Source of the DNA: Chitinophagales bacterium
Lineage (GTDB): Bacteria > Bacteroidota > Bacteroidia > Chitinophagales > UBA10324
Length of the DNA: 64,000 bases
Reading direction: 5' to 3'
NCBI GenBank assembly: GCA_013816805.1
Contig: JACDDS010000007.1
Span: forward strand, 62,001-126,000
The notes under the pieces were generated by a model. It saw nothing but the letters and a program-made list of their open reading frames with translations. It was not told the origin of the DNA and did no database searches. Both the position numbers and the translations under genes were made by a program. This document shows, piece by piece, positions 1 to 64,000 of this stretch (position 1 is its first letter; each line of letters begins with the position of its first letter).

Positions 1-1
1 G

Positions 2-298
2 ATGAACAGAGCACCTTATTATGTTTTTGTCAATGAAAGTAAATCCGGCAATAATGAGCTGGGCAATTCCAACAAAAATACAAATGTGATGGGATGGTTA
101 TCCATTGCATCTCTTGTTGGTGAAGAGCTATTACGTATAACCGGGCGTGGTGAATTGATAAAAAACAGTGAAGCCAGGGATGAAACTATGCAAATCAAAA
201 CTAAAAACCCTGTTGCAGTAAGTGTCGATACAGAGAAATTTTCTTTCTACCATAAATTTTTCAAAAAGAGAAATAAACGATCAACATCAACTCATTAA
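2..298 (+). CDS. Unrecognised protein, probably the C-terminal part of a gene cut by the window edge
   Basis: An open frame enters from the window edge and stops at 298, giving at least 98 residues. The first in-frame ATG is at base 2, so it cannot be told whether this is a true start or an internal Met. The visible part is polar and Asn-rich at first, has a short moderately hydrophobic stretch near residues 31-46, and ends in a strongly basic tail (KFFKKRNKR). It ends 10 bases before the next gene, a secreted coiled-coil protein on the same strand, so the two may be co-transcribed. I do not recognise a family; a membrane-linked or anti-sigma-type protein is only a guess from position. Confidence 0.4.
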   Translation: MNRAPYYVFVNESKSGNNELGNSNKNTNVMGWLSIASLVGEELLRITGRGELIKNSEARDETMQIKTKNPVAVSVDTEKFSFYHKFFKKRNKRSTSTH

Positions 299-308
299 AA
301 ACTTAACT

Positions 309-866
309 ATGAAAAAGGCCTTTATATACTTATTGTTCATGTTGCTACCGGGTTTGGTTTTTTGTCAGAAACCGGCAACTACGCTGTCGCAAAAACAGTT
401 TGATCAATTGCAGAAAGACCTGCAAAGTATGCAGGAGCAGCTTCAAAATCAATTAAAGTCTCTGCAGGAATCCATATCATTTCTAAGCAGGCAATTAAAA
501 GAAAGGGATTTCAATATTCCCGGGAGCAAATTTCACGCACGGATACTACCTGACGGCAGGAGTTATCTTTTCTCCCCGGACGACCAGGCTGATGAAGGCA
601 ACTTTTTTATACCAAAACGGGAGGATCTTGAAAAATGGAAAGATGCAATTAAGGATTTTGAGATACCTCAGTGGGATTTGAGACAATGGAAAGAAGAATC
701 TCCTGATTTTTTCAGAGTGCCCCCGCCTAACCACCATTATGATTTTAACATACCTAAAATATTTCCGCCACCCCCTCCGCCTGCTCAGGAATTTAAAAGG
801 CACCGGCGTGGCTCCGATGATTGGAAACATGGACTTCCATTTTATGACTGGTTCAATAAAAGCTGA
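309..866 (+). CDS. Secreted coiled-coil protein of unknown function
   Basis: 185 residues starting at the ATG at 309. An earlier in-frame ATG at 222 overlaps the upstream gene and would bury the signal peptide, so it is rejected. Residues 1-19 form a typical signal peptide (basic MKK, hydrophobic core, then Cys-Gln). A Gln-rich coiled coil follows at about residues 28-64 (QKQFDQLQKDLQSMQEQL). The remainder is rich in aromatic, charged and Pro residues, with a run of six prolines near residue 157. The next gene begins with the same plan (signal peptide, then a Gln-rich coiled coil), which suggests related architecture. It probably acts in the periplasm or at the cell surface. No family is recognised. 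Confidence 0.6.
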   Translation: MKKAFIYLLFMLLPGLVFCQKPATTLSQKQFDQLQKDLQSMQEQLQNQLKSLQESISFLSRQLKERDFNIPGSKFHARILPDGRSYLFSPDDQADEGNFFIPKREDLEKWKDAIKDFEIPQWDLRQWKEESPDFFRVPPPNHHYDFNIPKIFPPPPPPAQEFKRHRRGSDDWKHGLPFYDWFNKS

Positions 867-929
867 AAAGTTTTAACCCATATTTAAGATTATTTATTCA
901 CCCTCTTTACATTATTTAACAATCAATAA

Positions 930-2021
930 ATGTATCTCATGAAAAGTGTTTTATTAACAGCCTGGATGTTTTTGTTACTTCCTGCAGTGGGATTTTCTCA
1001 GCAGGTATGGACCCCGGAGCAACAGCAGCAATTCCAGCAGGAAATGGAGCAATGGAAAGTGCAGTTTCAACAGCAAATGCTTCAGCTCCAGGATCAGCTT
1101 GCAAAAATGAAGGAAGAATTAAAGGACCAAAATCGAGACAGTGGTAGCGACTTTGATATACAATTTGAAGTGCCCCCAATGCCACCTATGCCCCCGGGTT
1201 CTACTGGCGATCAGAATGAAGAAGACACCACTTCTTTTTTAATGCCGGATATGGATAATGAAAATAACGATTCAACAGAAGTAAAGGTGGGAAGATGGAA
1301 TATTATTGTGCGCGATAATCATAACAAGGATGAACAGCACGTGAATATTTATAAAGATAAAACTGATTGTACTGATAATGAAGAATCTCATCATCTTAAA
1401 AATATTGAAACAAAATACCTGTTGCTTGATGTAGGATTAAATAATTACTCCGGGCGAAATGGTGTTTCAAATTTAACTGCAAATTATTCACCTCTCAAAG
1501 TAAATACTGGCAAATCCTGGGTAGTTGATGTTCATTTAATAAATCAGAAAATTAACCTGATCAGCTATCATCTCTGGTTGAGCTATGGAATTTTCTTCGA
1601 ATTTAACAGCTACAAGTTTAATGACCTTACTAATGTGCTGGTGCCGAGAGTGGATTCTGTAGTATTTGTAAGCAGTGAGCAGCCATTGAAAAAGAATAAA
1701 TTATCGCCAACCTATGTCGGTATTCCTGTAATGCTGCGGCTTGAAACTAATCCGGACGATATAAATAAATCATTCCACATCAGTGCAGGAGGTTTTGGTG
1801 AATATTTGCTGGGGGCCCATACAAAAACAAAAACGACCTCAGGTGATAAGAATAAGCAACACGATGATTTCAATTTAAATGATTTCCGTTATGGAATTAC
1901 CGGCAGAATCGGTTATGGCTGGTTTAATTTATATACTAATGTGAGCTTATCTACTTTATTTGCAAAAGATGTTGCTCCGGAAGCATACCCATGGTCGGTG
2001 GGTCTTGCCTTCGAATTTTAA
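930..2021 (+). CDS. Secreted coiled-coil protein with a C-terminal outer-membrane-barrel-like domain
   Basis: 363 residues; ATG at 930, with a second possible ATG at 939 (MKSVLL). A signal peptide covers about residues 4-24, ending FSQQ. Residues 28-70 are a Gln-rich coiled coil like that of the preceding gene. A Pro/Met-rich and acidic linker follows to about residue 110. From about residue 160 to the end there are alternating hydrophobic strands with Gly and aromatic residues, finishing in SVGLAFEF. That aromatic C-terminus is usual for an outer-membrane beta-barrel recognised by BAM. The barrel part resembles the PorT/OMP_b-brl family in style, but membership is an inference. A strong hairpin follows the gene. 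Confidence 0.6.
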   Translation: MYLMKSVLLTAWMFLLLPAVGFSQQVWTPEQQQQFQQEMEQWKVQFQQQMLQLQDQLAKMKEELKDQNRDSGSDFDIQFEVPPMPPMPPGSTGDQNEEDTTSFLMPDMDNENNDSTEVKVGRWNIIVRDNHNKDEQHVNIYKDKTDCTDNEESHHLKNIETKYLLLDVGLNNYSGRNGVSNLTANYSPLKVNTGKSWVVDVHLINQKINLISYHLWLSYGIFFEFNSYKFNDLTNVLVPRVDSVVFVSSEQPLKKNKLSPTYVGIPVMLRLETNPDDINKSFHISAGGFGEYLLGAHTKTKTTSGDKNKQHDDFNLNDFRYGITGRIGYGWFNLYTNVSLSTLFAKDVAPEAYPWSVGLAFEF

Positions 2022-2033
2022 ACAGGAATAGGC

Positions 2034-2069
2034 AATAATAAATCCGCACTCCTCCGCGGATTTATTATT
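2034..2069. terminator. Bidirectional hairpin terminator
   Basis: A perfect 14-bp stem (AATAATAAATCCGC at 2034-2047 with its reverse complement at 2056-2069) closes an 8-base loop. It lies between convergent genes ending at 2021 and 2100. The A/T-rich outer stem gives a T-rich tail in both directions, so it can end transcription of both. Confidence 0.75.
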
Positions 2070-2099
2070 AAAGTCCTGCCGGTAATCTTTAAATGGCTA

Positions 2100-3395
2100 T
2101 TACTTATTAAAAGAATCAGTTGCTTTATAAGCAATCACCTGGTCATATCTTGCGCCAAACGGACGGTAGTAAACGAAAACCTGGTAAGTATTTTGGGTTT
2201 CATATGAATTGCCTTCTATTAAATCTGTTTCGGCATTTCCATTATTATCAGAATATATGTATTCATACTCGTAATAACCTTGCTTTAAATAGGCCTTAGC
2301 TTCGTAAGCAAATAGTTTTGGATTCCACTGCATTTGAAAATCAGGTAATAGCTGCCAATCCGTAAACTTTCCGAACAGGTAAATTTTACCTTCTTTTACG
2401 GGATAGTCAAATGGCAGTGTGAAGTACACCCATACATAATCTGCCTGTAAAGCTTCTTCAGGATAATCCTGTGTAGCAGGAAGAAATTTGCCATCTATAT
2501 CCCGTCTGAAAAAATAAGGGGTCCCCGCCCTCACCTCATCAGAAAAAAGTAAAATATCCGTGACATCATTACTTGTCTTTATTTCTTTCACATGCTCCGT
2601 TCGATATCGAATAGTACGCGTATCAAAATTCCGGAATTCTTTTCCCGCTTCAAAAGCATTCTCCATTTCATAGTTATAATCCAGTTGATTGGAACGTTGA
2701 AAGAGCGGGGATAAATTGGAGATGGCATTATCCCATCTGAAATTTTGCATCAGAAGGACATGAATGTCATTTTGTGGATTTGAAATTGACATTCCACTAT
2801 AGTTAAGCGAAAAATCTACTTCCTGGTGTGTCCGTGAATATTTAGCACTCAAAGGCTGATGTACATCTGTGATTACCTGCAAATTACTTTCAAATACTAT
2901 AAATCGCCTTGTTAAAACCACTTTGCCCGGATCGTTATCTGCGTATACCTTAAGAACATAATTTCCCGATTTTGTTATCCTGATGTCTGCATTCGGGAAT
3001 TGCAAATCATAGTGAGTAAAATGCTGATAGGTATTGAATGAAAAACTGAATGTAATAATTTCCTGCTGCTGGAATCCTTCCAAATAACCGAAAGGATTAA
3101 GGTCTGATGGTGTCCAGTCGTAGTTGCATAATATCAGGGTGTAGAAATAATTTTTTTTATCACCTTCCAAATCATCGAAAGCAAGATGTAGTTGTGAAGG
3201 CCCATTAAGAGGGATAACGGCATCTGAAAGAGGAAGAGGATTCACATATAGTTGTACTGTACGAACTGAAGCAGTAAATATTTGATCCCTAAAAACAGCA
3301 GGATCATTGGCTAATGCTGAATTAGCATTAAAGAGCAAAATCAAAACAATAGCCAGATTATTCCTGCTTTGCATGAAAAAAAATGAATAATTCAT
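2100..3395 (-). CDS. Type IX secretion system plug protein (DUF5103 family)
   Basis: 431 residues from the ATG at 3395; an in-frame ATG at 3374 (MQSRNN) gives a cleaner signal peptide ending NSALA and may be the real start. The sequence matches the DUF5103 / T9SS plug family: the N-terminal part contains LHLAFDDLEGD, YFYTLILCNYDW and PFGYLEGF-type blocks, and the C-terminal part contains VYFTLPFDYPV and GYYEYEYIY. In Flavobacterium the Plug protein occludes the periplasmic face of the SprA translocon when it is not engaged. No other T9SS gene is in this window, so the system itself is inferred. The gene stands alone, convergent with its left neighbour across a bidirectional terminator. Confidence 0.85.
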   Translation of the reverse strand: MNYSFFFMQSRNNLAIVLILLFNANSALANDPAVFRDQIFTASVRTVQLYVNPLPLSDAVIPLNGPSQLHLAFDDLEGDKKNYFYTLILCNYDWTPSDLNPFGYLEGFQQQEIITFSFSFNTYQHFTHYDLQFPNADIRITKSGNYVLKVYADNDPGKVVLTRRFIVFESNLQVITDVHQPLSAKYSRTHQEVDFSLNYSGMSISNPQNDIHVLLMQNFRWDNAISNLSPLFQRSNQLDYNYEMENAFEAGKEFRNFDTRTIRYRTEHVKEIKTSNDVTDILLFSDEVRAGTPYFFRRDIDGKFLPATQDYPEEALQADYVWVYFTLPFDYPVKEGKIYLFGKFTDWQLLPDFQMQWNPKLFAYEAKAYLKQGYYEYEYIYSDNNGNAETDLIEGNSYETQNTYQVFVYYRPFGARYDQVIAYKATDSFNK

Positions 3396-3534
3396 TACGT
3401 TTGCCGGTTAAAATTTTCTGTAACGGGAATATTATTGTTTAATAAAGGGTGAATTCTTGATAGAAATGATAAAAAAACTATATCAATTTCGTTCAGTCAG
3501 ATAGATTTTCTTTATTTTCTCAAAGATTATAAAT

Positions 3535-3951
3535 ATGACTAAAAATTTCAGCTTATCATCCCTTGAACGATTGCCTGACCTAGCTTCTGAAATTTTTTTA
3601 TTTTGTCCGAATAAAAAAATCTTTGCTTTATCAGGAGAAATGGGATCCGGTAAAACTACACTTATCGGCGCTCTTTGCAGGATGCTGGGAGTGAAGGATA
3701 GGGTTACCAGCCCCACTTTTCCAATTGTTAACGAATATTATGCTACGGGACGCATTTCCCACATTGATTTGTACAGATTAAATAGTATTTCTGAGGTATT
3801 AAATATTGGGATAGAAGAGTATCTTGCGGGGAATGAGTATTGCTTTATTGAATGGCCGCAGTTGATTAAAATATTGTTGCCCTCAGACACTGTTTTCATA
3901 AAAATTGAATGTGATAAAGAAAAAAGAAAGATCACTATAACGAGTTCATGA
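3535..3951 (+). CDS. tsaE: tRNA threonylcarbamoyladenosine biosynthesis ATPase TsaE
   Basis: 138 residues, normal for TsaE. A Walker A motif GEMGSGKTT lies at residues 34-42, followed by the family block TSPTFPIVNEY at about 61-71, HIDLYRL near 80, and the Walker B-like region FIEWPQ near 105. TsaE is the ATPase that works with TsaB and TsaD to attach threonylcarbamoyl to A37 of ANN-decoding tRNAs. Its stop overlaps the start of the alanine dehydrogenase gene by 4 bases (ATGA), so the two are translationally coupled; this pairing is common in Bacteroidota. Confidence 0.93.
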   Translation: MTKNFSLSSLERLPDLASEIFLFCPNKKIFALSGEMGSGKTTLIGALCRMLGVKDRVTSPTFPIVNEYYATGRISHIDLYRLNSISEVLNIGIEEYLAGNEYCFIEWPQLIKILLPSDTVFIKIECDKEKRKITITSS

Positions 3952-5177
3952 GCGGGGAACGAAAAGTAAAATTATCTGAAGAGTTAAAGACAAGCCTGGG
4001 GCTTACACCAAAGGAATCTGTGCTGGAGGTTGCCCGCAGCAGCGAGAAATTATTTATTGGCATACCTAAAGAAAAATTTTTCCAGGAAAACCGGGTAGCC
4101 TTGACACCGGGGGCCATTTCCATATTAATTGGTAACGGACACCGCGTATTAGTTGAAACAAAAGCGGGTGAAGGGGCACGTATTTCAGATTCGGATTACT
4201 CCGAAGCAGGTGCAGAAATTGGATATAATACTAAGGATGTATTTCGGGCCAGCCTTATTTTGAAAGTAGCCCCTCCTTCTGCACAGGAGATTCATTTTTT
4301 GCATGCGCACCAAATCATTATATCCCCTTTACATCTCCCAACACTTTCCAGGGAATATATTGAATCATTGCTTCGGAAAAAGGTGACTGCCCTTGCCTAT
4401 GAATACATAAGAGATGAAGCAGATACATTTCCACTGGTCTCTTCAATGAGTGAAATTGCAGGCAGCACAGCTATACATATCGCAGCTGAATTATTAAGTG
4501 ATATGCACCATGGCAAAGGAATTTTACTCGGTGGCATTGCAGGGGTTCCTCCTGCCCGTGTGGTAATACTTGGTGCAGGGACAGTAGGTGAAAACGCCGC
4601 CAGAACAGCTCTTGCATTGGGTGCCGAAGTGAAGATTTTTGATAACTCCATCTATAAATTAAGACGCCTCCAGCGAAATATAGGGGCGCGGGTCTTTACC
4701 TCAATAATAAGGCAGGATGTACTGGCCAAGGCGCTAAGCAAAACAGACGTAGCGGTGGGAGCGGTGCATAGTAAATCGGGTCGGACTTCCGTCCTGGTTA
4801 CAGAAGAAATGGTATCAAAAATGAAACCCGGATCAGTAATTATTGATGTTAGCATAGACCAGGGAGGATGTTTTGAGACCTCTGAAATAACCACACATGA
4901 TAATCCGATTTTTAAAAAATATGACATAATTCATTATTGTGTTCCAAATATTCCCTCACGGGTTCCACGGACTGCCTCTCAGGCAATCAGCAATGTCCTC
5001 ACGCCCACATTACTGGAAGCCGGTAGATTGGGTGGATTTGAAAAGTTGATGCATGTCCATAACCATATCCGCAATGGAGTTTATATATTCAAGGGGACAC
5101 TGACCAACCGTCACATAAGTGAAAAGTTTGATATGAAATATACAGACCTGAATCTTCTGTTTACTGCAGGAATGTAA
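3948..5177 (+). CDS. ald: Alanine dehydrogenase
   Basis: 409 residues, a little longer than the ~370 of classical Ald because of an N-terminal extension of about 35 residues, as seen in other Bacteroidota copies. It catalyses reversible NAD-dependent deamination of L-alanine to pyruvate and ammonia. The catalytic N-terminal domain contains GIPKEKFFQENRVALTP. The NAD-binding Rossmann fold lies at about residues 195-235 with GAGTVGENAA near 208, followed by a late block VDVSIDQGGCFETS and VPNIPSRVPRTAS. The start ATG overlaps the tsaE stop. The adjacent regulator gene starts 221 bases downstream and is not obviously part of the operon. Confidence 0.93.
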   Translation: MSGERKVKLSEELKTSLGLTPKESVLEVARSSEKLFIGIPKEKFFQENRVALTPGAISILIGNGHRVLVETKAGEGARISDSDYSEAGAEIGYNTKDVFRASLILKVAPPSAQEIHFLHAHQIIISPLHLPTLSREYIESLLRKKVTALAYEYIRDEADTFPLVSSMSEIAGSTAIHIAAELLSDMHHGKGILLGGIAGVPPARVVILGAGTVGENAARTALALGAEVKIFDNSIYKLRRLQRNIGARVFTSIIRQDVLAKALSKTDVAVGAVHSKSGRTSVLVTEEMVSKMKPGSVIIDVSIDQGGCFETSEITTHDNPIFKKYDIIHYCVPNIPSRVPRTASQAISNVLTPTLLEAGRLGGFEKLMHVHNHIRNGVYIFKGTLTNRHISEKFDMKYTDLNLLFTAGM

Positions 5178-5398
5178 ATCCCGGATACTTTAATTAAACT
5201 CATGGCCGGCAGTATTCATTTCGGGACTACTCTTACATTCCTCCTTATGTTTTTGCTGTATGTGAACTCAAAATCCTTAATAATAAACAAAGTATCACTC
5301 TGATTGTTAATTTAGTAAGGAAAGCATTTCCCGTTATTATAGCTGTTACTGATTCCAGTTCTGGTTAGTAATTAAAATCTTTTAGCTGAAAGTATATT

Positions 5399-6292
5399 AT
5401 GGCGAAATATCTGATCAAAGATTTAGAAGCCCTTTCAGGAATTAAGGCACATACCATTCGGATTTGGGAGCAGCGTTACGGAATTCTCAGGCCACTGAGA
5501 ACAGAAACAAATATCCGTCAATACAATGATGATGAGCTCCGGCTTTTGCTAAATATTTCTTTTCTGAATCGCAATGGGTTTAAAATTTCCAGACTGACCC
5601 AAATGAGCGTTGCAGAAATGGAAGAAAAAGTTAAAAACATCTCTTATACTGACTTTGAATACCATAATCAAATGGATGCTCTGGTGCTGGCCATGGTGCA
5701 GATGAATGAGTTCAAATTCGAGAAAATAGTCAATCTTAATATTGTTGAATTAGGCTTTGAAATCACCTTTGAAAGGATTCTATTCCCTCTTATGCGCAAA
5801 ATAGGAGTAATGTGGCAGATAAACACAGTCAATCCTTCGCATGAACATTTTATCTCAAACCTCATTCGTCAGAAACTTATTTCAGCGATTGATCGTACGG
5901 ATCCTGTACACCAGGCGGTATCGAAAGCTCTTTTATTTCTACCTGAAGGAGAACTACATGAATTGAGCTTATTATATCTGCATTTTATATTAAAAAAAAG
6001 GTCTGTACATGTACTGTATTTAGGTCAGAATGTCCCTATAGAGGACTTAGTGAGAAGTTGTTCACTTTTTAAACCGAATTTCATGTTTGGTATTTTCACT
6101 TCTTCTCCTTATGAGGAAAAAATTCCCTCATACCTTTCGAAATTATCAAAAGCTTTTCCAAAATGTAAAATATATTTATCCGGCTTTCGCATGGTATACT
6201 ATAAAAAAAACTTACCTGCCAATATTAAAATCTTTAAGGAAATTTCTGAGATAAAGGACTTCCACTATAAGGCCGAAGATAGCGCCCTATGA
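5399..6292 (+). CDS. MerR-family regulator with a C-terminal cobalamin-binding-like (CarH/LitR-type) domain
   Basis: 297 residues. Residues 1-70 are a MerR winged helix (LEALSGIKAHTIRIWEQRYG). Residues ~85-165 match the helical cap of B12-dependent photoreceptors and contain the W-x9-EH signature (W139, E149, H150). Residues ~175-290 form a Rossmann-like B12-binding domain with E185-x-H187; in CarH this E-x-H histidine is the lower axial cobalamin ligand. Two deviations are visible: the residue after the signature Trp is Gln, where Thermus CarH has the upper-ligand His, and the Gly three residues after H187 is Ser. A light- or B12-sensing repressor is therefore plausible but not proven. It sits just upstream of an ECF sigma factor, a pairing known from carotenoid loci of Bacteroidota. 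Confidence 0.85.
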   Translation: MAKYLIKDLEALSGIKAHTIRIWEQRYGILRPLRTETNIRQYNDDELRLLLNISFLNRNGFKISRLTQMSVAEMEEKVKNISYTDFEYHNQMDALVLAMVQMNEFKFEKIVNLNIVELGFEITFERILFPLMRKIGVMWQINTVNPSHEHFISNLIRQKLISAIDRTDPVHQAVSKALLFLPEGELHELSLLYLHFILKKRSVHVLYLGQNVPIEDLVRSCSLFKPNFMFGIFTSSPYEEKIPSYLSKLSKAFPKCKIYLSGFRMVYYKKNLPANIKIFKEISEIKDFHYKAEDSAL

Positions 6293-6421
6293 GCACATCA
6301 GGATGAAAATGTGTTGATAGTATATATACAATTTATTACACAAAACTTTTTAATCAGAATAATGCTGGTAAATAAGATTTCAGTAAGAGTACTGCTTAAA
6401 TAAATGGATTAAATATTTTAA

Positions 6422-6469
6422 TTTTGTTTACTATTCATTTGGAATCATTAAACAAAACATATTTCTTTG
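6422..6469 (+). promoter_or_regulatory. Inverted repeat overlapping a sigma-factor promoter (candidate operator)
   Basis: TTTTGTTTA at 6422-6430 is repeated in perfect inverted form (TAAACAAAA) at 6449-6457 with an 18-base spacer. Within it lies a Bacteroidota-type promoter: TTTG at 6438-6441 and TTTCTTTG at 6462-6469 (one mismatch to TAnnTTTG), with 20 bases between TTG and the -7 element. The right arm falls between the two promoter elements, where a bound dimer would block or remodel RNA polymerase. The sigma gene starts 28 bases downstream. Binding by the adjacent MerR/CarH-like protein is an inference. Confidence 0.5.
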
Positions 6470-6497
6470 TACTCTATTTAAAACTTAAGCAAATCCA

Positions 6498-6998
6498 ATG
6501 TCTACAATAGAATTTAACAAGCAAGTGGTTCTTTTTTCTAATTCACTAAATTCATTTGCTTATACACTTACAAAGAACATAGAAGATTCGAAAGATCTTA
6601 TTCAGGAAACTATTTACCGTGCTTTGGTTAATAAAGATAAATTCATGGACAATACAAATCTTAAAGCGTGGATGTATACCATAATGAGAAATATTTTTAT
6701 CAATAATTACAGACGCGCTTCTAAAAGAACAATTGTAAATGATGAGTCTGAAAGCCAGTTTGTTATAAATATGCATGCCGGAACAGCCTATAATTCCGGT
6801 GAATCAAAACTGATATTCAGAGAGATGGATGATGCTTTACATGCAATTAATGATGAATTGCGTATTCCTTTTATGATGCACCATGAAGGATATAAGTATC
6901 ATGAAATTGCTGAATATCTCAATATCCCTTTAGGCACTGTAAAAAGCAGGATCTTTTTTGCAAGGCGTGAATTAAAGCAAAGAGTTCAGAAATACTAA
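6498..6998 (+). CDS. ECF-family RNA polymerase sigma factor
   Basis: 166 residues with the two domains of an extracytoplasmic-function sigma factor. Region 2 lies at about residues 10-75, with DSKDLIQETIYRALVN and LKAWMYTIMRNIFINNYRR. Region 4 lies at about residues 110-162, with the helix-turn-helix MHHEGYKYHEIAEYLNIPLGTVKSRIFFARREL. No anti-sigma gene follows. The upstream neighbour is a CarH/LitR-like regulator, and in several Bacteroidota such a MerR-ECF pair controls light-induced carotenoid genes. No carotenoid gene is present here, so its regulon is unknown. Its promoter carries an inverted repeat. Confidence 0.92.
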   Translation: MSTIEFNKQVVLFSNSLNSFAYTLTKNIEDSKDLIQETIYRALVNKDKFMDNTNLKAWMYTIMRNIFINNYRRASKRTIVNDESESQFVINMHAGTAYNSGESKLIFREMDDALHAINDELRIPFMMHHEGYKYHEIAEYLNIPLGTVKSRIFFARRELKQRVQKY

Positions 6999-7084
6999 TT
7001 AAGTGCGAGTGTTACAATAATCATCTGCTGCTTTGATTGTTGAAGTAATATCTTTCGCCTATAACTATTTCTGTGAATTTTTTA

Positions 7085-7371
7085 ATGTTATTGGCTCTTG
7101 CAGTTACTCCGCGAGTGCCCGCCCATGCAGTTGTTGCAGTAATTTTGGGTTATTATATTGGTTTGGCAAAGTTTGAACGTAATTCCATTTTACTTTTGTT
7201 TACGGGGCCGATATTTGCAATAATTATGCATGGTATTTATGATTCTGTTTAATGGTTCACAATATATCCATGATGGCATCCGGTGCTCTTGTATCTATCA
7301 TTTTTGGAATTCAATTCTCATTCAAAGCTATTCGTATTCACCAGGAACATTCACTTTTCAGAATCAGGTAA
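7085..7371 (+). pseudogene. Remnant of a PrsW-type intramembrane protease
   Basis: From 7085 one frame encodes about 55 residues including VPAHAVVAVILGYYIGLAKF and MHGIYD, both characteristic of PrsW-family membrane proteases. That frame stops at 7250-7252. A different frame then continues the family to a stop at 7369-7371, ending with KAIRIHQEH, the usual PrsW C-terminal block. The frame change falls at about 7240-7250. The N-terminal half, including the expected Glu-Glu motif, is missing: the frame upstream is closed by a stop at 7046-7048. The gene is therefore both truncated and frameshifted. PrsW cleaves the anti-sigma factor RsiW in Bacillus, so its position next to an ECF sigma gene is suggestive. 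Confidence 0.7.
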
Positions 7372-7439
7372 GGCATAAAAACTTTACTATATTCTTTTTT
7401 ATTTGAAAGGCAGAATAAAAATGGTATAAAATGAAAAGG

Positions 7440-9563
7440 TCACTTTATTTGCTTAAGAGCTTCATGTATTTCTGTTACAGGCAATTGACACGTTTTATTT
7501 TCACAGATATAAATAAAAGTTTTTCCTTCAATAAATTTATCCCTTAATAAGGGTAAGTCACTCGTTTTAATGCAACCGAAAAAAATGCTGTTCGGTATAA
7601 AATAATCTCCAAATTCTCTACGCTTTCGCACAGCATCCGGTCCTGTTATGGCTATTTCATAAGAAGCTGAGATATATTCTAACATCAGTAAAGCCCAGTT
7701 AGAATAACCACTTCCATATTTTATAATAAATGGTTTCATTGTATTCAGCATTTGCCCTGAATGCTCCATATAGTGTTCACGATCAAAAAACTTACCGAGT
7801 AAAAAAAGATTATGAGCCATTACGGAGTTGGAAGCGGGAATCACATTATCACTTGTTTCCGTTTTGCGGGCAATAAGGGCCGGGTCGAGATCGGAAGTAA
7901 AATAATACATGCCATTTGGCTGGCTGGTGTCTGAAAAGTGCATCATGGTATATTCAGCAAGGTTTCTGGAATATTGAAGCCATTTTTCATCAAAAGTCGC
8001 TTCATACAATGCTATAAAAGCTGCAATTGAAAATGAATAATCTTCCAGGAAACCATTAACTGACGACCGGTTATTTTTATAGCTGTGAAACAAACTGCCA
8101 TCTTGTTTCAATTGCTTCGTTAAAATAAATTGTGCATTGGTCAGCGCTGCGTTTAAAAAATTTTCCTCTTTAAATACGACATATGCATCAGTATATGCCT
8201 GAATCATCATTGCATTCCATGATGTAAGTGACTTATCATCAAGGCCCGGCTTGATCCGCATTTCTCTTTGCTGTAAAAGTTTTTTCTTCCAGGCAACTAT
8301 CTTACTTTCAAAATCATGGTTACTCAGGTTCCACCGTTTTGCAATACCCTCATCCGAATCTTTTCGTACTAAAATATAATTACCATGTTCCCAATACCCT
8401 ATCTCATTAACGTTGTAGTAATCTGCAAAAGGACTGAAATCATCACCTAAAAGATTTTGCAGTTCCTCTTTTTTCCAAACGTAATATTTACCTTCCTCCC
8501 CTTCAGCATCTGCATCTAAAGCTGAATAGAAACAGCCTTCAGATGACGTCATTTCCCTCTGAATCCATTCCAGCGTTTCATATACAACCTGTTTGTAAAG
8601 CGGATCTTTTGTTAACTGATAGGCAGCGCAATAAAGGGAAACTAATTGTGCATTATCATAAAGCATTTTTTCAAAGTGTGGAACTTTCCAGTCTGTATCT
8701 GTTGAATAACGTGCGAACCCGCCTCCGATCTGGTCATAAATTCCGCCCAGAGCCATTTTATGCAATGTCAGGTTCACCTGCTTCATTACTTTTTTATCAT
8801 TCTGCAGGTAGGCATATTTCAGTAAAAAAAGATAGTTATTTGGCAATGGAAATTTTGGTGCATGGTTGGGTCCGCCCTCATTAGTATCAAAAGAGTTACT
8901 CCACTCACTAACACACCTCTTAAGTGAATCTGCTGTAAAATCAGGTTTCGAAGTATCTAACTGTACCAGATCACTTTCCTTAATGCCGTTTATTAAAAGA
9001 GAGGCATAACCTGTGGTTTTTTCCGGATCATTTTTATATAGTGCTGAAAGTTTGGTTAGAATTTCTTTCCAGCTGGCAGTAGGGAAGTAAGTGCCTCCAT
9101 AAATCGGCCTGCCATCGGGTAAAGCAAAACAATTTAACGGCCAGCCACCGCTGCCACTTATTAACTGCACTGCATTCATATACACCTGGTCAATATCTGG
9201 TCGCTCTTCACGATCCACTTTAATACAAATAAAATTTTCATTCATTAACCTTGCCGTGGCAGTATCCTCAAAAGATTCATGTTCCATTACATGGCACCAG
9301 TGACAGGAGGAATACCCGATACTTATTAGCAGCAGCTTGTTTTCATCCTTCGCCTTTTTCAAAGCTTCTTCTCCCCATGGATACCAGTCCACAGGATTAT
9401 GCGAATGTTGCAGCAGGTAAGGACTTGTTTCATGTATTAGATGATTAGTGAAAGGATGTGAAGTGTCTTTCAATGTGGCCATATTATCTGATTGTATTTG
9501 ACCATGAAAACAAGTTCCTGATGCTATAATTATAAAAAACAATAATAAAATCGGTGATTGCAC
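7440..9563 (-). CDS. Thioredoxin-fold protein of the YyaL / SSP411 (DUF255) family
   Basis: 707 residues if started at the GTG at 9563, which yields an N-terminal hydrophobic segment ([12 protein letters not shown]) like a signal peptide. An ATG at 9482 would give a 680-residue cytosolic form, closer to the family length. The thioredoxin-like domain (about residues 35-200) contains [18 protein letters not shown], the C87-H-W-C90 pair and GGWPLN. An (alpha/alpha)6-barrel like that of sugar epimerases or glycosidases fills the rest, with [25 protein letters not shown] and [13 protein letters not shown]. Homologues are widespread but their biochemical role is not settled. The gene is monocistronic. 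Confidence 0.88.
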
Positions 9564-9822
9564 GGTTGTAAAGAAAACTGTTTAAAAATAAACATATAGC
9601 TGATAACAAAGGTGTGATCAGGCTTTGATGTAAGAGCTGTAGATAATTTAAAATGCTCTTGCTGTTCATTTATCAGCATCAATCACTGCTGAATAACATA
9701 AGTTGGTCTCTTTTTTAATCGGGCTGCACTTCGGTGTCAACAAAATAATTGGTGTGCATCGAAAAATCTTTCTTTTTTTACTGCCGGATTCTGTCTTGCT
9801 TTGTAAACTTTAAAAATCAACC

Positions 9823-12120
9823 ATGAATAAAACGCTACTACTTCTGATTATCTTATCATGTATATTCACTTTTACCTCTTACGGACAGGAATGGCTTGGA
9901 ATAAGCAATAGCAACTATGCGGGCGTTAGTGGTATAGCATTAAACCCCGGCACAATGCTCACTTCTAAATTAAGCTGGGATGTTAATGTGGCTTCAGGAG
10001 ATGCTTCCTTCGAAAATTCATTTTTGTACATACCAAAAGGGGACCTTAGCTTCTTTGGTATAAAAAATATCGTTAACCGGATTGGTGATAAAAATTATCT
10101 TACAAAGTATAATGCTTCTGATCCCAATTCCCTTCAGTTTATGGCTGCATCCGGAACGCTTATGGGACCATCGGCAATGGTGAGATTCAAAGAAAGATAT
10201 GCAGTCGCCTTTACCATGCAGGGACGAACTTTTGCAAGTGCAAGAAATGTTTCTTCCAACCTTGCTCAAAATGCTTACGACTTATTAAAAAATAATGAAC
10301 TGTTCAATCAGAATCTTGAAATTCGAGATTTAAATGTAGATGCACTTGGATGGATCGAATACGGACTTTCCTTCGGTACCTATTTATATAAAGGGAACAA
10401 TCAATTGTTGAGTGGTGCAGTATCCCTTAAACTTTTGGAGGGAGCTGCAGGTGGATATGTTAACTCAGCAACTATTCCATACAGGATTGTGGATCAGAAT
10501 AATTTAATTATAGGAGGAAGTGAACCTGCTCATATTGATTATGGGATGGTTGATTTTCCTGTTTACCAGTCGATTGACAATTATAATGATCTTATCCAGG
10601 GAAGAGGTTATGGGTGGAATCTTGGCTTTACTTATGAGTTCCTCCGTGATTCTTCACAGTGGACTTATGAAATGGATGGGAATAGACATTGGGATCACGA
10701 TAAAAACCGCTATTGGTTGCGTTTGGGAGCTTCCCTGATCGATATGGGTCAAATTAAATTTAAAGAAAATGCCGGTAGCTACCATTTGGTTACTGACAGC
10801 GCAAATTATCGTAATTGGTTCTTTGAAAAATTCCATAGCCAGCAGGACCTTAATCATAAGCTGAGCTATTTGGCTTTTGGCGATTCTACTCAATCATTTT
10901 CGGATTTTGGATTTGAAATGCAGATGCCTTCTGCAGTTAGTGTGCAGGCAGATGTAAATGTTTATAAAGATTTTTATGTGAATGCAACCGTTGTTCAGGG
11001 TTTTAGTTATGGAAAAAAGGCTGGTGTAAGACGACCGAGCGTTTATTCAATAACTCCACGTTATGAATCTAAATGGTTTGAAGCCAGCATCCCTGTTTCC
11101 ATTATTGATTATGGAAAAGCAAAGGCGAGGGTTGGAATTGCTTTAAGGGGCGGTCCTGTATTTATTGGTTCTGACAACATATTAGGGCTTGCCACTGCTC
11201 AAGACCTTACCTCCTTTGATCTATACGCCGGTATAAAGATTAATATACCAGAAAGAAAACCTCGTGATCGCGATCATGATAATGTTTCAGATAAACTGGA
11301 TAGATGTCCGGATAAGGCTGGGTTGTGGAAGTTTAAAGGTTGTCCGGATAGTGATAATGATGGCATTGTAGATTCAGCAGATGCTTGTCCTGATGAACCA
11401 GGGCCTGTAGAAACTCAGGGTTGTCCTGACAGAGACAAGGATCTCGTTATTGATTCTAAGGATGAATGTCCCGATACACCAGGCTTAGCCGAATTTAATG
11501 GTTGTCCTGACACAGATGGAGATAGTATTCCTGATAAGGTGGATGCATGTCCGACCCAGAAAGGCTTGCCTCAATTTGGTGGTTGTCCCGATACAGATGG
11601 AGACGGAATTCCGGATAAAAGTGATGCCTGCCCAACCGAAATAGGCCCTGTAAGCACCAATGGATGTCCCGACCGCGATAGCGATCTAGTGGCCGATAAG
11701 GATGATCAATGCCCCGATGAGCCTGGTATTCCGGCAAACCACGGGTGTCCGCCTATAAAAGAAGAAGTTTTGCAGAAAATTAAGTTGAGTGCACAGGCTA
11801 TTCAATTCGAAACGGGTAAGGCCATCATCACAAAAAAATCTTATGCTGTGCTCGATATAATTGCTGAGATTATGAATCAATATGCATATACAAAATGGAA
11901 TATTAATGGCCATACAGATAATGTAGGTAAGCCGGATTACAATCTGGATCTTTCTCAAAGAAGAGCCGAAGCAGTTCGGGATTACTTCATCAGTAAAGGC
12001 ATAGGTGCTGAACGGCTTGCTGCAAAAGGATTTGGGTTGACGGAACCTATTACTACAAATAAAACTGCTGCAGGAAGGGCAAAAAACAGAAGAGTTGAAA
12101 TTATACTCATTGAAGATTAG
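9823..12120 (+). CDS. OmpA-family outer membrane protein with DUF5723 domain and thrombospondin type 3 repeats
   Basis: 765 residues. A signal peptide covers residues 1-21. Residues ~22-460 match the Bacteroidota DUF5723 barrel-type region (GISNSNYAGVSGIALNPG near the start). Residues ~479-644 hold about five calcium-binding thrombospondin type 3 repeats (DxDxDxxxDxxDxCPDxPG, each ending in a GCP step). Residues ~655-765 are an OmpA peptidoglycan-binding domain, with GHTDNVG, NLDLSQRRA and the closing NRRVEI; the Asp and Arg that contact diaminopimelate are present. It probably links the outer membrane to the cell wall. A hairpin terminator follows. TTGCTTTG at 9796-9803 is a one-mismatch promoter -7 element. 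Confidence 0.9.
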   Translation: MNKTLLLLIILSCIFTFTSYGQEWLGISNSNYAGVSGIALNPGTMLTSKLSWDVNVASGDASFENSFLYIPKGDLSFFGIKNIVNRIGDKNYLTKYNASDPNSLQFMAASGTLMGPSAMVRFKERYAVAFTMQGRTFASARNVSSNLAQNAYDLLKNNELFNQNLEIRDLNVDALGWIEYGLSFGTYLYKGNNQLLSGAVSLKLLEGAAGGYVNSATIPYRIVDQNNLIIGGSEPAHIDYGMVDFPVYQSIDNYNDLIQGRGYGWNLGFTYEFLRDSSQWTYEMDGNRHWDHDKNRYWLRLGASLIDMGQIKFKENAGSYHLVTDSANYRNWFFEKFHSQQDLNHKLSYLAFGDSTQSFSDFGFEMQMPSAVSVQADVNVYKDFYVNATVVQGFSYGKKAGVRRPSVYSITPRYESKWFEASIPVSIIDYGKAKARVGIALRGGPVFIGSDNILGLATAQDLTSFDLYAGIKINIPERKPRDRDHDNVSDKLDRCPDKAGLWKFKGCPDSDNDGIVDSADACPDEPGPVETQGCPDRDKDLVIDSKDECPDTPGLAEFNGCPDTDGDSIPDKVDACPTQKGLPQFGGCPDTDGDGIPDKSDACPTEIGPVSTNGCPDRDSDLVADKDDQCPDEPGIPANHGCPPIKEEVLQKIKLSAQAIQFETGKAIITKKSYAVLDIIAEIMNQYAYTKWNINGHTDNVGKPDYNLDLSQRRAEAVRDYFISKGIGAERLAAKGFGLTEPITTNKTAAGRAKNRRVEIILIED
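11260..11755 (+). repeat. Tandem thrombospondin type 3 repeats within the OmpA-family gene
   Basis: Six degenerate units, each of roughly 75-85 bases, encode Asp-rich calcium-binding loops such as DTDGDGIPDKSDACP followed by a GCP step. Units starting near 11510 and 11587 share long near-identical stretches (GTTGTCCtGAcACAGATGGAGA), pointing to local duplication. Confidence 0.8.
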
Positions 12121-12130
12121 ATATGGAATA

Positions 12131-12162
12131 AACTGCGTTGCTGAAAACAGCGCAGTTTTTTT
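12131..12162 (+). terminator. Rho-independent terminator after the OmpA-family gene
   Basis: Stem AACTGCG (12131-12137) pairs with CGCAGTT (12151-12157), with further inner pairing, and is followed by a run of T from 12156 to 12162. It begins 11 bases after the stop codon. Confidence 0.8.
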
Positions 12163-12221
12163 AAGGTAGAATAATAGCAAGAATTCATTCTGCAAACGTT
12201 ACATCAGATAGCCTGTGTTGG

Positions 12222-13007
12222 ATGTATGTCACAATCAAGAATTTGAAGCTTACTTCTTTATCTGCCTTTTTCGTATGCAACGTAATAATAATGCTGTTGC
12301 AGTCGTGCTCTACCTATCATACTTACACCTCTCTTGATAAGGCACTTAATGAACCGTTGCAGGTAGAGCGGTTAAAAATTGAATATAAGACATTACATAC
12401 ATTGCCTTCTGAAATAGGAAAGCTCACGAATCTAAAGATCCTGGTATTGGCTCATGACCAGCTGGATTCTTTACCTCCGGAAATAGGCAATCTCCATAAA
12501 TTAGAAAGGCTTGGCTTAACTGCTAATAAATTGAAAAAGCTTCCTCCGGAAATTGGGTATTTGAAAAATTTAAAAACCCTTTCGGTACAGTTTAACAATC
12601 TCGATTCATTGCCATCATCTATTGGGTCACTCATTAACTTATCCGATCTGCGTGTTTCTTACAACAGCCTTAAATATTTACCCGCATCGATAGGTAATCT
12701 ATCTAACCTTGAATTCCTATACCTTGATAATAATCTGTTATTGTCATTACCTAAAGAAATTGGTAAGCTATACCACCTGAAGTTCTTATATATTGGAAAA
12801 AATGCTTTGGACGATCTGCCACCTCAATTTGGAAACCTTACTGGCTTAGTGGAATTGGATGTTTCAAGAAGCGGAACGCTGCTTCGATTGCCGCAATCAT
12901 TATGCAGCGTAAGAACACTTGAAACGCTTTATGTTGATCAAACTACTTTTGTGCCTTCCTGTTTGTATTCCAGAAACCATTTGCATTTTAAGATTATTAT
13001 GCAATAA
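12222..13007 (+). CDS. Leucine-rich-repeat lipoprotein
   Basis: 261 residues. The N-terminus has a hydrophobic segment ending in a lipobox (LLQSC, Cys at residue 29), so it is predicted to be lipidated. From about residue 50 to 240 there are seven to eight leucine-rich repeats of 23 residues with the consensus LPxxIGxLxxLxxLxLxxNxL. This form is common in Bacteroidota surface proteins and in plant and Ras-type LRRs. The concave face should bind a protein or glycan partner, which cannot be named. The gene ends before a hairpin shared with the convergent neighbour. Confidence 0.85.
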   Translation: MYVTIKNLKLTSLSAFFVCNVIIMLLQSCSTYHTYTSLDKALNEPLQVERLKIEYKTLHTLPSEIGKLTNLKILVLAHDQLDSLPPEIGNLHKLERLGLTANKLKKLPPEIGYLKNLKTLSVQFNNLDSLPSSIGSLINLSDLRVSYNSLKYLPASIGNLSNLEFLYLDNNLLLSLPKEIGKLYHLKFLYIGKNALDDLPPQFGNLTGLVELDVSRSGTLLRLPQSLCSVRTLETLYVDQTTFVPSCLYSRNHLHFKIIMQ

Positions 13008-13027
13008 TAGGATATAGTCAAAAAAAT

Positions 13028-13060
13028 AAAACCCTGCAAATTGCAGGGTTTTATTTTTTT
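13028..13060. terminator. Bidirectional hairpin terminator
   Basis: AAACCCTGCAA is followed almost immediately by TTGCAGGGTTT, giving an uninterrupted stem with a minimal loop and T-rich sequence (TTTTATTTTTTTT) to the right and A-rich sequence to the left. It separates convergent genes ending at 13007 and 13074. Confidence 0.85.
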
Positions 13061-13073
13061 TAATCACTAAGTT

Positions 13074-13688
13074 TTATCCTAAGATGAGAATGAGCGCGTA
13101 AATTAACCCGGGAATAAAAAAAAGTAAAGTTAAAATCAGGTCAATCCAGAAATGAGAAGTTATTCCCTGCTCATAAAGTGCCACACCAAGAGGAGGAATA
13201 AAAATCGAAATAATGGCATACAGAACTTTATTGTTCGCATTTGTGGTTGTTGCGGCAGCTTTAAGTTTATCTTTTAAGATCTGTAATGCGCCATGGTGGG
13301 CTGTAACATCATGATTATTGGCTCTGTTCAGATGTTGTGCTTCGGGTGCTGCGGGTTGTGCAACTGGTAAGTCATTATTAAAACCGATTTTTAAATCTGT
13401 CTTTGCAGCATCGTTAAATATTTGCGTTTGCTGGGGAATGCTTAAAGGAGTTACAACTTCCTCTGTTGAAGCAGTCAATATTAATGGATCAATGGGAGCA
13501 GGCATTAATGCTGCATTGTTTTCGTCCCGTGTGTTGTTTTTAGCAACCGTGGTTTGTGCCTTTTTCAGAGGAGTAACATCAGGATGATAGTTACCCACAA
13601 ATTTCAGGTCGTAATCCCGTGCGCAAGAGGATAATAATACAGCTGTGCTAAAAGCAATAAAGACAAGTAAGTAATTTTTGTTTTTCAT
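13074..13688 (-). CDS. Lipoprotein with a C-terminal YqaE/Pmp3 (UPF0057) membrane domain
   Basis: 204 residues. The N-terminus is a lipoprotein signal (AVLLSSC, Cys at about residue 22). The middle (about 25-150) is low complexity, rich in Ala, Asn, Gln and Pro, with no recognised domain. Residues ~155-204 are a complete Pmp3/YqaE domain: two membrane helices with IPPLGVALYEQGITSHFWID and FIPGLIYALILIL. Stand-alone Pmp3 proteins are about 52 residues and are linked to membrane potential and salt or cold stress. Lipidation would place the linker outside the inner membrane, so this is a tethered version. It is preceded by a divergent gap and convergent with the LRR lipoprotein. Confidence 0.88.
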   Translation of the reverse strand: MKNKNYLLVFIAFSTAVLLSSCARDYDLKFVGNYHPDVTPLKKAQTTVAKNNTRDENNAALMPAPIDPLILTASTEEVVTPLSIPQQTQIFNDAAKTDLKIGFNNDLPVAQPAAPEAQHLNRANNHDVTAHHGALQILKDKLKAAATTTNANNKVLYAIISIFIPPLGVALYEQGITSHFWIDLILTLLFFIPGLIYALILILG

Positions 13689-13774
13689 TGGTTTCTGTTT
13701 TTTTGGTTAGAAAATTCAATACCTGGATTATAATTTTTTTACAAAGGCAATGCCGCAATTTAGCAGAAAAATTA

Positions 13775-14416
13775 TCAAATCGTTTCTTCGGGATTTATAA
13801 ATTTTCCCTGGTCATTGGGAACTGTTCTGAAAATATGGTCCCAAAACGAGGAAGAAACTCCAAACCCTTTACCGGGTACTTTATAATGATGCAGGTGGTG
13901 ATATTTCCATAATGGCTTCATAAATTTAAATGGTGGAGCCATGGCATGTATGGCATAATGCATGGAGCCATAAATAAGATAACCAGTAATGAAACCTGGG
14001 AAAAATGGAAAAGCGTTATTCTGAAAAACAAAATAATATACCGAAAATAGCAAGGAAGCAATGATTAAAGAAGGGGCAGGGGGCATAAACAAACGCTCTT
14101 TGTCTCTCGGAAACTCATGATGAACGCCATGAGCGGTGTAAAGAAATTTTTGCATTTTTGGATTTTCTGAATGATGATGAAATGCAAAACGATGCATCAA
14201 ATATTCAAATAACGTCCAAAAAAACATTCCACTAAAATAGAACCCCATGGCCTGGTACCATTGAATGTGGAGAACTGCAATACTGTATATTATCATTGCA
14301 ATAATCAATGGAATATAGATACTAAAGATCACCTGAGGACTGGTTTTTGTCAGTACTTCAAGATGTCTTGAGTGAAAAATGGTTGCTTGTCCTTTATTCT
14401 TAATTTTAAATTCCAT
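13775..14416 (-). CDS. Fatty acid 2-hydroxylase family protein (FA2H/Scs7 type)
   Basis: 213 residues from the ATG at 14416; a longer frame from a TTG at 14431 is possible but that TTG lies inside the promoter element. It belongs to the di-iron fatty acid hydroxylase superfamily: histidine clusters EYLMHRFAFHHH, HGVHHEFPRDKERLFMPP, HYAIHA and KYHHLHHYK are all present, and the second is diagnostic of 2-hydroxylases. There are about four membrane helices. The enzyme 2-hydroxylates acyl chains, usually of sphingolipids; many Bacteroidota make sphingolipids, but no sphingolipid gene is nearby. CrtZ-type carotene hydroxylase is the main alternative and fits less well. Confidence 0.85.
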   Translation of the reverse strand: MEFKIKNKGQATIFHSRHLEVLTKTSPQVIFSIYIPLIIAMIIYSIAVLHIQWYQAMGFYFSGMFFWTLFEYLMHRFAFHHHSENPKMQKFLYTAHGVHHEFPRDKERLFMPPAPSLIIASLLFSVYYFVFQNNAFPFFPGFITGYLIYGSMHYAIHAMAPPFKFMKPLWKYHHLHHYKVPGKGFGVSSSFWDHIFRTVPNDQGKFINPEETI

Positions 14417-14428
14417 AGAAGCAATACG

Positions 14429-14436
14429 CAAAGATA
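14429..14436 (-). promoter_or_regulatory. Bacteroidota -7 element for the fatty acid hydroxylase gene
   Basis: Read on the minus strand this is TATCTTTG, a perfect TAnnTTTG. It ends 13 bases before the ATG at 14416, so the transcript would carry only about 5-9 leader bases. No clear TTG -33 element is seen. It argues against the upstream TTG start at 14431. Confidence 0.5.
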
Positions 14437-14597
14437 CTATGAAAATTGTATGTTAGGGATGCTTCTTGTACACCGCGTATAAAAAGGAATGAATTCCTGT
14501 GGTTTTTGCAGTTGCTTTCCTTTCTTTGCTTTTAATCTGATAATTGAAATGATAGCAACTTTTAAGTAAATACTGCAAAAGGTATTAAGGTAAGAAT

Positions 14598-15389
14598 ATG
14601 ATTCAAAAAAAGCAAAAACCATTAATTCTTGTTACTAATGATGATGGCATTACTTCCCCTGGTATTAATGCATTAGTGGAAGAGATGCGACATTTTGGAA
14701 AAGTAATAGTAGTGGCTCCCGATAGTCCTCAATCCGGAATGGGACATGCTATTACTATTGACAATTTACTCCGCCTTGAACATATTAAAATATTTGACGA
14801 TGTGGAATCTTACCAATGCAGTGGTACGCCTGTAGATTGTGTAAAGGTTGCCGTAGATAAAATAATTAAAGGGAAACCGGATCTGTGCGTATCAGGCATT
14901 AATCACGGTTCCAACTCTTCCATCAATGTAATTTATTCCGGAACAATGTCGGCAGCTATGGAAGCTGCAATCGAAGGGATTGATGCCATTGGCTTTTCTT
15001 ACCTTAATTATTCATTTGAGGCAGATCTTACCCTGCCTAAAAAAGTGGTTCGTCACATTACACCACGGATATTGAAGAATGGTTTGCCAAAAAATATTTT
15101 ACTAAATGTGAATATTCCAAATATTACTGAAGCACATTATAAAGGTGTTAAGGTCTGCCGGCAGGCCGTAGCCAAATGGGAAGAAGAATTCTCAGAACGT
15201 ATTGATCCGCGTGGAAAAAAATATTACTGGCTCACCGGGAAGTTTGTTAATAAAGACAGTGGAGAAGATACGGATGAATGGGCTCTCGCTAACGGATATA
15301 CTTCTATAGTGCCGGTGCAGTTCGATCTTACGGCTCATCAGGCCATTCCATACATTAATGAGTTGCACTTTGATGGAGAAGCGAAATAG
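14598..15389 (+). CDS. surE: 5'/3'-nucleotidase SurE
   Basis: 263 residues, the normal length. The N-terminal ILVTNDDGITSPG carries the Asp-Asp metal-binding pair; SPQSGMGHAIT, CSGTPVDCVK and SGINHGSNSSINVIYSGTMSAAMEA are further SurE signatures. SurE is a cytosolic divalent-metal phosphatase acting on nucleoside monophosphates and is linked to stationary-phase survival. It is the first gene of a tight operon: its 3' end overlaps the next start by 17 bases, and that gene overlaps lpxB. Confidence 0.95.
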   Translation: MIQKKQKPLILVTNDDGITSPGINALVEEMRHFGKVIVVAPDSPQSGMGHAITIDNLLRLEHIKIFDDVESYQCSGTPVDCVKVAVDKIIKGKPDLCVSGINHGSNSSINVIYSGTMSAAMEAAIEGIDAIGFSYLNYSFEADLTLPKKVVRHITPRILKNGLPKNILLNVNIPNITEAHYKGVKVCRQAVAKWEEEFSERIDPRGKKYYWLTGKFVNKDSGEDTDEWALANGYTSIVPVQFDLTAHQAIPYINELHFDGEAK

Positions 15390-15684
15390 AAAAACTGCTG
15401 GCTACGATAATCCTTATTTTGGAGCTTTTCTGGGATTAACGTTCCCTATAATTGCATTTCTGTTGTTCTGGGTATATGAATTTTCCGATCAGTATAGTTT
15501 ATCAGAGTATTATGATACACTTTTTAATAAAAGCCAGATGTCGGCCGTATTAAGTCTTTCAGTATTGGCAAATCTCCCTGTTTTTTTTCTCAACCTGTGG
15601 AACCAAAGATATGGAAACGTAAAAGGTATATTGGGCGCAACTTTTTTATATGGCGCTCTTATTATTCTCTTTAAATTCTTTTAA
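15373..15684 (+). CDS. Small membrane protein between surE and lpxB
   Basis: 103 residues from the ATG at 15373 (MEKRNRK), preferred over the frame start at 15358 because it puts a basic N-terminus before the first helix. Three predicted membrane helices are visible, at about residues 18-36, 56-74 and 84-103. The gene overlaps surE by 17 bases and its stop overlaps the lpxB ATG by one base (TAATG), so all three are translated together. No named family is recognised, but a similar small protein at this position is common in Bacteroidota. The lipid A context suggests an envelope role, as inference only. Confidence 0.75.
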   Translation: MEKRNRKTAGYDNPYFGAFLGLTFPIIAFLLFWVYEFSDQYSLSEYYDTLFNKSQMSAVLSLSVLANLPVFFLNLWNQRYGNVKGILGATFLYGALIILFKFF

Positions 15685-16784
15685 TGAAGCTGTATATTAT
15701 AGCCGGAGAAGCATCGGGTGATCTTCACGCTTCTAACCTTGTTAAACAGATAAGGCTCATTAATCCTCAAGTGCAATTCCGTGGTTTTGGAGGCGATTTA
15801 ATGCAGAACCAGGGAGTACATCTTACAAAGCATTACAGTGAAACTGCTTTCATGGGCTTTTTTGAAGTATTAACTCACCTGAATAAAATAATGGGATTTA
15901 TTGAGCTCTGTAAAAAAGATATTATTAGCTGGAAACCTGATGCGCTGATCCTGGTTGACTATCCCGGCTTTAATTTACGAATAGCCGAATTTGCAAAGAA
16001 CATGGGACTAAAAGTTTTTTACTACATCTCACCGCAGGTATGGGCGTGGAAAGCATCACGCGTTAATAAGATTAAAAAATATGTGGACAGGATGTTTGTA
16101 ATTCTTCCTTTCGAAAAATCCTTTTATGGAAAATGGGGTCATGAAGTGGAATTTGTAGGGCATCCATTACTAGACGCCCTTTCAGGCTTTGAATCAAATA
16201 AAAATCAGGGAGCCAAAGATGATGAGCAAATAGTGGCCCTCTTGCCTGGTTCCAGGAGACAGGAAATAAAAAAAGTATTACCTGTAATGACCAGCGTCAT
16301 TAAAGACTTTCCCGGTTATCGTTTCATTGTAGCAGGAGTTGGTTCTGTGGAAAAGCAGGTTTATCAATCCATTATTCAAAAATCGAGGTGTGAAATAATT
16401 TTTAATGATACCTATTCCCTATTGGCTACGGCCATGGCGGCAATCGTTACCTCGGGAACAGCAACACTCGAAACAGCTTTATTCAATGTTCCTGAAGTCG
16501 TCTGTTACAAAGCAAATCCGGTCTCTGTTTTTTTAGCAAGGAAGATGGTAAGTATAAAATACATTTCCCTTGTAAATCTAATTGCTGATAAGGAAGTGGT
16601 AAAGGAATTGATTCAGCATCAGGCGAACTATGAAAATATTAAATTTGAATTGAAAAGATTGCTTGAGGACAATAACTACCGTAATCGTATTTTATCAGAT
16701 TACGAAATGCTAAAGAACAAACTTGGAGGAATGGGTGCTTCCCAAAAGACAGCAGCAGCAATACTTGAAATGCTGCAGAATTAA
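15684..16784 (+). CDS. lpxB: Lipid-A-disaccharide synthase
   Basis: 366 residues, a GT19 glycosyltransferase that condenses UDP-2,3-diacylglucosamine with lipid X at the inner face of the inner membrane. Signatures visible are IIAGEASGDLHASNL at the N-terminus, GFGGDLMQNQGV, LVDYPGFNLR, YYISPQVWAWK, FVGHPLLD, LLPGSRRQEI and TSGTATLETALF. It is the last gene of the surE operon and ends just before the opposite-strand tRNA-Ala. Confidence 0.95.
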   Translation: MKLYIIAGEASGDLHASNLVKQIRLINPQVQFRGFGGDLMQNQGVHLTKHYSETAFMGFFEVLTHLNKIMGFIELCKKDIISWKPDALILVDYPGFNLRIAEFAKNMGLKVFYYISPQVWAWKASRVNKIKKYVDRMFVILPFEKSFYGKWGHEVEFVGHPLLDALSGFESNKNQGAKDDEQIVALLPGSRRQEIKKVLPVMTSVIKDFPGYRFIVAGVGSVEKQVYQSIIQKSRCEIIFNDTYSLLATAMAAIVTSGTATLETALFNVPEVVCYKANPVSVFLARKMVSIKYISLVNLIADKEVVKELIQHQANYENIKFELKRLLEDNNYRNRILSDYEMLKNKLGGMGASQKTAAAILEMLQN

Positions 16785-16797
16785 TGAAGAAAAAACT

Positions 16798-16872
<75 letters not shown>

Positions 16873-16952
16873 TTTTGTAGCATGCAAATATAATCATTGC
16901 TAAAATGCGGGAAATCGCATTTATCATTTTAACTACTGTAACATCTAACAAT

Positions 16953-16960
16953 TATATTTG
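16953..16960 (+). promoter_or_regulatory. Bacteroidota -7 promoter element for the M20 dipeptidase
   Basis: TATATTTG is a perfect match to TAnnTTTG, 15 bases before the ATG at 16976. This predicts a very short leader, under about 12 bases. Confidence 0.55.
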
Positions 16961-16975
16961 TCAAAATTTTTTTAA

Positions 16976-18349
16976 ATGGATGTTCTTCCCTATCTCAACT
17001 TAAATAAAGATCGCTTCCTGAGTGAATTATTTGAAATGCTTCGCATTCCATCTGTCAGCGCAGATCCAAAGTTCAGCGATGATGTATTTGAAGCAGCAGA
17101 ATATGTGAGGAAAAAAATTTCAGATGCTGGTGCAGATAATGCAGAGCTCATTCATACCGAAGGGTTTCCTGTGGTATATGGAGAAAAAATTATTGATCCG
17201 CAGTTGCCCACTGTACTGGTATATGGTCATTATGATGTGCAGCCTGCTGATCCGTATGATTTATGGGAGACTCCTCCGTTTGAACCCGAGATTCGGGGAG
17301 AAAAAATTTATGCACGTGGTTCATGTGATGATAAAGGTCAAATGTATATGCATGTGAAAGCTTTTGAGATTATGATGAAAACAAAATCGCTGCCATGCAA
17401 TATCAAGTTTATGATCGAAGGGGAGGAGGAAGTTGGATCTGCACATTTAAATGATTTCCTGGTTAAAAATAAGGACAAATTAACTGCTGATGTAGTTGTA
17501 GTTTCTGATTCCTCCATGATATCAATGGATTGTCCCTCTCTTACAATCGGCCTGCGTGGCTTGAGTTACATGGAAGTGGAGGTTACTTCTGCCAATCGTG
17601 ATTTGCATTCAGGAACATATGGAGGTGCTGTTGCAAATCCGATTAATATTCTTGCTAAAATGATTGCCTCGCTTAAGGATGAAAATAACCACATTACAAT
17701 ACCTCATTTTTATGATGATGTAATTGAATACAGTGAGGTGCAACGGGCCGAAATGTCGAAACGTCCATTTAACCTGCAGCAATACATGGAGGAATTGGGT
17801 ATTAATGATATAGAAGGTGAAAAAGGCTATACCACCGTGGAGCGGGCTACTATTCGCCCAACCCTTGATTGTAATGGAATCTGGGGAGGATATACAGGAG
17901 CAGGTGCTAAAACGGTGCTTCCCTCAAAGGTCTTTGCAAAAATTTCAATGCGATTGGTTCCAAACCAGACCAGCGATAAAATTTCCGACCTTTTTGCAAA
18001 ACATATAGAATCCATCGCCCCTAAATCTGTTACGATAAAAATAAATCGCCACCATGGCGGAGAGCCGGTTGTAACGCCGACTGATTCTATAGCGTATGCG
18101 GCTGCCCGAAAAGCCATAGAGAAAACATTTGGTAAAATCCCGATTCCTACCTTTGAGGGTGGAAGTATACCGGTAATTGCTTCATTCGAAAAAATCCTGG
18201 GGATCAAATCTCTTTTAATGGGATTTGGCCTTGATAGTGATGCTTTACATTCACCAAATGAACATTATGGCCTTGCAAACTTCTATAAAGGGATAGAAAC
18301 AATCCCCTTTTTTTATCAATACTTTGCAGAAATGAACCGAAAGCAATAA
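16976..18349 (+). CDS. M20-family dipeptidase
   Basis: 457 residues. A di-zinc peptidase of the M20 dipeptidase/carnosinase type. The metal-site motifs appear in order: YGHYDVQPADP near residue 80, ARGSCDDKGQ (bridging Asp) near 118, EGEEEVGS (catalytic Glu pair) near 152, VVSDSS near 180, and the final HSPNEHYGL near 430. A lid or dimerisation insert lies at about 190-330. It probably hydrolyses dipeptides in the cytosol, as no signal peptide is present. The gene is monocistronic with its own promoter. Confidence 0.92.
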   Translation: MDVLPYLNLNKDRFLSELFEMLRIPSVSADPKFSDDVFEAAEYVRKKISDAGADNAELIHTEGFPVVYGEKIIDPQLPTVLVYGHYDVQPADPYDLWETPPFEPEIRGEKIYARGSCDDKGQMYMHVKAFEIMMKTKSLPCNIKFMIEGEEEVGSAHLNDFLVKNKDKLTADVVVVSDSSMISMDCPSLTIGLRGLSYMEVEVTSANRDLHSGTYGGAVANPINILAKMIASLKDENNHITIPHFYDDVIEYSEVQRAEMSKRPFNLQQYMEELGINDIEGEKGYTTVERATIRPTLDCNGIWGGYTGAGAKTVLPSKVFAKISMRLVPNQTSDKISDLFAKHIESIAPKSVTIKINRHHGGEPVVTPTDSIAYAAARKAIEKTFGKIPIPTFEGGSIPVIASFEKILGIKSLLMGFGLDSDALHSPNEHYGLANFYKGIETIPFFYQYFAEMNRKQ

Positions 18350-18398
18350 GTATAGAATGATACAAATCAGGGGTATCGGATCTCTGTTAAATTAATTA

Positions 18399-20714
18399 TT
18401 AGAAAGGGTAACCCACGGCAAAGAATACTATTGGTTTGGGTTTTACGCAGGTAGGATCGCTGCTATCGTATGGATGAAAAACCCAATGCTGGCCACAATT
18501 CAAAAAAGGATATCGAAGCGGATAACCTACATCAACACGAATTACAAAATAGGTAATATCCAGCCTTAATCCTGCACCGGCATCTACAGCAAGTTGATTG
18601 AAAAAATTGTTCAGCTTAAATACAGCATCTTCTCCTAAACTACCAGGGCGAATATTCCAGACATTTCCTGCATCCATAAATAATGCTCCCTTTAAATAGC
18701 TGATGATGGGAAACCGGTATTCGAGATTCGCTTCAAGCTTCATATCGGCAACCTGGTTAAAGATGTTTACGGTTTGTAATTGAATAGGAATTGATGCCCC
18801 GGGACCTACAGAGGCAAACTGAAATCCGCGTAAACTGCTGGCCCCCCCGCTGGAAAAGCTTTGGTAATAGGGCATTACATTAGAATTCCCATAAGGCAGA
18901 CCAACACCCACAAAGAGCCGGCTTACCAATTTTGTTACCTTTCCTAACCGGTAATAATACCTGAAATCCAACTGTACCTTAGTAAATTGGGAATATGGAT
19001 TATTAAAAATTTCGTAGGCATTACTGGTATCCTTTTTAGCGGATGTAACCGATTGCAGGCCATAGATAATATTCCCTGACAGATCGATACGGCCCTGGAA
19101 GAAAACGGGGTTTCGAATCCATGGATAAACCTGGTTTGTAAAGGTGTAAGTATAATTGCTTCCAAGGATATACTGCTGTTCGAATTGCTGCAACAGGGAT
19201 GGATATAATTTGATCAGTGCTTTGAAAGAATCGGTTTCATTGCTTGGGCGGACATAGGTAATAGCAATAGGATTTAATTCATGCTGTTTGGTTAAGGTTT
19301 CTTTCCACACATATCCAAAATTGGCACTGTAAGAATTCAGGGTAAATAAACCGGTTCTTACGGCAATTGTATAGTTAGCTCCTATATTGGTGCGGGGTAC
19401 GAATACACTCGAACCCTGTTTTGTCGGGAACGGAACGAGAAAGCGTGGAAATTGCAATTGAGGGGAAACGCTAAATTGAAATGCACTTGATTGTTGTCCT
19501 CCGCGAAGACTTACCTCATAATTTCCATCAAACTTGAGTGAAAATTGTTCTGCTCCATGGAATAAGTTCCTGTTACGGAAAGTAACACTTAGGCCAGGGC
19601 CCGTAAAACCGCTTGATTTTGTAACGCCTTCTACCTCCGTTCTTATAGATCCTTTCGCAAAAGGCGTCAGATAGATCCTTGCATCAAGCAAACTGTCGGA
19701 ACCGATAGATGAAGGCTCCAGCTTAATATTTCCATATTTGAAAGTCCCCAAACCGATCAACCTTCTAAGTGTAAGATCATAATCCTTTGCAGAATATATT
19801 TTATTTTTTGAAAAATAAACCTGGTTAGCAATTATTTTAGGCTTGAACTCATGATAAGCGGAAATAAAATAAATACTATCCACTCTTACAGTATCTCCTG
19901 ACAAAGTATCATTTAGATGCAGGTTGTATTCAGGAAATAAATAAATATCGTTCACGCGATACATATTTGTAGCTTCCTTTGGCAAACCGTTTTTTAGTCG
20001 TAGCCATAAATTAATCTGATGGTTCCCTATATTTGTATCAGCCTGAAATAATAAAAAATCCGGGTTAAAATAAAAGTATCCTTCAGTTTTCAGGATGCTA
20101 TCAATTCGCTCGCGTTCTTTTTTAATAATATCAAGATTATAGCGGTCTCCGGTCCTGATAAATGATTTTGATGCAGCGGCGCCAACTATTTTTTGGAGTC
20201 GCTGCGTAGTATCCGTAGGATATTCAAGAGCATCTAAGTAATAAGCAGGGGCAACATTTGCTGTATAAACAATGCTGGCTCTGAGACTATCCTTCACATT
20301 AATTTTATAGGTAACAGTTGAATGAAAGTAACCATTAGTTGATAGCCGGTTTTCCATAAGCCGGGATACATGGTCAGGATGCACAGAGCTCATAAGCACG
20401 GGAGCCTGACCTACCTTATATTTCCAGAAGTAATGCCAGCCTTTTTTTTTCTTCTTTTTCGGATCCCGGGTATGATAGTAAAAATATAAAGGCAGCTGCG
20501 TACCCAGAGTTTTCTTGTTAGGTTTTGGTAGAATAGCCTCTTTTAGTTTTGTATCAATAACAGAGGGTATCGTAGGATTGCTGCCCTTATTTATGTTTAA
20601 TTCAGCGCCGGTGTAAAGTGGATTTATTGCCTGTAAATGGTTATTAATGCTACAGGATGAAAATCCAATACTTACTACAATCCCTATAAGCATCAAAAAC
20701 CTGCCATACTGCAT
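18399..20714 (-). CDS. tamL: TamL: BamA/TamA-like outer membrane lipoprotein
   Basis: 771 residues. A lipoprotein signal ends at SSC (about residue 20). POTRA-like regions follow to about residue 370. The C-terminal half is an Omp85 barrel, with SSGGASSLRGFQFASVGPG near residue 626 (VRGF-type motif on the L6 loop) and GAGLRLDITYFVIRVDVGYPLR near the end. It terminates in FFAVGYPF, an aromatic barrel terminus. In Bacteroidota this lipidated TamA homologue (TamL) works with inner-membrane TamB to insert outer membrane proteins or move lipids. It lies 27 bases after tamB on the same strand, so it is the second gene of a tamB-tamL operon. Confidence 0.9.
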   Translation of the reverse strand: MQYGRFLMLIGIVVSIGFSSCSINNHLQAINPLYTGAELNINKGSNPTIPSVIDTKLKEAILPKPNKKTLGTQLPLYFYYHTRDPKKKKKKGWHYFWKYKVGQAPVLMSSVHPDHVSRLMENRLSTNGYFHSTVTYKINVKDSLRASIVYTANVAPAYYLDALEYPTDTTQRLQKIVGAAASKSFIRTGDRYNLDIIKKERERIDSILKTEGYFYFNPDFLLFQADTNIGNHQINLWLRLKNGLPKEATNMYRVNDIYLFPEYNLHLNDTLSGDTVRVDSIYFISAYHEFKPKIIANQVYFSKNKIYSAKDYDLTLRRLIGLGTFKYGNIKLEPSSIGSDSLLDARIYLTPFAKGSIRTEVEGVTKSSGFTGPGLSVTFRNRNLFHGAEQFSLKFDGNYEVSLRGGQQSSAFQFSVSPQLQFPRFLVPFPTKQGSSVFVPRTNIGANYTIAVRTGLFTLNSYSANFGYVWKETLTKQHELNPIAITYVRPSNETDSFKALIKLYPSLLQQFEQQYILGSNYTYTFTNQVYPWIRNPVFFQGRIDLSGNIIYGLQSVTSAKKDTSNAYEIFNNPYSQFTKVQLDFRYYYRLGKVTKLVSRLFVGVGLPYGNSNVMPYYQSFSSGGASSLRGFQFASVGPGASIPIQLQTVNIFNQVADMKLEANLEYRFPIISYLKGALFMDAGNVWNIRPGSLGEDAVFKLNNFFNQLAVDAGAGLRLDITYFVIRVDVGYPLRYPFLNCGQHWVFHPYDSSDPTCVKPKPIVFFAVGYPF

Positions 20715-20741
20715 TAGAGAAATATAATTTTTGTGAAATAA

Positions 20742-23700
20742 TCAAGGTTGCTGAATTGCTTCCTTTTTCTTCTTTTTATAAATGGAAGCATCTTCTGCCA
20801 CTTGCTTTCTGAACAGATCAGCAAGTTTATTATAATCCTTTGTGAATGTAAAAGTACCACCCGTCTCTAAAACCTGACCTTCAAAAATATCTCCATAATC
20901 CTGCCTGCTAAAAACGCTCGTCCGGAATCTTCCATCGGATGTTATCAGGTATTCGAGCGAAAAATCGCCATTTAAGGTACCAGCGCTTCCGCTCTGTTGT
21001 GTGCCGTTGATAGGAAAATGGCTTCCTACATAAAATTGCAATCGGTTATTAAAAAGATTTTTTCTCAGTCCTACGTCCAAAGTCGTAACGGCCTGCGTTC
21101 CCGTAGCCGTTACGTCATTATACGAGTTAAGATTAAAATTGAGATTAACACCCTTTACAAAACTTGACGAAAGGCGATTCAATTGACTGGTGAGCAGCTG
21201 ACTGGCGCTTTTTCGTGCAAAATTTTCAACATAACCTCCACCGCTACCACCTCCTGACGAGGCAAAGGGATCTGCTGGTATAAATGAATTTAAGACCAAT
21301 AATGCAAAAACCTGTTTGTTTAGCTCCGGTTCATAACTCGGTGAATTTAATTGCGAAAGTTTTTGATACACTGCCCCCCCTGCAGCCCCTCGCTGATTAA
21401 CCGGTAAGTCAATTCCAAAACTAAGGCCGGGATGCAGCATGCTTCCTTTAAGATTTAGATCCACTTCAAAATCTAGTTCCTGGCTATACTGCGGCACCGC
21501 TTCCTGTCCTGATGAAACCCCTTCTTCCAGCAGGGCAGAAGGAGAGGTTCGGGAGGTATAGGTAGCAGTAAGGTCTATATCAGCATTCATTGGATCACCG
21601 CTCCAGCTTATCGAACCACCGGGTTTTACCTGAAAATCTCTTTTCAAAAAATTATATAACGTGAGGGAGTAATTACCGCGTAATACTTCAAAACGTCCCG
21701 TAAGGGACATTTTTCCACTGGGGTTTAAATCGTAGTTTAAAGAGCCATGGCCCTGAACAGTTAGCTTATCTCCGGCATCAGCATCTACCACAACTTTAAA
21801 TTTTGCAGAATCATCTACATCAATAGCTGCTGTTATATCGAGACCTGTAAAGGATTTTATAACAGTATCTTTTCTTATTGCAAGCAAAGAATCAAGCTGA
21901 CTGCCAACGTTTACAAATTCTACAATTCCTTGTTCTGAATTTATGGTAGTATCAGCGTTTGATAAAGCGTATATGAGGTTAGTACCTTCCCTGATTCTTG
22001 CCCGGGTATCAATTTTTATCCGGAGAAGGTCACCCCTGATTGTTGTTTTGCTATCGAGATTAAGGATACCAAAGAATAAAGGATTAATTTTTTTACTGGC
22101 ACTGATTGCCATGAAATTTTCTGTGATGATATCCAGTGCAAATTTGTAGTCCTTATAATCTGTAGTAAACATATCACCATCAACACTGCCGGTATGGTTG
22201 TAGTAATCATATAAAGTCAACTCATGAAAGTGAATTCCTGTCTCATCAAATGTGATGGGTTCATCTCCGAATAGTAAGGGGGCATTAGTAGCAACCAGCT
22301 GTACAGCAGCACTATCAAACTGTGCTGAACCTCTTATGGCTGGTAATGCTGCAGAACCGGTTATTTTAAAATTTCCTTTCATGCCTCCTTTCATATTTTT
22401 AACATATGCAGAGAGAAATGGCTCTAATAATGTAATATTTAAACTATCCATTTTTACAGTAAAATCAATTGCATCTGCACTGCCGGTACGGTAGCTTCCA
22501 TCTACCAATAACCCGTTTCTCATTCCCTGCAGCTTTAAATTAACATTGTACTGATTTGCTCCTTCATTATTTGCAACAAGTGAAAGATTGCCAAACTGCG
22601 TTCTTTTATAACCCAAATCATCAACAGTAATGTTTGAAGTAAAGCCAAATGTTTTAAAATCTTTAATCAGCACCGTTCCATTAACAACTCCGCTCACTTT
22701 TTTTGAAGTATCTACCAAAGAGCTTAAAATTTTGCCGAGATTGAATTGTTTGAAGGTGGCTTCCATTGGAGCATTTGGAAGTTCTTTACTGCTGTTTACT
22801 AACACAAAGCTGGTATCATTAGAAAGCTGAAAATTGTGCGCGTAATACCCTTTTGTTCCAAAAGACACGTAATTGTCATCCGGGGCTTGCCATTGTTCAC
22901 CTGCAATTATCAGCCGGTTGGGATTAACATGAAATTTGTAATTACTGTCTTGTTGAGTAAGTGAACCACCTAAATACATTGATGGATTTTCGGGGTCCCT
23001 GCCAAATTTGACGAAGGCATTAATGGAGTCATTGCGTGCAGAACCAAACAAAGCCGGGTGTTGAAGTACATATCCTGAATCATAAATACTGCGCAAAGTT
23101 ACCAGGTAGGTAAATTGTTCGGCATCTGACCTTGCACTCAGATTCAGGGAATCAAACCGTATATTGTTATATACCATTCCACGCGATATACCTGTTATAT
23201 TGAGAAACTTTTGATTGCTTCGGAATTCGCCTTCTAAATTTACAGAGTCAAGAGACTGAAAACCGGGAACAAAAACCGGAATTAATTTTTGCTGATCAAA
23301 TATGGAGGCTGCAAAATCAACCCTCGGATTTCCAAATGTATCCGCAGCGATATAATTATCCTTATTAAAATAATAATTAAAATGCTGGATAAGAGCAGAT
23401 ATTCCCTGTGTAGGCGGAATGTTTCCAAGATAGTGTGCAGAAAGAATGGCGGAGAGTAAATCAAGGTTAAACATGCTGTCACGTGTGCTGGCATCCAAAT
23501 ATACCGGCCCCAGTGGATGCTTGATGCCGTTGTGAGCCAGGATTCCATTATCCATTTGAATGCTTCCATTAAGAGTGCGCAGGTCGTTTCCTGTAAAGTC
23601 GCCATTAATTTTACCTGAGAATAAAAGATCCTCCTTATAAAAATTTAATTTCCGTAGGTCTGCATAGCCCACATCCAGATCAAAATTATAATTGGGATCG

Positions 23701-25754
23701 TTCTGATTAAGACTTGCTGCTCCTGCGAACTTAAAAGCAATTGCAGAATCATTAATGGAAGCATCACCATTAAAAAACTGATTTGCAATTTTTCCATTTA
23801 TAGTAATGTTATGGTAGGTATAGTCGAGGGCATCTATTTTGCTTATTGTTGCATTTATGGTGGTATTTAAATCCTCCAATGAAAATCCTTCACCATTTAT
23901 ATCGGCCTGCATTGTAATGGTACCGATGGTTTCTTTTTGCCTTATAATTTGGCCCAGATAAAAGTCATCAGTTTTGGCAGTAATGCTGTAGTGGCTGACC
24001 TTACCACCTGAAGGCTTCATGGTTACCTCAGCTGAAGCACTGCCATCGCTGCCTGAAAGTGTGAGGTAAGAATGAAAATCGGAGACTGAGCCTTTGAAAT
24101 TTCCGGTAATCAAAAATTTTTCCGGTAAATCGAGTGTCGGAGGCAAACTATTTTCAGGTAATAAGGAAGCTACATCAGCATTAGTTGATGAAAGCTTCGA
24201 AATGGTTATATCAAATAAAGCATGATTAACATCAGGTAACCCCCGCACGGATCCAAAGGCTGCTAACTCTGTGTTATAAGCAGGTCTGACGTCGAAGTTT
24301 GAAAATGAGAAGTTGTTAAGCTTTCCCTTTACCTGTCCTGAAAAAAATATGGTGCGGTTCTGGTTTGGAACAACATATTGATTTTCTTTTAGAGCAGGAT
24401 ATACCATTAACAGATCACGTATAGAAAGACGGCTGTTTTTTAAAGTAACTGCCATACCCATTTCACCGGGATTATTGGTTATTGATTCAATCGACGGATA
24501 GGTAATTGCAACATCTGTTCCTATGCGGCTGCTTCCGGTTTCAGCCAAAAAATTTTTCATCGAAAAACCTGTTTCAGTCATGCTTATTAAGGCGGTTAAT
24601 GATTTCAGTTCGAAACCACTTTTATCTTGCGCAGAAAGATTTTTAATGTTTGCAGAAATATTTGTTCCTTCAAAAGAAATATCCTGAATCTGCGTATTTA
24701 CATCTTTTAGCCCAAGATGATTATAGTCTACCGCATTTTGTACAAAAGGAGCATTTCGTATATCATAACTATAGTTGAATCCTTTTAAGGTTAGCCCCTT
24801 AACAGAAATATTTAATGGAACAGTGCTATCCGCTGATGAAACCGTAGTTGAAACAGACGTATCCTTAATTGAGCTAAAATACCCGGATGAATTTTCAAGA
24901 TCAATCTTCTCAAATTTAAAGATTTGTTTATCCAGATCTATAGTCCCAGGTCTCACTTCACAAATGCCAATTGCTGCAGCTGTTCGTATATGGGTGGCAG
25001 AATCAGCATAGAAAAAATTTACATTATTAACAAGGATTTTTTTTGCCCCTATCTGATATTCAAAGGGAGAGGAAGCAGGTGCGGAAGCGGAAGATGCAGG
25101 CAACGTGTTTACGATGGATATATTTGAATTTTTTATCTCAAGGTCGCCCGCAATAAATTTTTTTTCATTAAAATTGAATGAACGAAACGGAGCACTAAGT
25201 GATCCGATCTTTACATCCATATTGCTACCGCTAACTGAGTCATGATAGGTAAAGAGCACATCTTTAAAAGATGCATTATCGAGAATAATATTCATCGTGC
25301 CGGCTGAATCGGCAGTGACTGGTGCAGGAGAATCTGAAGAAAAAGCATTTACAATAAAATCAAAGTTATAACTGCTGTCCGGCAATGTCCGGTTAATATG
25401 TACTGTAGCATTTTCAAGGGAAAAGGAATGGATGATGACAGCATTTTTAAATAAGGTCATCATATCAATATCTATAAAAACCTTTCCTGCGAAAAGCAGT
25501 GTATCTTTCTTGTCATCTTCAATATAAAAGTTTTTAAAATAAAGAGATTTCGGAAATGAAAGGTTTATTTCTTCCAATTCCACTTTTGTATGAAGTTTAT
25601 TGGAAAGATAGCCAGTAAGGCGATGTACAATGAAATTTTGAAAAAAACACGTTTGTAAAAGAATAATAAGTGCAAAAAATAAAACAAATAGAGAAGCAAA
25701 AAGCCATAATAATGACTTTATTATTATCCGGGCATATTTAGGAAGTCTTTTAAT
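20742..25754 (-). CDS. tamB: TamB: translocation and assembly module subunit, with a likely non-standard start codon
   Basis: 1670 residues if initiated at the ATT at 25754-25752. The C-terminal ~450 residues are the TamB/DUF490 domain (SLTGRFEVLRGNYSLTLYNF, GSISWSGDPMNADIDLTATY). The long middle is a lipid-channel-like beta-helix. The first ATG/GTG/TTG in frame is a GTG at 25583, but the 57 codons upstream of it stay open and encode KRLPKYARIIIKSLLWLFAS, a full hydrophobic anchor and the conserved LSNKLHTKV block. A start at GTG 25583 would remove the inner-membrane anchor. No ATG, GTG or TTG lies in frame between the upstream stop and 25583. ATT is the best-placed near-cognate codon; a sequence error is the alternative. 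It forms an operon with tamL. Confidence 0.85.
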   Translation of the reverse strand: MKRLPKYARIIIKSLLWLFASLFVLFFALIILLQTCFFQNFIVHRLTGYLSNKLHTKVELEEINLSFPKSLYFKNFYIEDDKKDTLLFAGKVFIDIDMMTLFKNAVIIHSFSLENATVHINRTLPDSSYNFDFIVNAFSSDSPAPVTADSAGTMNIILDNASFKDVLFTYHDSVSGSNMDVKIGSLSAPFRSFNFNEKKFIAGDLEIKNSNISIVNTLPASSASAPASSPFEYQIGAKKILVNNVNFFYADSATHIRTAAAIGICEVRPGTIDLDKQIFKFEKIDLENSSGYFSSIKDTSVSTTVSSADSTVPLNISVKGLTLKGFNYSYDIRNAPFVQNAVDYNHLGLKDVNTQIQDISFEGTNISANIKNLSAQDKSGFELKSLTALISMTETGFSMKNFLAETGSSRIGTDVAITYPSIESITNNPGEMGMAVTLKNSRLSIRDLLMVYPALKENQYVVPNQNRTIFFSGQVKGKLNNFSFSNFDVRPAYNTELAAFGSVRGLPDVNHALFDITISKLSSTNADVASLLPENSLPPTLDLPEKFLITGNFKGSVSDFHSYLTLSGSDGSASAEVTMKPSGGKVSHYSITAKTDDFYLGQIIRQKETIGTITMQADINGEGFSLEDLNTTINATISKIDALDYTYHNITINGKIANQFFNGDASINDSAIAFKFAGAASLNQNDPNYNFDLDVGYADLRKLNFYKEDLLFSGKINGDFTGNDLRTLNGSIQMDNGILAHNGIKHPLGPVYLDASTRDSMFNLDLLSAILSAHYLGNIPPTQGISALIQHFNYYFNKDNYIAADTFGNPRVDFAASIFDQQKLIPVFVPGFQSLDSVNLEGEFRSNQKFLNITGISRGMVYNNIRFDSLNLSARSDAEQFTYLVTLRSIYDSGYVLQHPALFGSARNDSINAFVKFGRDPENPSMYLGGSLTQQDSNYKFHVNPNRLIIAGEQWQAPDDNYVSFGTKGYYAHNFQLSNDTSFVLVNSSKELPNAPMEATFKQFNLGKILSSLVDTSKKVSGVVNGTVLIKDFKTFGFTSNITVDDLGYKRTQFGNLSLVANNEGANQYNVNLKLQGMRNGLLVDGSYRTGSADAIDFTVKMDSLNITLLEPFLSAYVKNMKGGMKGNFKITGSAALPAIRGSAQFDSAAVQLVATNAPLLFGDEPITFDETGIHFHELTLYDYYNHTGSVDGDMFTTDYKDYKFALDIITENFMAISASKKINPLFFGILNLDSKTTIRGDLLRIKIDTRARIREGTNLIYALSNADTTINSEQGIVEFVNVGSQLDSLLAIRKDTVIKSFTGLDITAAIDVDDSAKFKVVVDADAGDKLTVQGHGSLNYDLNPSGKMSLTGRFEVLRGNYSLTLYNFLKRDFQVKPGGSISWSGDPMNADIDLTATYTSRTSPSALLEEGVSSGQEAVPQYSQELDFEVDLNLKGSMLHPGLSFGIDLPVNQRGAAGGAVYQKLSQLNSPSYEPELNKQVFALLVLNSFIPADPFASSGGGSGGGYVENFARKSASQLLTSQLNRLSSSFVKGVNLNFNLNSYNDVTATGTQAVTTLDVGLRKNLFNNRLQFYVGSHFPINGTQQSGSAGTLNGDFSLEYLITSDGRFRTSVFSRQDYGDIFEGQVLETGGTFTFTKDYNKLADLFRKQVAEDASIYKKKKKEAIQQP

Positions 25755-25783
25755 AAGAAAATTGTTTAGAGAGGTAACGCTGC

Positions 25784-25791
25784 CAAAAGTA
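25784..25791 (-). promoter_or_regulatory. Bacteroidota -7 element upstream of tamB
   Basis: On the minus strand this reads TACTTTTG, a perfect TAnnTTTG, ending 29 bases before the proposed ATT start. It supports a transcript beginning near 25779 that contains the whole membrane-anchor coding region but no in-frame ATG, GTG or TTG before it. No convincing -33 element is seen. Confidence 0.45.
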
Positions 25792-25973
25792 CATTTCGTG
25801 TAAGAAATTTTTATGCCTAAGAATTGGCATTCCCTAAATTCCTGGAATTACCGGATTAATAATATGTGAAGTTTTGAAATAAATAAAAAGTGGAGGTTAA
25901 ATACAGGGAATTAGTTTCCTGGCATCTGTGTGTTAAAATGTAAAAAGCATTACAAGGTTAGGCAGAAATCGGT

Positions 25974-26567
25974 TTATGCATGCTTATAGTCCGGTTCGGA
26001 TTTTAATTCAATATTTTTCCTGGTGTGAATAGCCTGGGCGAGCCAGATAAAATCACGCAGAAATGCCATTACATTTTTTTCAAAGCTTGCATCTAATAGA
26101 TTGCCGTTTTCATCGAAACGGTGATTGATTTGAGGTACCAGCAGCATTTGCGGTACCGGAATAGCATAAATTGCAAGAATAAGCTGTTGAAGGTGTAGTC
26201 CGGCTCTTATTCCTCCCAGCGCGCCTGTGGAAACGGCAGTTACACCAATCGCTTTTTTTTCAAATGCTTTAATGCTAAAGTAATCGATCATATTTTTTAA
26301 AGCGAGAGAATAGCTGCCATTGTATTCAGGAGTTACAAAAATTAAAGCATCAGCATCCAGCAGCTTGTGATGCAGTTCTACACACATCGCTGGTGGATTT
26401 ATTTCCTTATCAAATACTTCTTTCCAGATGGGATAATCATAAACAGCAAGGTCAATTACTTCCGGATGCAGATGAGAATTAGATTTCATTTGCTGTAGTA
26501 AATGTGCAGCTACGCGGCGTGTGGAAGCATGTTCTCTGATACTGGCAGAAATAATGGCAATATTCAT
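25974..26567 (-). CDS. NAD(P)H-dependent FMN reductase
   Basis: 197 residues with a flavodoxin-like fold. The FMN phosphate loop SASIREHASTRRVA lies at residues 7-20; the family block TPEYNGSYSLALKNMIDYF lies at about 79-97; STGALGGIRAGLHLQQL lies at about 112-128. It is likely a cytosolic two-electron flavin, quinone or azo-type reductase. A -7 promoter element sits 66 bases upstream of the start. Neighbours do not indicate a substrate. Confidence 0.9.
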   Translation of the reverse strand: MNIAIISASIREHASTRRVAAHLLQQMKSNSHLHPEVIDLAVYDYPIWKEVFDKEINPPAMCVELHHKLLDADALIFVTPEYNGSYSLALKNMIDYFSIKAFEKKAIGVTAVSTGALGGIRAGLHLQQLILAIYAIPVPQMLLVPQINHRFDENGNLLDASFEKNVMAFLRDFIWLAQAIHTRKNIELKSEPDYKHA

Positions 26568-26632
26568 GTAAAAGCTTTCAGCGGTTTACAGCACCTATTA
26601 AAGTCGGCAATGATTAAGGATAAAGATATGAT

Positions 26633-26640
26633 CAAAATTA
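26633..26640 (-). promoter_or_regulatory. Bacteroidota -7 element for the FMN reductase gene
   Basis: Reads TAATTTTG on the minus strand, a perfect TAnnTTTG, 66 bases upstream of the ATG at 26567. Confidence 0.4.
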
Positions 26641-26722
26641 TTCTCCGGTTTAAATTGAATATAGAAATGATATAATGTTTATTGCTTAATAAAGAATATT
26701 ATTTTGCAGCTGACTCTATGGT

Positions 26723-27379
26723 ATGAAGTGGAACATGAAGTGTCTTTTAACTATTCTGCTATTTTTATTTACTGGTACCGGGGTAACAATGGCACAGCTG
26801 AATGAAAAGAACCTGGAAGGGGAGTATGATTTGGAAGGAGTAAGGGAAGTGGGTTCAGGCTTTGTGCTGCATGCTGACCATACTTTTGATTTCTTTTTTT
26901 CCTATGGCGCCCTTGACCGCCAGGGGAACGGTAAATGGCAATTGACAGGCAATCAGGTAATTTTTAATTCTGAACCCTGGCCAGGTAGTGATTTCCTTTT
27001 GGAACACCATCAGCATTCGCGCCGGTGCAATATTGCTATTCAGATTCAGGATAAGAATAAAATGATATTGAAATATATTCAATGTAAAGTTATCAGTAAA
27101 GACAGAGTTCAGGCAGCTGAAACTGACAATGAAGGTTTACTAATTTTTGAACCTCAGCCAATTGACAGTATTTTATTAGTCCATACTTATTTTTCTGATC
27201 AGATCTCCTCTTTTCCTATTGATGACAGTACTGAAAACGATTTTTTATTTACACTAAGTCCGACTTTTGGTACAGTATTTTTTAAAGATTTTAAATTGAG
27301 TTTAAACGGCGAAAATCTTTCCGGACTGCACCCTATAATAAAGGAAAAAGATATGTACGAGTACATCAAGAATCAGTAA
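26723..27379 (+). CDS. Secreted protein of unknown function, lipocalin-like start
   Basis: 218 residues; ATG at 26723, with an alternative at 26735 (MKCLL). A signal peptide ends near residue 25 (VTMAQ). The first half has LEGEYDLEG, then FVLHADHTFDFFF, GNGKWQLTGNQVIFN, a pattern of short beta strands typical of small lipocalin-like or copper-resistance-type barrels in Bacteroidota. The second half (IDSILLVHTYF onward) has no recognised domain. It probably acts outside the inner membrane. Convergent with the glycosyltransferase gene, 11 bases apart. No function can be assigned. Confidence 0.6.
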   Translation: MKWNMKCLLTILLFLFTGTGVTMAQLNEKNLEGEYDLEGVREVGSGFVLHADHTFDFFFSYGALDRQGNGKWQLTGNQVIFNSEPWPGSDFLLEHHQHSRRCNIAIQIQDKNKMILKYIQCKVISKDRVQAAETDNEGLLIFEPQPIDSILLVHTYFSDQISSFPIDDSTENDFLFTLSPTFGTVFFKDFKLSLNGENLSGLHPIIKEKDMYEYIKNQ

Positions 27380-27390
27380 GTTATCTACAA

Positions 27391-28140
27391 CTATTTAGTG
27401 TATGAATGGAAGATTCCATTCCACTTCATTTTTAAAACTCCAATAACCGCTTCCTTAAAAATACCTTTGCTCATCTTCGAATTACCTTTTATGCGATCAG
27501 TGAATGTGATGGGCACCTCCTTAATTTTAAAGCCCAGCTTCCAGGAGGCATACTTCATTTCAATCTGAAAGGCATAACCCACAAATTTTATTTTATCAAG
27601 GTCTATTGCTTCCAGTACTTTTTTCCGGTAACAAATGAAACCTGCCGTAGTATCCGAAATAGGCATCCAGGTAACGAGCCGAACATACATAGATGCATAC
27701 TTTGACATAAACACGCGACCTGTTGGCCAGTTCTTTACATGACCCCCACGTGTATACCGGCTACCAATTGCTACATCACATCCCTGGTAAGCACAGGCTT
27801 CGTATAGCCGCTGTATGTCTTTGGGAGGATGAGAAAAATCAGCATCCATTTCGAATATATACTCATATCCTTTTTCAATGGCCCATTTAAATCCTGCAAT
27901 ATATGCAGTGCCGAGTCCCTGTTTATTTTTTCGTTCGAGGAGAAAAAGTTTATCAGGATATGATTTCTGAAGGCTTTTTACAGCAGTTGCAGTCTGATCC
28001 GGAGATCCGTCATCGAGAATTAATACATTGGCTTCAGGATAAAGAAAAAAAATTTCACCGATCATCCGGGAAATATTTTCCCGCTCGTTATAAGTCGGTA
28101 TGGTAATAATGGTATTTTTCAATCCGATGGTATTCCTCAA
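27391..28140 (-). CDS. Dpm1-like polyprenol monophosphomannose synthase (GT2)
   Basis: 249 residues. No in-frame ATG is available: the frame starts at a TTG at 28140, or at a second TTG at 28122 that would align better with the family (M-KNTIITIPTYNE). It is a family 2 glycosyltransferase without added membrane helices: PTYNERENI, LILDDGSPDQT, NKQGLGTAYIAGFKWA, EMDADFSHPP (DxD metal site) and GSRYTRGG. Such enzymes move mannose or another hexose from a nucleotide sugar to a polyprenyl phosphate on the cytosolic face. The product would feed protein O-glycosylation, known in Bacteroidota, or surface glycans. Confidence 0.87.
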   Translation of the reverse strand: MRNTIGLKNTIITIPTYNERENISRMIGEIFFLYPEANVLILDDGSPDQTATAVKSLQKSYPDKLFLLERKNKQGLGTAYIAGFKWAIEKGYEYIFEMDADFSHPPKDIQRLYEACAYQGCDVAIGSRYTRGGHVKNWPTGRVFMSKYASMYVRLVTWMPISDTTAGFICYRKKVLEAIDLDKIKFVGYAFQIEMKYASWKLGFKIKEVPITFTDRIKGNSKMSKGIFKEAVIGVLKMKWNGIFHSYTK

Positions 28141-28274
28141 TCTAACGTAACCTGACTTGATCAGGATACATTTTGGAGTATATTTAAGTCATGCGGCAAT
28201 TTATGTTTAGTATCTGACTCAGCCAAGTAAACAGCATTTAGATTGATAAAACCAGACAATACGTAAGTAAACGA

Positions 28275-29045
28275 TTATTTATTATTTCGCATACGTTCCC
28301 GAATCGCTGAAATTTTATTTTTGAAGTCAAGCGGGAATTCTCCCTTCATAAGCCAGTCAAAATAGCTGGGTTCCACCCTGAAAACCTCTTCAACTTTTTT
28401 TCCTTTATGCTTTCCAAAATTGAACATCTCCATGCCGTCTTCGAAATACATCCTCTTCCCCAGATCTACAAAGTCGCCGTCTTTTGAAAACTCATGAAGA
28501 AAATCAATATCGTTTTTTAAATCTTCCATGTAGTGGTCCAATTGAGCTTTTAATACCTCAAAGGTTGCTTTCACATCTGCCATCGCGCCGTGGGCATCCG
28601 TGAGGTCTTTACTGCAATAAAATTTGTAAGCTGCTCCCAGGGTCCTTTTTTCAAGGTTATGGTAGATACGCTGCACGTCGATAAACTTACGCATTGAGAC
28701 ATCAAAAATTACCCCGCACCGGTGAAATTCTTCCAGCAGAATTGGAAAATCAAAACGCGTGGAATTAAAGCCAGCTAAATCACATTCATCCAGAAATAAA
28801 AAATATGTTTTTGCTATGTGCTCAAAAAATGGGGCGTCTTTAACGTGTTCGTCGCCTATGCCGTGGATAGCTGTCACATGCTTTGGTATGGGTATTTTTG
28901 GATTGATCCGGGTTTGCTTTTCATGAATGTTTCCATCGGGCATAATTTTTAAAACCGCTATTTCGATAATCCGGTCCTTGACGAAGTTAATTCCGGTAGT
29001 TTCAAGGTCAACAAATGCAAGGGGACGCTTTAAATTAAGATCCAT
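28275..29045 (-). CDS. DEDDh 3'-5' exonuclease with a C-terminal DUF3820-like domain
   Basis: 256 residues. The exonuclease domain (about 1-170) has Exo I FVDLETTG, Exo II GFNSTRFDFPIL and Exo III DAHGAMADVKAT, which supply the four acidic residues and the His of the DnaQ/RNase T superfamily. Residues ~205-250 form a second small domain with FNFGKHKGKKVEEV and YFDWLMKGEF, resembling the DUF3820 putative nucleic-acid-binding module. Probably a DNA or RNA proofreading or repair exonuclease rather than the polymerase epsilon subunit itself. It follows mpl by 6 bases on the same strand, so the two are one operon. Confidence 0.88.
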   Translation of the reverse strand: MDLNLKRPLAFVDLETTGINFVKDRIIEIAVLKIMPDGNIHEKQTRINPKIPIPKHVTAIHGIGDEHVKDAPFFEHIAKTYFLFLDECDLAGFNSTRFDFPILLEEFHRCGVIFDVSMRKFIDVQRIYHNLEKRTLGAAYKFYCSKDLTDAHGAMADVKATFEVLKAQLDHYMEDLKNDIDFLHEFSKDGDFVDLGKRMYFEDGMEMFNFGKHKGKKVEEVFRVEPSYFDWLMKGEFPLDFKNKISAIRERMRNNK

Positions 29046-29051
29046 TATTTT

Positions 29052-30416
29052 TTACACATTCTTCATGACAAATGTACTTAACTCTTTGAAATCTAACCCC
29101 CCAAAATTCCCTGAGCTCATCATCAGTAAATTGCTTTTTTTCCATTTAACAGAACGAAGATATTCGTCCAAAACATTTGTATCGGTGATAACCTGAATGG
29201 ACGAATCGCCGAATGATTCTCTTACAAAATCCGGATCATACGGAACCAGCTGTTTTAGATTAAAAGTATGCTCGTTAAAAAAAATTATTTTAATATCTGC
29301 CTCTTTCATGGTTCCCTCATATTCTTTAATGAAAATGCTGTTCAGGCTGCTGTAAGTATGTAACTCGAAACAGGCGATAAGCCTGCGATCCGGAAATTGT
29401 TCTTTTACGGCTGCTATAGTTGCTTTTAGCTTGGAAGGAGAATGTGCAAAATCCTTAAATACTGCAGCTTCATTATTTTGATCTAACAATTCAAGCCGTT
29501 TTGCAGCACCTCTAAAATCACCGATAGATGCCAGGCATTTATCTTCGCTAATTCCCAACGCTTTACAAACTTCTATTGCCCCGGCCAGGTTCTGAAGATT
29601 ATGCTTTCCAAAAATCTGAAGTGGTATTTCCTGGTTCCTGTCTATAAAGAAAGTCTGATGTTTGTCAATTTTGAAAGAAGGAGTATAGTAAGGAATTTTA
29701 TGAATGTTGCTTTTAAGGTTGCTTACAATATCTGCAACCTGAGAATCTTCATTGTTATAAATGATTGTTCCGTTTACAGGTATTAGCGAAGCAAATTTTT
29801 CAAATTGCTCCACGTAATTTTCAAACGTGGGAAATACGTTAATATGGTCCCAGGATATACCGCTGATCAATGCAAGGTGTGGTCTGTAAACGAGAAACTT
29901 TGGTTGCTGATTAAGAGTAGAATCAGGATATTCATCACCTTCCAGAATAATAATTGGTGCCTTTTCTGTAAGTCGCACTGTGAGTTCGTAACCAGGCAAA
30001 GCCGCACCTATCATATAGTCTGCATCAATATTATTTTTCTTAAGAATATGAAGGATCATAGCGGTAATGGAAGTTTTTCCATGACTTCCAGCTATTACTA
30101 TCCTGGTCTTATTTTTTGCCTGTTCATATAAGAATTCCGGATACGAATAAATTTTCAAACCTAAATCCACTGCTTTAAGTAATTCAGGATTCTCAGGTTT
30201 TGCATGCATTCCTAATATTACCGCATCAATGTTTTCCGTTATCCTGTTTTCGTTCCAACCCTCAGTTTCGGGTAATAAATTATACTTTGAAAGGTTACTT
30301 CTGGCAGGCTCAATTATTTCATCATCGGAACCCTGGACTTCATATCCTTTCATTTTTAAAGCGATTGCAAGATTATGCATTACACTTCCGCCAATGGCGA
30401 TAAAATATATTTTCAT
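29052..30416 (-). CDS. mpl: UDP-N-acetylmuramate:L-alanyl-gamma-D-glutamyl-meso-diaminopimelate ligase
   Basis: 454 residues, a Mur-ligase fold enzyme that reattaches recycled murein tripeptide to UDP-MurNAc. It has the N-terminal Rossmann-type domain (FIAIGGSVMHNLAIALKMKG), the ATP loop AGSHGKTSITAM near residue 109, EGDEYPDST near 160, HINVFPTFENYV, and the C-terminal domain with AHSPSKLKAT and FELHTYSSLN. The MHNLA sequence after the Gly loop distinguishes Mpl from MurC. It indicates murein recycling. First gene of an operon with the exonuclease. Confidence 0.93.
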   Translation of the reverse strand: MKIYFIAIGGSVMHNLAIALKMKGYEVQGSDDEIIEPARSNLSKYNLLPETEGWNENRITENIDAVILGMHAKPENPELLKAVDLGLKIYSYPEFLYEQAKNKTRIVIAGSHGKTSITAMILHILKKNNIDADYMIGAALPGYELTVRLTEKAPIIILEGDEYPDSTLNQQPKFLVYRPHLALISGISWDHINVFPTFENYVEQFEKFASLIPVNGTIIYNNEDSQVADIVSNLKSNIHKIPYYTPSFKIDKHQTFFIDRNQEIPLQIFGKHNLQNLAGAIEVCKALGISEDKCLASIGDFRGAAKRLELLDQNNEAAVFKDFAHSPSKLKATIAAVKEQFPDRRLIACFELHTYSSLNSIFIKEYEGTMKEADIKIIFFNEHTFNLKQLVPYDPDFVRESFGDSSIQVITDTNVLDEYLRSVKWKKSNLLMMSSGNFGGLDFKELSTFVMKNV

Positions 30417-30424
30417 CAGTCAAT

Positions 30425-30455
30425 TTTGAGAACACAATGATTCGCTTTATTTTTG
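30425..30455 (+). promoter_or_regulatory. Bacteroidota promoter for the small lipoprotein gene
   Basis: TTTG at 30425-30428 and TATTTTTG at 30448-30455 (perfect TAnnTTTG), with 19 bases between the TTG and the -7 element. Transcription should begin near 30460, downstream of the ATG at 30437. This rules that ATG out and favours the ATG at 30503. Confidence 0.65.
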
Positions 30456-30502
30456 TTAAAATAACACGTACAACAAACAAAGTTTCTATTTTAAATAACG
30501 GT

Positions 30503-30649
30503 ATGATAAATAAACCTTCATTATTGCAGCGTATAGCATTTCTTGTGCTTGTTATAGGTGCAACAATTATCAGTTCATGCGGTACGCAAAGAATGGGATG
30601 CCCTGGATCTATATCTCAAACAGAACGGGCAACGCCGTCGCATGGCTAA
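30503..30649 (+). CDS. Small lipoprotein
   Basis: 48 residues from the ATG at 30503, chosen because the promoter lies downstream of the longer frame's start at 30437. A basic start is followed by a hydrophobic segment and a lipobox (IISSC, Cys at residue 26). After lipidation only about 23 residues remain (CGTQRMGCPG and a polar tail). Tiny lipoproteins of the form SSCGTxRxGCP are common in Bacteroidota and have no known role. Divergent from mpl. Confidence 0.6.
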   Translation: MINKPSLLQRIAFLVLVIGATIISSCGTQRMGCPGSISQTERATPSHG

Positions 30650-30874
30650 CTTCAGCAAGTTTAAACAAAGACCGCGCTGAATCTATTCCTAATCCTATCA
30701 CTTGGTTAAAGTACCCACATTGCTGTAGTAGCAGAAGTAAACCTTGCGTTAATCGTTAGCTGTTTACACTTAATAATATAACTCACATATAAGGTGATGC
30801 ATAATGAATCACCGAGATGAGCTGTGAGGGAGTAGAGCAGAAAATATTCGGCATATTTACGCAAAAGAAGTTCA

Positions 30875-31440
30875 ATGAATATTAACGTGAAAGATATTGG
30901 TGCCATTACCATGATTCTTTTCGCTGTAATAGACGTGGCCGGTTCCATTCCGGTACTGGTTGACATACAAGCAAAAACAGGCAGATTAAATGCTGGAAAG
31001 ATTACTGTTGCTTCCGGCATTATTATGATTGTTTTTTTATTTCTCGGGAAATCTATCCTCGGATTAATTGGCTTAGACGTTAAATCATTCGCAATAGCCG
31101 GTTCATTGATCCTGTTTTTTCTTGCTCTTGAAATGATTTTGGGTATAAATTTTTTAGGGGTGAAACATCAGCGGCAGCATCAATTGTTCCGATTGCTTTT
31201 CCATTAATTGCGGGTGCTGGAACATTAACTACTCTCTTATCACTGCGCGCTCAGTACGAAGAGGTAAGCAATATCATTATTGGTATCCTGATAAACCTTG
31301 TTATTGTATTCTTTTCACTTAAAAATCTTTACCGTTTGGAAAAATTGCTAGGCCAGGGAGGAATAGACATTTTACGGAAAATTTTCGGAGTAGTGTTACT
31401 TGCATTGGCGGTAAAGCTCTTTAAGATAAATGCGTATTGA
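30875..31440 (+). pseudogene. MarC-family membrane protein, split by a -1 frameshift
   Basis: The first frame (30875 to about 31156) encodes 94 residues of a MarC protein, with ITMILFAVIDVAGSIPVL and LFFLALEMILGINFL. The -1 frame then continues the family to a stop at 31438-31440, with RGETSAAASIVPIAFPLIAG and GTLTTLLSL and an ending FGVVLLALAVKLF. Together they make about 188 residues, the usual MarC length, with six membrane helices. The shift coincides with T TTT TTA at 31150-31156. In the zero frame translation runs on to a stop at 31207. This could be a homopolymer indel (real or sequencing) or a programmed -1 frameshift. MarC proteins are inner-membrane proteins of unclear transport role. 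Confidence 0.8.
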
Positions 31441-31554
31441 CTGTTGGTGCGTTTATTAATTTATTTAAGTTATCCCATTCATAACAATCACATGGGCATG
31501 CATTACATTTATCCGATCGAAAGTAATTTATAAATAAGATAAGGAATTACATAA

Positions 31555-32952
31555 ATGAAATTTTATCTGACCTTAAGCGTCGTTACAATATCAATAATAG
31601 TTGACTCATGTAATGGGGGAGCACCCCGTAACAATATATTAGTTGCTGAAGATAGCACGCAAAAGGTTGATTCTTCATTTCTTGATTCACTTTCTCTCCA
31701 TACATTCCATTATTTCTGGGATCTTGCAGAACTATCAAACGGAAATATTCCCGACCGTTGGCCTACAGAGAGCTTTTCCAGTATAGCAGCTACGGGTTTT
31801 GGACTTACATGCTATCTGGTTGGTATTGATCGCGGTTATATAAGCAGACAGCAGGGGGCTGAACGGGCATTAAAAACCCTGCTATTTTTTGCAAATGCTC
31901 CAAAAGGGGATTCAAAGGCAGGCATTACCGGCAACCATGGGTTTTTTTATCATTTTATTGATATGAAAACAGGTTTGCGTTTTAAGGACGTAGAGCTATC
32001 CACTATAGATACAGGATTATTAATGGCGGGAATTCTTTCCTGCCAAACCTATTTTGACGGAGAAAATGATACAGAGCGTGAAATTCGTGAATTGGCAGAT
32101 TCCCTTTACAGAGGTGTACAATGGAATTGGGCTATGAATGGAGGAAAAACTATGAGCATGGGCTGGCATCCGGAAAGTGGATTTCTGGATGTTTCGTGGA
32201 AAGGATACAATGAAGCAATGATCCTATACATACTGGCACTTGGATCGCCAACGTACCCGGTACCGCCTTCTGCATGGGAAGAATGGACAAAGACCTATTT
32301 GTGGGCAAAATTTAATGGACAGGATATGATCAATTTTGGTCCCCTCTTCGCACATCAATATTCACAGATGTACATTGATTTCAGGGGAATCAGGGATTCT
32401 TTTATGCGCAGCAAAGGGATCGATTATTTTGAAAATTCCAGGAGGGCGACCTACTCAAACCGCACTTATTGTAGTAATAATCCGGCTGGGTTTGATGGCT
32501 ACAGCGAAACAATTTGGGGATTAACAGCTTGTGATGGTCCGGGTAATTCCAATAACGTAAATCCAAATATATCTTTTATGGATTATGCTGCCCGTGGTGC
32601 TGCCAAAGGCAATATAGTGGATGATGGTACTATTGCTCCTACAGCTACGGGTGGTTCGGTTGCATTTGCACCGGAAATTTGCATACCCGCATTGGAAAAC
32701 ATGTACCGTAAATATGGAGATAAAATATACGACAGATATGGCTTTAAGGATGCCTTCAACCTGAGTTTTTTAAGCAAAGACGGTATTCAAGGATGGGTTG
32801 ATGTGGATTATTTAGGTATAGATGAAGGTCCTATTGTTATTCAGCTTGAAAATTATCGTTGTGGCTTGATTTGGGATCTGATGAAAAAAAATAAGTATAT
32901 AGTAACGGGTTTAAAGAAGGCAGGATTTACCGGCGGATGGCTGGAACAATAG
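31555..32952 (+). CDS. Glycoamylase-family (GH144-type) beta-1,2-glucanase
   Basis: 465 residues. The N-terminus is a likely lipoprotein signal (Cys at residue 19, VDSC). The rest matches the Glycoamylase family (PF10091), which includes GH144: HTFHYFWDLAELSNG near residue 50, IAATGFGLTCYLVGIDRGY, FKDVELSTIDTGLLMAGIL with the conserved acidic residues, SWKGYNEAMILYILALGSPTYP, and GFDGYSETIWGLTACDGPG. The founding GH144 enzyme, from Chitinophaga pinensis, is an endo-beta-1,2-glucanase. It lies 39 bases upstream of glgA on the same strand. It is probably periplasmic or surface-bound, releasing beta-1,2-gluco-oligosaccharides; the substrate is inferred from the family. Confidence 0.85.
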   Translation: MKFYLTLSVVTISIIVDSCNGGAPRNNILVAEDSTQKVDSSFLDSLSLHTFHYFWDLAELSNGNIPDRWPTESFSSIAATGFGLTCYLVGIDRGYISRQQGAERALKTLLFFANAPKGDSKAGITGNHGFFYHFIDMKTGLRFKDVELSTIDTGLLMAGILSCQTYFDGENDTEREIRELADSLYRGVQWNWAMNGGKTMSMGWHPESGFLDVSWKGYNEAMILYILALGSPTYPVPPSAWEEWTKTYLWAKFNGQDMINFGPLFAHQYSQMYIDFRGIRDSFMRSKGIDYFENSRRATYSNRTYCSNNPAGFDGYSETIWGLTACDGPGNSNNVNPNISFMDYAARGAAKGNIVDDGTIAPTATGGSVAFAPEICIPALENMYRKYGDKIYDRYGFKDAFNLSFLSKDGIQGWVDVDYLGIDEGPIVIQLENYRCGLIWDLMKKNKYIVTGLKKAGFTGGWLEQ

Positions 32953-32991
32953 CTAGTTACAAATCTGATTTTACAACTGCTTTTAATCACT

Positions 32992-34419
32992 ATGGAAATA
33001 TTACATGTAAGTGCAGAATGTTATCCGGTTGCAAAGGTTGGTGGACTTGCAGATGTTGCCGGAGCATTACCGAAATATTTAAACAGGGCAGGAGCTGTTG
33101 CAAGGTTGATAATGCCTTATTATAATAATAAATTTATTAAGAAACACGATTGGGAAACAGTGTTTGAAGGCAACTTTCCACTTGGTACACTTAGCTATCA
33201 GTACCGGATTCTTAAAGAGAAAAATGGGACATTAGGATTTGACCTTTTTGTCACAGAAATTCCGGGTTTACTGGAAGAAGAGCTGCCGTATGGCTATAGT
33301 AATGATCTGGAGCGTCATATCGGTTTTCAAATTGCCGTTGTCGACTGGCTTAGTCATGCTGAACATCAATACGATGTAATCCACTGCCACGATCACCATA
33401 CAGGATTGATTCCTTTTATGATGAATTATTGTTACAGCTATGATATGCTGAGTAAAATACCGACCGTTTTCACCATACACAATGGCCAGTATCAGGGCTA
33501 TTTTTTAAAAGAACAGCAACATTTAATTCCACATTATGATAATTGGAAACAAGGTTTACTGGAGTGGAATAACACCATTAATCCCATGGCCGCCGCAATT
33601 AAATGCTGCTGGAAATTCACCACCGTTTCACCAAATTATCTTAATGAGTTGAGGAATGATGCCTTTACACTTGAATCGCTGATCGTAAGCGAAAAAGATA
33701 AATCAACAGGTATTCTTAACGGTATAGATGCGGATATCTGGAATCCTGAAACAGATTCCTGGATAGAAAAAACATACAATTCTGCAGGTGTGACCAAGGG
33801 CAAAACAAAAAATAAAAAGGCCTTGCTGAAAGAATTTCATTTGCAATCCGGGTTGAAGAAACCCTTAGTAATCTTTATTGGACGATTAGTTGCGGAAAAG
33901 GGCGGTGATGTGCTGGCCGAAAGTATCCGCCAGTCTGTTTCTGAGCTTAAGGGTAATATCAGTTTTTTGGTTCTGGGAAGTGGTGTTAAACAGTACGAAA
34001 CTGATTTAAAGGTGCTCAGAGAATTACTGCCTGAAAATTTCAATTGTTATATTGGATACAATGAAAAGCTTGCACACCTGATGTATGCTGGTGCAGATTT
34101 TCTGCTGATGCCCTCACGTATGGAACCATGCGGATTAAATCAATTATATGCCCTGCATTATGGTACTGTTCCTATTGTGCGAAGCACTGGCGGCTTAATA
34201 GATACGGTTCTTGATTTGGAAGAAGAAGGATTTGGTATACGGTTTACCAGTACCTCCTTTCCGGATATTTCTCTTGCATTAAAAAGAGCTGAGGCATTAT
34301 TCATTAATGAGGACAAGATAAAAAAAATAAAAAAGCAAATTATGAATATTGATCATTCATGGGAACAAGTAACAGGTGAGTATATGGATTTGTATTCCAG
34401 TCTAAAGAAAGATGTTTAA
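32992..34419 (+). CDS. glgA: Glycogen synthase
   Basis: 475 residues, a GT5 enzyme that extends alpha-1,4-glucan from ADP-glucose in the cytosol. The N-terminal LHVSAECYPVAKVGGLADV contains the substrate-binding KVGGL motif. DVIHCHDHHTGLIP, FTIHNGQYQG, GILNGIDADIWNPE, IGRLVAEKGGDVL and PSRMEPCGLNQLYAL (Glu-rich catalytic region) follow in order. It is 89 bases upstream of glgC, together supplying both committed glycogen steps; no branching enzyme is in the window. Confidence 0.95.
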   Translation: MEILHVSAECYPVAKVGGLADVAGALPKYLNRAGAVARLIMPYYNNKFIKKHDWETVFEGNFPLGTLSYQYRILKEKNGTLGFDLFVTEIPGLLEEELPYGYSNDLERHIGFQIAVVDWLSHAEHQYDVIHCHDHHTGLIPFMMNYCYSYDMLSKIPTVFTIHNGQYQGYFLKEQQHLIPHYDNWKQGLLEWNNTINPMAAAIKCCWKFTTVSPNYLNELRNDAFTLESLIVSEKDKSTGILNGIDADIWNPETDSWIEKTYNSAGVTKGKTKNKKALLKEFHLQSGLKKPLVIFIGRLVAEKGGDVLAESIRQSVSELKGNISFLVLGSGVKQYETDLKVLRELLPENFNCYIGYNEKLAHLMYAGADFLLMPSRMEPCGLNQLYALHYGTVPIVRSTGGLIDTVLDLEEEGFGIRFTSTSFPDISLALKRAEALFINEDKIKKIKKQIMNIDHSWEQVTGEYMDLYSSLKKDV

Positions 34420-34508
34420 ATTGATTTTTGAATCGGAATGCAGTGTATTGTTAAGCTGTTAAATTAAAGATGGGAGGGTTACATTAAGAGAATATAAAAA
34501 CGCTTACT

Positions 34509-35786
34509 ATGCAACAGGAAAAAGTGATTGCAGTCATATTAGGTGGGGGAGCCGGAACGAGATTATTTCCCCTTACAGCCTACAGAGCAAAGCCCGCGGT
34601 ACCTATTGCCGGCAAATACAGGTTAGTTGATATACCTGTTTCCAATTGTATCAACTCGGGTATTCAGCGCATGTTTGTGCTTACACAGTACAACTCAGCA
34701 TCCCTTAACAGGCACATTAAAAACACCTATCACTTCAGCGCTTTCAGTAAAGCATTTGTGGATATACTCGCGGCTGAACAAACCCAGGATAATCCAATGT
34801 GGTTTATGGGAACCGCTGATGCTGTTCGGCAGTCAATGCATCATATCAATAACCATGATTTTGATTACGTCCTGATACTTTCCGGTGATCAGTTGTACCA
34901 GATGAATTTAATGGACATGCTTGATCACCATAAAAAAATGAACGGTGATATAACCATTGCTACCATACCGGTTCATGACAAGGATGCCCCTGAATACGGT
35001 ATTATGAAAACCAGTGATGCGGGGTTCATTGATTCCTTTATTGAAAAGCCTAAAACAGAACTTTTACCCGATTGGCAATCGGAAGTAAGTGAAGGAATGA
35101 AAGGCCAGGGTAGACTCTATCTGGCATCTATGGGAATTTATGTTTTCAACCGGCAGGTTCTTTCTGACCTGCTTCTTCAAAAAAAGGAAGCTACCGATTT
35201 TGGGAAAGAGATTATACCTCAATCTATCGGGAATTATAAGATGGTAAGTTACCAGTATGAAGGTTATTGGACGGATATTGGTAACATCCGTTCTTTTTAT
35301 GAGGCAAATCTTGCTCTTACTGATGAAATTCCTCAATTCAACTTGTTCGATGTTAACCGGGTAATTTATACGCACGGTCGCATGCTCCCGCCTGCAAAAA
35401 TTTCTGGTACTACCATCAATGCTTCTATGATTGCGGAAGGCAGTATTGTTCGCGCTGCCAAAGTGGAGCGTTCTGTAATAGGCATACGTTCGCGGATTGG
35501 AGAAGGCAGCGTAATTGTTAACAGTTACATTATCGGGAATGATACTTTTCAATCACTCGAATCTATCAATAGCTCCATCCGTAAAGGTATTCCTATAATG
35601 GGTATTGGCGATAGGTGCTACATTCAAAATACCATAATCGATAAAGATTGCTTTATCGGTAACGATGTGCATATTCAGGGAAGTCCACATCTACCGGATA
35701 TGGATATTGATACCCTTACGGTGAAGGACGGAATAGTAGTGGTTAAAAAAGGCGCTGTAATACCCGATAGGTTCGGATTGGTATAG
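34509..35786 (+). CDS. glgC: Glucose-1-phosphate adenylyltransferase
   Basis: 425 residues. It makes ADP-glucose from ATP and glucose-1-phosphate. The N-terminal nucleotidyltransferase loop GGGAGTRLFPLTAYRAKPAV is complete, with the conserved Lys of the KPAVP step. LSGDQLYQMNL, FIEKP and EGYWTDIGNIRSFYEANL follow. A left-handed beta-helix occupies about residues 300-425. It acts as the partner of glgA immediately upstream. Confidence 0.95.
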   Translation: MQQEKVIAVILGGGAGTRLFPLTAYRAKPAVPIAGKYRLVDIPVSNCINSGIQRMFVLTQYNSASLNRHIKNTYHFSAFSKAFVDILAAEQTQDNPMWFMGTADAVRQSMHHINNHDFDYVLILSGDQLYQMNLMDMLDHHKKMNGDITIATIPVHDKDAPEYGIMKTSDAGFIDSFIEKPKTELLPDWQSEVSEGMKGQGRLYLASMGIYVFNRQVLSDLLLQKKEATDFGKEIIPQSIGNYKMVSYQYEGYWTDIGNIRSFYEANLALTDEIPQFNLFDVNRVIYTHGRMLPPAKISGTTINASMIAEGSIVRAAKVERSVIGIRSRIGEGSVIVNSYIIGNDTFQSLESINSSIRKGIPIMGIGDRCYIQNTIIDKDCFIGNDVHIQGSPHLPDMDIDTLTVKDGIVVVKKGAVIPDRFGLV

Positions 35787-35824
35787 AACGTGCAGGTTAT
35801 CGTTAACATTTTTAATTAATTCCT

Positions 35825-36199
35825 ATGAAATTTATTCCGACCAGGGTTCACGGTTTACTGGATTATGCAGTAGCAGCATTATTTATTGCTTTACCATTCC
35901 TGTTTGATTTTGACCGGAATGGGGCCGAGTCATGGATTTTTATTTCTTTAGGAATAGCTACTATAGTCTATAGTTTACTTACTGATTATGAATTAGGTTT
36001 AATAAAGACTATATCTATGCAGGCGCATTTGCTGCTCGATCTGTTAAACGGTATTTTTCTCGCGGCTTCCCCCTGGATATTTAATTTTCATGAGAAAGTA
36101 TATCTGCCCCATCTATTACTTGGACTTACTGAATTGCTTGTGGTTGTTTTTAGCCAGAGAATTCCTTATAAAAGTGTAACAGGCAGAAGGAAACATTAA
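35825..36199 (+). CDS. SPW-repeat-like small membrane protein
   Basis: 124 residues with four predicted membrane helices. RVHGLLDYAVAALFIALPFL near the start and QAHLLLDLLNGIFLAASPWIF at mid-protein look like two halves of one repeat; the ASPWIF piece is the SPW-family signature. Function unknown. It follows glgC by 38 bases on the same strand and may be co-transcribed with it. Convergent with the MBL hydrolase gene. Confidence 0.7.
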   Translation: MKFIPTRVHGLLDYAVAALFIALPFLFDFDRNGAESWIFISLGIATIVYSLLTDYELGLIKTISMQAHLLLDLLNGIFLAASPWIFNFHEKVYLPHLLLGLTELLVVVFSQRIPYKSVTGRRKH

Positions 36200-36200
36200 G

Positions 36201-37160
36201 TCAATTTTTCCTTTTATCCATGAGTGTTAATAGGATGCCCAACGATATACCTGCCCCAACTGCAATTAAACTTTCTGCAACCGTTTTGGTTATTTTAAAA
36301 GGCGGAATGTACTGTACGCCCTTATCATTCATTTTAGCGGGACTATCCACATAACGCCCTTCTTTGGGAACAGCAATCTTCCGGAAGTTCCTAAGTAAAT
36401 AATCTAATGATTGTTTTAACATCATTCCCTTCATTGGTATTCCGTGACCGGCCGCTAATACAGTTGGTTCTAATGCTATAAGTGATTTTACAGACTCCTG
36501 CGCTGATTGCCAGTCAGGAGTAAAGTATCTTGGTGGGCCTGACAGCACCTTTCGCTGCTGCATTACTGAAATGGCAGATTCCTGCTTCGTGGTTACAATT
36601 GCATCCCCGGAAATCAATACCTTGTCTTTTGGTCGGAAAAGACTTATGTGACCTGGCGCATGGCCTGGGGTATGGATATTTTTCCATTCAGGCAATCCGG
36701 GTACAGATCCATCATCTGGCAGTGGGCGCAGAAATCCTGATACATTGATAGGACCTTTGGGGAAAAGCCAAGACATAAGGGTCATGATTCCCCCACCGGC
36801 AAAAGGATCTGGCGGTGGATAGGAAGATTTGCCTGTTAAATAAGGTGCTTCCAAATGGTGCGCATAAATTGGAATTTGCCATTCTCTCACGAGTTCGATC
36901 AAGGAGCCAATGTGATCAAAATGTCCATGAGTAAGAACGATCGCGGATGGAGTAGATACCTCGGAACCAAAAAGATACTCAGCCATAACCCGGATTTTTT
37001 TGGCCGTTGATGGAATGCCGGTATCAATTAAAACCCATTTATTTTCAACTCTGTTGTATATCATGAAAATGTTGACAAAAATGTCTTTCATACCCCATAT
37101 ATCAGGAGCCACTGTAAACCAGCGCGGATACTTTTCTTTTTTTTGAAATATTTTAGCCAT
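36201..37160 (-). CDS. Metallo-beta-lactamase-fold hydrolase
   Basis: 319 residues. The MBL core has LIDTGIPS, the metal motif THGHFDHIGSL at about residues 77-87, TPGHAPGHISLF near 163, ISGDAIV near 183, and AAGHGIPM near 237. A hydrophobic segment near the C-terminus (AVGAGISLGILLTLM) is unusual for the family and may anchor it to the membrane. The substrate cannot be named from sequence; glyoxalase II-like and lactonase-like members look alike. Confidence 0.85.
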   Translation of the reverse strand: MAKIFQKKEKYPRWFTVAPDIWGMKDIFVNIFMIYNRVENKWVLIDTGIPSTAKKIRVMAEYLFGSEVSTPSAIVLTHGHFDHIGSLIELVREWQIPIYAHHLEAPYLTGKSSYPPPDPFAGGGIMTLMSWLFPKGPINVSGFLRPLPDDGSVPGLPEWKNIHTPGHAPGHISLFRPKDKVLISGDAIVTTKQESAISVMQQRKVLSGPPRYFTPDWQSAQESVKSLIALEPTVLAAGHGIPMKGMMLKQSLDYLLRNFRKIAVPKEGRYVDSPAKMNDKGVQYIPPFKITKTVAESLIAVGAGISLGILLTLMDKRKN

Positions 37161-37304
37161 GGATTATATTTTATCGGGCAGAATTTGAATGATCGTCTGA
37201 TACACAATTGTTATTCCTGATTTTGATACAGATCAATAAGCAGGTATTTAGCCTTTGGAGCGATGGAGTAATATTTGAAATTCATCTTTAGATAAGTAAA
37301 CATT

Positions 37305-40004
37305 ATGAGTCTTACAGAATATAAGAAGAAGCGGTCTTTTTCAAAAACACCGGAGCCTTCAGGGGCTAAGGAACCTGCATCCAATAATGAGTTAATTTTT
37401 GTTATTCAAAAGCATCAGGCCTCCCATTTACATTATGATTTCAGGCTTGAAATAAAGGGTGTTTTGAAAAGTTGGGCGGTACCAAAAGGTCCTTCCATAA
37501 ACCCTGCTGATAAACGTCTTGCAATGCTTGTGGAAGATCATCCTTTTGATTATAAGGATTTTGAGGGTATAATTCCCAAAGGAAATTATGGTGCAGGAAC
37601 TGTAATTGTTTGGGATCATGGAACGTATGAGCCAGCAGAAAAATCAAGTACCAAAGCTGAGAAGGAAAAAATTTTAATGAAAGGGTTTTTTGGTGGTTCG
37701 CTGGCAATTAATATGAAAGGCAAGAAACTGAAGGGTGAGTTTGTGCTTGTGAAAGCTCCCCAGCGTGGAGAAAGATCATGGCTTTTGATAAAGAAAAAAG
37801 ACAAGTTTTCCGCAGAAACCGATATTACTAAGAAGGAAGAATCGGTTATCTCGCATAAAACTCTTAATGAGGTTGCAGCAGATAAAAAAGCTAAACAATG
37901 GATCAGTAACCGTGCCTCCGCCGGCACATTGAAGGAAAATGAATCAGGAGTAAATCAACCCAATGTCCCGTTAGAAAAAAATACTGATTTGGAAGAAATA
38001 GTCCGAAGCATTCTTTTTTCATTAGAAAAGAAGAAAAAATCATCAATGCCTGTGGATATCAAACCAATGCTGGCTACCCTGGTTGATCAGCCTTTTGATG
38101 ACCCGGATTGGATATTTGAAGTTAAATGGGATGGTTATCGTGCCCTTGCCTATTTGAATAATGGAAAAGCAGAGCTGAGGTCGAGAAACAACCATTCATT
38201 CAACGATAAGTTTTACCCCGTTTATAATGCCATGAAAACATGGTCTATTAAAGCGGTAATTGACGGGGAAATTGCTGTGATCAATGAAAAAGGCCTTGCA
38301 GAATTTCAATTGTTGCAAAACTGGACAACGGATAAAAATGGGGAGCTTATTTATTATGCATTTGATATATTATGGCTGAATGGCATTGACTTAATGAGCT
38401 TGCCTTTAACGGAACGGCGGAATATCCTAAGTCAGATAATGCCAGAACATCATTCTATCCGCTTAAGCGAAAATTTTGAAACGAGCGGTACAGAATTTTT
38501 TGCCGCCGCTGAAAAACTTGGAATCGAAGGAATTATCGCTAAAAAAGCAGACAGTGAATATGTACCAAATAATCGTACTAAAAATTGGCTGAAAATAAAA
38601 TCAGGAAAACGCCATGAGGCAATTATCGCAGGCTATACCCGTAATGAGGATACCACTAAGCAATTCAGTGCCCTTATTCTTGCGGTCCATGAAAATGGTG
38701 AATTAAAATTTATAGGGCAGGCTGGCACGGGCTATACTGAAAAGATGAGAACGGAAATATTAAAAAAGCTTAAGCCTTTGGAAACTGAAATATGTCCGTT
38801 CAGGACGGTGCCTGAAGTTAACAGACCCTCTAAGTTTCGCCCGAATCCACCTGAAGCAGAAATTACCTGGGTAAAACCTGAAGTGGTTTGTGAGGTGCGT
38901 TACCAGGAACTTACACTGGAAGGGGTTATGAGGCATCCCTCTTTCCAGGGCTTAAGGATAGATAAAAAGGCTAGGGAGGTAGTGGATGAACAACCTGTTC
39001 ACACCACTAATCTAGTAAATGCATCAAAACCTTCAAAACAAAAAAGAATTGTTGAACCCGGAAACAGGAAAAAATATAATCTTTTAAATGATACGGACGA
39101 ATCACAGTTACTAACTATAAATGGTCACGAGCTTAAGTTTAGTAATCTGGGCAAGATGTTTTGGCCAAAAGAAAAAGTTACGAAGCGTGACATGCTGAAC
39201 TATTACTATAAAGTCTTGCCATATATGCTTCCCTATATGAAAGACAGGCCACAGTCTTTAAACCGTCATCCGAACGGAATCGAAGGCCCTAGTTTTTATC
39301 AGAAAAATGTGGCTGGTAAAGTGGACGACTGGATCGTTACCCATCAGTATAAAAATACATCGCAGGACGGGACCAAAACATTTTTAGTCTGCAGCGATGA
39401 GGCCTCATTGCTTTATATTGCTAACCTGGGCTGTATTGAAATGAACCCCTGGCATAGCCGTACAATTTCCCCCGACAATCCTGACTGGTGCGTAATTGAT
39501 TTAGACCCGGATATCAACACTTTCGAAGAAGTAATTGAAGCAGCAAATGTGGTAAAAAAAGTGCTTGATGCTTTGGGAGTGCCGTCTTTTCCTAAAACTT
39601 CCGGATCCACCGGCATTCACATTTATATTCCGTTAGGTGCGCTTTATACATACGAGCAGTCAAAACAGCTGGCGGAGCTTATTGTAACATTTGTACATGA
39701 AGAAATTACCGGTTTTACCAGCCTGGAAAGAACACCTTCTAAAAGAAAGGGAAAAATTTATCTTGATTTTCTGCAAAATCGGGCTATTCAAACTATTGCA
39801 GCTCCCTATTCGCTCAGGCCTAAACCGGGCGCAACTGTATCTACTCCATTAAACTGGGAAGAAATTAAGCCCGGATTGAAAATACAAGACTTTACGATAT
39901 TCAATACTATGGATAGAATAAAAAACACAGGAGACCTGTTTAAAGGAGTGTTTGGTGAAGGGATTGACATAGCAAAAGTTCTTGAAAAAATGAAATCTCT
40001 TTAG
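37305..40004 (+). CDS. ligD: Multifunctional DNA ligase D (PE-ligase-polymerase)
   Basis: 899 residues with three domains in the order seen in Pseudomonas LigD. The 3'-phosphoesterase domain is at about 1-180 (IQKHQASHLHYDFRLE, GIIPKGNYGAGTV). The ATP-dependent ligase is at about 245-550, with nucleotidyl Lys at residue 274 in EVKWDGYRAL and the later motifs EGIIAKK and NWLKIKSG. The PrimPol-type polymerase is at about 615-899, with VIDLDPD near 732 and KTSGSTGIHIYIPL. It repairs double-strand breaks by non-homologous end joining, normally with Ku. No ku gene is in the window. It is followed by stress-linked genes. Confidence 0.95.
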   Translation: MSLTEYKKKRSFSKTPEPSGAKEPASNNELIFVIQKHQASHLHYDFRLEIKGVLKSWAVPKGPSINPADKRLAMLVEDHPFDYKDFEGIIPKGNYGAGTVIVWDHGTYEPAEKSSTKAEKEKILMKGFFGGSLAINMKGKKLKGEFVLVKAPQRGERSWLLIKKKDKFSAETDITKKEESVISHKTLNEVAADKKAKQWISNRASAGTLKENESGVNQPNVPLEKNTDLEEIVRSILFSLEKKKKSSMPVDIKPMLATLVDQPFDDPDWIFEVKWDGYRALAYLNNGKAELRSRNNHSFNDKFYPVYNAMKTWSIKAVIDGEIAVINEKGLAEFQLLQNWTTDKNGELIYYAFDILWLNGIDLMSLPLTERRNILSQIMPEHHSIRLSENFETSGTEFFAAAEKLGIEGIIAKKADSEYVPNNRTKNWLKIKSGKRHEAIIAGYTRNEDTTKQFSALILAVHENGELKFIGQAGTGYTEKMRTEILKKLKPLETEICPFRTVPEVNRPSKFRPNPPEAEITWVKPEVVCEVRYQELTLEGVMRHPSFQGLRIDKKAREVVDEQPVHTTNLVNASKPSKQKRIVEPGNRKKYNLLNDTDESQLLTINGHELKFSNLGKMFWPKEKVTKRDMLNYYYKVLPYMLPYMKDRPQSLNRHPNGIEGPSFYQKNVAGKVDDWIVTHQYKNTSQDGTKTFLVCSDEASLLYIANLGCIEMNPWHSRTISPDNPDWCVIDLDPDINTFEEVIEAANVVKKVLDALGVPSFPKTSGSTGIHIYIPLGALYTYEQSKQLAELIVTFVHEEITGFTSLERTPSKRKGKIYLDFLQNRAIQTIAAPYSLRPKPGATVSTPLNWEEIKPGLKIQDFTIFNTMDRIKNTGDLFKGVFGEGIDIAKVLEKMKSL

Positions 40005-40284
40005 CAGTTTGTGTTCAGTATATTATTTATAGATATCAGGAAAGAGCTCCTGCAATTACAATTGAAATGTAATAGTCTTTACCCGAAAAAATTTACTAAT
40101 CCCTGGCCGTAAATTCGGGGAATCTATTCTTCATTTCCTATGATATTATATTAAGAAATACGTAGAAATCATTCCACAAAATAAATGTGCTTAGCCAATT
40201 CCACAAAGATAATAGAGGTGGCATTGCAATTGAAGAGTAGATAATCCTTAAGATAATTATAAACCTTTAATAAATCAATAACCA

Positions 40285-41376
40285 ATGAGACGTTCAAACA
40301 ATGGCCGGAACAGGCAAGGATCCTCTTCCAGGTCACAATCACGCAGGCAAGATTTTGCTGGTGATTACGAAGATCGTTATGAAGATGATTATGATGAAGA
40401 GGAAGAAGAGGATGATGATTCGCAAGACAGTTATGAAGACAGAGGCAGCAATGAAGATGATGAGGATGATGATTACGATGATGAGGAAGAAGATGATGAA
40501 CGTGGTGGAAGAGGTCGGCAATCAGGCGGCGGACGTGGTTTTGCGGGTATGGATTCGGGTCGTCAGCGTGGAATAGCACCCATGGGTGGTGAAGTTTCCC
40601 GCAGTGGTCATGATGGCAGAGGTAATGAAGACAATAATAATAGAAGGGGTGGTAATGGCCGTGGAGGAAATCGTGGTGGAGGTAGTGGAAATCGCGGCGG
40701 CAGTAATAGAGGTGGAGGAGGTGAGGGACGTGGTTTTGGAGGAATGGATCCTGAGCGTCAGCGTGAAATAGCACGCAGAGGTGGAAAAGCATCTCATGGA
40801 AGTGGCAGAGGTGGAAACCGTGGAGGAAATGGTGGTGATAGACGCGGAAATGGCGGTGCAGGAAATAGAGGCGGAGGCGGCAGGGGCGGAAATGAAGGCG
40901 GTGGTGGTCGTGGAGGAAATCGCGGCGGGGGTAACAGAGGTGGTGGTGGTGAAGGACGTGGCTTTGCAGGAATGGATCCTGAACGTCAGCGCGAAATAGC
41001 TCGTATGGGTGGTGAAGCTTCACATAGTGGTGGAAGAGGTGGCAATCGTGGCGGTGGCCGTGGTAGAGGTGGAGAAGAATCAGGTGGCGGCAGAGGTGGA
41101 AATGGTGGCGGTGGCAATAGGGGAGATGGTGGAACAGGAAGCAGAGGTGGAAGTGGCGGCGGTCGTGGTGGAAATAGTGGCGGAGGCAGCAGAGGAAGAA
41201 ACGGTGGCGGTGGTGGTGAAAAGCGTGGATTTGCCAGTATGCCAAAATCCCGTGTACGTGAGATAGCACGTATGGGAGGTGAAGCATCTCATGGTGGCGG
41301 AAGGGGCCAGTCTTCAAGTGGCAGAGGCGGTGGTAGGGGTGGAAACAGAGGTGGAGGTCGCGGAGGTTCCAGATAA
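40285..41376 (+). CDS. Acidic KGG-repeat protein with RGG-type low-complexity linkers (expanded YciG type)
   Basis: 363 residues. Residues 1-22 are basic, Ser/Arg-rich; residues ~24-73 are almost wholly Asp/Glu/Tyr. Four KGG (stress-induced protein, YciG-type) motifs follow at about residues 83-105, 148-171, 224-247 and 313-336, e.g. GFAGMDPERQREIARMGGEA. They are joined by Gly/Arg/Asn linkers full of RGG and GRGG units, and the protein ends in a Gly-Arg tail. The first motif is degenerate. YciG of E. coli is only about 60 residues, so this is a greatly enlarged form. It lies 33 bases upstream of a YciF-like gene, paralleling the E. coli yciG-yciF order. Predicted disordered; nucleic-acid binding is inferred from the RGG content. 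Confidence 0.85.
   Translation: MRRSNNGRNRQGSSSRSQSRRQDFAGDYEDRYEDDYDEEEEEDDDSQDSYEDRGSNEDDEDDDYDDEEEDDERGGRGRQSGGGRGFAGMDSGRQRGIAPMGGEVSRSGHDGRGNEDNNNRRGGNGRGGNRGGGSGNRGGSNRGGGGEGRGFGGMDPERQREIARRGGKASHGSGRGGNRGGNGGDRRGNGGAGNRGGGGRGGNEGGGGRGGNRGGGNRGGGGEGRGFAGMDPERQREIARMGGEASHSGGRGGNRGGGRGRGGEESGGGRGGNGGGGNRGDGGTGSRGGSGGGRGGNSGGGSRGRNGGGGGEKRGFASMPKSRVREIARMGGEASHGGGRGQSSSGRGGGRGGNRGGGRGGSR
40531..41292 (+). repeat. Four KGG motif repeats separated by RGG spacers
   Basis: Motif copies begin at about 40531, 40726, 40954 and 41221, with start-to-start distances of 195, 228 and 267 bases. Copies 2 and 3 are nearly identical at the DNA level (both contain ATGGATCCTGA and CGTCAGCG). Spacers are purine-rich GGTGGnGG/AGAGG-type sequence. 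Confidence 0.8.
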
Positions 41377-41409
41377 TACTAACATTTATTAACAGATAAA
41401 TTCTTAATC

Positions 41410-41970
41410 ATGAAAAATTTTTTAAATATGCTAAGCGGTCGAAGTAAAGGCCATGCCGACGGATTTGAAGAATTATTCTATAATGAATTGAGAGATATTT
41501 ATTGGGCTGAAAATGCTTTGGTTCGTGCTTTGGAAAATCTGGCCGATAAGGCGGAAAGCGAAGAACTGGTAAATGCTCTTGAGGATCATATAGATGTTAC
41601 GGAAGATCAGTTGGATCGCCTTGAAGAGGTTTTCGATATTATTGGTGAACCAGTTTCTGGTAAAAAATGCCAGGCTATGGCTGGCTTAATAAAAGAAGGC
41701 AAAGAACTTACGGAAGATTTGGAAGAAGGACCCGTAAGAGATGCGGCAATCATAGCTGCTTGTCAAAAAGTAGAGCATTATGAAATTGCCACTTATGGGA
41801 CACTACGCACCTACGCATCTATTTTGGGATATGAAGAAGCCGAAGACTTACTTCAGGAAACATTAGATGAAGAGAAGGAAGCGGATGAACTTCTGTCTGA
41901 ATTATCAGATGAGATTAATATTGATGTTTTGGTGGAAGATGGAGAGAAAGAAGGGGAGTATGAATATTAA
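41410..41970 (+). CDS. YciE/YciF-like ferritin-fold protein (DUF892)
   Basis: 186 residues, all-helical. FEELFYNELRDIYWAENALVRAL at the N-terminus, EDHIDVTEDQLDRLEEVF, KCQAMAGLIKEG and EHYEIATYGTLRTYA are DUF892 hallmarks; Glu and His residues placed on the four helices suggest a ferritin-like di-metal site. E. coli relatives are induced by osmotic and stationary-phase stress. The C-terminus adds an acidic tail. It is the second gene after the KGG protein and ends before a hairpin terminator. Confidence 0.9.
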   Translation: MKNFLNMLSGRSKGHADGFEELFYNELRDIYWAENALVRALENLADKAESEELVNALEDHIDVTEDQLDRLEEVFDIIGEPVSGKKCQAMAGLIKEGKELTEDLEEGPVRDAAIIAACQKVEHYEIATYGTLRTYASILGYEEAEDLLQETLDEEKEADELLSELSDEINIDVLVEDGEKEGEYEY

Positions 41971-41985
41971 GATCTATCTTTTTTG

Positions 41986-42026
41986 CAATTGCCCATGTAA
42001 AATCTTTATGTGGGCAATTGTATTTT
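41986..42026 (+). terminator. Hairpin terminator after the YciF-like gene
   Basis: CAATTGCCCA (41986-41995) pairs perfectly with TGGGCAATTG (42011-42020), followed by TATTTT. It lies 15 bases after the stop. Confidence 0.75.
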
Positions 42027-42127
42027 ACCCAGTAAGTGATGATTTTTTCTAACATTAATCAATACTTAGTAATTTCACCTTCTTCAGAAAACGCTGTATA
42101 ATCATTTTAAACTTTAAAATTCTAAAC

Positions 42128-42322
42128 ATGAAAATCAATAATTCATTTCTCTTTGGTTTAGCTACAGGCATCAGCATCGGTTATTATCTTGCCACCGACG
42201 ATAAAGACCAATTAATGGAAAATGTTAGAGGCAAAGCAAACCAGGCAAAGAATCTGGTGGAAGATGGCATTGAGAAAGGCAAGAAGGTGGTGTCCGATAT
42301 CCGTGCTAAAAGAAATGAGTAA
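42128..42322 (+). CDS. YtxH-like small protein
   Basis: 64 residues. A single N-terminal hydrophobic segment with Gly spacing (FLFGLATGISIGYYLA) is followed by a charged amphipathic helix rich in Lys, Glu and Ala (VRGKANQAKNLVEDGIEKGK). This is the YtxH/general-stress small-protein architecture. It likely sits in the inner membrane with a cytoplasmic helix. Flanked by terminators on both sides, so it is expressed alone. Confidence 0.7.
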   Translation: MKINNSFLFGLATGISIGYYLATDDKDQLMENVRGKANQAKNLVEDGIEKGKKVVSDIRAKRNE

Positions 42323-42345
42323 TCTTATGTAAAATAGTTTTCCTG

Positions 42346-42380
42346 AAAATCCTATTACCAATAAGTAATAGGATTTTCTA
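42346..42380 (+). terminator. Hairpin terminator after the YtxH-like gene
   Basis: AAAATCCTATTAC (42346-42358) and GTAATAGGATTTT (42365-42377) form a perfect 13-bp stem with the 6-base loop CAATAA. Confidence 0.8.
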
Positions 42381-42470
42381 ATATTATGAAATAAATTTCC
42401 GGGATTGTTTTTGGATTTAACCTTCCTGAGAAATGGTTCATTACTAAAAAACTCTATTTAAGTCAATACT

Positions 42471-42665
42471 ATGAATTTAAAAAGATTATTTGGAGCTGTG
42501 TTAACTATTTTGGGAATCATCGGGTTGATCTATGCTGCAGTATTGTTTGTAAATGGCTCCGGTAATGGCAGGGATGTTCGAGCACTTACTATTTATGGTA
42601 TGCTTGGATTAATTTTTTTTATTGCCGGTATCGGATTGGTTCGCACTATAAAAGATGATGCTTGA
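42471..42665 (+). CDS. Small two-helix membrane protein
   Basis: 64 residues with two predicted membrane helices (about residues 7-27 and 41-58) separated by a short polar loop containing NGSGNGRD. Similar tiny proteins are frequent near stress genes in Bacteroidota; no function is known. Convergent with the metallophosphoesterase gene 15 bases away. Confidence 0.65.
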   Translation: MNLKRLFGAVLTILGIIGLIYAAVLFVNGSGNGRDVRALTIYGMLGLIFFIAGIGLVRTIKDDA

Positions 42666-42680
42666 GTAATTCATTGCCGG

Positions 42681-43307
42681 TTATATTTCGAATATAATTG
42701 GCTTATTTACCAATAGATATTTTTCATTGAGCATGCTTGCATTAATAAATTTTATCCCAAATTTTTCTTTTACACCATAGGCCTCATGGATGTGACCGCA
42801 AATATGGACTTTAGGTTTTACTTCCAGAATGCGGTGATACAAGTCTCGGCATCCGATATGCTCCCCTTTTACATTTGCGTCCAGAATATTAAAGATGGGC
42901 CCGTGAGTTATTAAGATATCAGTATCGTCCGGAATCAATTTCCAATGGTTCCTGATTTGTGCACCCCGGTATAAGTTAAAAGCCCAGTTATAATACCATG
43001 GAGTAACTGGTGAACCCCAGAATTTAATTCCTTCAATAGTTGCGCTGCTGTTATGTAAATAAATAATTTCCTCAGGTATTAAGTCTTTGATTTTCGATAC
43101 AGGTTGTTTCTCAAAATAAAAATCGTGATTTCCGGCAATAAATATTTTGTACTTATAATCCTGTTTTGCAAACCAGCTTAAAAAATTAATTGTCTGGCTT
43201 TCAGTTCCGTTAGCAGTTAGATCACCGGCATGTATAAGTACATCCCCTTTTGGAAGTTTTATATATTGATGATAGCCATGAGTATCTGAAATGGTTACAA
43301 ATTTCAA
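42681..43307 (-). CDS. Calcineurin-like metallophosphoesterase (MPPED/239FB type)
   Basis: 208 residues. All di-metal motifs are visible: SDTHG at 7-11, HAGDLT near 26, AGNHDFYFE near 58, THGPIFNILD near 134 and CGHIHEAYG near 170. The tight arrangement with GSPVTPWYYNWAFN resembles the MPPED1/MPPED2 (239FB) branch of cyclic-nucleotide phosphodiesterase-like enzymes. The native substrate is unknown. No signal peptide. Confidence 0.88.
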   Translation of the reverse strand: MKFVTISDTHGYHQYIKLPKGDVLIHAGDLTANGTESQTINFLSWFAKQDYKYKIFIAGNHDFYFEKQPVSKIKDLIPEEIIYLHNSSATIEGIKFWGSPVTPWYYNWAFNLYRGAQIRNHWKLIPDDTDILITHGPIFNILDANVKGEHIGCRDLYHRILEVKPKVHICGHIHEAYGVKEKFGIKFINASMLNEKYLLVNKPIIFEI

Positions 43308-43468
43308 CGGGAATATTTTAATATGATCATTAGTTTAAAATAGAAGTAAAATAATTAGTCACGATTTTTGGATGAGAAAAGTAACCATGGTATAACTATA
43401 ATACAAAATTTATTCGCTTGTTTTGCTAATGGATTGCACAGGTTATCTTTTAAATTAAATAATATCAA

Positions 43469-44311
43469 ATGCTTTGGAAAGGTTTAAGAACAAGCTCTAA
43501 TGTTGAAGATCGCCGTGGCGGCGGAGGACCATTGGCAGTTGGGGGTGGATTAGTTGGAGTTGTGGTTCTCGTGCTGAATTTTCTATTAGGCGGTGATCCT
43601 TCACAGTTAAATGATGTATTGTCTGGAAGTGGCAATGCTCCTTTAAGTGCCGAACAACAGGCCGAACAGGATACGCTTGCTAGGTTCGTCTCAGCAGTGC
43701 TTGGCCAAACGGAAGATGTGTGGCACAGTTTACTCTCCAAAGAGGGAATTCAGTACACAGATCCTAAATTGGATTTATTTAATGGGGTTATACAATCCGG
43801 TTGCGGGAATGCCAGCGCTTCCTCAGGCCCCTTTTATTGTCCACCGGATCACAAGGTTTATATTGATCTTTCTTTTTGCCAGGAATTGGAGGATCGCTTT
43901 CACGCTCCCGGCGATTTTGCAGTTGCGTACGTTGTGGCCCATGAAGTAGGCCATCATGTTCAATCGCTTTTAGGCACCTCGGAAAATATGGAGCGCTGGA
44001 GACAGACGCTCAGTGATAAAGAATATAATAAAAAATCGGTGATGCTGGAATTGCAGGCAGATTTTTTTGCAGGAGTCTGGGCACATTATGTAAATGAAGG
44101 AAATATATTGGAGCAGGGCGATGTGGATGAAGCCCTGAATGCTGCGAGTGCCGTTGGAGACGACCGTCTGCAAAAGCAAAGCAGGGGATATATAGTACCG
44201 GACGCTTTTACGCATGGTACGTCTGCACAACGAGCTTATTGGTTTAAAAAAGGGTATGAAACCGGGGACATCCGGCAAGGTAACACTTTTGATTCTCCTG
44301 ATCTGCAGTAG
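43469..44311 (+). CDS. YpfJ-type neutral zinc metallopeptidase
   Basis: 280 residues (PF04228 family). A Gly-rich N-terminus leads into one membrane helix (VGGGLVGVVVLVLNFLL, about residues 26-43). The periplasmic domain carries the zinc motif HEVGHHVQ near residue 157, the third-ligand region ELQADFFAGVWAHY near 193, and the family-typical ending GTSAQRAYWFKKGYETGD. The CGNASASSGPFYCPPDHKVY segment is also characteristic. Substrate unknown. Confidence 0.9.
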   Translation: MLWKGLRTSSNVEDRRGGGGPLAVGGGLVGVVVLVLNFLLGGDPSQLNDVLSGSGNAPLSAEQQAEQDTLARFVSAVLGQTEDVWHSLLSKEGIQYTDPKLDLFNGVIQSGCGNASASSGPFYCPPDHKVYIDLSFCQELEDRFHAPGDFAVAYVVAHEVGHHVQSLLGTSENMERWRQTLSDKEYNKKSVMLELQADFFAGVWAHYVNEGNILEQGDVDEALNAASAVGDDRLQKQSRGYIVPDAFTHGTSAQRAYWFKKGYETGDIRQGNTFDSPDLQ

Positions 44312-44342
44312 TTAATAGCTGATTATTGTTTACTGCTTGTAA

Positions 44343-44765
44343 TTAATTTTCAAGCTTTACTTCACCCTCCTTATCATTATCCCAGTATTTTATTTTTTTA
44401 GCATCTACATGAATCATCACAATGCCCGGAGTATCGATACCATCTTCGAACCATTGCTCCAGCTCATCCACCCAATGTTCTTCCATTTTTGATTTATCAG
44501 AAACCAGCTTTGCTATTCCGCTCACCGAAATATATACCTGATTGTCTGTGTCTGAAAAAGCCAGGTTTACCTGGGGATTAGTAGAAATATCTCTCGCTAT
44601 TTCCGTTTCTTCCGAAGTAAAAAAATAGGAGTTGCCATCATATTCCACATCGCCGTTATTTGACATTGGACGGCTTATAATTTCACCTTTTGAAATAGAT
44701 GAAAGCATGCAAATATCCATGTCACTCACTATTTCACTGATATCATTTAAAGTCTTTTCAGCCAT
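44343..44765 (-). CDS. Pyridoxamine 5'-phosphate oxidase-like stress protein (general stress protein 26 type)
   Basis: 140 residues with a split-barrel FMN-binding fold: a short helix, then CMLSSISKGEIISRPM, YFFTSEETEIARDISTNPQVNLAF, VYISVSGIAKLV and a final strand VDAKKIKYWDNDKEGEVKL. The pattern fits the bacterial GSP26-like group, which bind flavin but are not true PdxH enzymes. Convergent with the metallopeptidase gene. Confidence 0.87.
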   Translation of the reverse strand: MAEKTLNDISEIVSDMDICMLSSISKGEIISRPMSNNGDVEYDGNSYFFTSEETEIARDISTNPQVNLAFSDTDNQVYISVSGIAKLVSDKSKMEEHWVDELEQWFEDGIDTPGIVMIHVDAKKIKYWDNDKEGEVKLEN

Positions 44766-44883
44766 AAATTAGTTTTCGTACAAAACATTCCATTCATTGA
44801 AATGTTTAGAAATATTGTTTTTTCTAATGGCACCATTTGTGCCTTTGGACTGAAATATATTATTTAAATTTATAAGAGATTTT

Positions 44884-45156
44884 ATGTCCAATAGTTTTCT
44901 TGTTGAGGGCGCTGGTATTGTTGCAGGCCTGTTTACTGCATCTTCTTTATTACCACAGGTGATTAAAACGTATAAAGAAAAAAAGGCAGAAGAAATTTCT
45001 GTTTTTATGCTGGTTATTCTGATGGCCGGTCTTATACTCTGGATTTTTTATGGAATTTTAAAAGAGGATATTCCCATTATAGCTACCAATTGTTTTTCAT
45101 TATTAGTGAACATAACGCTTATGATTTTACGTTTTGTTTATTCTGGCAAAAAATGA
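44884..45156 (+). CDS. SemiSWEET sugar transporter
   Basis: 90 residues with three membrane helices, the size of a bacterial SemiSWEET that works as a dimer. Helix 1 carries the PQ-loop motif (SSLLPQVIKTYKEKKAEEIS). TNCFSLLVNITLMILRF on helix 3 contains the conserved Asn facing the sugar site. It probably carries out facilitated movement of a small sugar across the inner membrane. It lies 398 bases upstream of the SusC gene on the same strand. Confidence 0.88.
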   Translation: MSNSFLVEGAGIVAGLFTASSLLPQVIKTYKEKKAEEISVFMLVILMAGLILWIFYGILKEDIPIIATNCFSLLVNITLMILRFVYSGKK

Positions 45157-45554
45157 GATTTAATAATGTTAAAGACGTTACCAAATAATAAATAGTTTCC
45201 AATTTTTTATTCAATAAAGGTTACCTGGTAATTGTAGAAGTGGGTTCGGACTGAATTCTTTTTTAATATGCTATAAAGCTTAATGCATCATTCCCGGATG
45301 GATATTATTTTCGGGATCATGTTTAGAAAAACAATCATTTCCCACATTATATTTGCAAAGCTTACTATAAATTAATGAAAGGTAGACACCTGCTTTGGAA
45401 TATTACGATAATCCCTTAATTTCACCTTACACAGTTTTACGAATTACAACAGGTAGCTTAGATCCATTCGGGAACAATCAATATCTTTTATAAATCCAAA
45501 TAATAGAGCTTACAATACCTTTGTTGAAATACTTCCTAACCTAACCCTCTATAA
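45157..45554 (+). other. 398-base non-coding region upstream of susC, with two promoter -7 elements
   Basis: No gene of convincing length is present. Two perfect TAnnTTTG elements occur, TATATTTG at 45348-45355 and TACCTTTG at 45516-45523. The first would give a leader of about 190 bases; the only open frame just after it is a 14-codon ATG frame at 45375-45419. No strong hairpin is seen. A long leader or small RNA upstream of a susC gene would be in keeping with Bacteroides polysaccharide loci, but nothing here proves it. Confidence 0.4.
45516..45523 (+). promoter_or_regulatory. Proximal Bacteroidota -7 element for susC
   Basis: TACCTTTG matches TAnnTTTG exactly and ends 31 bases before the susC ATG at 45555. 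No TTG lies at the usual distance upstream, so an activator or alternative sigma factor may be needed. Confidence 0.5.
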
Positions 45555-48527
45555 ATGCAAAGAACTTTACTTCTAATTTTAGGTTGTTTCATTTCTTTTT
45601 CCCTTTGTGCCCAAAATAAGATAGTTCAGGGTACCATTACAGCAAAGGATGATGGGGAACCCTTAACAGGTGTTACGGTTATTATTCAGGGATCTACTAA
45701 AGGGGCTTCCTCCGATTTGGATGGAAAATACAGCATTGAACTAGCTCCTGGAGAAAATGTATTACTCTTTTCTTATATTGGTTATGAGACTCAAACAGTA
45801 GAGGTAAACGACCGTGATGTTGTGAATGTAATACTTGGAGCCGACGTAAAGCTCTTGGGCGATGTTGTTGTGGTTGGTTACGGCACGCAACGGAAAAGTG
45901 ATCTTACAGGTGCCGTTTCATCGGTTCGCGGTGCAGATCTTACAAAGGTTACTTCTCAATCGCCTTTGCAAGCCCTTCAGGGTAAAGTCTCAGGTGTACA
46001 GGTAACCAGCACTTCCGGTGCGCCAGGCGCTAATCCTATAGTACGCATCAGGGGTGTTGGAACTTTCAATAATTCTTCTCCAATATATGTGGTGGATGGC
46101 GTAATACTGGACGATGTCTCCTTCTTAAATTCTGGGGATATACAATCCATGGAAGTTTTGAAAGACGCATCTGCAACGGCTATATATGGTTCGAGAGGAG
46201 CAAATGGAGTCATAATTATTACTACCAAAGAAGGAAAAGCAGGTCAGCCCGCAACCATTAACTTTGAAGCCGAATACAGTCAGCAATTCCTTGCAAAGAA
46301 AATTGATCTCCTGAATGGGGCTGAATTCGCTAACTATGTAAATCAAATTACGCCGGGTACCTACAATAACCTGGATGTAGTCCCTAATACCGACTGGCAA
46401 TCTCTGATTTTTCATTCAGCCCCTATGCAGAATTATCACTTATCAGTTTCGGGCGCTACCGATAAAAGCAATTATTATGTGGCTGTTGGCTATTTTAATC
46501 AGCAGGGCATCATTGAAAATTCTAATTATGAGCGTCTATCCCTGCAGATGAATAATTCCTTTAACATCACAAAGAATATTAAAGTTGGAAATAACCTCAC
46601 CTTTACACCATTCGACAGGCAAAATACTGCTGATGCAACCTATGCTGTATATCGTGCGCAGCCATCGATAGCTCCCTTTAATGCTGATGGTACTTACTCT
46701 GAAGTTCCCGGCGTCGGAAATCCGCTTGCAGCTATTTCCTATACAAATGATTTTGAAAGAGGAATCAGAACCGTAGGAAATGTATTTGGTGATGTGAATT
46801 TTTTAAAAGCATTTACCTTCCACAGCAGCTTTGGAGTAGATGTAAATTACCATGAAAATAGGACGTTTACACCTGTATTTTTTGTATCTCCTCAGCAGCA
46901 AAATGAGATAAATGATCTTTTTGTTGGAAATTCCCACAGTCTCACCTGGCTCTGGGAAAACACTCTTAACTACAAGAAGAGCTTTGGCATTCATTCAGTG
47001 GATGTATTGGCAGGATATACCACGCAAAATTCCTCATCGGAGTTCATTAGTGCTTCTGGTCAAAATATCTTAGGAGGTACCAAAAACCTCTGGTATCTGA
47101 ATGCAGATAACATAGTACCTACTTCCATTAATAACGGCGTTGATCCTAATTTAAACTACTCCCTGATTTCATATCTTTTCAGAATAAATTACAGCTATCA
47201 CAATAAATACCTTTTAACAGCAACCTATCGCAGGGATGGCTCTTCAAAATTTTTGAATGGTAACCGATATGGCATGTTTCCGTCATTTGCTGCAGGCTGG
47301 AACATCATAAATGAAGAGTTCATGAAAACTATTCCAGTGATCACAAATTTAAAATTGCGTGCCAGCTGGGGAATTATTGGAAATGAAAAAATCAGTTATT
47401 TGGATCAATATGCTTTAGTATCTAATGGCATTGGTGCAGTATTCGGAACTAATGAAATACTCTTACCTGGTTCTACTTTTGGCAAAACAGGCAATCCCGA
47501 TTTAAAATGGGAAAGCACGAAGCAAACTGATATTGGACTGGAGATCGGCTTGCTTCAAAACCACCTTACTACCGAATTTGATTATTATCATCGCGTTACT
47601 GATGATATTCTGGTTGAATTATCAACCCCTGGTTATTTTGGCAATGGGGAGGGAGTTAAGGTTCGTTATAATGCGGGATCAGTTCTGAACAGGGGATTTG
47701 AATTTACGATAGGCTATAGCAACGACCTTGGCGGATTCCATTACAGAGTTGGAGCATTGGGTTCAACGGTTCATAATGAAGTAATAACGATAGGAGGAAA
47801 TAGCGGTGTAGATTCTGTATTAATTGGAGGAAATTTAGGGAATGGCCAAACGGTAACTTTAAGCAGTATAGGTCATCCTATTGGAGCTTTCTATGGTTAT
47901 GAAGTGAATGGAATATTTCAGAATGAAGGTGAATTAAGCTCTTACCCTCACCAGGCATTAGCAGGAGTAGGCGATCTGAAGTACGTTGATTTGAACAATG
48001 ACGGGGTCATAAATAGTGCTGACCGCACCTTTATAGGTTCACCCATACCTACCTTTATTTATGGATTTAGCCTGGAAGGTTCTTATTATGGATTTACATT
48101 ATCCTTAGATTTCCAGGGCCAGGCCGGGAATAAAATTTATAATGCAAAGGAAGCCGTAAGGCCTGACCTCTATAATTTTGAACAGCATTCAGCCAATTAC
48201 TGGCACGGAGAGGGTACAAGCAATTATGAGCCGAGGCCTTCCTCCGGCGGCATTAATTACGATCCTTCTACCAGGTTTATCCAGGATGGCTCTTTTCTTC
48301 GTTTAAGGACTGCAACTTTGGGATTTACCCTTCCGAAAACGATTTCTGAAAAGATAAAAATGAGAGAAACAAGAATATACCTGCGCGGAACAAATATCTT
48401 CACGATTACAAAATTCACCGGCTATTCACCTGAAGTGGCAACTGAAGACGTCCTTTCCAGCGGTATTGACTTTGGGGGTTATCCCGTAACTTCAATTTAC
48501 TCTATTGGTGTTAACTTTACATTTTAA
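45555..48527 (+). CDS. susC: SusC-family TonB-dependent outer membrane receptor
   Basis: 990 residues. Signal peptide 1-19. Residues ~22-100 form a carboxypeptidase regulatory-like domain (VQGTITAKDDGEPLTGVTV). The plug starts at about 105 with the SusC signature VVVVGYGTQRKSDLTGAV, then LQALQGKVSGVQVTS, PIYVVDGVI and ATAIYGSRGANGVIIITTK. The barrel continues to the C-terminal GVNFTF. It imports a glycan or its oligosaccharides using TonB energy, forming a pedal-bin complex with the SusD protein encoded 18 bases downstream. The substrate cannot be deduced because no glycoside hydrolase is linked. Confidence 0.95.
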   Translation: MQRTLLLILGCFISFSLCAQNKIVQGTITAKDDGEPLTGVTVIIQGSTKGASSDLDGKYSIELAPGENVLLFSYIGYETQTVEVNDRDVVNVILGADVKLLGDVVVVGYGTQRKSDLTGAVSSVRGADLTKVTSQSPLQALQGKVSGVQVTSTSGAPGANPIVRIRGVGTFNNSSPIYVVDGVILDDVSFLNSGDIQSMEVLKDASATAIYGSRGANGVIIITTKEGKAGQPATINFEAEYSQQFLAKKIDLLNGAEFANYVNQITPGTYNNLDVVPNTDWQSLIFHSAPMQNYHLSVSGATDKSNYYVAVGYFNQQGIIENSNYERLSLQMNNSFNITKNIKVGNNLTFTPFDRQNTADATYAVYRAQPSIAPFNADGTYSEVPGVGNPLAAISYTNDFERGIRTVGNVFGDVNFLKAFTFHSSFGVDVNYHENRTFTPVFFVSPQQQNEINDLFVGNSHSLTWLWENTLNYKKSFGIHSVDVLAGYTTQNSSSEFISASGQNILGGTKNLWYLNADNIVPTSINNGVDPNLNYSLISYLFRINYSYHNKYLLTATYRRDGSSKFLNGNRYGMFPSFAAGWNIINEEFMKTIPVITNLKLRASWGIIGNEKISYLDQYALVSNGIGAVFGTNEILLPGSTFGKTGNPDLKWESTKQTDIGLEIGLLQNHLTTEFDYYHRVTDDILVELSTPGYFGNGEGVKVRYNAGSVLNRGFEFTIGYSNDLGGFHYRVGALGSTVHNEVITIGGNSGVDSVLIGGNLGNGQTVTLSSIGHPIGAFYGYEVNGIFQNEGELSSYPHQALAGVGDLKYVDLNNDGVINSADRTFIGSPIPTFIYGFSLEGSYYGFTLSLDFQGQAGNKIYNAKEAVRPDLYNFEQHSANYWHGEGTSNYEPRPSSGGINYDPSTRFIQDGSFLRLRTATLGFTLPKTISEKIKMRETRIYLRGTNIFTITKFTGYSPEVATEDVLSSGIDFGGYPVTSIYSIGVNFTF

Positions 48528-48545
48528 TTAAGCAGAAAAGCTAAG

Positions 48546-50045
48546 ATGAGACAGTTACTGACATACTTTTTAAAAACAGGCCTTTTTCTTTTAACTTTGT
48601 TACCACTGGGATGTAACAGTTTTCTCGATAAGGTGCCTCAGGGAAATTTAACACAACAGAATTTTCCCGAGAATGCCGATGAAGCATTGCTGGCAACCAA
48701 TGCGGTGTACAATACCCTGCGGAACTGGTATTTCAATTCGGGAGGATATCCTATTCTTGATATCATGAGTGATGATGCTAATAAAGGCAGTAATCCGTCG
48801 GATCAGGCTTCAACCATTGGCCCTTATGATAATTTTACAATCACAACAAGCCAGGACGGTCTCGACAGATGGTGGAACGCATTGTATGAAGGTATTAAGC
48901 GTGCAAACGTTGTAATAGAGAAAGTTCCGGCTATACAGATGGACGAGGGGTTAAAAAACAGGTACATCGCTGAAGCGAAATTTTTAAGAGCGTTATATTA
49001 CTTCGATTTGGTAAGAGCCTGGGGCGGTGTCCCATTAATTACTTCTATAACTCCTCCTTTAACCCTTGCCCGCTCCTCCAGAGAAGAAACATACTCCCTT
49101 ATTGAAGCGGATCTATTGTTTGCCATCGACCACCTTTTTGATAAAACTCAGTACAGCCCGCCAGATATAGGAAGAGCAACCAAAGGTTCAGCTCAGTCAA
49201 TGCTTGCCAAAGTATATATGTTTGAAAATGATTTTACAAACGCTGTTAATTACAGTCAGGCTGTAATTAATTCAGGATTATATTCTCTTGACCCAGATTT
49301 TTCACATATTTTTTCCATTGAAGGACAGTTCAACAATGAATCTGTTTTTGAGGTAGGAGCAATTGGGCAGGAAGGTCCTGAAAAAGGGGGTAATCAGTAT
49401 GCGAATACCCAGGGCGTTCGTGGCTCTCCTAATCTTGGGTGGGGATTTAATCGTCCGTCAATTGACCTTATGAATTCATTTTCGCCCGATGATCCGCGTA
49501 AAGATGCCACAATTATTTTTCTTAATGAAGTGCTGGATGGAATCACAATTCTTGGGGACGGGAGTACCCCCGATGTAACTTACACTGATCAGACTCAAAC
49601 AACAGTCAAAGAAATTGAATGCTATAATCAAAAAGTATTTGTACCAAGCTCCGGCACTACGGCTACCTGGGGAGATAATCGAAAACTTATTCGATATGCT
49701 GATGTACTTTTGATGGCTGCTGAGGCGTTAAATGAAACCGGAAATTCATCACAGGCTTTAACATACCTGAACGAAGTTAGGGCCAGGGCTCGCGGGAGTA
49801 ATACAAGCAATTTACCGGATATTACTGAAACCAATAAAGATTTGTTGCGGGATATTATTATTAATGAGCGAAGATATGAACTGGCAATGGAAGGACATCG
49901 TTTTTGGGATTTAGTGCGAACCAATAAGGCTGCTCAGGTATTAGGAAACTTAGGATTTATGGCAGGAAAAAATGAATTATTTCCAATACCTCAAATTGAA
50001 ATAGATATTTCTCAAGGAACCCTGGAGCAAAATCCGGGATGGTAA
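48546..50045 (+). CDS. susD: SusD/RagB-family surface lipoprotein
   Basis: 499 residues. Lipobox PLGC puts the lipidated Cys at residue 23, followed by NSFLDKVPQGNLT, typical of SusD. TPR-type helices include YIAEAKFLRALYYFDLVRAWGGVPLI near 140, and the C-terminal region has IRYADVLLMAAEALNETGN, YLNEVRARA and INERRYELAMEGHRFWDLVR. It caps the SusC barrel and binds the incoming ligand at the cell surface. Co-transcribed with susC and the LamG lipoprotein. Confidence 0.95.
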   Translation: MRQLLTYFLKTGLFLLTLLPLGCNSFLDKVPQGNLTQQNFPENADEALLATNAVYNTLRNWYFNSGGYPILDIMSDDANKGSNPSDQASTIGPYDNFTITTSQDGLDRWWNALYEGIKRANVVIEKVPAIQMDEGLKNRYIAEAKFLRALYYFDLVRAWGGVPLITSITPPLTLARSSREETYSLIEADLLFAIDHLFDKTQYSPPDIGRATKGSAQSMLAKVYMFENDFTNAVNYSQAVINSGLYSLDPDFSHIFSIEGQFNNESVFEVGAIGQEGPEKGGNQYANTQGVRGSPNLGWGFNRPSIDLMNSFSPDDPRKDATIIFLNEVLDGITILGDGSTPDVTYTDQTQTTVKEIECYNQKVFVPSSGTTATWGDNRKLIRYADVLLMAAEALNETGNSSQALTYLNEVRARARGSNTSNLPDITETNKDLLRDIIINERRYELAMEGHRFWDLVRTNKAAQVLGNLGFMAGKNELFPIPQIEIDISQGTLEQNPGW

Positions 50046-50098
50046 CATCAATTAATTTCATAACAACCCAATTTTTAATCTAAATCAGAAAAATCAAA

Positions 50099-51385
50099 AT
50101 GAAAAAACAGAAATGGAGTTTAATTACTATGGTGGCGATGGCAATCGTTCTCACTGCCATTATGAGCTGTAAAAAAGATAATAACAATACAGCAGAATTT
50201 ACACTTACTGGCATCACTGCAAATGGTACGGATCTTAATGGTTCATCAAGTGCTACCGGAGTAGATCCAAATTCAATATTTATTGTTACTTTTTCAACTA
50301 ATGTAGATGCTTCAACAGTTAATTCGTCAAATATAACTCTCATCCGCCAATCGGATGATTCCACTATTGCAACATCTACTTCTACCACGGGAAATACTAT
50401 CAGGATTACTCCTTCCACAAACTTGGGAAGTGGTAATCTTTATACGCTGACCCTTGGAGCTGGAATAAAATCTACCGATGGAGTATCCTTTGTGCAAACC
50501 ACAAGAACTTTTACTACGTTAGGTGCATATGCACCTGTAGGAGAAGTAGCTTATTGGAACTTCGAAGGAAACGCAAATGACGCCAGTGGAAACGGATATA
50601 ATGCTTCTGCATCCATTGCTGTCAATTATGTGGCAGGAAGAAATACCACTGCAGGCCAGGCAGCGTCCTTTGATGGCAGTACCAGTATTATTGAAATACC
50701 CGGCGGACCGGCTCTTGAGAATACCAGTACTTTCACCTTAAGCTTTTGGATCAATGGTGATACATTAGGTCATCGTTCTTCTGATAGTATTCCTTTTTTG
50801 AAAGGGAATTTTGTTATGGGAGCTGGTTTTTTCAGGGGATTTGAAATAGAATGCGGGGCTACTTTTAATTTCTGTAAGTTTGGAGCTTCCTATGCAGTTA
50901 CGGGAGCACCAACTCCTACAGTAGCAAATGATTTTTATGTAGATGGCAATGGAGAGGATGCATCACATGGTGGATGGCAAGGTATCTTATCTGAGGCCGA
51001 TTTATCTTCTCAAGGGGGTTTCACCGGGCTGTTGGTAGGGAAATGGGCGAATATAGTTATCACTTTTGACGCTAGTACTGAAATACGTAAGATGTATGTT
51101 AATGGCGCATTAACGGAAACAGATGATTTACACTTATGGCCCGCAGGTGACCCATTACAAACAGCTACCGGTTTAGAATTTGAACCGAATGCAACGGATT
51201 TGGGTACCGATTTCGTTTTTGGTTTTGCGGCAGATAGAACTACTACATTCTGGAATGATACACCTTTCGGAAATTATGCCAGCCCGAATGCCAATCACTT
51301 TAAAGGATTATTAGATGATGTTCGTATATATCATAAGGTTATAACTGACGCTGAGATTGCTCAGATGTATAGTTCAGGAAAATAA
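50099..51385 (+). CDS. Surface lipoprotein with Ig-like and LamG/concanavalin-type domains
   Basis: 428 residues. Lipobox TAIMSC, Cys at about residue 22, followed by KKDNNN, an Asp/Lys-rich stretch that may act as a surface-export tag. Residues ~32-145 form a bacterial Ig-like (Big_5) domain (VDPNSIFIVTFSTNVDAST). Residues ~150-425 form a LamG/concanavalin A-like jelly roll (YWNFEGNANDASGNGYNA, SFDGSTSIIEIP, FTLSFWIN, FKGLLDDVRIYHKVITDAEI). Its position directly after susD suggests a surface glycan-binding protein of the uptake complex; an enzyme role is possible but no catalytic motif is evident. A terminator follows. Confidence 0.87.
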   Translation: MKKQKWSLITMVAMAIVLTAIMSCKKDNNNTAEFTLTGITANGTDLNGSSSATGVDPNSIFIVTFSTNVDASTVNSSNITLIRQSDDSTIATSTSTTGNTIRITPSTNLGSGNLYTLTLGAGIKSTDGVSFVQTTRTFTTLGAYAPVGEVAYWNFEGNANDASGNGYNASASIAVNYVAGRNTTAGQAASFDGSTSIIEIPGGPALENTSTFTLSFWINGDTLGHRSSDSIPFLKGNFVMGAGFFRGFEIECGATFNFCKFGASYAVTGAPTPTVANDFYVDGNGEDASHGGWQGILSEADLSSQGGFTGLLVGKWANIVITFDASTEIRKMYVNGALTETDDLHLWPAGDPLQTATGLEFEPNATDLGTDFVFGFAADRTTTFWNDTPFGNYASPNANHFKGLLDDVRIYHKVITDAEIAQMYSSGK

Positions 51386-51408
51386 AATTTTAATAAAAAA
51401 CGATTATT

Positions 51409-51441
51409 AAGGTTTCCGGTTTGCTGCCGGAAACCTTTTTT
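51409..51441 (+). terminator. Rho-independent terminator closing the susC-susD-LamG operon
   Basis: AAGGTTTCCGG (51409-51419) pairs perfectly with CCGGAAACCTT (51427-51437) around a 7-base loop, followed by T-rich sequence. It is 23 bases after the last stop. Confidence 0.9.
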
Positions 51442-51534
51442 ATTTCTTAGATATTCAAAAAAGAACCCCTTTCCTTATCATCAAGGAGATTCAAAAATCC
51501 TTATCCTTTTTTTATAAAGTAACACTTAGTATTC

Positions 51535-51542
51535 TATATTTG
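51535..51542 (+). promoter_or_regulatory. Bacteroidota -7 element for pckA
   Basis: TATATTTG, a perfect TAnnTTTG, 31 bases before the pckA ATG at 51574. Confidence 0.55.
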
Positions 51543-51573
51543 TGTATCACATTTCTTAACCAAAATTTAACCG

Positions 51574-53193
51574 ATGCCGGAAACTGCAGCAGCTAATTAT
51601 AAAGAAGGTTTATCGAAGTATGGTTTTAAGAATTTAAAAACCGTGAATTGGAACTGGAGCCAGGATGAGCTGATTGACCGGACAATTGAGAAAGACCTCG
51701 GGCAATTAACAGACAGCAATGCACTTACCATCGATACAGGAGAATTTACGGGACGGGCTCCGAAAGATAAATATATTGTTAAGGATGCAGTGACAGAGGA
51801 AACGGTATACTGGGGAGAAGTGAATCAACCTTTTACTGAACAGAATTTTGAACCACTTCTCCAGGAATTATTAATGTATTTTCAAGAAAAGGAAGTCTAT
51901 GTTAAAGACGCTTATGCCTGCGCCGATCCCAAGTATCGTCTAAATGTGAGGGTGATATCTGAATTACCATGGGCTGCTTTATTTACAGGAAATCTTTTTT
52001 TACGTCCTTCACAAAATGAATTGGAATCCATTCAGCCTGACTGGTTAATTATTCATGCCCCTTTTTATAAGACAGATCCGAAACGTTATGGTATCCGGTC
52101 AGGAAATTTTGCGATCCTTAACTTTACCCGGAAAATAATTCTCATTGGCGGCACTGCATATACCGGGGAAATAAAAAAAGGGATTTTTACGGTTTTAAAT
52201 TACATCCTGCCTCAGGATCGCAATGTCCTGTCAATGCATTGTTCGGCAAACATTGGTAAAGAAAGGGATACTGCCATTTTCTTTGGATTATCAGGAACAG
52301 GAAAAACCACTTTAAGTGCAGATCCTGAAAGGGGTTTGATAGGAGATGATGAGCATGGGTGGAGTGATGAGGGTATATTTAATTTTGAAGGCGGATGCTA
52401 CGCTAAATGTGTAAATCTCACTGAAGAAAAAGAACCGCAGATCTATCATGCAATCCGGCGGGGAGCATTACTGGAGAATATCCGTTTTTATCCCGGTACC
52501 AACAGAGTTAATTACGATGATATTTCTGTAACAGAAAATACACGTGTATCCTATCCAATTGAGTTTATTGATAATGCGGTAAAGCCGTCGGTAGGTGGGC
52601 ATCCTAAAAATATTTTTTTTCTCACCTGTGATGCCTTTGGTGTTTTACCACCTATTTCAAAGCTCACGCCCGGCCAGGTTATGTATTGGTTTTTGAGTGG
52701 TTATACTGCAAAGGTTGCCGGTACAGAAGCAGGTATTACAGAACCAAAAATTGCTTTTTCTACGTGTTTTGGGTCTCCATTTTTACCATTAAATCCTAAT
52801 AAATATGCAGGGATGCTTGCGGAAAGAATGCAAAAGCACAATGCAAATGTATGGCTTGTAAATACCGGCTGGACAGGTGGACCTTACGGCATAGGTTCCA
52901 GAATGAAACTGTCTTTCACCAGAGCTATGATTACTGAGGCCCTAAAAGGAGATCTGGAAAAGTTAAATTATGAAGTTCACTCTGTTTTTGGTTTGGCATA
53001 TCCTACCTCATGTCCTAATGTGCCGGATCAAATCCTGAACCCGCGCAATACGTGGGCAGATAAGAATGAATATGATGAGCAAACAAATTCGCTGGCAAAT
53101 CAATTTATTAAAAACTTTGAAAAGTTTGCAGCAACAGCAAAGCCTGAAACCCTGGCAGCCGCTCCAAAAATAATGAGCGAAGCAACAAAATAA
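51574..53193 (+). CDS. pckA: ATP-dependent phosphoenolpyruvate carboxykinase
   Basis: 539 residues, the standard ATP-type length. Converts oxaloacetate to PEP with ATP, feeding gluconeogenesis. FTGRAPKDKYIV near residue 50 binds substrate; FFGLSGTGKTTLSADP near 231 is the kinase-1a loop; LIGDDEHGWSDEGIFNFEGG near 249 carries the metal-binding Asp pair; GGHPKNIFFLTCDAFGVLPP and FSTCFGSPFLPL follow. First gene of an operon with rsmE and a DUF4159 gene, spaced by 13 bases each. Confidence 0.97.
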   Translation: MPETAAANYKEGLSKYGFKNLKTVNWNWSQDELIDRTIEKDLGQLTDSNALTIDTGEFTGRAPKDKYIVKDAVTEETVYWGEVNQPFTEQNFEPLLQELLMYFQEKEVYVKDAYACADPKYRLNVRVISELPWAALFTGNLFLRPSQNELESIQPDWLIIHAPFYKTDPKRYGIRSGNFAILNFTRKIILIGGTAYTGEIKKGIFTVLNYILPQDRNVLSMHCSANIGKERDTAIFFGLSGTGKTTLSADPERGLIGDDEHGWSDEGIFNFEGGCYAKCVNLTEEKEPQIYHAIRRGALLENIRFYPGTNRVNYDDISVTENTRVSYPIEFIDNAVKPSVGGHPKNIFFLTCDAFGVLPPISKLTPGQVMYWFLSGYTAKVAGTEAGITEPKIAFSTCFGSPFLPLNPNKYAGMLAERMQKHNANVWLVNTGWTGGPYGIGSRMKLSFTRAMITEALKGDLEKLNYEVHSVFGLAYPTSCPNVPDQILNPRNTWADKNEYDEQTNSLANQFIKNFEKFAATAKPETLAAAPKIMSEATK

Positions 53194-53206
53194 ATTTACC
53201 TGACCT

Positions 53207-53917
53207 TTGGAATTGTTCTACGCTTTTTTAAAAGAGGGCCATCACCTTTATTTTGATAAGGAAGAATCGTTCCATTGCATAAAAGTATTGCGCCACCAGG
53301 CCGGTGATATAATATTAGCTACCGACGGTAAGGGCGCAAAATATAAAGCAATTATTTTGCAGGCGGATCAAAACCAATGTATCCTGGAAGTTACACAGGT
53401 TGTAGAAATTGAAATTTTAAAAAAGCCATTGGTACACATTGCAATTTCTCCAACTAAAAACATAGATCGGCTTGAATGGTTTTTAGAAAAAGCCGTTGAG
53501 ATAGGAGTTAATCAGATTACACTACTAACCTGCAAACGATCAGAGCGAAAAAATGTAAAGGAAGAACGATTTCAGAAAATTGCAATCTCAGCTATGAAGC
53601 AATCGTTGCGTCATTGGCTTCCCACTTTAAACACCCTTACGAAGTGTACTGAATTTTTCAAAATTCCATTTTCAAATCAGAATAAATACATCTGTCATTG
53701 CCAGCACCATACACTACCGTTGTTAAAAAATATTATGCAGCTTAATCAGGATGCCATTATTTTAATCGGTCCGGAAGGAGATTTTTCTAATGATGAAATT
53801 GAGGATGCGGAAAAAAACGGTTATGTCAGTGTAAGTCTGGGAAATGCACGGTTGCGAACAGAAACAGCAGGTATAGTGGCAGTTCACACTTTTCAAATGC
53901 TGAACTCGTTTAACTAG
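53207..53917 (+). CDS. rsmE: 16S rRNA (uracil-1498-N3) methyltransferase RsmE
   Basis: 236 residues. The start is a TTG at 53207; MELFYAFLKEG aligns with the family N-terminus and no ATG is suitably placed. The N-terminal PUA-like domain (residues ~1-70) is followed by a SPOUT methyltransferase knot with PTKNIDRLEWFLEKAVEIGV, LTCKRSERK, LIGPEGDFSNDEI and VSLGNARLRTETAGIVAV. It methylates U1498 of 16S rRNA at the decoding centre. It follows pckA by 13 bases. Confidence 0.92.
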   Translation: MELFYAFLKEGHHLYFDKEESFHCIKVLRHQAGDIILATDGKGAKYKAIILQADQNQCILEVTQVVEIEILKKPLVHIAISPTKNIDRLEWFLEKAVEIGVNQITLLTCKRSERKNVKEERFQKIAISAMKQSLRHWLPTLNTLTKCTEFFKIPFSNQNKYICHCQHHTLPLLKNIMQLNQDAIILIGPEGDFSNDEIEDAEKNGYVSVSLGNARLRTETAGIVAVHTFQMLNSFN

Positions 53918-53930
53918 AATATTTACAATA

Positions 53931-54623
53931 ATGAAGAAGTTTTTAAAAAATTGCTCAATACCTCTTTTACTTTTTATTATAATACCGCTGGTTTCCTTTC
54001 TTTTCATTTCATTTTCACCTGTGCCCACAATAAAGCTAGCCTTGATGAAATACAGTGGAGGAGGTGATTGGTACAATGATGTAAATTCATTAAAGAATCT
54101 TGCTGCCTTCTGTAATAAAAATCTCGGTACCAATTTCGATCCGGATCATGCTACTGTAGAACCTGGCAGCCCCGACCTTTTTAATTATCCTTTTGTGTAT
54201 ATGACAGGACACGGAAATGTGGTCTTTACCAATGAAGATGCAGAGAACCTTCGAAATTATTTAATTGGCGGAGGATTTATAATAGTAAATGATGATTACG
54301 GAATGGATCCTTATGTAAGACCGGCATTTAAAAAAATTTTTCCCGAGCTGGATTTTACAGAAATCCCTTTTTCTCATCCCGTTTACCATCAGAAATACAA
54401 TTTTCCAAATGGGTTGCCCAAGATCCATGAACATGATAAAAAACCTCCCCAGGGATTTGGATTATTTTATGAAGGACGTCTGATAGTCTTTTATGATTAT
54501 GAATGTGATCTCGGCGATGGCTGGGATGATGTGCATAATGATCCTGAAAATATCCGCCTGCAGGCCCTGCAAATGGGTTCTAACGTGATACAATATGTGT
54601 TCTCTTTAAATGAGCCAAAGTAA
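53931..54623 (+). CDS. DUF4159 protein with an N-terminal membrane anchor
   Basis: 230 residues. Residues ~8-30 form a signal or anchor helix. The domain starts LALMKYSGGGDWYNDVNSLKN and continues with FVYMTGHGNVVFTNEDAENL, GGGFIIVNDDYGMDP and GLFYEGRLIVFYDYECDLGDGW, all DUF4159 features; the fold resembles a glutamine-amidotransferase-like or periplasmic binding module. DUF4159 genes often sit near MoxR-type ATPase loci but here the gene closes the pckA-rsmE operon. Function unknown. Confidence 0.85.
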   Translation: MKKFLKNCSIPLLLFIIIPLVSFLFISFSPVPTIKLALMKYSGGGDWYNDVNSLKNLAAFCNKNLGTNFDPDHATVEPGSPDLFNYPFVYMTGHGNVVFTNEDAENLRNYLIGGGFIIVNDDYGMDPYVRPAFKKIFPELDFTEIPFSHPVYHQKYNFPNGLPKIHEHDKKPPQGFGLFYEGRLIVFYDYECDLGDGWDDVHNDPENIRLQALQMGSNVIQYVFSLNEPK

Positions 54624-54625
54624 TT

Positions 54626-55675
54626 TCAGGTAATTTTCTTTGCTAAAGATTTATTGATTTTTTGAATCAGTCCGGGACCTTCATATATCATACCCGTATA
54701 TATTTGAACCAGATCTGCTCCAGCCTCCAGTTTCATTGCTGCATCGTTAGCAGAATGGATGCCACCAACACTTATAATCAGGAATCGCTTTTTAGCCTTT
54801 TCAGCAATATATCTGGTGAAATGTGTTGATATTTTACTCAGGGGTTTACCGCTCAAACCGCCGTTTCCAATTTTATGTATTTCTTCCTGTGAAGTAATTA
54901 AATGTTCTCTCGATATAGTAGTATTCGTTGCAATAATACCTGCAATTTTAGTCTCCAGGATTATTTCTATAATATCATCAATCTGGCTATTGGGAAGATC
55001 GGGTGCTATTTTTAACAGAATGGGTTTTGGGAATTGTTTCTCATTATTTATTTCCTGTAAACGGGTTAAAAGTTTTTTAAGGGGTTCTTTTTCCTGCAAT
55101 TCCCGTAACCCGAGTGTATTTGGTGAACTTACATTCACGGTGAAATAATCAACCACATCAAATAATTCATGAAAACAAATTTCGTAATCCCTTATCACGT
55201 TTTCAGGCGGTGTATTTTTATTTTTTCCAATGTTCACGCCTATAATCAACGGGGTTTTACTAAAACTCTTCCATTTTTTCAGCCTTAAAGCAACCACATG
55301 AACGCCCTCGTTATTAAATCCCATCCTATTAATAAGCCCTTCGTCCTTAGGCAACCGAAAAGAGCGCGGGGGTTCATTGCCAGGCTGAGGAAGTGGAGTC
55401 ACCGTTCCGATCTCAATAAACCCAAATCCTAAAAGACTTAATGCTTCCAGGTGCCTTGCATCTTTATCAAAACCTGCGGCCAGCCCAACAGGATTTGAAA
55501 AGTGTAATCCTATAAGATCTCTTTGCAGGGAAAGGGCGGAAGACTGAAAGCTTTGTTTCATCAGCCATTTTACACCAGGAATACGAATAATAAATTCTAA
55601 AAGATTAATAGCTAAATAATGCGCCTCTTCGGGGGGGAAAAGAAAAAAAAATGGCTTAAAAACAAGCTTATACAA
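54626..55675 (-). CDS. pyrD: Dihydroorotate dehydrogenase (quinone), class 2
   Basis: 349 residues. Oxidises dihydroorotate to orotate with menaquinone, at the inner membrane. The N-terminal amphipathic helix (about 1-40) marks class 2. FSNPVGLAAGFDKDA, GFIEIGTVTPLPQPGN, INRMGFNNEGV, IGVNIGKNKNTP, DYFTVNVSSPNTLGLR (with the class 2 catalytic Ser) and ISVGGIHSANDAAMKLEAGA are all present. A minus-strand TAnnTTTG lies 17 bases before the start. Confidence 0.96.
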   Translation of the reverse strand: MYKLVFKPFFFLFPPEEAHYLAINLLEFIIRIPGVKWLMKQSFQSSALSLQRDLIGLHFSNPVGLAAGFDKDARHLEALSLLGFGFIEIGTVTPLPQPGNEPPRSFRLPKDEGLINRMGFNNEGVHVVALRLKKWKSFSKTPLIIGVNIGKNKNTPPENVIRDYEICFHELFDVVDYFTVNVSSPNTLGLRELQEKEPLKKLLTRLQEINNEKQFPKPILLKIAPDLPNSQIDDIIEIILETKIAGIIATNTTISREHLITSQEEIHKIGNGGLSGKPLSKISTHFTRYIAEKAKKRFLIISVGGIHSANDAAMKLEAGADLVQIYTGMIYEGPGLIQKINKSLAKKIT

Positions 55676-55691
55676 TAGTTAAAGATTAGAG

Positions 55692-55699
55692 CAAAAATA
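55692..55699 (-). promoter_or_regulatory. Bacteroidota -7 element for pyrD
   Basis: Reads TATTTTTG on the minus strand, matching TAnnTTTG, 16 bases upstream of the ATG at 55675, which implies a short leader. Confidence 0.45.
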
Positions 55700-55805
55700 A
55701 TTACAAGTAGTCAAGCTTGATACTACAGTTAAAAAATACTGTGCACAGCCTTTGTTTATAAAGCATCTCCATAAAATTGTATTTTTCACAATGATTAGTA
55801 ATTAA

Positions 55806-57071
55806 ATGAATAAGGAAATTCCTTTAGCGGAACGCATGCGGCCTAAAACGCTGGATGGATTTATTGGGCAACAGCATTTATTAGGGGAGGGGCAAGTGTT
55901 GCGAAACCTGATTGAAAAAAAGCAAATTCCTTCCATGATTCTCTGGGGCCCGCCCGGAGTAGGGAAAACTACTCTTGCCCATATTATTTCGTATGAATTA
56001 ACACAACTTTTTTTTACGCTGAGTGCTGTTAATTCTGGTGTAAAAGATGTCCGCGAGGTAATTGAGCTTGCACGGAAATCGGGTAAGGCCATTTTATTTA
56101 TTGATGAAATTCATCGCTTCAACAAAGGGCAGCAGGACTCTTTATTGGGAGCAGTGGAAAAAGGAATTGTTACCTTAATTGGTGCCACCACAGAAAATCC
56201 GTCTTTTGAGGTAATCTCACCTTTGCTTTCCAGATGCCAGGTATATGTAATGGAACCTTTGGAAAAGACTGATCTGCTGCATCTGCTTAACCATGCGATT
56301 GAAGAAGATGAATTTTTGAAGCAAAAAAAAATAACGATTGCAGAAAGCGAAGCGCTGCTCCGTTTAAGCGGCGGGGACGCCAGAAAGCTTTTGAATCTTT
56401 TTGAACTGGTTTCAGATACAGTTCCTAAAAAAGAAGTTATTGTTACTGATGAATTGGTGACTTCAATTGCCATGCAGAAAATTGCTTTGTACGATAAAAG
56501 TGGAGAGCAGCACTACGATATTATTTCGGCCTTCATCAAATCAATGCGTGGAAGTGATCCTAATGCTGCTGTTTACTGGCTGGCAAGAATGGTGGAAGGT
56601 AGAGAAGATCCTAAATTTATTGCCAGGAGAATGCTAATTCTTGCATCAGAGGATATTGGAAATGCTAACCCCACCGCTCTCGTTTTAGCAAATAGCTGTT
56701 TTCAGGCAATTGATGTAATAGGATATCCTGAGTGTACACTAATCTTATCTCAAACTGCTATTTATCTTGCCACCTCACCAAAAAGTAATGCATCTTATGA
56801 AGCCATTCAGCAAGCTCTGTCTGCTGCAAAGGATCAGGGTGATCTTCCGGTTCCCCTGCACCTTAGGAACGCTCCTACAAAATTGATGAAGCAATTACAT
56901 TACGGTAAGGATTATCGATACGCCCATTCCTTTGAAAATAATTTTGCAGACCTGGAGTTTCTCCCTGAAAAAATAAGGGGTAAGAAATTTTATAATCCAG
57001 GGAATAATCAGCGCGAAAACGAGTTACGCGAATTTTTAAAAAGACGCTGGAAAGAAAAATATGAATACTAA
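55806..57071 (+). CDS. rarA: Replication-associated recombination protein RarA (MgsA)
   Basis: 421 residues. AAA+ ATPase related to the clamp-loader family: LAERMRPKTLDGFIGQQHLL at the start, Walker A GPPGVGKTT at about 48-56, Walker B LFIDEIHRFNKGQQDSLL near 97, sensor 1 IGATTENPSF and the C-terminal tetramerisation region with SEDIGNANPTALVLA and YPECTLILSQTAIYLATSPKSN. Acts at stalled replication forks. Monocistronic. Confidence 0.95.
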   Translation: MNKEIPLAERMRPKTLDGFIGQQHLLGEGQVLRNLIEKKQIPSMILWGPPGVGKTTLAHIISYELTQLFFTLSAVNSGVKDVREVIELARKSGKAILFIDEIHRFNKGQQDSLLGAVEKGIVTLIGATTENPSFEVISPLLSRCQVYVMEPLEKTDLLHLLNHAIEEDEFLKQKKITIAESEALLRLSGGDARKLLNLFELVSDTVPKKEVIVTDELVTSIAMQKIALYDKSGEQHYDIISAFIKSMRGSDPNAAVYWLARMVEGREDPKFIARRMLILASEDIGNANPTALVLANSCFQAIDVIGYPECTLILSQTAIYLATSPKSNASYEAIQQALSAAKDQGDLPVPLHLRNAPTKLMKQLHYGKDYRYAHSFENNFADLEFLPEKIRGKKFYNPGNNQRENELREFLKRRWKEKYEY

Positions 57072-57164
57072 GGTTGTCGGTTAACATATTATAATACTGA
57101 AATCCATATGGCTGGCACTGATGACTGATTTTTTAAGGCTTAATGATAAAAATAACCTTAATAA

Positions 57165-57935
57165 ATGAAAAAATACCGTATTGTGATGCTCGGTGCAGGG
57201 AATGTAGGGTTTCAGCTTGCGTGCCATCTCAGGAACAATGGGCAGCATATTTTACAGGTTTTCAGCCGTCATCTTTCAGCAACGTGGAATAGTACACTAA
57301 GGGATATTCCCTTCACAAAAAAGATTTCGGAAATTGAACAGGACGGAGATATCTATTTGATTGCGGTAAAAGATGATGCAATAAAAGAAATTATACCTAA
57401 GTTATTTTTACCTGATAAAATTGTGGCCCATACTTCTGCGAGTATTCCTATGGATATCTTGAGTTCTGTAACCAAAAATTATGGAGTATTTTATCCCCTG
57501 CAAACAATATCCAAGAATATATCGCTTGATTTTTCAGCGATTCCCATCTGTTTCGATGCAGCCAATAAACCAACCCTGGAAGTATTAAAAAAGTTAGCAC
57601 ATCTGCTAAGCAAAACAGTTGTTGAAATAAATGATGACAAGAGATTAGCCATTCATGTGGCAGCTGTATTTGCCAATAATTTTTCGAACCATTTATTTTC
57701 TATAGCACAAGAAATACTTATGAAAAACAACCTTTCATTTGATATTCTGAAGCCTTTAATTCGGGAAACTATCAGAAAGATTGAAACCCATAACCCAAAT
57801 GAGGTACAAACCGGACCTGCTGCCCGTAATGATGAGGATACCATTAACAGGCATCTTGAATTTTTAAATCATGATGAGCAATTAATGAATTTATACCGGC
57901 TAATGACGACAGATATTCAAACCAGGAATGATTAA
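57165..57935 (+). CDS. Rossmann-fold DUF2520 dehydrogenase-like protein
   Basis: 256 residues. N-terminal NAD(P)-binding fold with VMLGAGNVGFQLACHL (GxGxxG) at about residues 7-22. The segment VKDDAIKEI, then HTSASIPMDILSS and GVFYPLQTISKN are DUF2520 signatures; the C-terminal helical domain includes HVAAVFANNFSNHLF and QTGPAARNDEDTI. Related to pyrroline-5-carboxylate and 2-hydroxyacid dehydrogenases, but the substrate is unknown. In Bacteroidota this gene is often found with the KdsC-like phosphatase and UbiA-like genes that follow here. Confidence 0.9.
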   Translation: MKKYRIVMLGAGNVGFQLACHLRNNGQHILQVFSRHLSATWNSTLRDIPFTKKISEIEQDGDIYLIAVKDDAIKEIIPKLFLPDKIVAHTSASIPMDILSSVTKNYGVFYPLQTISKNISLDFSAIPICFDAANKPTLEVLKKLAHLLSKTVVEINDDKRLAIHVAAVFANNFSNHLFSIAQEILMKNNLSFDILKPLIRETIRKIETHNPNEVQTGPAARNDEDTINRHLEFLNHDEQLMNLYRLMTTDIQTRND

Positions 57936-58035
57936 GAGTAATTATTAACCACATCCAGGTCAGCCTCTGAATTGCTCAGTTGTCATTACCTTTCGCATTT
58001 ATTTTATTTTACTAATAGAGGTTCACGTTAGTTTA

Positions 58036-58560
58036 ATGTTAGAAGAAAAATCCGATTTACAGGTTCCTTATTTTGAATTATTTCGCTCCGTAGCCGCTTT
58101 TATTCTTGACGTAGATGGCGTGCTTACTGATGGTTCTCTGCTTATTACCAACTCCTTCGATCAATTAAGGACAATGAATATCCGCGACGGATATGCCTTG
58201 CAGCTTGCCGTTAAAAAAGGATTTCTTGTAATTGTGATCACCGGTGCAAATTCTCCGGGTGTAGTACAAAGATTAAATGGATTGGGTATTTTATATGTGC
58301 TGGCAAACGTTCAGGATAAGAAATCTGCATTGCTGCAAATTATCAATGCGTTAAATATTGATCTGTCCAAAACAATGTACATAGGTGATGATATACCGGA
58401 TCTGGAAGTGATGCAGCTTTGCGGGGTTACATGTTGCCCGCAGGATGCAGCTCCTGAGATTATCGCGATATCAAAATACATATCGCCTTATAATGGTGGA
58501 AAGGGTTGTGTGCGGGATATATTAGAGAAAGTAATGAAGCTCCAGGATAAATGGATTTAA
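58036..58560 (+). CDS. KdsC-like HAD phosphatase
   Basis: 174 residues. A capless C0 HAD enzyme: nucleophile motif LDVDGVLTDGSLL at about 28-40, motif II VITGANSPGVVQ near 75, and motif IV IGDDIPDLEVMQLCG near 116. This is the Kdo-8-phosphate phosphatase family, which forms tetramers. The usual Arg in the motif II loop is not in the KdsC position, so the substrate could be a related sugar phosphate. Second gene of the DUF2520-HAD-UbiA cluster. Confidence 0.88.
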   Translation: MLEEKSDLQVPYFELFRSVAAFILDVDGVLTDGSLLITNSFDQLRTMNIRDGYALQLAVKKGFLVIVITGANSPGVVQRLNGLGILYVLANVQDKKSALLQIINALNIDLSKTMYIGDDIPDLEVMQLCGVTCCPQDAAPEIIAISKYISPYNGGKGCVRDILEKVMKLQDKWI

Positions 58561-58605
58561 TTAAAAACGAGCTTCGGTTCATGTTTTGTGACTGTTTTCT
58601 TCTGT

Positions 58606-59553
58606 ATGAAAAAAATCATATCCTTTTTACGTCTCATCCGGTATGTTAATTTGTTATATATAGCATTAAGCCAATACTTGGTCCAGTATACGATCATTGT
58701 TCCGATATTGGCACAGGCAAACGCCGTTCCTACCTTAAACCCTTTTACTTTTTTCCTGTTTGTATTTTCAACAGTGTTGATTGCAGCAGCTGGATATATA
58801 ATCAATGACTATTTCGATGTCAGGATCGACGTAATAAACAAACCAGAGCGTATATTTATTGACCGGACTATACGAAGAAGAACTGCTATGGTGCTTCATC
58901 AGTTATTTACCGGGGTTGGAGTGTTACTTTCCTTATACGCGGCCCATCGCGCCCATAACGTAAAGCTGGGCTTTATTCACGCTACTATTGCAGGATTGCT
59001 TTGGTTTTATTCAACAAGCTACAAGCGCAGGATGCTGATAGGTAATATTATGATCTCACTGTTAACGGCTATGGTAATCCTGATAGTTGTCTTATATGAG
59101 CGTCAATTATTTTATCCTGAAAGTCCCGCAATTAACGCTGCAGCATATTCCATTTTTATCATCATTTTTTTTTATTTTTTGTTTGCATTTCTTATTTCCA
59201 TGATCCGGGAACTGGTGAAAGATATGGAAGATGTAAAAGGAGATGAATACTATGGCTGCAGGACATTACCCATAGCTATCGGTATAAAAAAAACTAAGCT
59301 GGTTGTTTTTGGCATCGCTGCCCTTATCCTGTCTTTTCTCATATATCTCCAGTTAAGGCAGGTTAGAGGAGGCGACTTTATTTCCGTCCTTAATATTTTT
59401 ACTACCCTCGAGGTCCCAATTGGAATTGCTTGCTATTTACTTTATAAAGCCGATTCCAAAAAGCAATATTCTTTAGTCAGCAGTGTAATAAAGCTCATAA
59501 TGTTAATGGGAATTTTAACAATGGTTTATTTTTACTACCTCATGAAAAAATAG
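58606..59553 (+). CDS. UbiA-family prenyltransferase (geranylgeranylglycerol-phosphate geranylgeranyltransferase-like)
   Basis: 315 residues from the ATG at 58606; a GTG at 58588 in the same frame is possible but adds only six residues and no helix. It is an integral membrane enzyme with eight or nine helices and both Asp-rich motifs: NDYFDVRIDVINKPER near residue 65 and MEDVKGDEYYGCRTLPI near 208. These bind the Mg-diphosphate of the prenyl donor. Bacteroidota members are annotated as transferring geranylgeranyl to glycerol phosphate or related acceptors; MenA or heme O synthase are less likely given the sequence context. Confidence 0.85.
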   Translation: MKKIISFLRLIRYVNLLYIALSQYLVQYTIIVPILAQANAVPTLNPFTFFLFVFSTVLIAAAGYIINDYFDVRIDVINKPERIFIDRTIRRRTAMVLHQLFTGVGVLLSLYAAHRAHNVKLGFIHATIAGLLWFYSTSYKRRMLIGNIMISLLTAMVILIVVLYERQLFYPESPAINAAAYSIFIIIFFYFLFAFLISMIRELVKDMEDVKGDEYYGCRTLPIAIGIKKTKLVVFGIAALILSFLIYLQLRQVRGGDFISVLNIFTTLEVPIGIACYLLYKADSKKQYSLVSSVIKLIMLMGILTMVYFYYLMKK

Positions 59554-59573
59554 GTATTACAAAATATCTCCTT

Positions 59574-60257
59574 TCAGGGTTCTGATCCTATCGTTAGTAA
59601 TTCTTGTAAAAGTTTAATTGCCGTATCATTCAGATTTTTAATTGCTAATGGAATATTCCATTTTGTGCGATCTCTTTTTTCAACATAATTTGAAATGGCG
59701 CGCAATTGCAGGAATGGAATGCTTTCCAACAGGCAGCAGAATGCAAAAGCTGCTCCCTCCATGCTTTCCACATCAGGATGATATCGTCCTACAGTTTTGA
59801 TTATGGAAACGTCATTGCCGGAAACTGTATTGACTGAAATGCTTTTTACACGCTGTAATTCGGTAACGGATTGGCAATTCAATGTATGAGGATTATTAAG
59901 CCAACCATCCTCAAATGGAAATCTGCTTTTTTCTATAAGCCCCAATTCAAATGCATCCAAAAAAACTTCATCAGACTGCGCTCCCAGATCTGCAAAGCAA
60001 TCTGAGATAATATTTACAGGAGAACCTATTGGAAAATTAGGATTAAAACTGCCGCAGATGCCGAGCTGAATGGCTAAGTCCCAATTACTAACAGGAAGTA
60101 TTTTTCCTAAATGATAAGATGTGGTCACTCCGCCAACGCCTGTTATAAGTAATTCAATAGCATGTTCATTGTATAGCCTTGTTTCATCCTTTTTCAGAAG
60201 AAATAATTCAAGTGGCTTTACTTCCTGCCAGGTAGAAGATACTATTAACAGCTTCAT
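59574..60257 (-). CDS. mqnB: Futalosine hydrolase
   Basis: 227 residues. Purine-nucleosidase-like fold of the PNP/UDP family: LIVSSTWQEVKPL at the start, TGVGGVTTSYHLGKIL, LGICGSFNPNFPIG and the late VESMEGAAFAFCCLLESIPFLQLRAISNYV with the Glu-Met-Glu nucleobase site. It cleaves futalosine to dehypoxanthine futalosine in the alternative menaquinone pathway. This implies the futalosine route rather than the classical Men pathway. Convergent with the UbiA-like gene. Confidence 0.9.
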   Translation of the reverse strand: MKLLIVSSTWQEVKPLELFLLKKDETRLYNEHAIELLITGVGGVTTSYHLGKILPVSNWDLAIQLGICGSFNPNFPIGSPVNIISDCFADLGAQSDEVFLDAFELGLIEKSRFPFEDGWLNNPHTLNCQSVTELQRVKSISVNTVSGNDVSIIKTVGRYHPDVESMEGAAFAFCCLLESIPFLQLRAISNYVEKRDRTKWNIPLAIKNLNDTAIKLLQELLTIGSEP

Positions 60258-60343
60258 TGCATAACATTATCTACAATATAAGTATTCATGGCGCTGCACT
60301 TGCAGGGTAATTAAGTCAAAATACTCCAATCTAACCGATCTTA

Positions 60344-60351
60344 TATATTTG
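60344..60351 (+). promoter_or_regulatory. Bacteroidota -7 element for the PTPS-folE operon
   Basis: TATATTTG, a perfect TAnnTTTG, 26 bases before the ATG at 60378. Confidence 0.5.
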
Positions 60352-60377
60352 CAAACAATTTCACAGCTTTATCACTG

Positions 60378-60785
60378 ATGGTCTATCTCACCAGAAAGGA
60401 ACATTTTAACGCGGCTCACAGACTCTTTAACCCTGCATGGAGTGATGAGCAAAATGAAAAAATATTTGGAAAATGTTCTAATAAAAATTTTCATGGACAC
60501 AATTATAACCTTTATATAACAGTATGTGGCATTCCAAATATTGAAACAGGAATGATCTTAAACCTCCAGGATTTAAGTAAAATAATTAACAGAGTGGTAA
60601 TTGATCGCCTTGATCATAAAAACCTCAATCTTGAAGTTGAATTTCTTAAAGGAATAATTCCAAGCACTGAAAACCTGGCCATGGCTATTTGGGACCAACT
60701 TCAATCACATTTACAGGGATGTGTCATGTACAGCATTAAGCTGTTTGAGACTGAAAACAATTATGTCGAATATTTTGGGAATTGA
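60378..60785 (+). CDS. 6-pyruvoyl-tetrahydropterin synthase / 6-carboxytetrahydropterin synthase family protein
   Basis: 135 residues. Zinc ligands H14 (HFNAAHRL), H39 and H41 (HGHNY); the catalytic Cys is C33. The spacing CSNKNFHGHNY resembles eukaryotic PTPS (GKCNN..GHGHNY) more than typical QueD. Glu near residue 125 (LFETENNYVEY) is the C-terminal pterin anchor. It uses 7,8-dihydroneopterin triphosphate, the product of FolE encoded 53 bases downstream. It could supply preQ0/queuosine or a tetrahydropterin cofactor; no other queuosine gene is in the window to decide. Confidence 0.9.
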   Translation: MVYLTRKEHFNAAHRLFNPAWSDEQNEKIFGKCSNKNFHGHNYNLYITVCGIPNIETGMILNLQDLSKIINRVVIDRLDHKNLNLEVEFLKGIIPSTENLAMAIWDQLQSHLQGCVMYSIKLFETENNYVEYFGN

Positions 60786-60838
60786 TTCTAAACTATTTAA
60801 AATTTGAAATGGTTATTATTATTGTTTAAAATGCAGAT

Positions 60839-61492
60839 ATGAATTCACCTGACATTAATTTCCGTTCTGATAAAAAATTGGGAAAAACCGAAAAGCGTTA
60901 TACAAAAGTGGAAGCTTATGATGATGAAAATTTAAAAGAGATAACGCTTAATTATAAAAGTCTTATAGAAGCAGTGGGTGAGGATGTAGAACGTGAAGGT
61001 CTTCTTAAGACTCCAACGCGGGCAGCCAAAGCATTATATTTTTTAACACAGGGCTACGAAATTAATCCTGAGGAAATATTGCGTTCCGCCATGTTTAAAG
61101 AGCAATACAGTGAAATGGTGATTGTAAAGGATATTGAAATGTATTCAATGTGCGAACATCATCTTTTACCCTTTTTTGGCAGGGCACACATTGCATACAT
61201 TCCTAATGGACATATAGTAGGGCTAAGCAAATTAGGACGTGTGGTGGATGCATTCTCAAGGCGTTTGCAGGTTCAGGAACGCCTGACACATGAGATTCTT
61301 AATTGCATTGAGAAGACTTTGCAACCTTTAGGAGTTGCAGTAGTAATAGAAGCAAAGCACTTGTGCATGATGATGCGGGGTGTTCAAAAACAAAATTCTG
61401 TAGCTACTACATCAGCATTCACAGGCGAGTTTGAAAACGACAAAACAAGGGCAGAATTTATCCGGCTTATTTCAGCAGATCTGATGTCATGA
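60839..61492 (+). CDS. folE: GTP cyclohydrolase I
   Basis: 217 residues, including an N-terminal extension of about 30 charged residues. Converts GTP to 7,8-dihydroneopterin triphosphate. [17 protein letters not shown] near 57, the zinc site [20 protein letters not shown] near 104, [20 protein letters not shown] and [14 protein letters not shown] (second zinc Cys) are all present. Likely co-transcribed with the PTPS gene. Confidence 0.96.
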
Positions 61493-61520
61493 CAGATAAG
61501 ATGGTTTATAACTCATTAAT

Positions 61521-61550
61521 TTGTCAGGACACAGCATTTGTATATCTTTG
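61521..61550 (+). promoter_or_regulatory. Bacteroidota promoter for rpmE2
   Basis: TTG at 61521-61523 and TATCTTTG at 61543-61550, a perfect TAnnTTTG with 19 bases between. The ATG of the L31 gene is 27 bases downstream of the -7 element. Confidence 0.7.
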
Positions 61551-61576
61551 CACTCCTCAAAAATTAAGATTTCATA

Positions 61577-61831
61577 ATGAAAAAAGGAATTCATCCGGAA
61601 AATTACCGGTTCGTAGTTTTCAAAGATATGTCTAACGGTCAATCATTTATTTCCCGTTCAACCGTACCAAGCAGGGAAACCGTTACCTGGGAAGATGGAA
61701 AAGATTATCCGTTGATAAAGCTGGAAATATCCAACACATCTCATCCTTATTATACGGGCAAAATGAAATTTATTGATTCGGCAGGCCGTATAGACAAGTT
61801 TAAGAAGAAATACGCCAAAAAGGATTCTTAA
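61577..61831 (+). CDS. rpmE2: 50S ribosomal protein L31, type B
   Basis: 84 residues. [20 protein letters not shown] and [20 protein letters not shown] are typical of type B L31. No CxxC zinc motif is present, so this is the zinc-independent (C-minus) form. It has its own promoter and a strong terminator, fitting a highly expressed single gene. Confidence 0.96.
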
Positions 61832-61849
61832 GATCTCACAGATAATCAG

Positions 61850-61874
61850 GCCCTGCTGCAAAGCAGGGCTTTTT
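61850..61874 (+). terminator. Rho-independent terminator after rpmE2
   Basis: GCCCTGCT (61850-61857) pairs with AGCAGGGC (61862-61869) around a GCAA tetraloop, followed by TTTTT. The GlmU-like gene starts 11 bases later. Confidence 0.9.
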
Positions 61875-61884
61875 AATTCATTCT

Positions 61885-63078
61885 ATGGCGGAGAAAAATT
61901 TTATTCTGTTTGATGATGATTGCAGAGATCACCTTTTACCCTTAACCTTTACAAGACCAGTTCCTGAAATCCGCCTGGGCATTCTTACCATCCGCGAGAA
62001 GTGGCAGCGATCGTTGAACAGCAGGCCTTCATACCTTTCGCAGCAATATCTCCGAAAGAAATTTCCCCTAATACTCAAAGATTCTAACTGGTTAATTAAC
62101 GGATCAGTTTTACCGGATCCACGTCTGGTGGCACAGGTTCTGGCTTTGCAACAAGGCGAGGCAATTGCAGAAAATGACCTCCTTGTAGCCGCATGCATTG
62201 CATCGTTTGATATAACAGGTAATAGCTTGAATACTACAGAAATTATCAGAGACTGTAAAATTGCGCCCCCTGTATCTGCCATAAGAAGCATCCGCAAGCT
62301 CACTGATATTTTTACAAAAAATGGTGAAGCATTAAGAGATGATTTTAAATTAATTACATACAAAAGGAGATCCGCAGCTCTTTACGAGTCTAATAAGATT
62401 ACTAACCGGCATCACATTTTTATAGAGGAGGGTGCATCTGTTGAATTTGCATATTTAAATGCGTCCCAGGGTCCTATTTATATTGGTAGGAATGCAGAAG
62501 TAATGGAAGGCGCAATGATACGGGGACCTTTTTCATTAGGTGAGGAAGGAGTTGTGAAAATGGGTTCTAAGATATATGCCCCTACTTCAATAGGTCCCAA
62601 TTGTAAGGTAGGCGGCGAGCTTAATAATGTAATTATGATTGCCAATTCTAATAAGGCACATGATGGTTATCTTGGAAATGCTGTAGTTGGCGAGTGGTGT
62701 AATTTCGGTGCGGGTACAAATAATTCGAATCTCAGGAATGATTACACGTTTGTGAAATTATATAGTTACGTTGAAAAAAGATTCGAGAACACAGAGCTGC
62801 AGTTTTGTGGCCTGATCATGGGTGATCACTCTAAATGCAGTATTAATACGATGTTTAATACCGGAACTGTAGTGGGGGTATTTGCAAATATATTTGGCAC
62901 CGGATTTCCCCGCAACTTCGTTCCCTCTTTTACATGGGGTGGAAGTAAAGGATTTGAAAACTATAAAATTGACAAGGCGTTGGAAGTGGCAAGACGTGTT
63001 ATGGAAAGAAGAGAGATAACCTTAAGCGAAATGGATGCAGAAATACTTTCTGAAGTTTATAACCTTGAAAACAAATAA
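61885..63078 (+). CDS. GlmU-like protein: degenerate nucleotidyltransferase plus left-handed beta-helix
   Basis: 397 residues. The N-terminal region begins NFILFDDDCRDHLLPLTFTRPVPEIR and lacks the usual GGxGTRM loop of GlmU. From about residue 185 to 330 a left-handed beta-helix is seen (GPIYIGRNAEVMEGAMIRGP, PTSIGPNCKVGGELNNVIM, NFGAGTNNSNLRND). The SKGFENY and MERREITLSEMDAEIL pieces complete the Bacteroidota GlmU-family pattern. Probably a sugar-phosphate nucleotidyltransferase or acetyltransferase of the envelope, but activity is uncertain because of the altered N-terminus. Coupled with tpiA, 31 bases away. Confidence 0.88.
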   Translation: MAEKNFILFDDDCRDHLLPLTFTRPVPEIRLGILTIREKWQRSLNSRPSYLSQQYLRKKFPLILKDSNWLINGSVLPDPRLVAQVLALQQGEAIAENDLLVAACIASFDITGNSLNTTEIIRDCKIAPPVSAIRSIRKLTDIFTKNGEALRDDFKLITYKRRSAALYESNKITNRHHIFIEEGASVEFAYLNASQGPIYIGRNAEVMEGAMIRGPFSLGEEGVVKMGSKIYAPTSIGPNCKVGGELNNVIMIANSNKAHDGYLGNAVVGEWCNFGAGTNNSNLRNDYTFVKLYSYVEKRFENTELQFCGLIMGDHSKCSINTMFNTGTVVGVFANIFGTGFPRNFVPSFTWGGSKGFENYKIDKALEVARRVMERREITLSEMDAEILSEVYNLENK

Positions 63079-63109
63079 TGAGTCTGCCGGACTATAAACT
63101 TAAAACACC

Positions 63110-63868
63110 ATGCGGAAAAAAATTATAGCTGGTAACTGGAAGATGAATAAAACCGTAGATGATGGAATATCTCTTGTAAATAGAACCCTGCAGCTACTTG
63201 AGGCAACTAATTATAATACTCTTATTATTTTTTGCCCCTCCTTTGTTTCTCTTGAAAAAATTGCTACTGCTATAAGCGGAAAAAAAAATATTTTCTGTGC
63301 TGCCCAGAATTGTCATTTTGAAAAGGATGGAGCATTTACCGGTGAAATATCTGCTGCCATGGTTAAATCAGCAGGTGCCCGGTACGTTATTCTTGGACAT
63401 AGTGAACGCAGGCAATATTTTGGTGAGACGGACAATCTCTTGTCTAAAAAAGTAAACGCAGTGTTGGGTGAAGGGTTAATTCCTATTTATTGTTGCGGTG
63501 AAGTCCTTAAAGTCCGGGAAGAAAACAATCATTTTGCTTTGGTGGAAACACAAATCCGGGAAGGCTTATTTCACCTTAGTAAAGAAGACTTTTCAGAAGT
63601 TGTAATTGCTTACGAGCCCGTATGGGCTATAGGTACAGGTAAGGTGGCAACCACGGACCAGGCCCAGGAAATGCACTCTTTCATTCGCAAGCTGATTGAA
63701 GAAAAATATGGGTCTTACATAGCCGATGATATTACGATACAATATGGTGGTAGCATGAAACCTTCAAATGCAAAAAGCCTGTTATCCCAGTCAGATGTTG
63801 ATGGTGGCTTAATCGGTGGAGCTTCTTTAGTAGCTGATGAGTTTGTAGAAATCATTAAGAGCGCCTGA
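63110..63868 (+). CDS. tpiA: Triosephosphate isomerase
   Basis: 252 residues. Interconverts dihydroxyacetone phosphate and glyceraldehyde-3-phosphate. All catalytic pieces are present: AGNWKMNK (Lys), VILGHSERR (His), AYEPVWAIGTGKVAT (Glu and loop 6) and IQYGGSMKPSNAK plus GGLIGGASL for phosphate binding. It follows the GlmU-like gene and is likely in the same transcript. Confidence 0.97.
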   Translation: MRKKIIAGNWKMNKTVDDGISLVNRTLQLLEATNYNTLIIFCPSFVSLEKIATAISGKKNIFCAAQNCHFEKDGAFTGEISAAMVKSAGARYVILGHSERRQYFGETDNLLSKKVNAVLGEGLIPIYCCGEVLKVREENNHFALVETQIREGLFHLSKEDFSEVVIAYEPVWAIGTGKVATTDQAQEMHSFIRKLIEEKYGSYIADDITIQYGGSMKPSNAKSLLSQSDVDGGLIGGASLVADEFVEIIKSA

Positions 63869-63894
63869 TACCATATTGCATTTTATAGGTTTAT

Positions 63895-64000
63895 TTAGAG
63901 ACTTATTTTAAGTGCGCCTTTTGATGCTACATTATAGGTATCGATATGCAGACCATTACATTCCTTCATCCATTTATTAAGTCTGTAAGTACTATTATCA
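63895..64000 (-). CDS. C-terminal fragment of an unrecognised protein
   Basis: A minus-strand frame enters from the right window edge and stops at 63895-63897. The visible 34 residues read as a continuous, codon-like sequence (STYRLNKWMKECNGLHIDTY, then a short tail ending KISL). It is convergent with tpiA. Too little is visible to name it. Confidence 0.4.
   Translation of the reverse strand, partial: DNSTYRLNKWMKECNGLHIDTYNVASKGALKISL

Follow-up and report, generated by a model that had tools for sequence, protein, structure and literature searches.

What does a YciG-type KGG protein do when it carries a strongly acidic head and a long Arg/Gly chain, and when its gene stands directly ahead of a ferritin-like DUF892 gene? 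The question was raised by a locus of a Chitinophagales bacterium (contig JACDDS010000007.1), located in a stretch of 64,000 nucleotides that we call the window; the genome to which it belongs is called the host genome. YciG, YmdF and a paralogue are described as RpoS-regulated, reportedly unstructured, and linked with heat, acid and other stresses (PMC7161692). YciG has also been termed a hydrophilin, a class marked by high Gly content and a high hydrophilicity index (PMC5437024), and the YciG homologue PA2146 of P. aeruginosa is reported to contribute to biofilm formation (PMC9262955). We met no settled mechanism for KGG and DUF892 stress proteins in the literature surveyed.

The initial annotation, made from the letters of the window, had placed here a 363-residue KGG open reading frame (ORF, 40285-41376) with a DUF892 ORF (41410-41970) behind it. 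Both are present, on the + strand, with a gap of 33 bp between them. The features of the locus are as follows.

37305..40004, + strand: DNA ligase D (ligase, phosphoesterase and primase-polymerase domains), ending 280 bp ahead of the KGG gene
40285..41376, + strand: acidic-headed, RGG-rich KGG protein, 363 residues (ORF; PF10685 E 5.3e-25; AlphaFold2 mean pLDDT 45.6)
40285..40353, + strand: basic N-terminus of the KGG protein, residues 1-23, net +6
40354..40500, + strand: acidic head of the KGG protein, residues 24-72, net -31
40531..40605, + strand: KGG motif copy 1, residues 83-107, degenerate, no predicted helix, outside the profile matches
40606..40725, + strand: RGG linker 1, residues 108-147
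40726..40800, + strand: KGG motif copy 2, residues 148-172, predicted helix 156-165
40801..40953, + strand: RGG linker 2, residues 173-223
40954..41028, + strand: KGG motif copy 3, residues 224-248, best Pfam stretch, predicted helix 232-241
41029..41220, + strand: RGG linker 3, residues 249-312
41221..41295, + strand: KGG motif copy 4, residues 313-337, predicted helix 321-330
41296..41373, + strand: RGG tail, residues 338-363
41410..41970, + strand: DUF892 (YciF-like) ferritin-like protein, 186 residues, net -35 (PF05974, 180 bits)

The same gene order, with a KGG gene immediately ahead of a DUF892 gene, is found in E. coli K-12 yciG-yciF, confirming the parallel drawn in the initial annotation. 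The two KGG proteins differ strongly, since YciG is a 59-residue protein that has few features beyond its KGG repeats and lacks the acidic head and the RGG chain. KGG proteins had been said to measure about 60 residues. This holds for YciG, but the Bacteroidota KGG ORFs that we fetched without an acidic block are mostly 72-136 residues long, with exceptions of 215 (L028) and 318 (L009) residues. The other acidic-block KGG ORFs of the fetched Bacteroidota loci span 126-343 residues, so that the word "giant" holds for the window protein only in a relative sense. An antisense ORF (40169-41317, 382 residues) was taken as a mechanical by-product of the Gly/Arg codons.

Counting residues, we find that the acidic head holds 33 Asp/Glu against 2 Lys/Arg within 49 residues, while the Arg/Gly chain that follows (residues 73-363) carries a net charge of +33. 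Gly makes up 133 of the 363 residues (37%). The protein contains 24 RGG tripeptides, compared with 8.0 ± 2.3 expected, and none of 2000 shuffles reached this count; inside the linkers there are 23 against 10.3 ± 2.3 expected, again with 0/2000 shuffles reaching 23. Thus, the RGG-rich chain behind an acidic head is real and its RGG count exceeds that of the shuffled composition. Charge segregation was also greater than in all 300 shuffles (z of 6, 12 and 19 at block sizes 6, 20 and 40), bearing out the proposal that the charge blocks go beyond composition.

The family assignment rests on the PF10685 profile (87.6 bits, E 5.3e-25, over three stretches; curated cut-off 20.4), because the literal tripeptide KGG occurs in none of the four motif copies, which read MGGE, RGGK, MGGE and MGGE, and the profile tolerates RGGK and MGGE. 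Four motifs had been claimed. We located four copies, with motif positions starting at residues 84, 149, 225 and 314, of which the profile accepts three; the first one is degenerate. The protein has no Pfam match to a folded domain. The Walker A pattern GxxxxGK[ST] is absent from the 363-residue translation, a difference from YciG, for which such a motif is described (PMC9262955). Using AlphaFold2 with a six-row alignment, we obtained a mean pLDDT of 45.6, with 262/363 residues below 50. The sole predicted helices (156-165, 232-241 and 321-330) fall one on each intact KGG copy, so that the disorder prediction suggested at the outset came out as disorder except for these short helices. We read the predicted structure as a disordered chain bearing three helical stickers.

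Low-complexity chains of this kind could be functionless products of slippage, with the RGG linkers and the acidic tract having arisen by neutral repeat growth. The low complexity itself is in line with this, as are the differences in motif number and chain length among relatives and six short imperfect arrays reported by Tandem Repeats Finder at 40000-42500, five of them within the KGG gene. However, the longest exact direct DNA repeat from residue 73 onward is only 15 nt, and every copy of the eight recurring Gly/Arg peptides that we tested (2 to 8 copies each) is spelled differently in the DNA, including all 8 of GRGGN. Between the KGG motif copies, pS was 0.45-0.68 and pN 0.09-0.29. We found no close relative of the window KGG gene, so constraint was estimated in relatives of a single genus, g55. 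In seven g55 species pairs, pN/pS was 0.04-0.13 for the acidic head, 0.11-0.22 for the RG linkers and 0-0.08 for the KGG motifs; these pairs were hand-picked among close species and have some genomes in common, a few approach saturation at synonymous sites, and low-complexity alignment favours identity. Gap columns numbered just 2 and 7 in two of the seven pairs. As judged by these ratios, the acidic head and the RG linkers are under purifying selection in g55. The codon spellings and, for the relatives only, the pN/pS values far below 1 went against neutrality when the claim was put to this test, and we consider neutral growth very improbable.

We also checked how widely such proteins occur. 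KGG proteins are uncommon in Bacteroidota (14/395 sampled genomes, the host genome counted) and in the order (25/396, likewise counted), and none was found in 15 other genomes searched from the host's own family. The acidic type is present in 9 of the 14 KGG-bearing genomes of the phylum sample. In genus g55, 26/60 species gave a KGG match, and all 31 KGG ORFs fetched from g55 by that match contain the acidic block; four further g55 genomes (G777, G789, G797 and G825) have, beside a DUF892 gene, an acidic KGG ORF that lies below the profile threshold. A named example outside g55 is Flavitalea sp. BT771 (Chitinophagaceae, L039). Like the window protein, the acidic-block KGG proteins of g55 (family f24), G066, G449, G571 and Flavitalea sp. 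BT771 combine an acidic block, an Arg-rich low-complexity chain and an adjoining DUF892 gene, and their KGG motif is mostly of the IARMGG[QE]ASHGG kind. Their chains, however, are rich in Ser, Gly and Arg and hold 0-7 RGG tripeptides, compared with 24 in the window chain. The RGG tripeptides noticed at the outset are thus special to the window protein, while the acidic block and an Arg/Gly/Ser-rich chain are common. In Flavitalea, G350 and G449, unlike in the window protein, a KGG-like motif precedes the acidic block. The low-complexity composition differs in detail from lineage to lineage, and alignment of these chains was judged unreliable for ancestry.

The most telling feature of the locus had escaped the initial annotation: the acidic block itself goes with DUF892. 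A DUF892 gene lies at most 200 bp downstream on the same strand for 33/38 acidic-block KGG ORFs but for only 1/37 KGG ORFs without the block (Fisher p 8e-15, with rows that are not independent, as g55 supplies 28 of the 33 paired cases, and with an acidic-block cutoff of 15 that was set after a first look at the data). The count covers KGG ORFs recognised by a regular expression in the window, in six named Bacteroidota loci and in L119-L187, with duplicates removed; 28 other named loci (L010-L042, from other phyla or unclassified) were left out, and L131 and L139 are absent from the table as the regular expression returned no ORF there. The five unpaired acidic-block ORFs are second copies in the g55 loci L163, L166 and L168, the ORF of G350 (L121) and the borderline L144. 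In G350, the DUF892 gene is about 9 kb away from the acidic KGG ORF, behind another Arg/Gly-rich ORF of 135 residues. The single paired ORF without an acidic block is that of Hymenobacter (L038). We recognised no description of acidic-block KGG proteins paired with DUF892 in the titles and abstract openings of the open-licence PMC articles retrieved.

These pairs recur in g55/f24, G066/f23, G449, G571 and Flavitalea, and together they make three or four separate settings: g55/f24, several f20 genomes with Flavitalea, the window, and G066/f23. The G066/f23 pair may represent a transfer, because its DUF892 nests inside the g55 clade. A DUF892 of the paired clade can also persist alone, as seen in G794 (L235), where the acidic KGG gene, the catalase and the alcohol dehydrogenase are all missing alongside. 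G813 (L233) had been considered as a case of an RG-only partner with the acidic block shifted onto the DUF892 protein; this was rejected, as the upstream ORF is startless and runs to the contig end.

How might the block serve the pair? Judging from sequence, the locus is a variant of the YciG-YciF kind, a long, apparently unfolded, charge-patterned YciG relative next to a ferritin-like gene. The reading that we tentatively prefer, rating it plausible but somewhat short of an even chance, is a stress module in which the disordered KGG protein acts as electrostatic partner to a DUF892 protein that holds iron. During oxidative stress or starvation, iron would be taken up by the DUF892 protein, with the KGG protein as its unfolded partner. 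The Arg/Gly chain would hold nucleic acid as well as the DUF892 surface, which is strongly acidic, and the acidic head would compete with these two for the chain, keeping it soluble and its contacts reversible. The outcome would be an electrostatic assembly that puts an iron sink near DNA or RNA, much as in Dps but split over two proteins. That the KGG and DUF892 proteins touch, that condensates form and that nucleic acid is bound are the steps that we infer here. Counting for this reading are the coupling of the acidic block to DUF892, the recurrence of the pair, the selection and the gene cassette seen in g55, the acidity of the paired DUF892s there and in the window, and an iron permease gene behind a DUF892 paralogue of the host genome. 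Counting against it are the five acidic-block ORFs that lack an adjoining DUF892, the solitary DUF892 of G794, the negative charge of unpaired DUF892s outside g55, and the lack of a g55-type catalase in the stretches fetched at paired loci elsewhere.

The main rival explanation is that the KGG protein is a hydrophilin or LEA-like shield, a bulk disordered protectant against drying, freezing or aggregation, with the DUF892 gene merely co-regulated and no physical partnership between the products. It fits a protein of 37% Gly that is predicted to be disordered, a YciG that is itself called a hydrophilin (PMC5437024) and relatives that are reportedly unstructured (PMC7161692), and low-complexity composition indeed varies in detail between lineages. 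Yet the coupling of the acidic block specifically to DUF892 (33/38 vs 1/37) and the strength of selection against change in head and linkers within g55 both go beyond what a bulk protectant would apparently need. We regard this explanation as a serious possibility, only slightly less likely than the preferred reading. A further point in its favour, the overlap of DUF892 charges outside g55, is given below.

The iron side of the electrostatic-partner reading draws on known DUF892 proteins, three of which are reported to lower free iron and to raise magnetic retention in E. coli; DUF892 is another branch of the ferritin-like fold than Dps (PMC5126674). The nearest solved structures to the window DUF892 are 4eru (E 1.8e-35), 7tmv, 2gs4 (E 7.7e-34) and 2gyq, and in alignment the conserved Glu/His columns of the DUF892 four-helix bundle are intact (Glu34, His60, Glu122, His123, Glu125, Glu154 and Glu155). 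We infer that the window DUF892 protein probably sequesters iron.

Comparing charges, we find that each of the 31 paired DUF892s of g55 has a negative net charge (-16 to -23) and an almost neutral N-terminal tail, while in 31 of the 39 unpaired ones the N-terminal tail has a net charge of +6 to +13 and is rich in Lys, Ala, Pro and Thr; the other 8/39 are without a strong N-tail. Tails of this composition are much like those of histone H1. The contrast within g55 may reflect a single split of two clades. It does not extend further: outside g55, unpaired DUF892s are negative as well (-5 to -20) and overlap the paired ones, a point on the side of the hydrophilin shield, so that the rule that paired DUF892s are the acidic ones is true within g55 only. 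The paired DUF892s of G449 and Flavitalea have basic N-tails too (+9 and +13), owing to which we dropped the rule that a DUF892 has a lysine tail or a partner but never both. Of all the DUF892s that stand in a direct pair with an acidic-block KGG ORF, the window's is the most negative (-35). The DUF892 of G813 (L233) is more acidic still (net -42, with a C-tail of net -32), and the DUF892s of Flavitalea and G813 have long acidic C-tails of their own.

Such acidic stretches suggest another explanation, a metal-handling scaffold. Here the Asp/Glu head would bind iron or other cations and feed or nucleate mineral at the DUF892 protein, the Arg-rich chain would dock on the acidic ferritin-like surface, and no nucleic acid would be involved. 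The 33 Asp/Glu of the 49-residue head, the acidic C-tails of the Flavitalea and G813 DUF892s and the reported iron sequestration by DUF892 proteins (PMC5126674) are consistent with it, and so is the fourth DUF892 gene of the host genome, which is followed by a low-affinity iron permease. However, the scaffold leaves the long Arg/Gly chain and the KGG helices unexplained. Acidic tracts of this kind are also common as solubility or inhibitory elements. We consider the metal scaffold improbable.

We then asked whether the pairing had been inherited once. Performing tree analyses of DUF892, we find that the paired proteins of g55, G066 and f20/Flavitalea form one clade (support 100/99, or 100/98 without G066). 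The window DUF892 falls outside this clade, and forcing it inside was rejected in two trees (AU p 0.0126 and 0.0053); a single clade of all paired DUF892s including the window was thereby rejected. A paralogue in the host genome with no KGG neighbour (L192) is closer to the paired clade than the window DUF892 is (support 99/94 and 99/95). The wider group made of the paired clade, the window DUF892, L192 and L189 was not rejected (p 0.097). The first tree comprised 94 rows, excluding L188 (a duplicate), L174 (a DUF892 in two frames) and L238 (a fragment). The second had 57 rows, excluding also 8 name prefixes (9 rows with long branches or otherwise odd) and 28 rows in order to thin near relatives, and the third consisted of 29 hand-picked rows. 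We keep the claim to the statement that the window DUF892 is not inside the paired clade, because the tested group was named after the first tree, the window sequence sits on a long branch and the wider group is unrejected. Since the clade that holds the other paired DUF892s excludes the window's, a single chance event passed on by descent is an improbable origin for the pairing. The host-genome pair was probably assembled independently, or its DUF892 replaced, and acidic KGG and DUF892 genes have probably been brought together, or brought together anew, on more than one occasion.

Dps unites iron chemistry and a nucleic-acid grip within one protein. A bolder version of the electrostatic-partner reading would have Bacteroidota divide these tasks between two neighbouring genes, the grip going to the block-charged KGG protein and the iron sink to the acidic DUF892, with both forming reversible nucleic-acid assemblies under stress. 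Partnerless DUF892s could then carry the grip as a histone-H1-like lysine tail, and the arrangement would have arisen or been rebuilt at least twice. We think this full version unlikely, although somewhat less so than the metal scaffold. The likeness to Dps lies in the proposed function alone, iron sequestration near nucleic acid under stress; the difference is that a second, disordered protein would supply the nucleic-acid grip.

Two other systems invite comparison. Rho of Bacteroides thetaiotaomicron, a precedent within the phylum for the electrostatic-partner reading, is another Bacteroidota protein with charged disordered segments; short charged motifs in its disordered region are reported to control RNA-dependent condensation by complex coacervation, which in vivo needs ppGpp too (PMC13269538). 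Rho differs in being an essential enzyme with a KE-rich subdomain, and the abstract of that report names neither KGG nor DUF892 (PMC13269538). Eukaryotic RGG/GAR proteins bear a resemblance in the RGG-rich disordered chain and differ from the window protein, which has an acidic head in cis, KGG motifs and no Pfam folded domain. The window protein offers a natural bacterial RGG-type chain for condensate work. The acidic-block KGG/DUF892 pair also gives experiment a definite starting point: a disordered protein that goes with one folded partner and whose relatives retain the charge pattern. Through it, the action of YciG-type proteins on YciF-type proteins becomes directly testable.

The gene neighbourhoods place the pair in a stress context, as had been proposed, through regulator, catalase and dehydrogenase cassettes in one relative genus, g55. 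Neighbour families were taken as BLAST clusters, with Pfam run on one representative per cluster. The usual order in g55 is a bacilliredoxin, CRP-type regulators, the acidic KGG gene, DUF892, a heme catalase, a zinc alcohol dehydrogenase, a CinA-domain protein and a short-chain dehydrogenase. The catalase lies downstream in 22/28 paired g55 loci, and L161, among the other six, is cut by a contig end soon after DUF892. This resembles enterobacterial yciGFE-katN, in which yciG and yciF share an operon with the gene of the catalase KatN (PMC6262077), except that the g55 enzyme is a heme catalase (PF00199) and KatN is a non-heme one. The g55 kind of catalase was absent from the fetched stretches at paired loci outside g55 (L122, L123, L137 and L188) and from the window at 28001-54000. 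In the window, DNA ligase D and, farther off, glycogen genes lie upstream of the pair, and genes for a zinc peptidase and a pyridoxamine-oxidase-like protein follow it; Ku is encoded elsewhere in the host genome. The parts of the g55 cassette are scattered in the host genome, where the only heme catalase lies directly behind another DUF892 gene and a third DUF892 gene adjoins a zinc alcohol dehydrogenase.

Among the other DUF892 paralogues of the same genome, two are of note. At L193 (G000:C15, 5596-8417), the paralogue carries a Lys-rich tail at its C-terminal end, and a heme catalase, the sole heme catalase match in this genome, starts 44 bp downstream of it. At L192 (G000:C4, 5469-6741), no KGG gene lies beside the DUF892 gene, and downstream of it comes a gene for a low-affinity iron permease (PF04120). 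In the tree, the L192 DUF892 and L189 form the sister group of the paired clade, which holds the DUF892s of other genomes encoded next to acidic-block KGG genes.

Basic tails also occur in the related genus g55, where most DUF892s unpaired with a KGG gene (L163, L166, L168, and L200-L224 in part) bear Lys/Ala/Pro/Thr-rich N-terminal tails, many of them containing KTPAKK. These tails resemble histone H1 and are possibly DNA-binding tails supplied in cis to a ferritin-like protein.

The DUF892 of L233 (G813:C328, 1911-2864) has an acidic C-terminal tail with a net charge of -32, and the ORF upstream, cut by the contig end, is a run of AT-hook-like DNPGRPRGSRN repeat units. L235 (G794:C1, 728-5000) is a g55 cassette that retains the regulator, DUF892, CinA-domain and SDR genes and lacks the acidic KGG, catalase and ADH genes; no plus-strand frame longer than 80 aa was found in the 735 bp upstream of its DUF892 frame.

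Ahead of the KGG gene in the window, 31555-40004 encodes glucoamylase-like, glycogen/starch synthase-like and GlgC-like proteins and DNA ligase D, a mix reminiscent of the stress-related region that surrounds PA2146 in P. aeruginosa, parts of which are described in PMC9262955. Three other frames lie over or near the pair:

40169-41317, minus strand, 382-aa His/Leu-rich frame, antisense to and overlapping the KGG gene
42128-42322, 64-aa ORF, downstream of the pair
42471-42665, 64-aa ORF, downstream of the pair

The antisense frame is most likely a by-product of the Gly/Arg codons in the KGG gene. Neither 64-aa ORF had a Pfam match; the one at 42128-42322 looks like a YtxH-type small stress protein.

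In a 318-aa protein of Hymenobacter sp. BT770 (L009, 3602-4561), mixed-charge linkers such as DERDEDQRG space out five KGG motifs, and the 8.5 kb locus contains no DUF892. This protein is an alternative route to a lengthened KGG protein.
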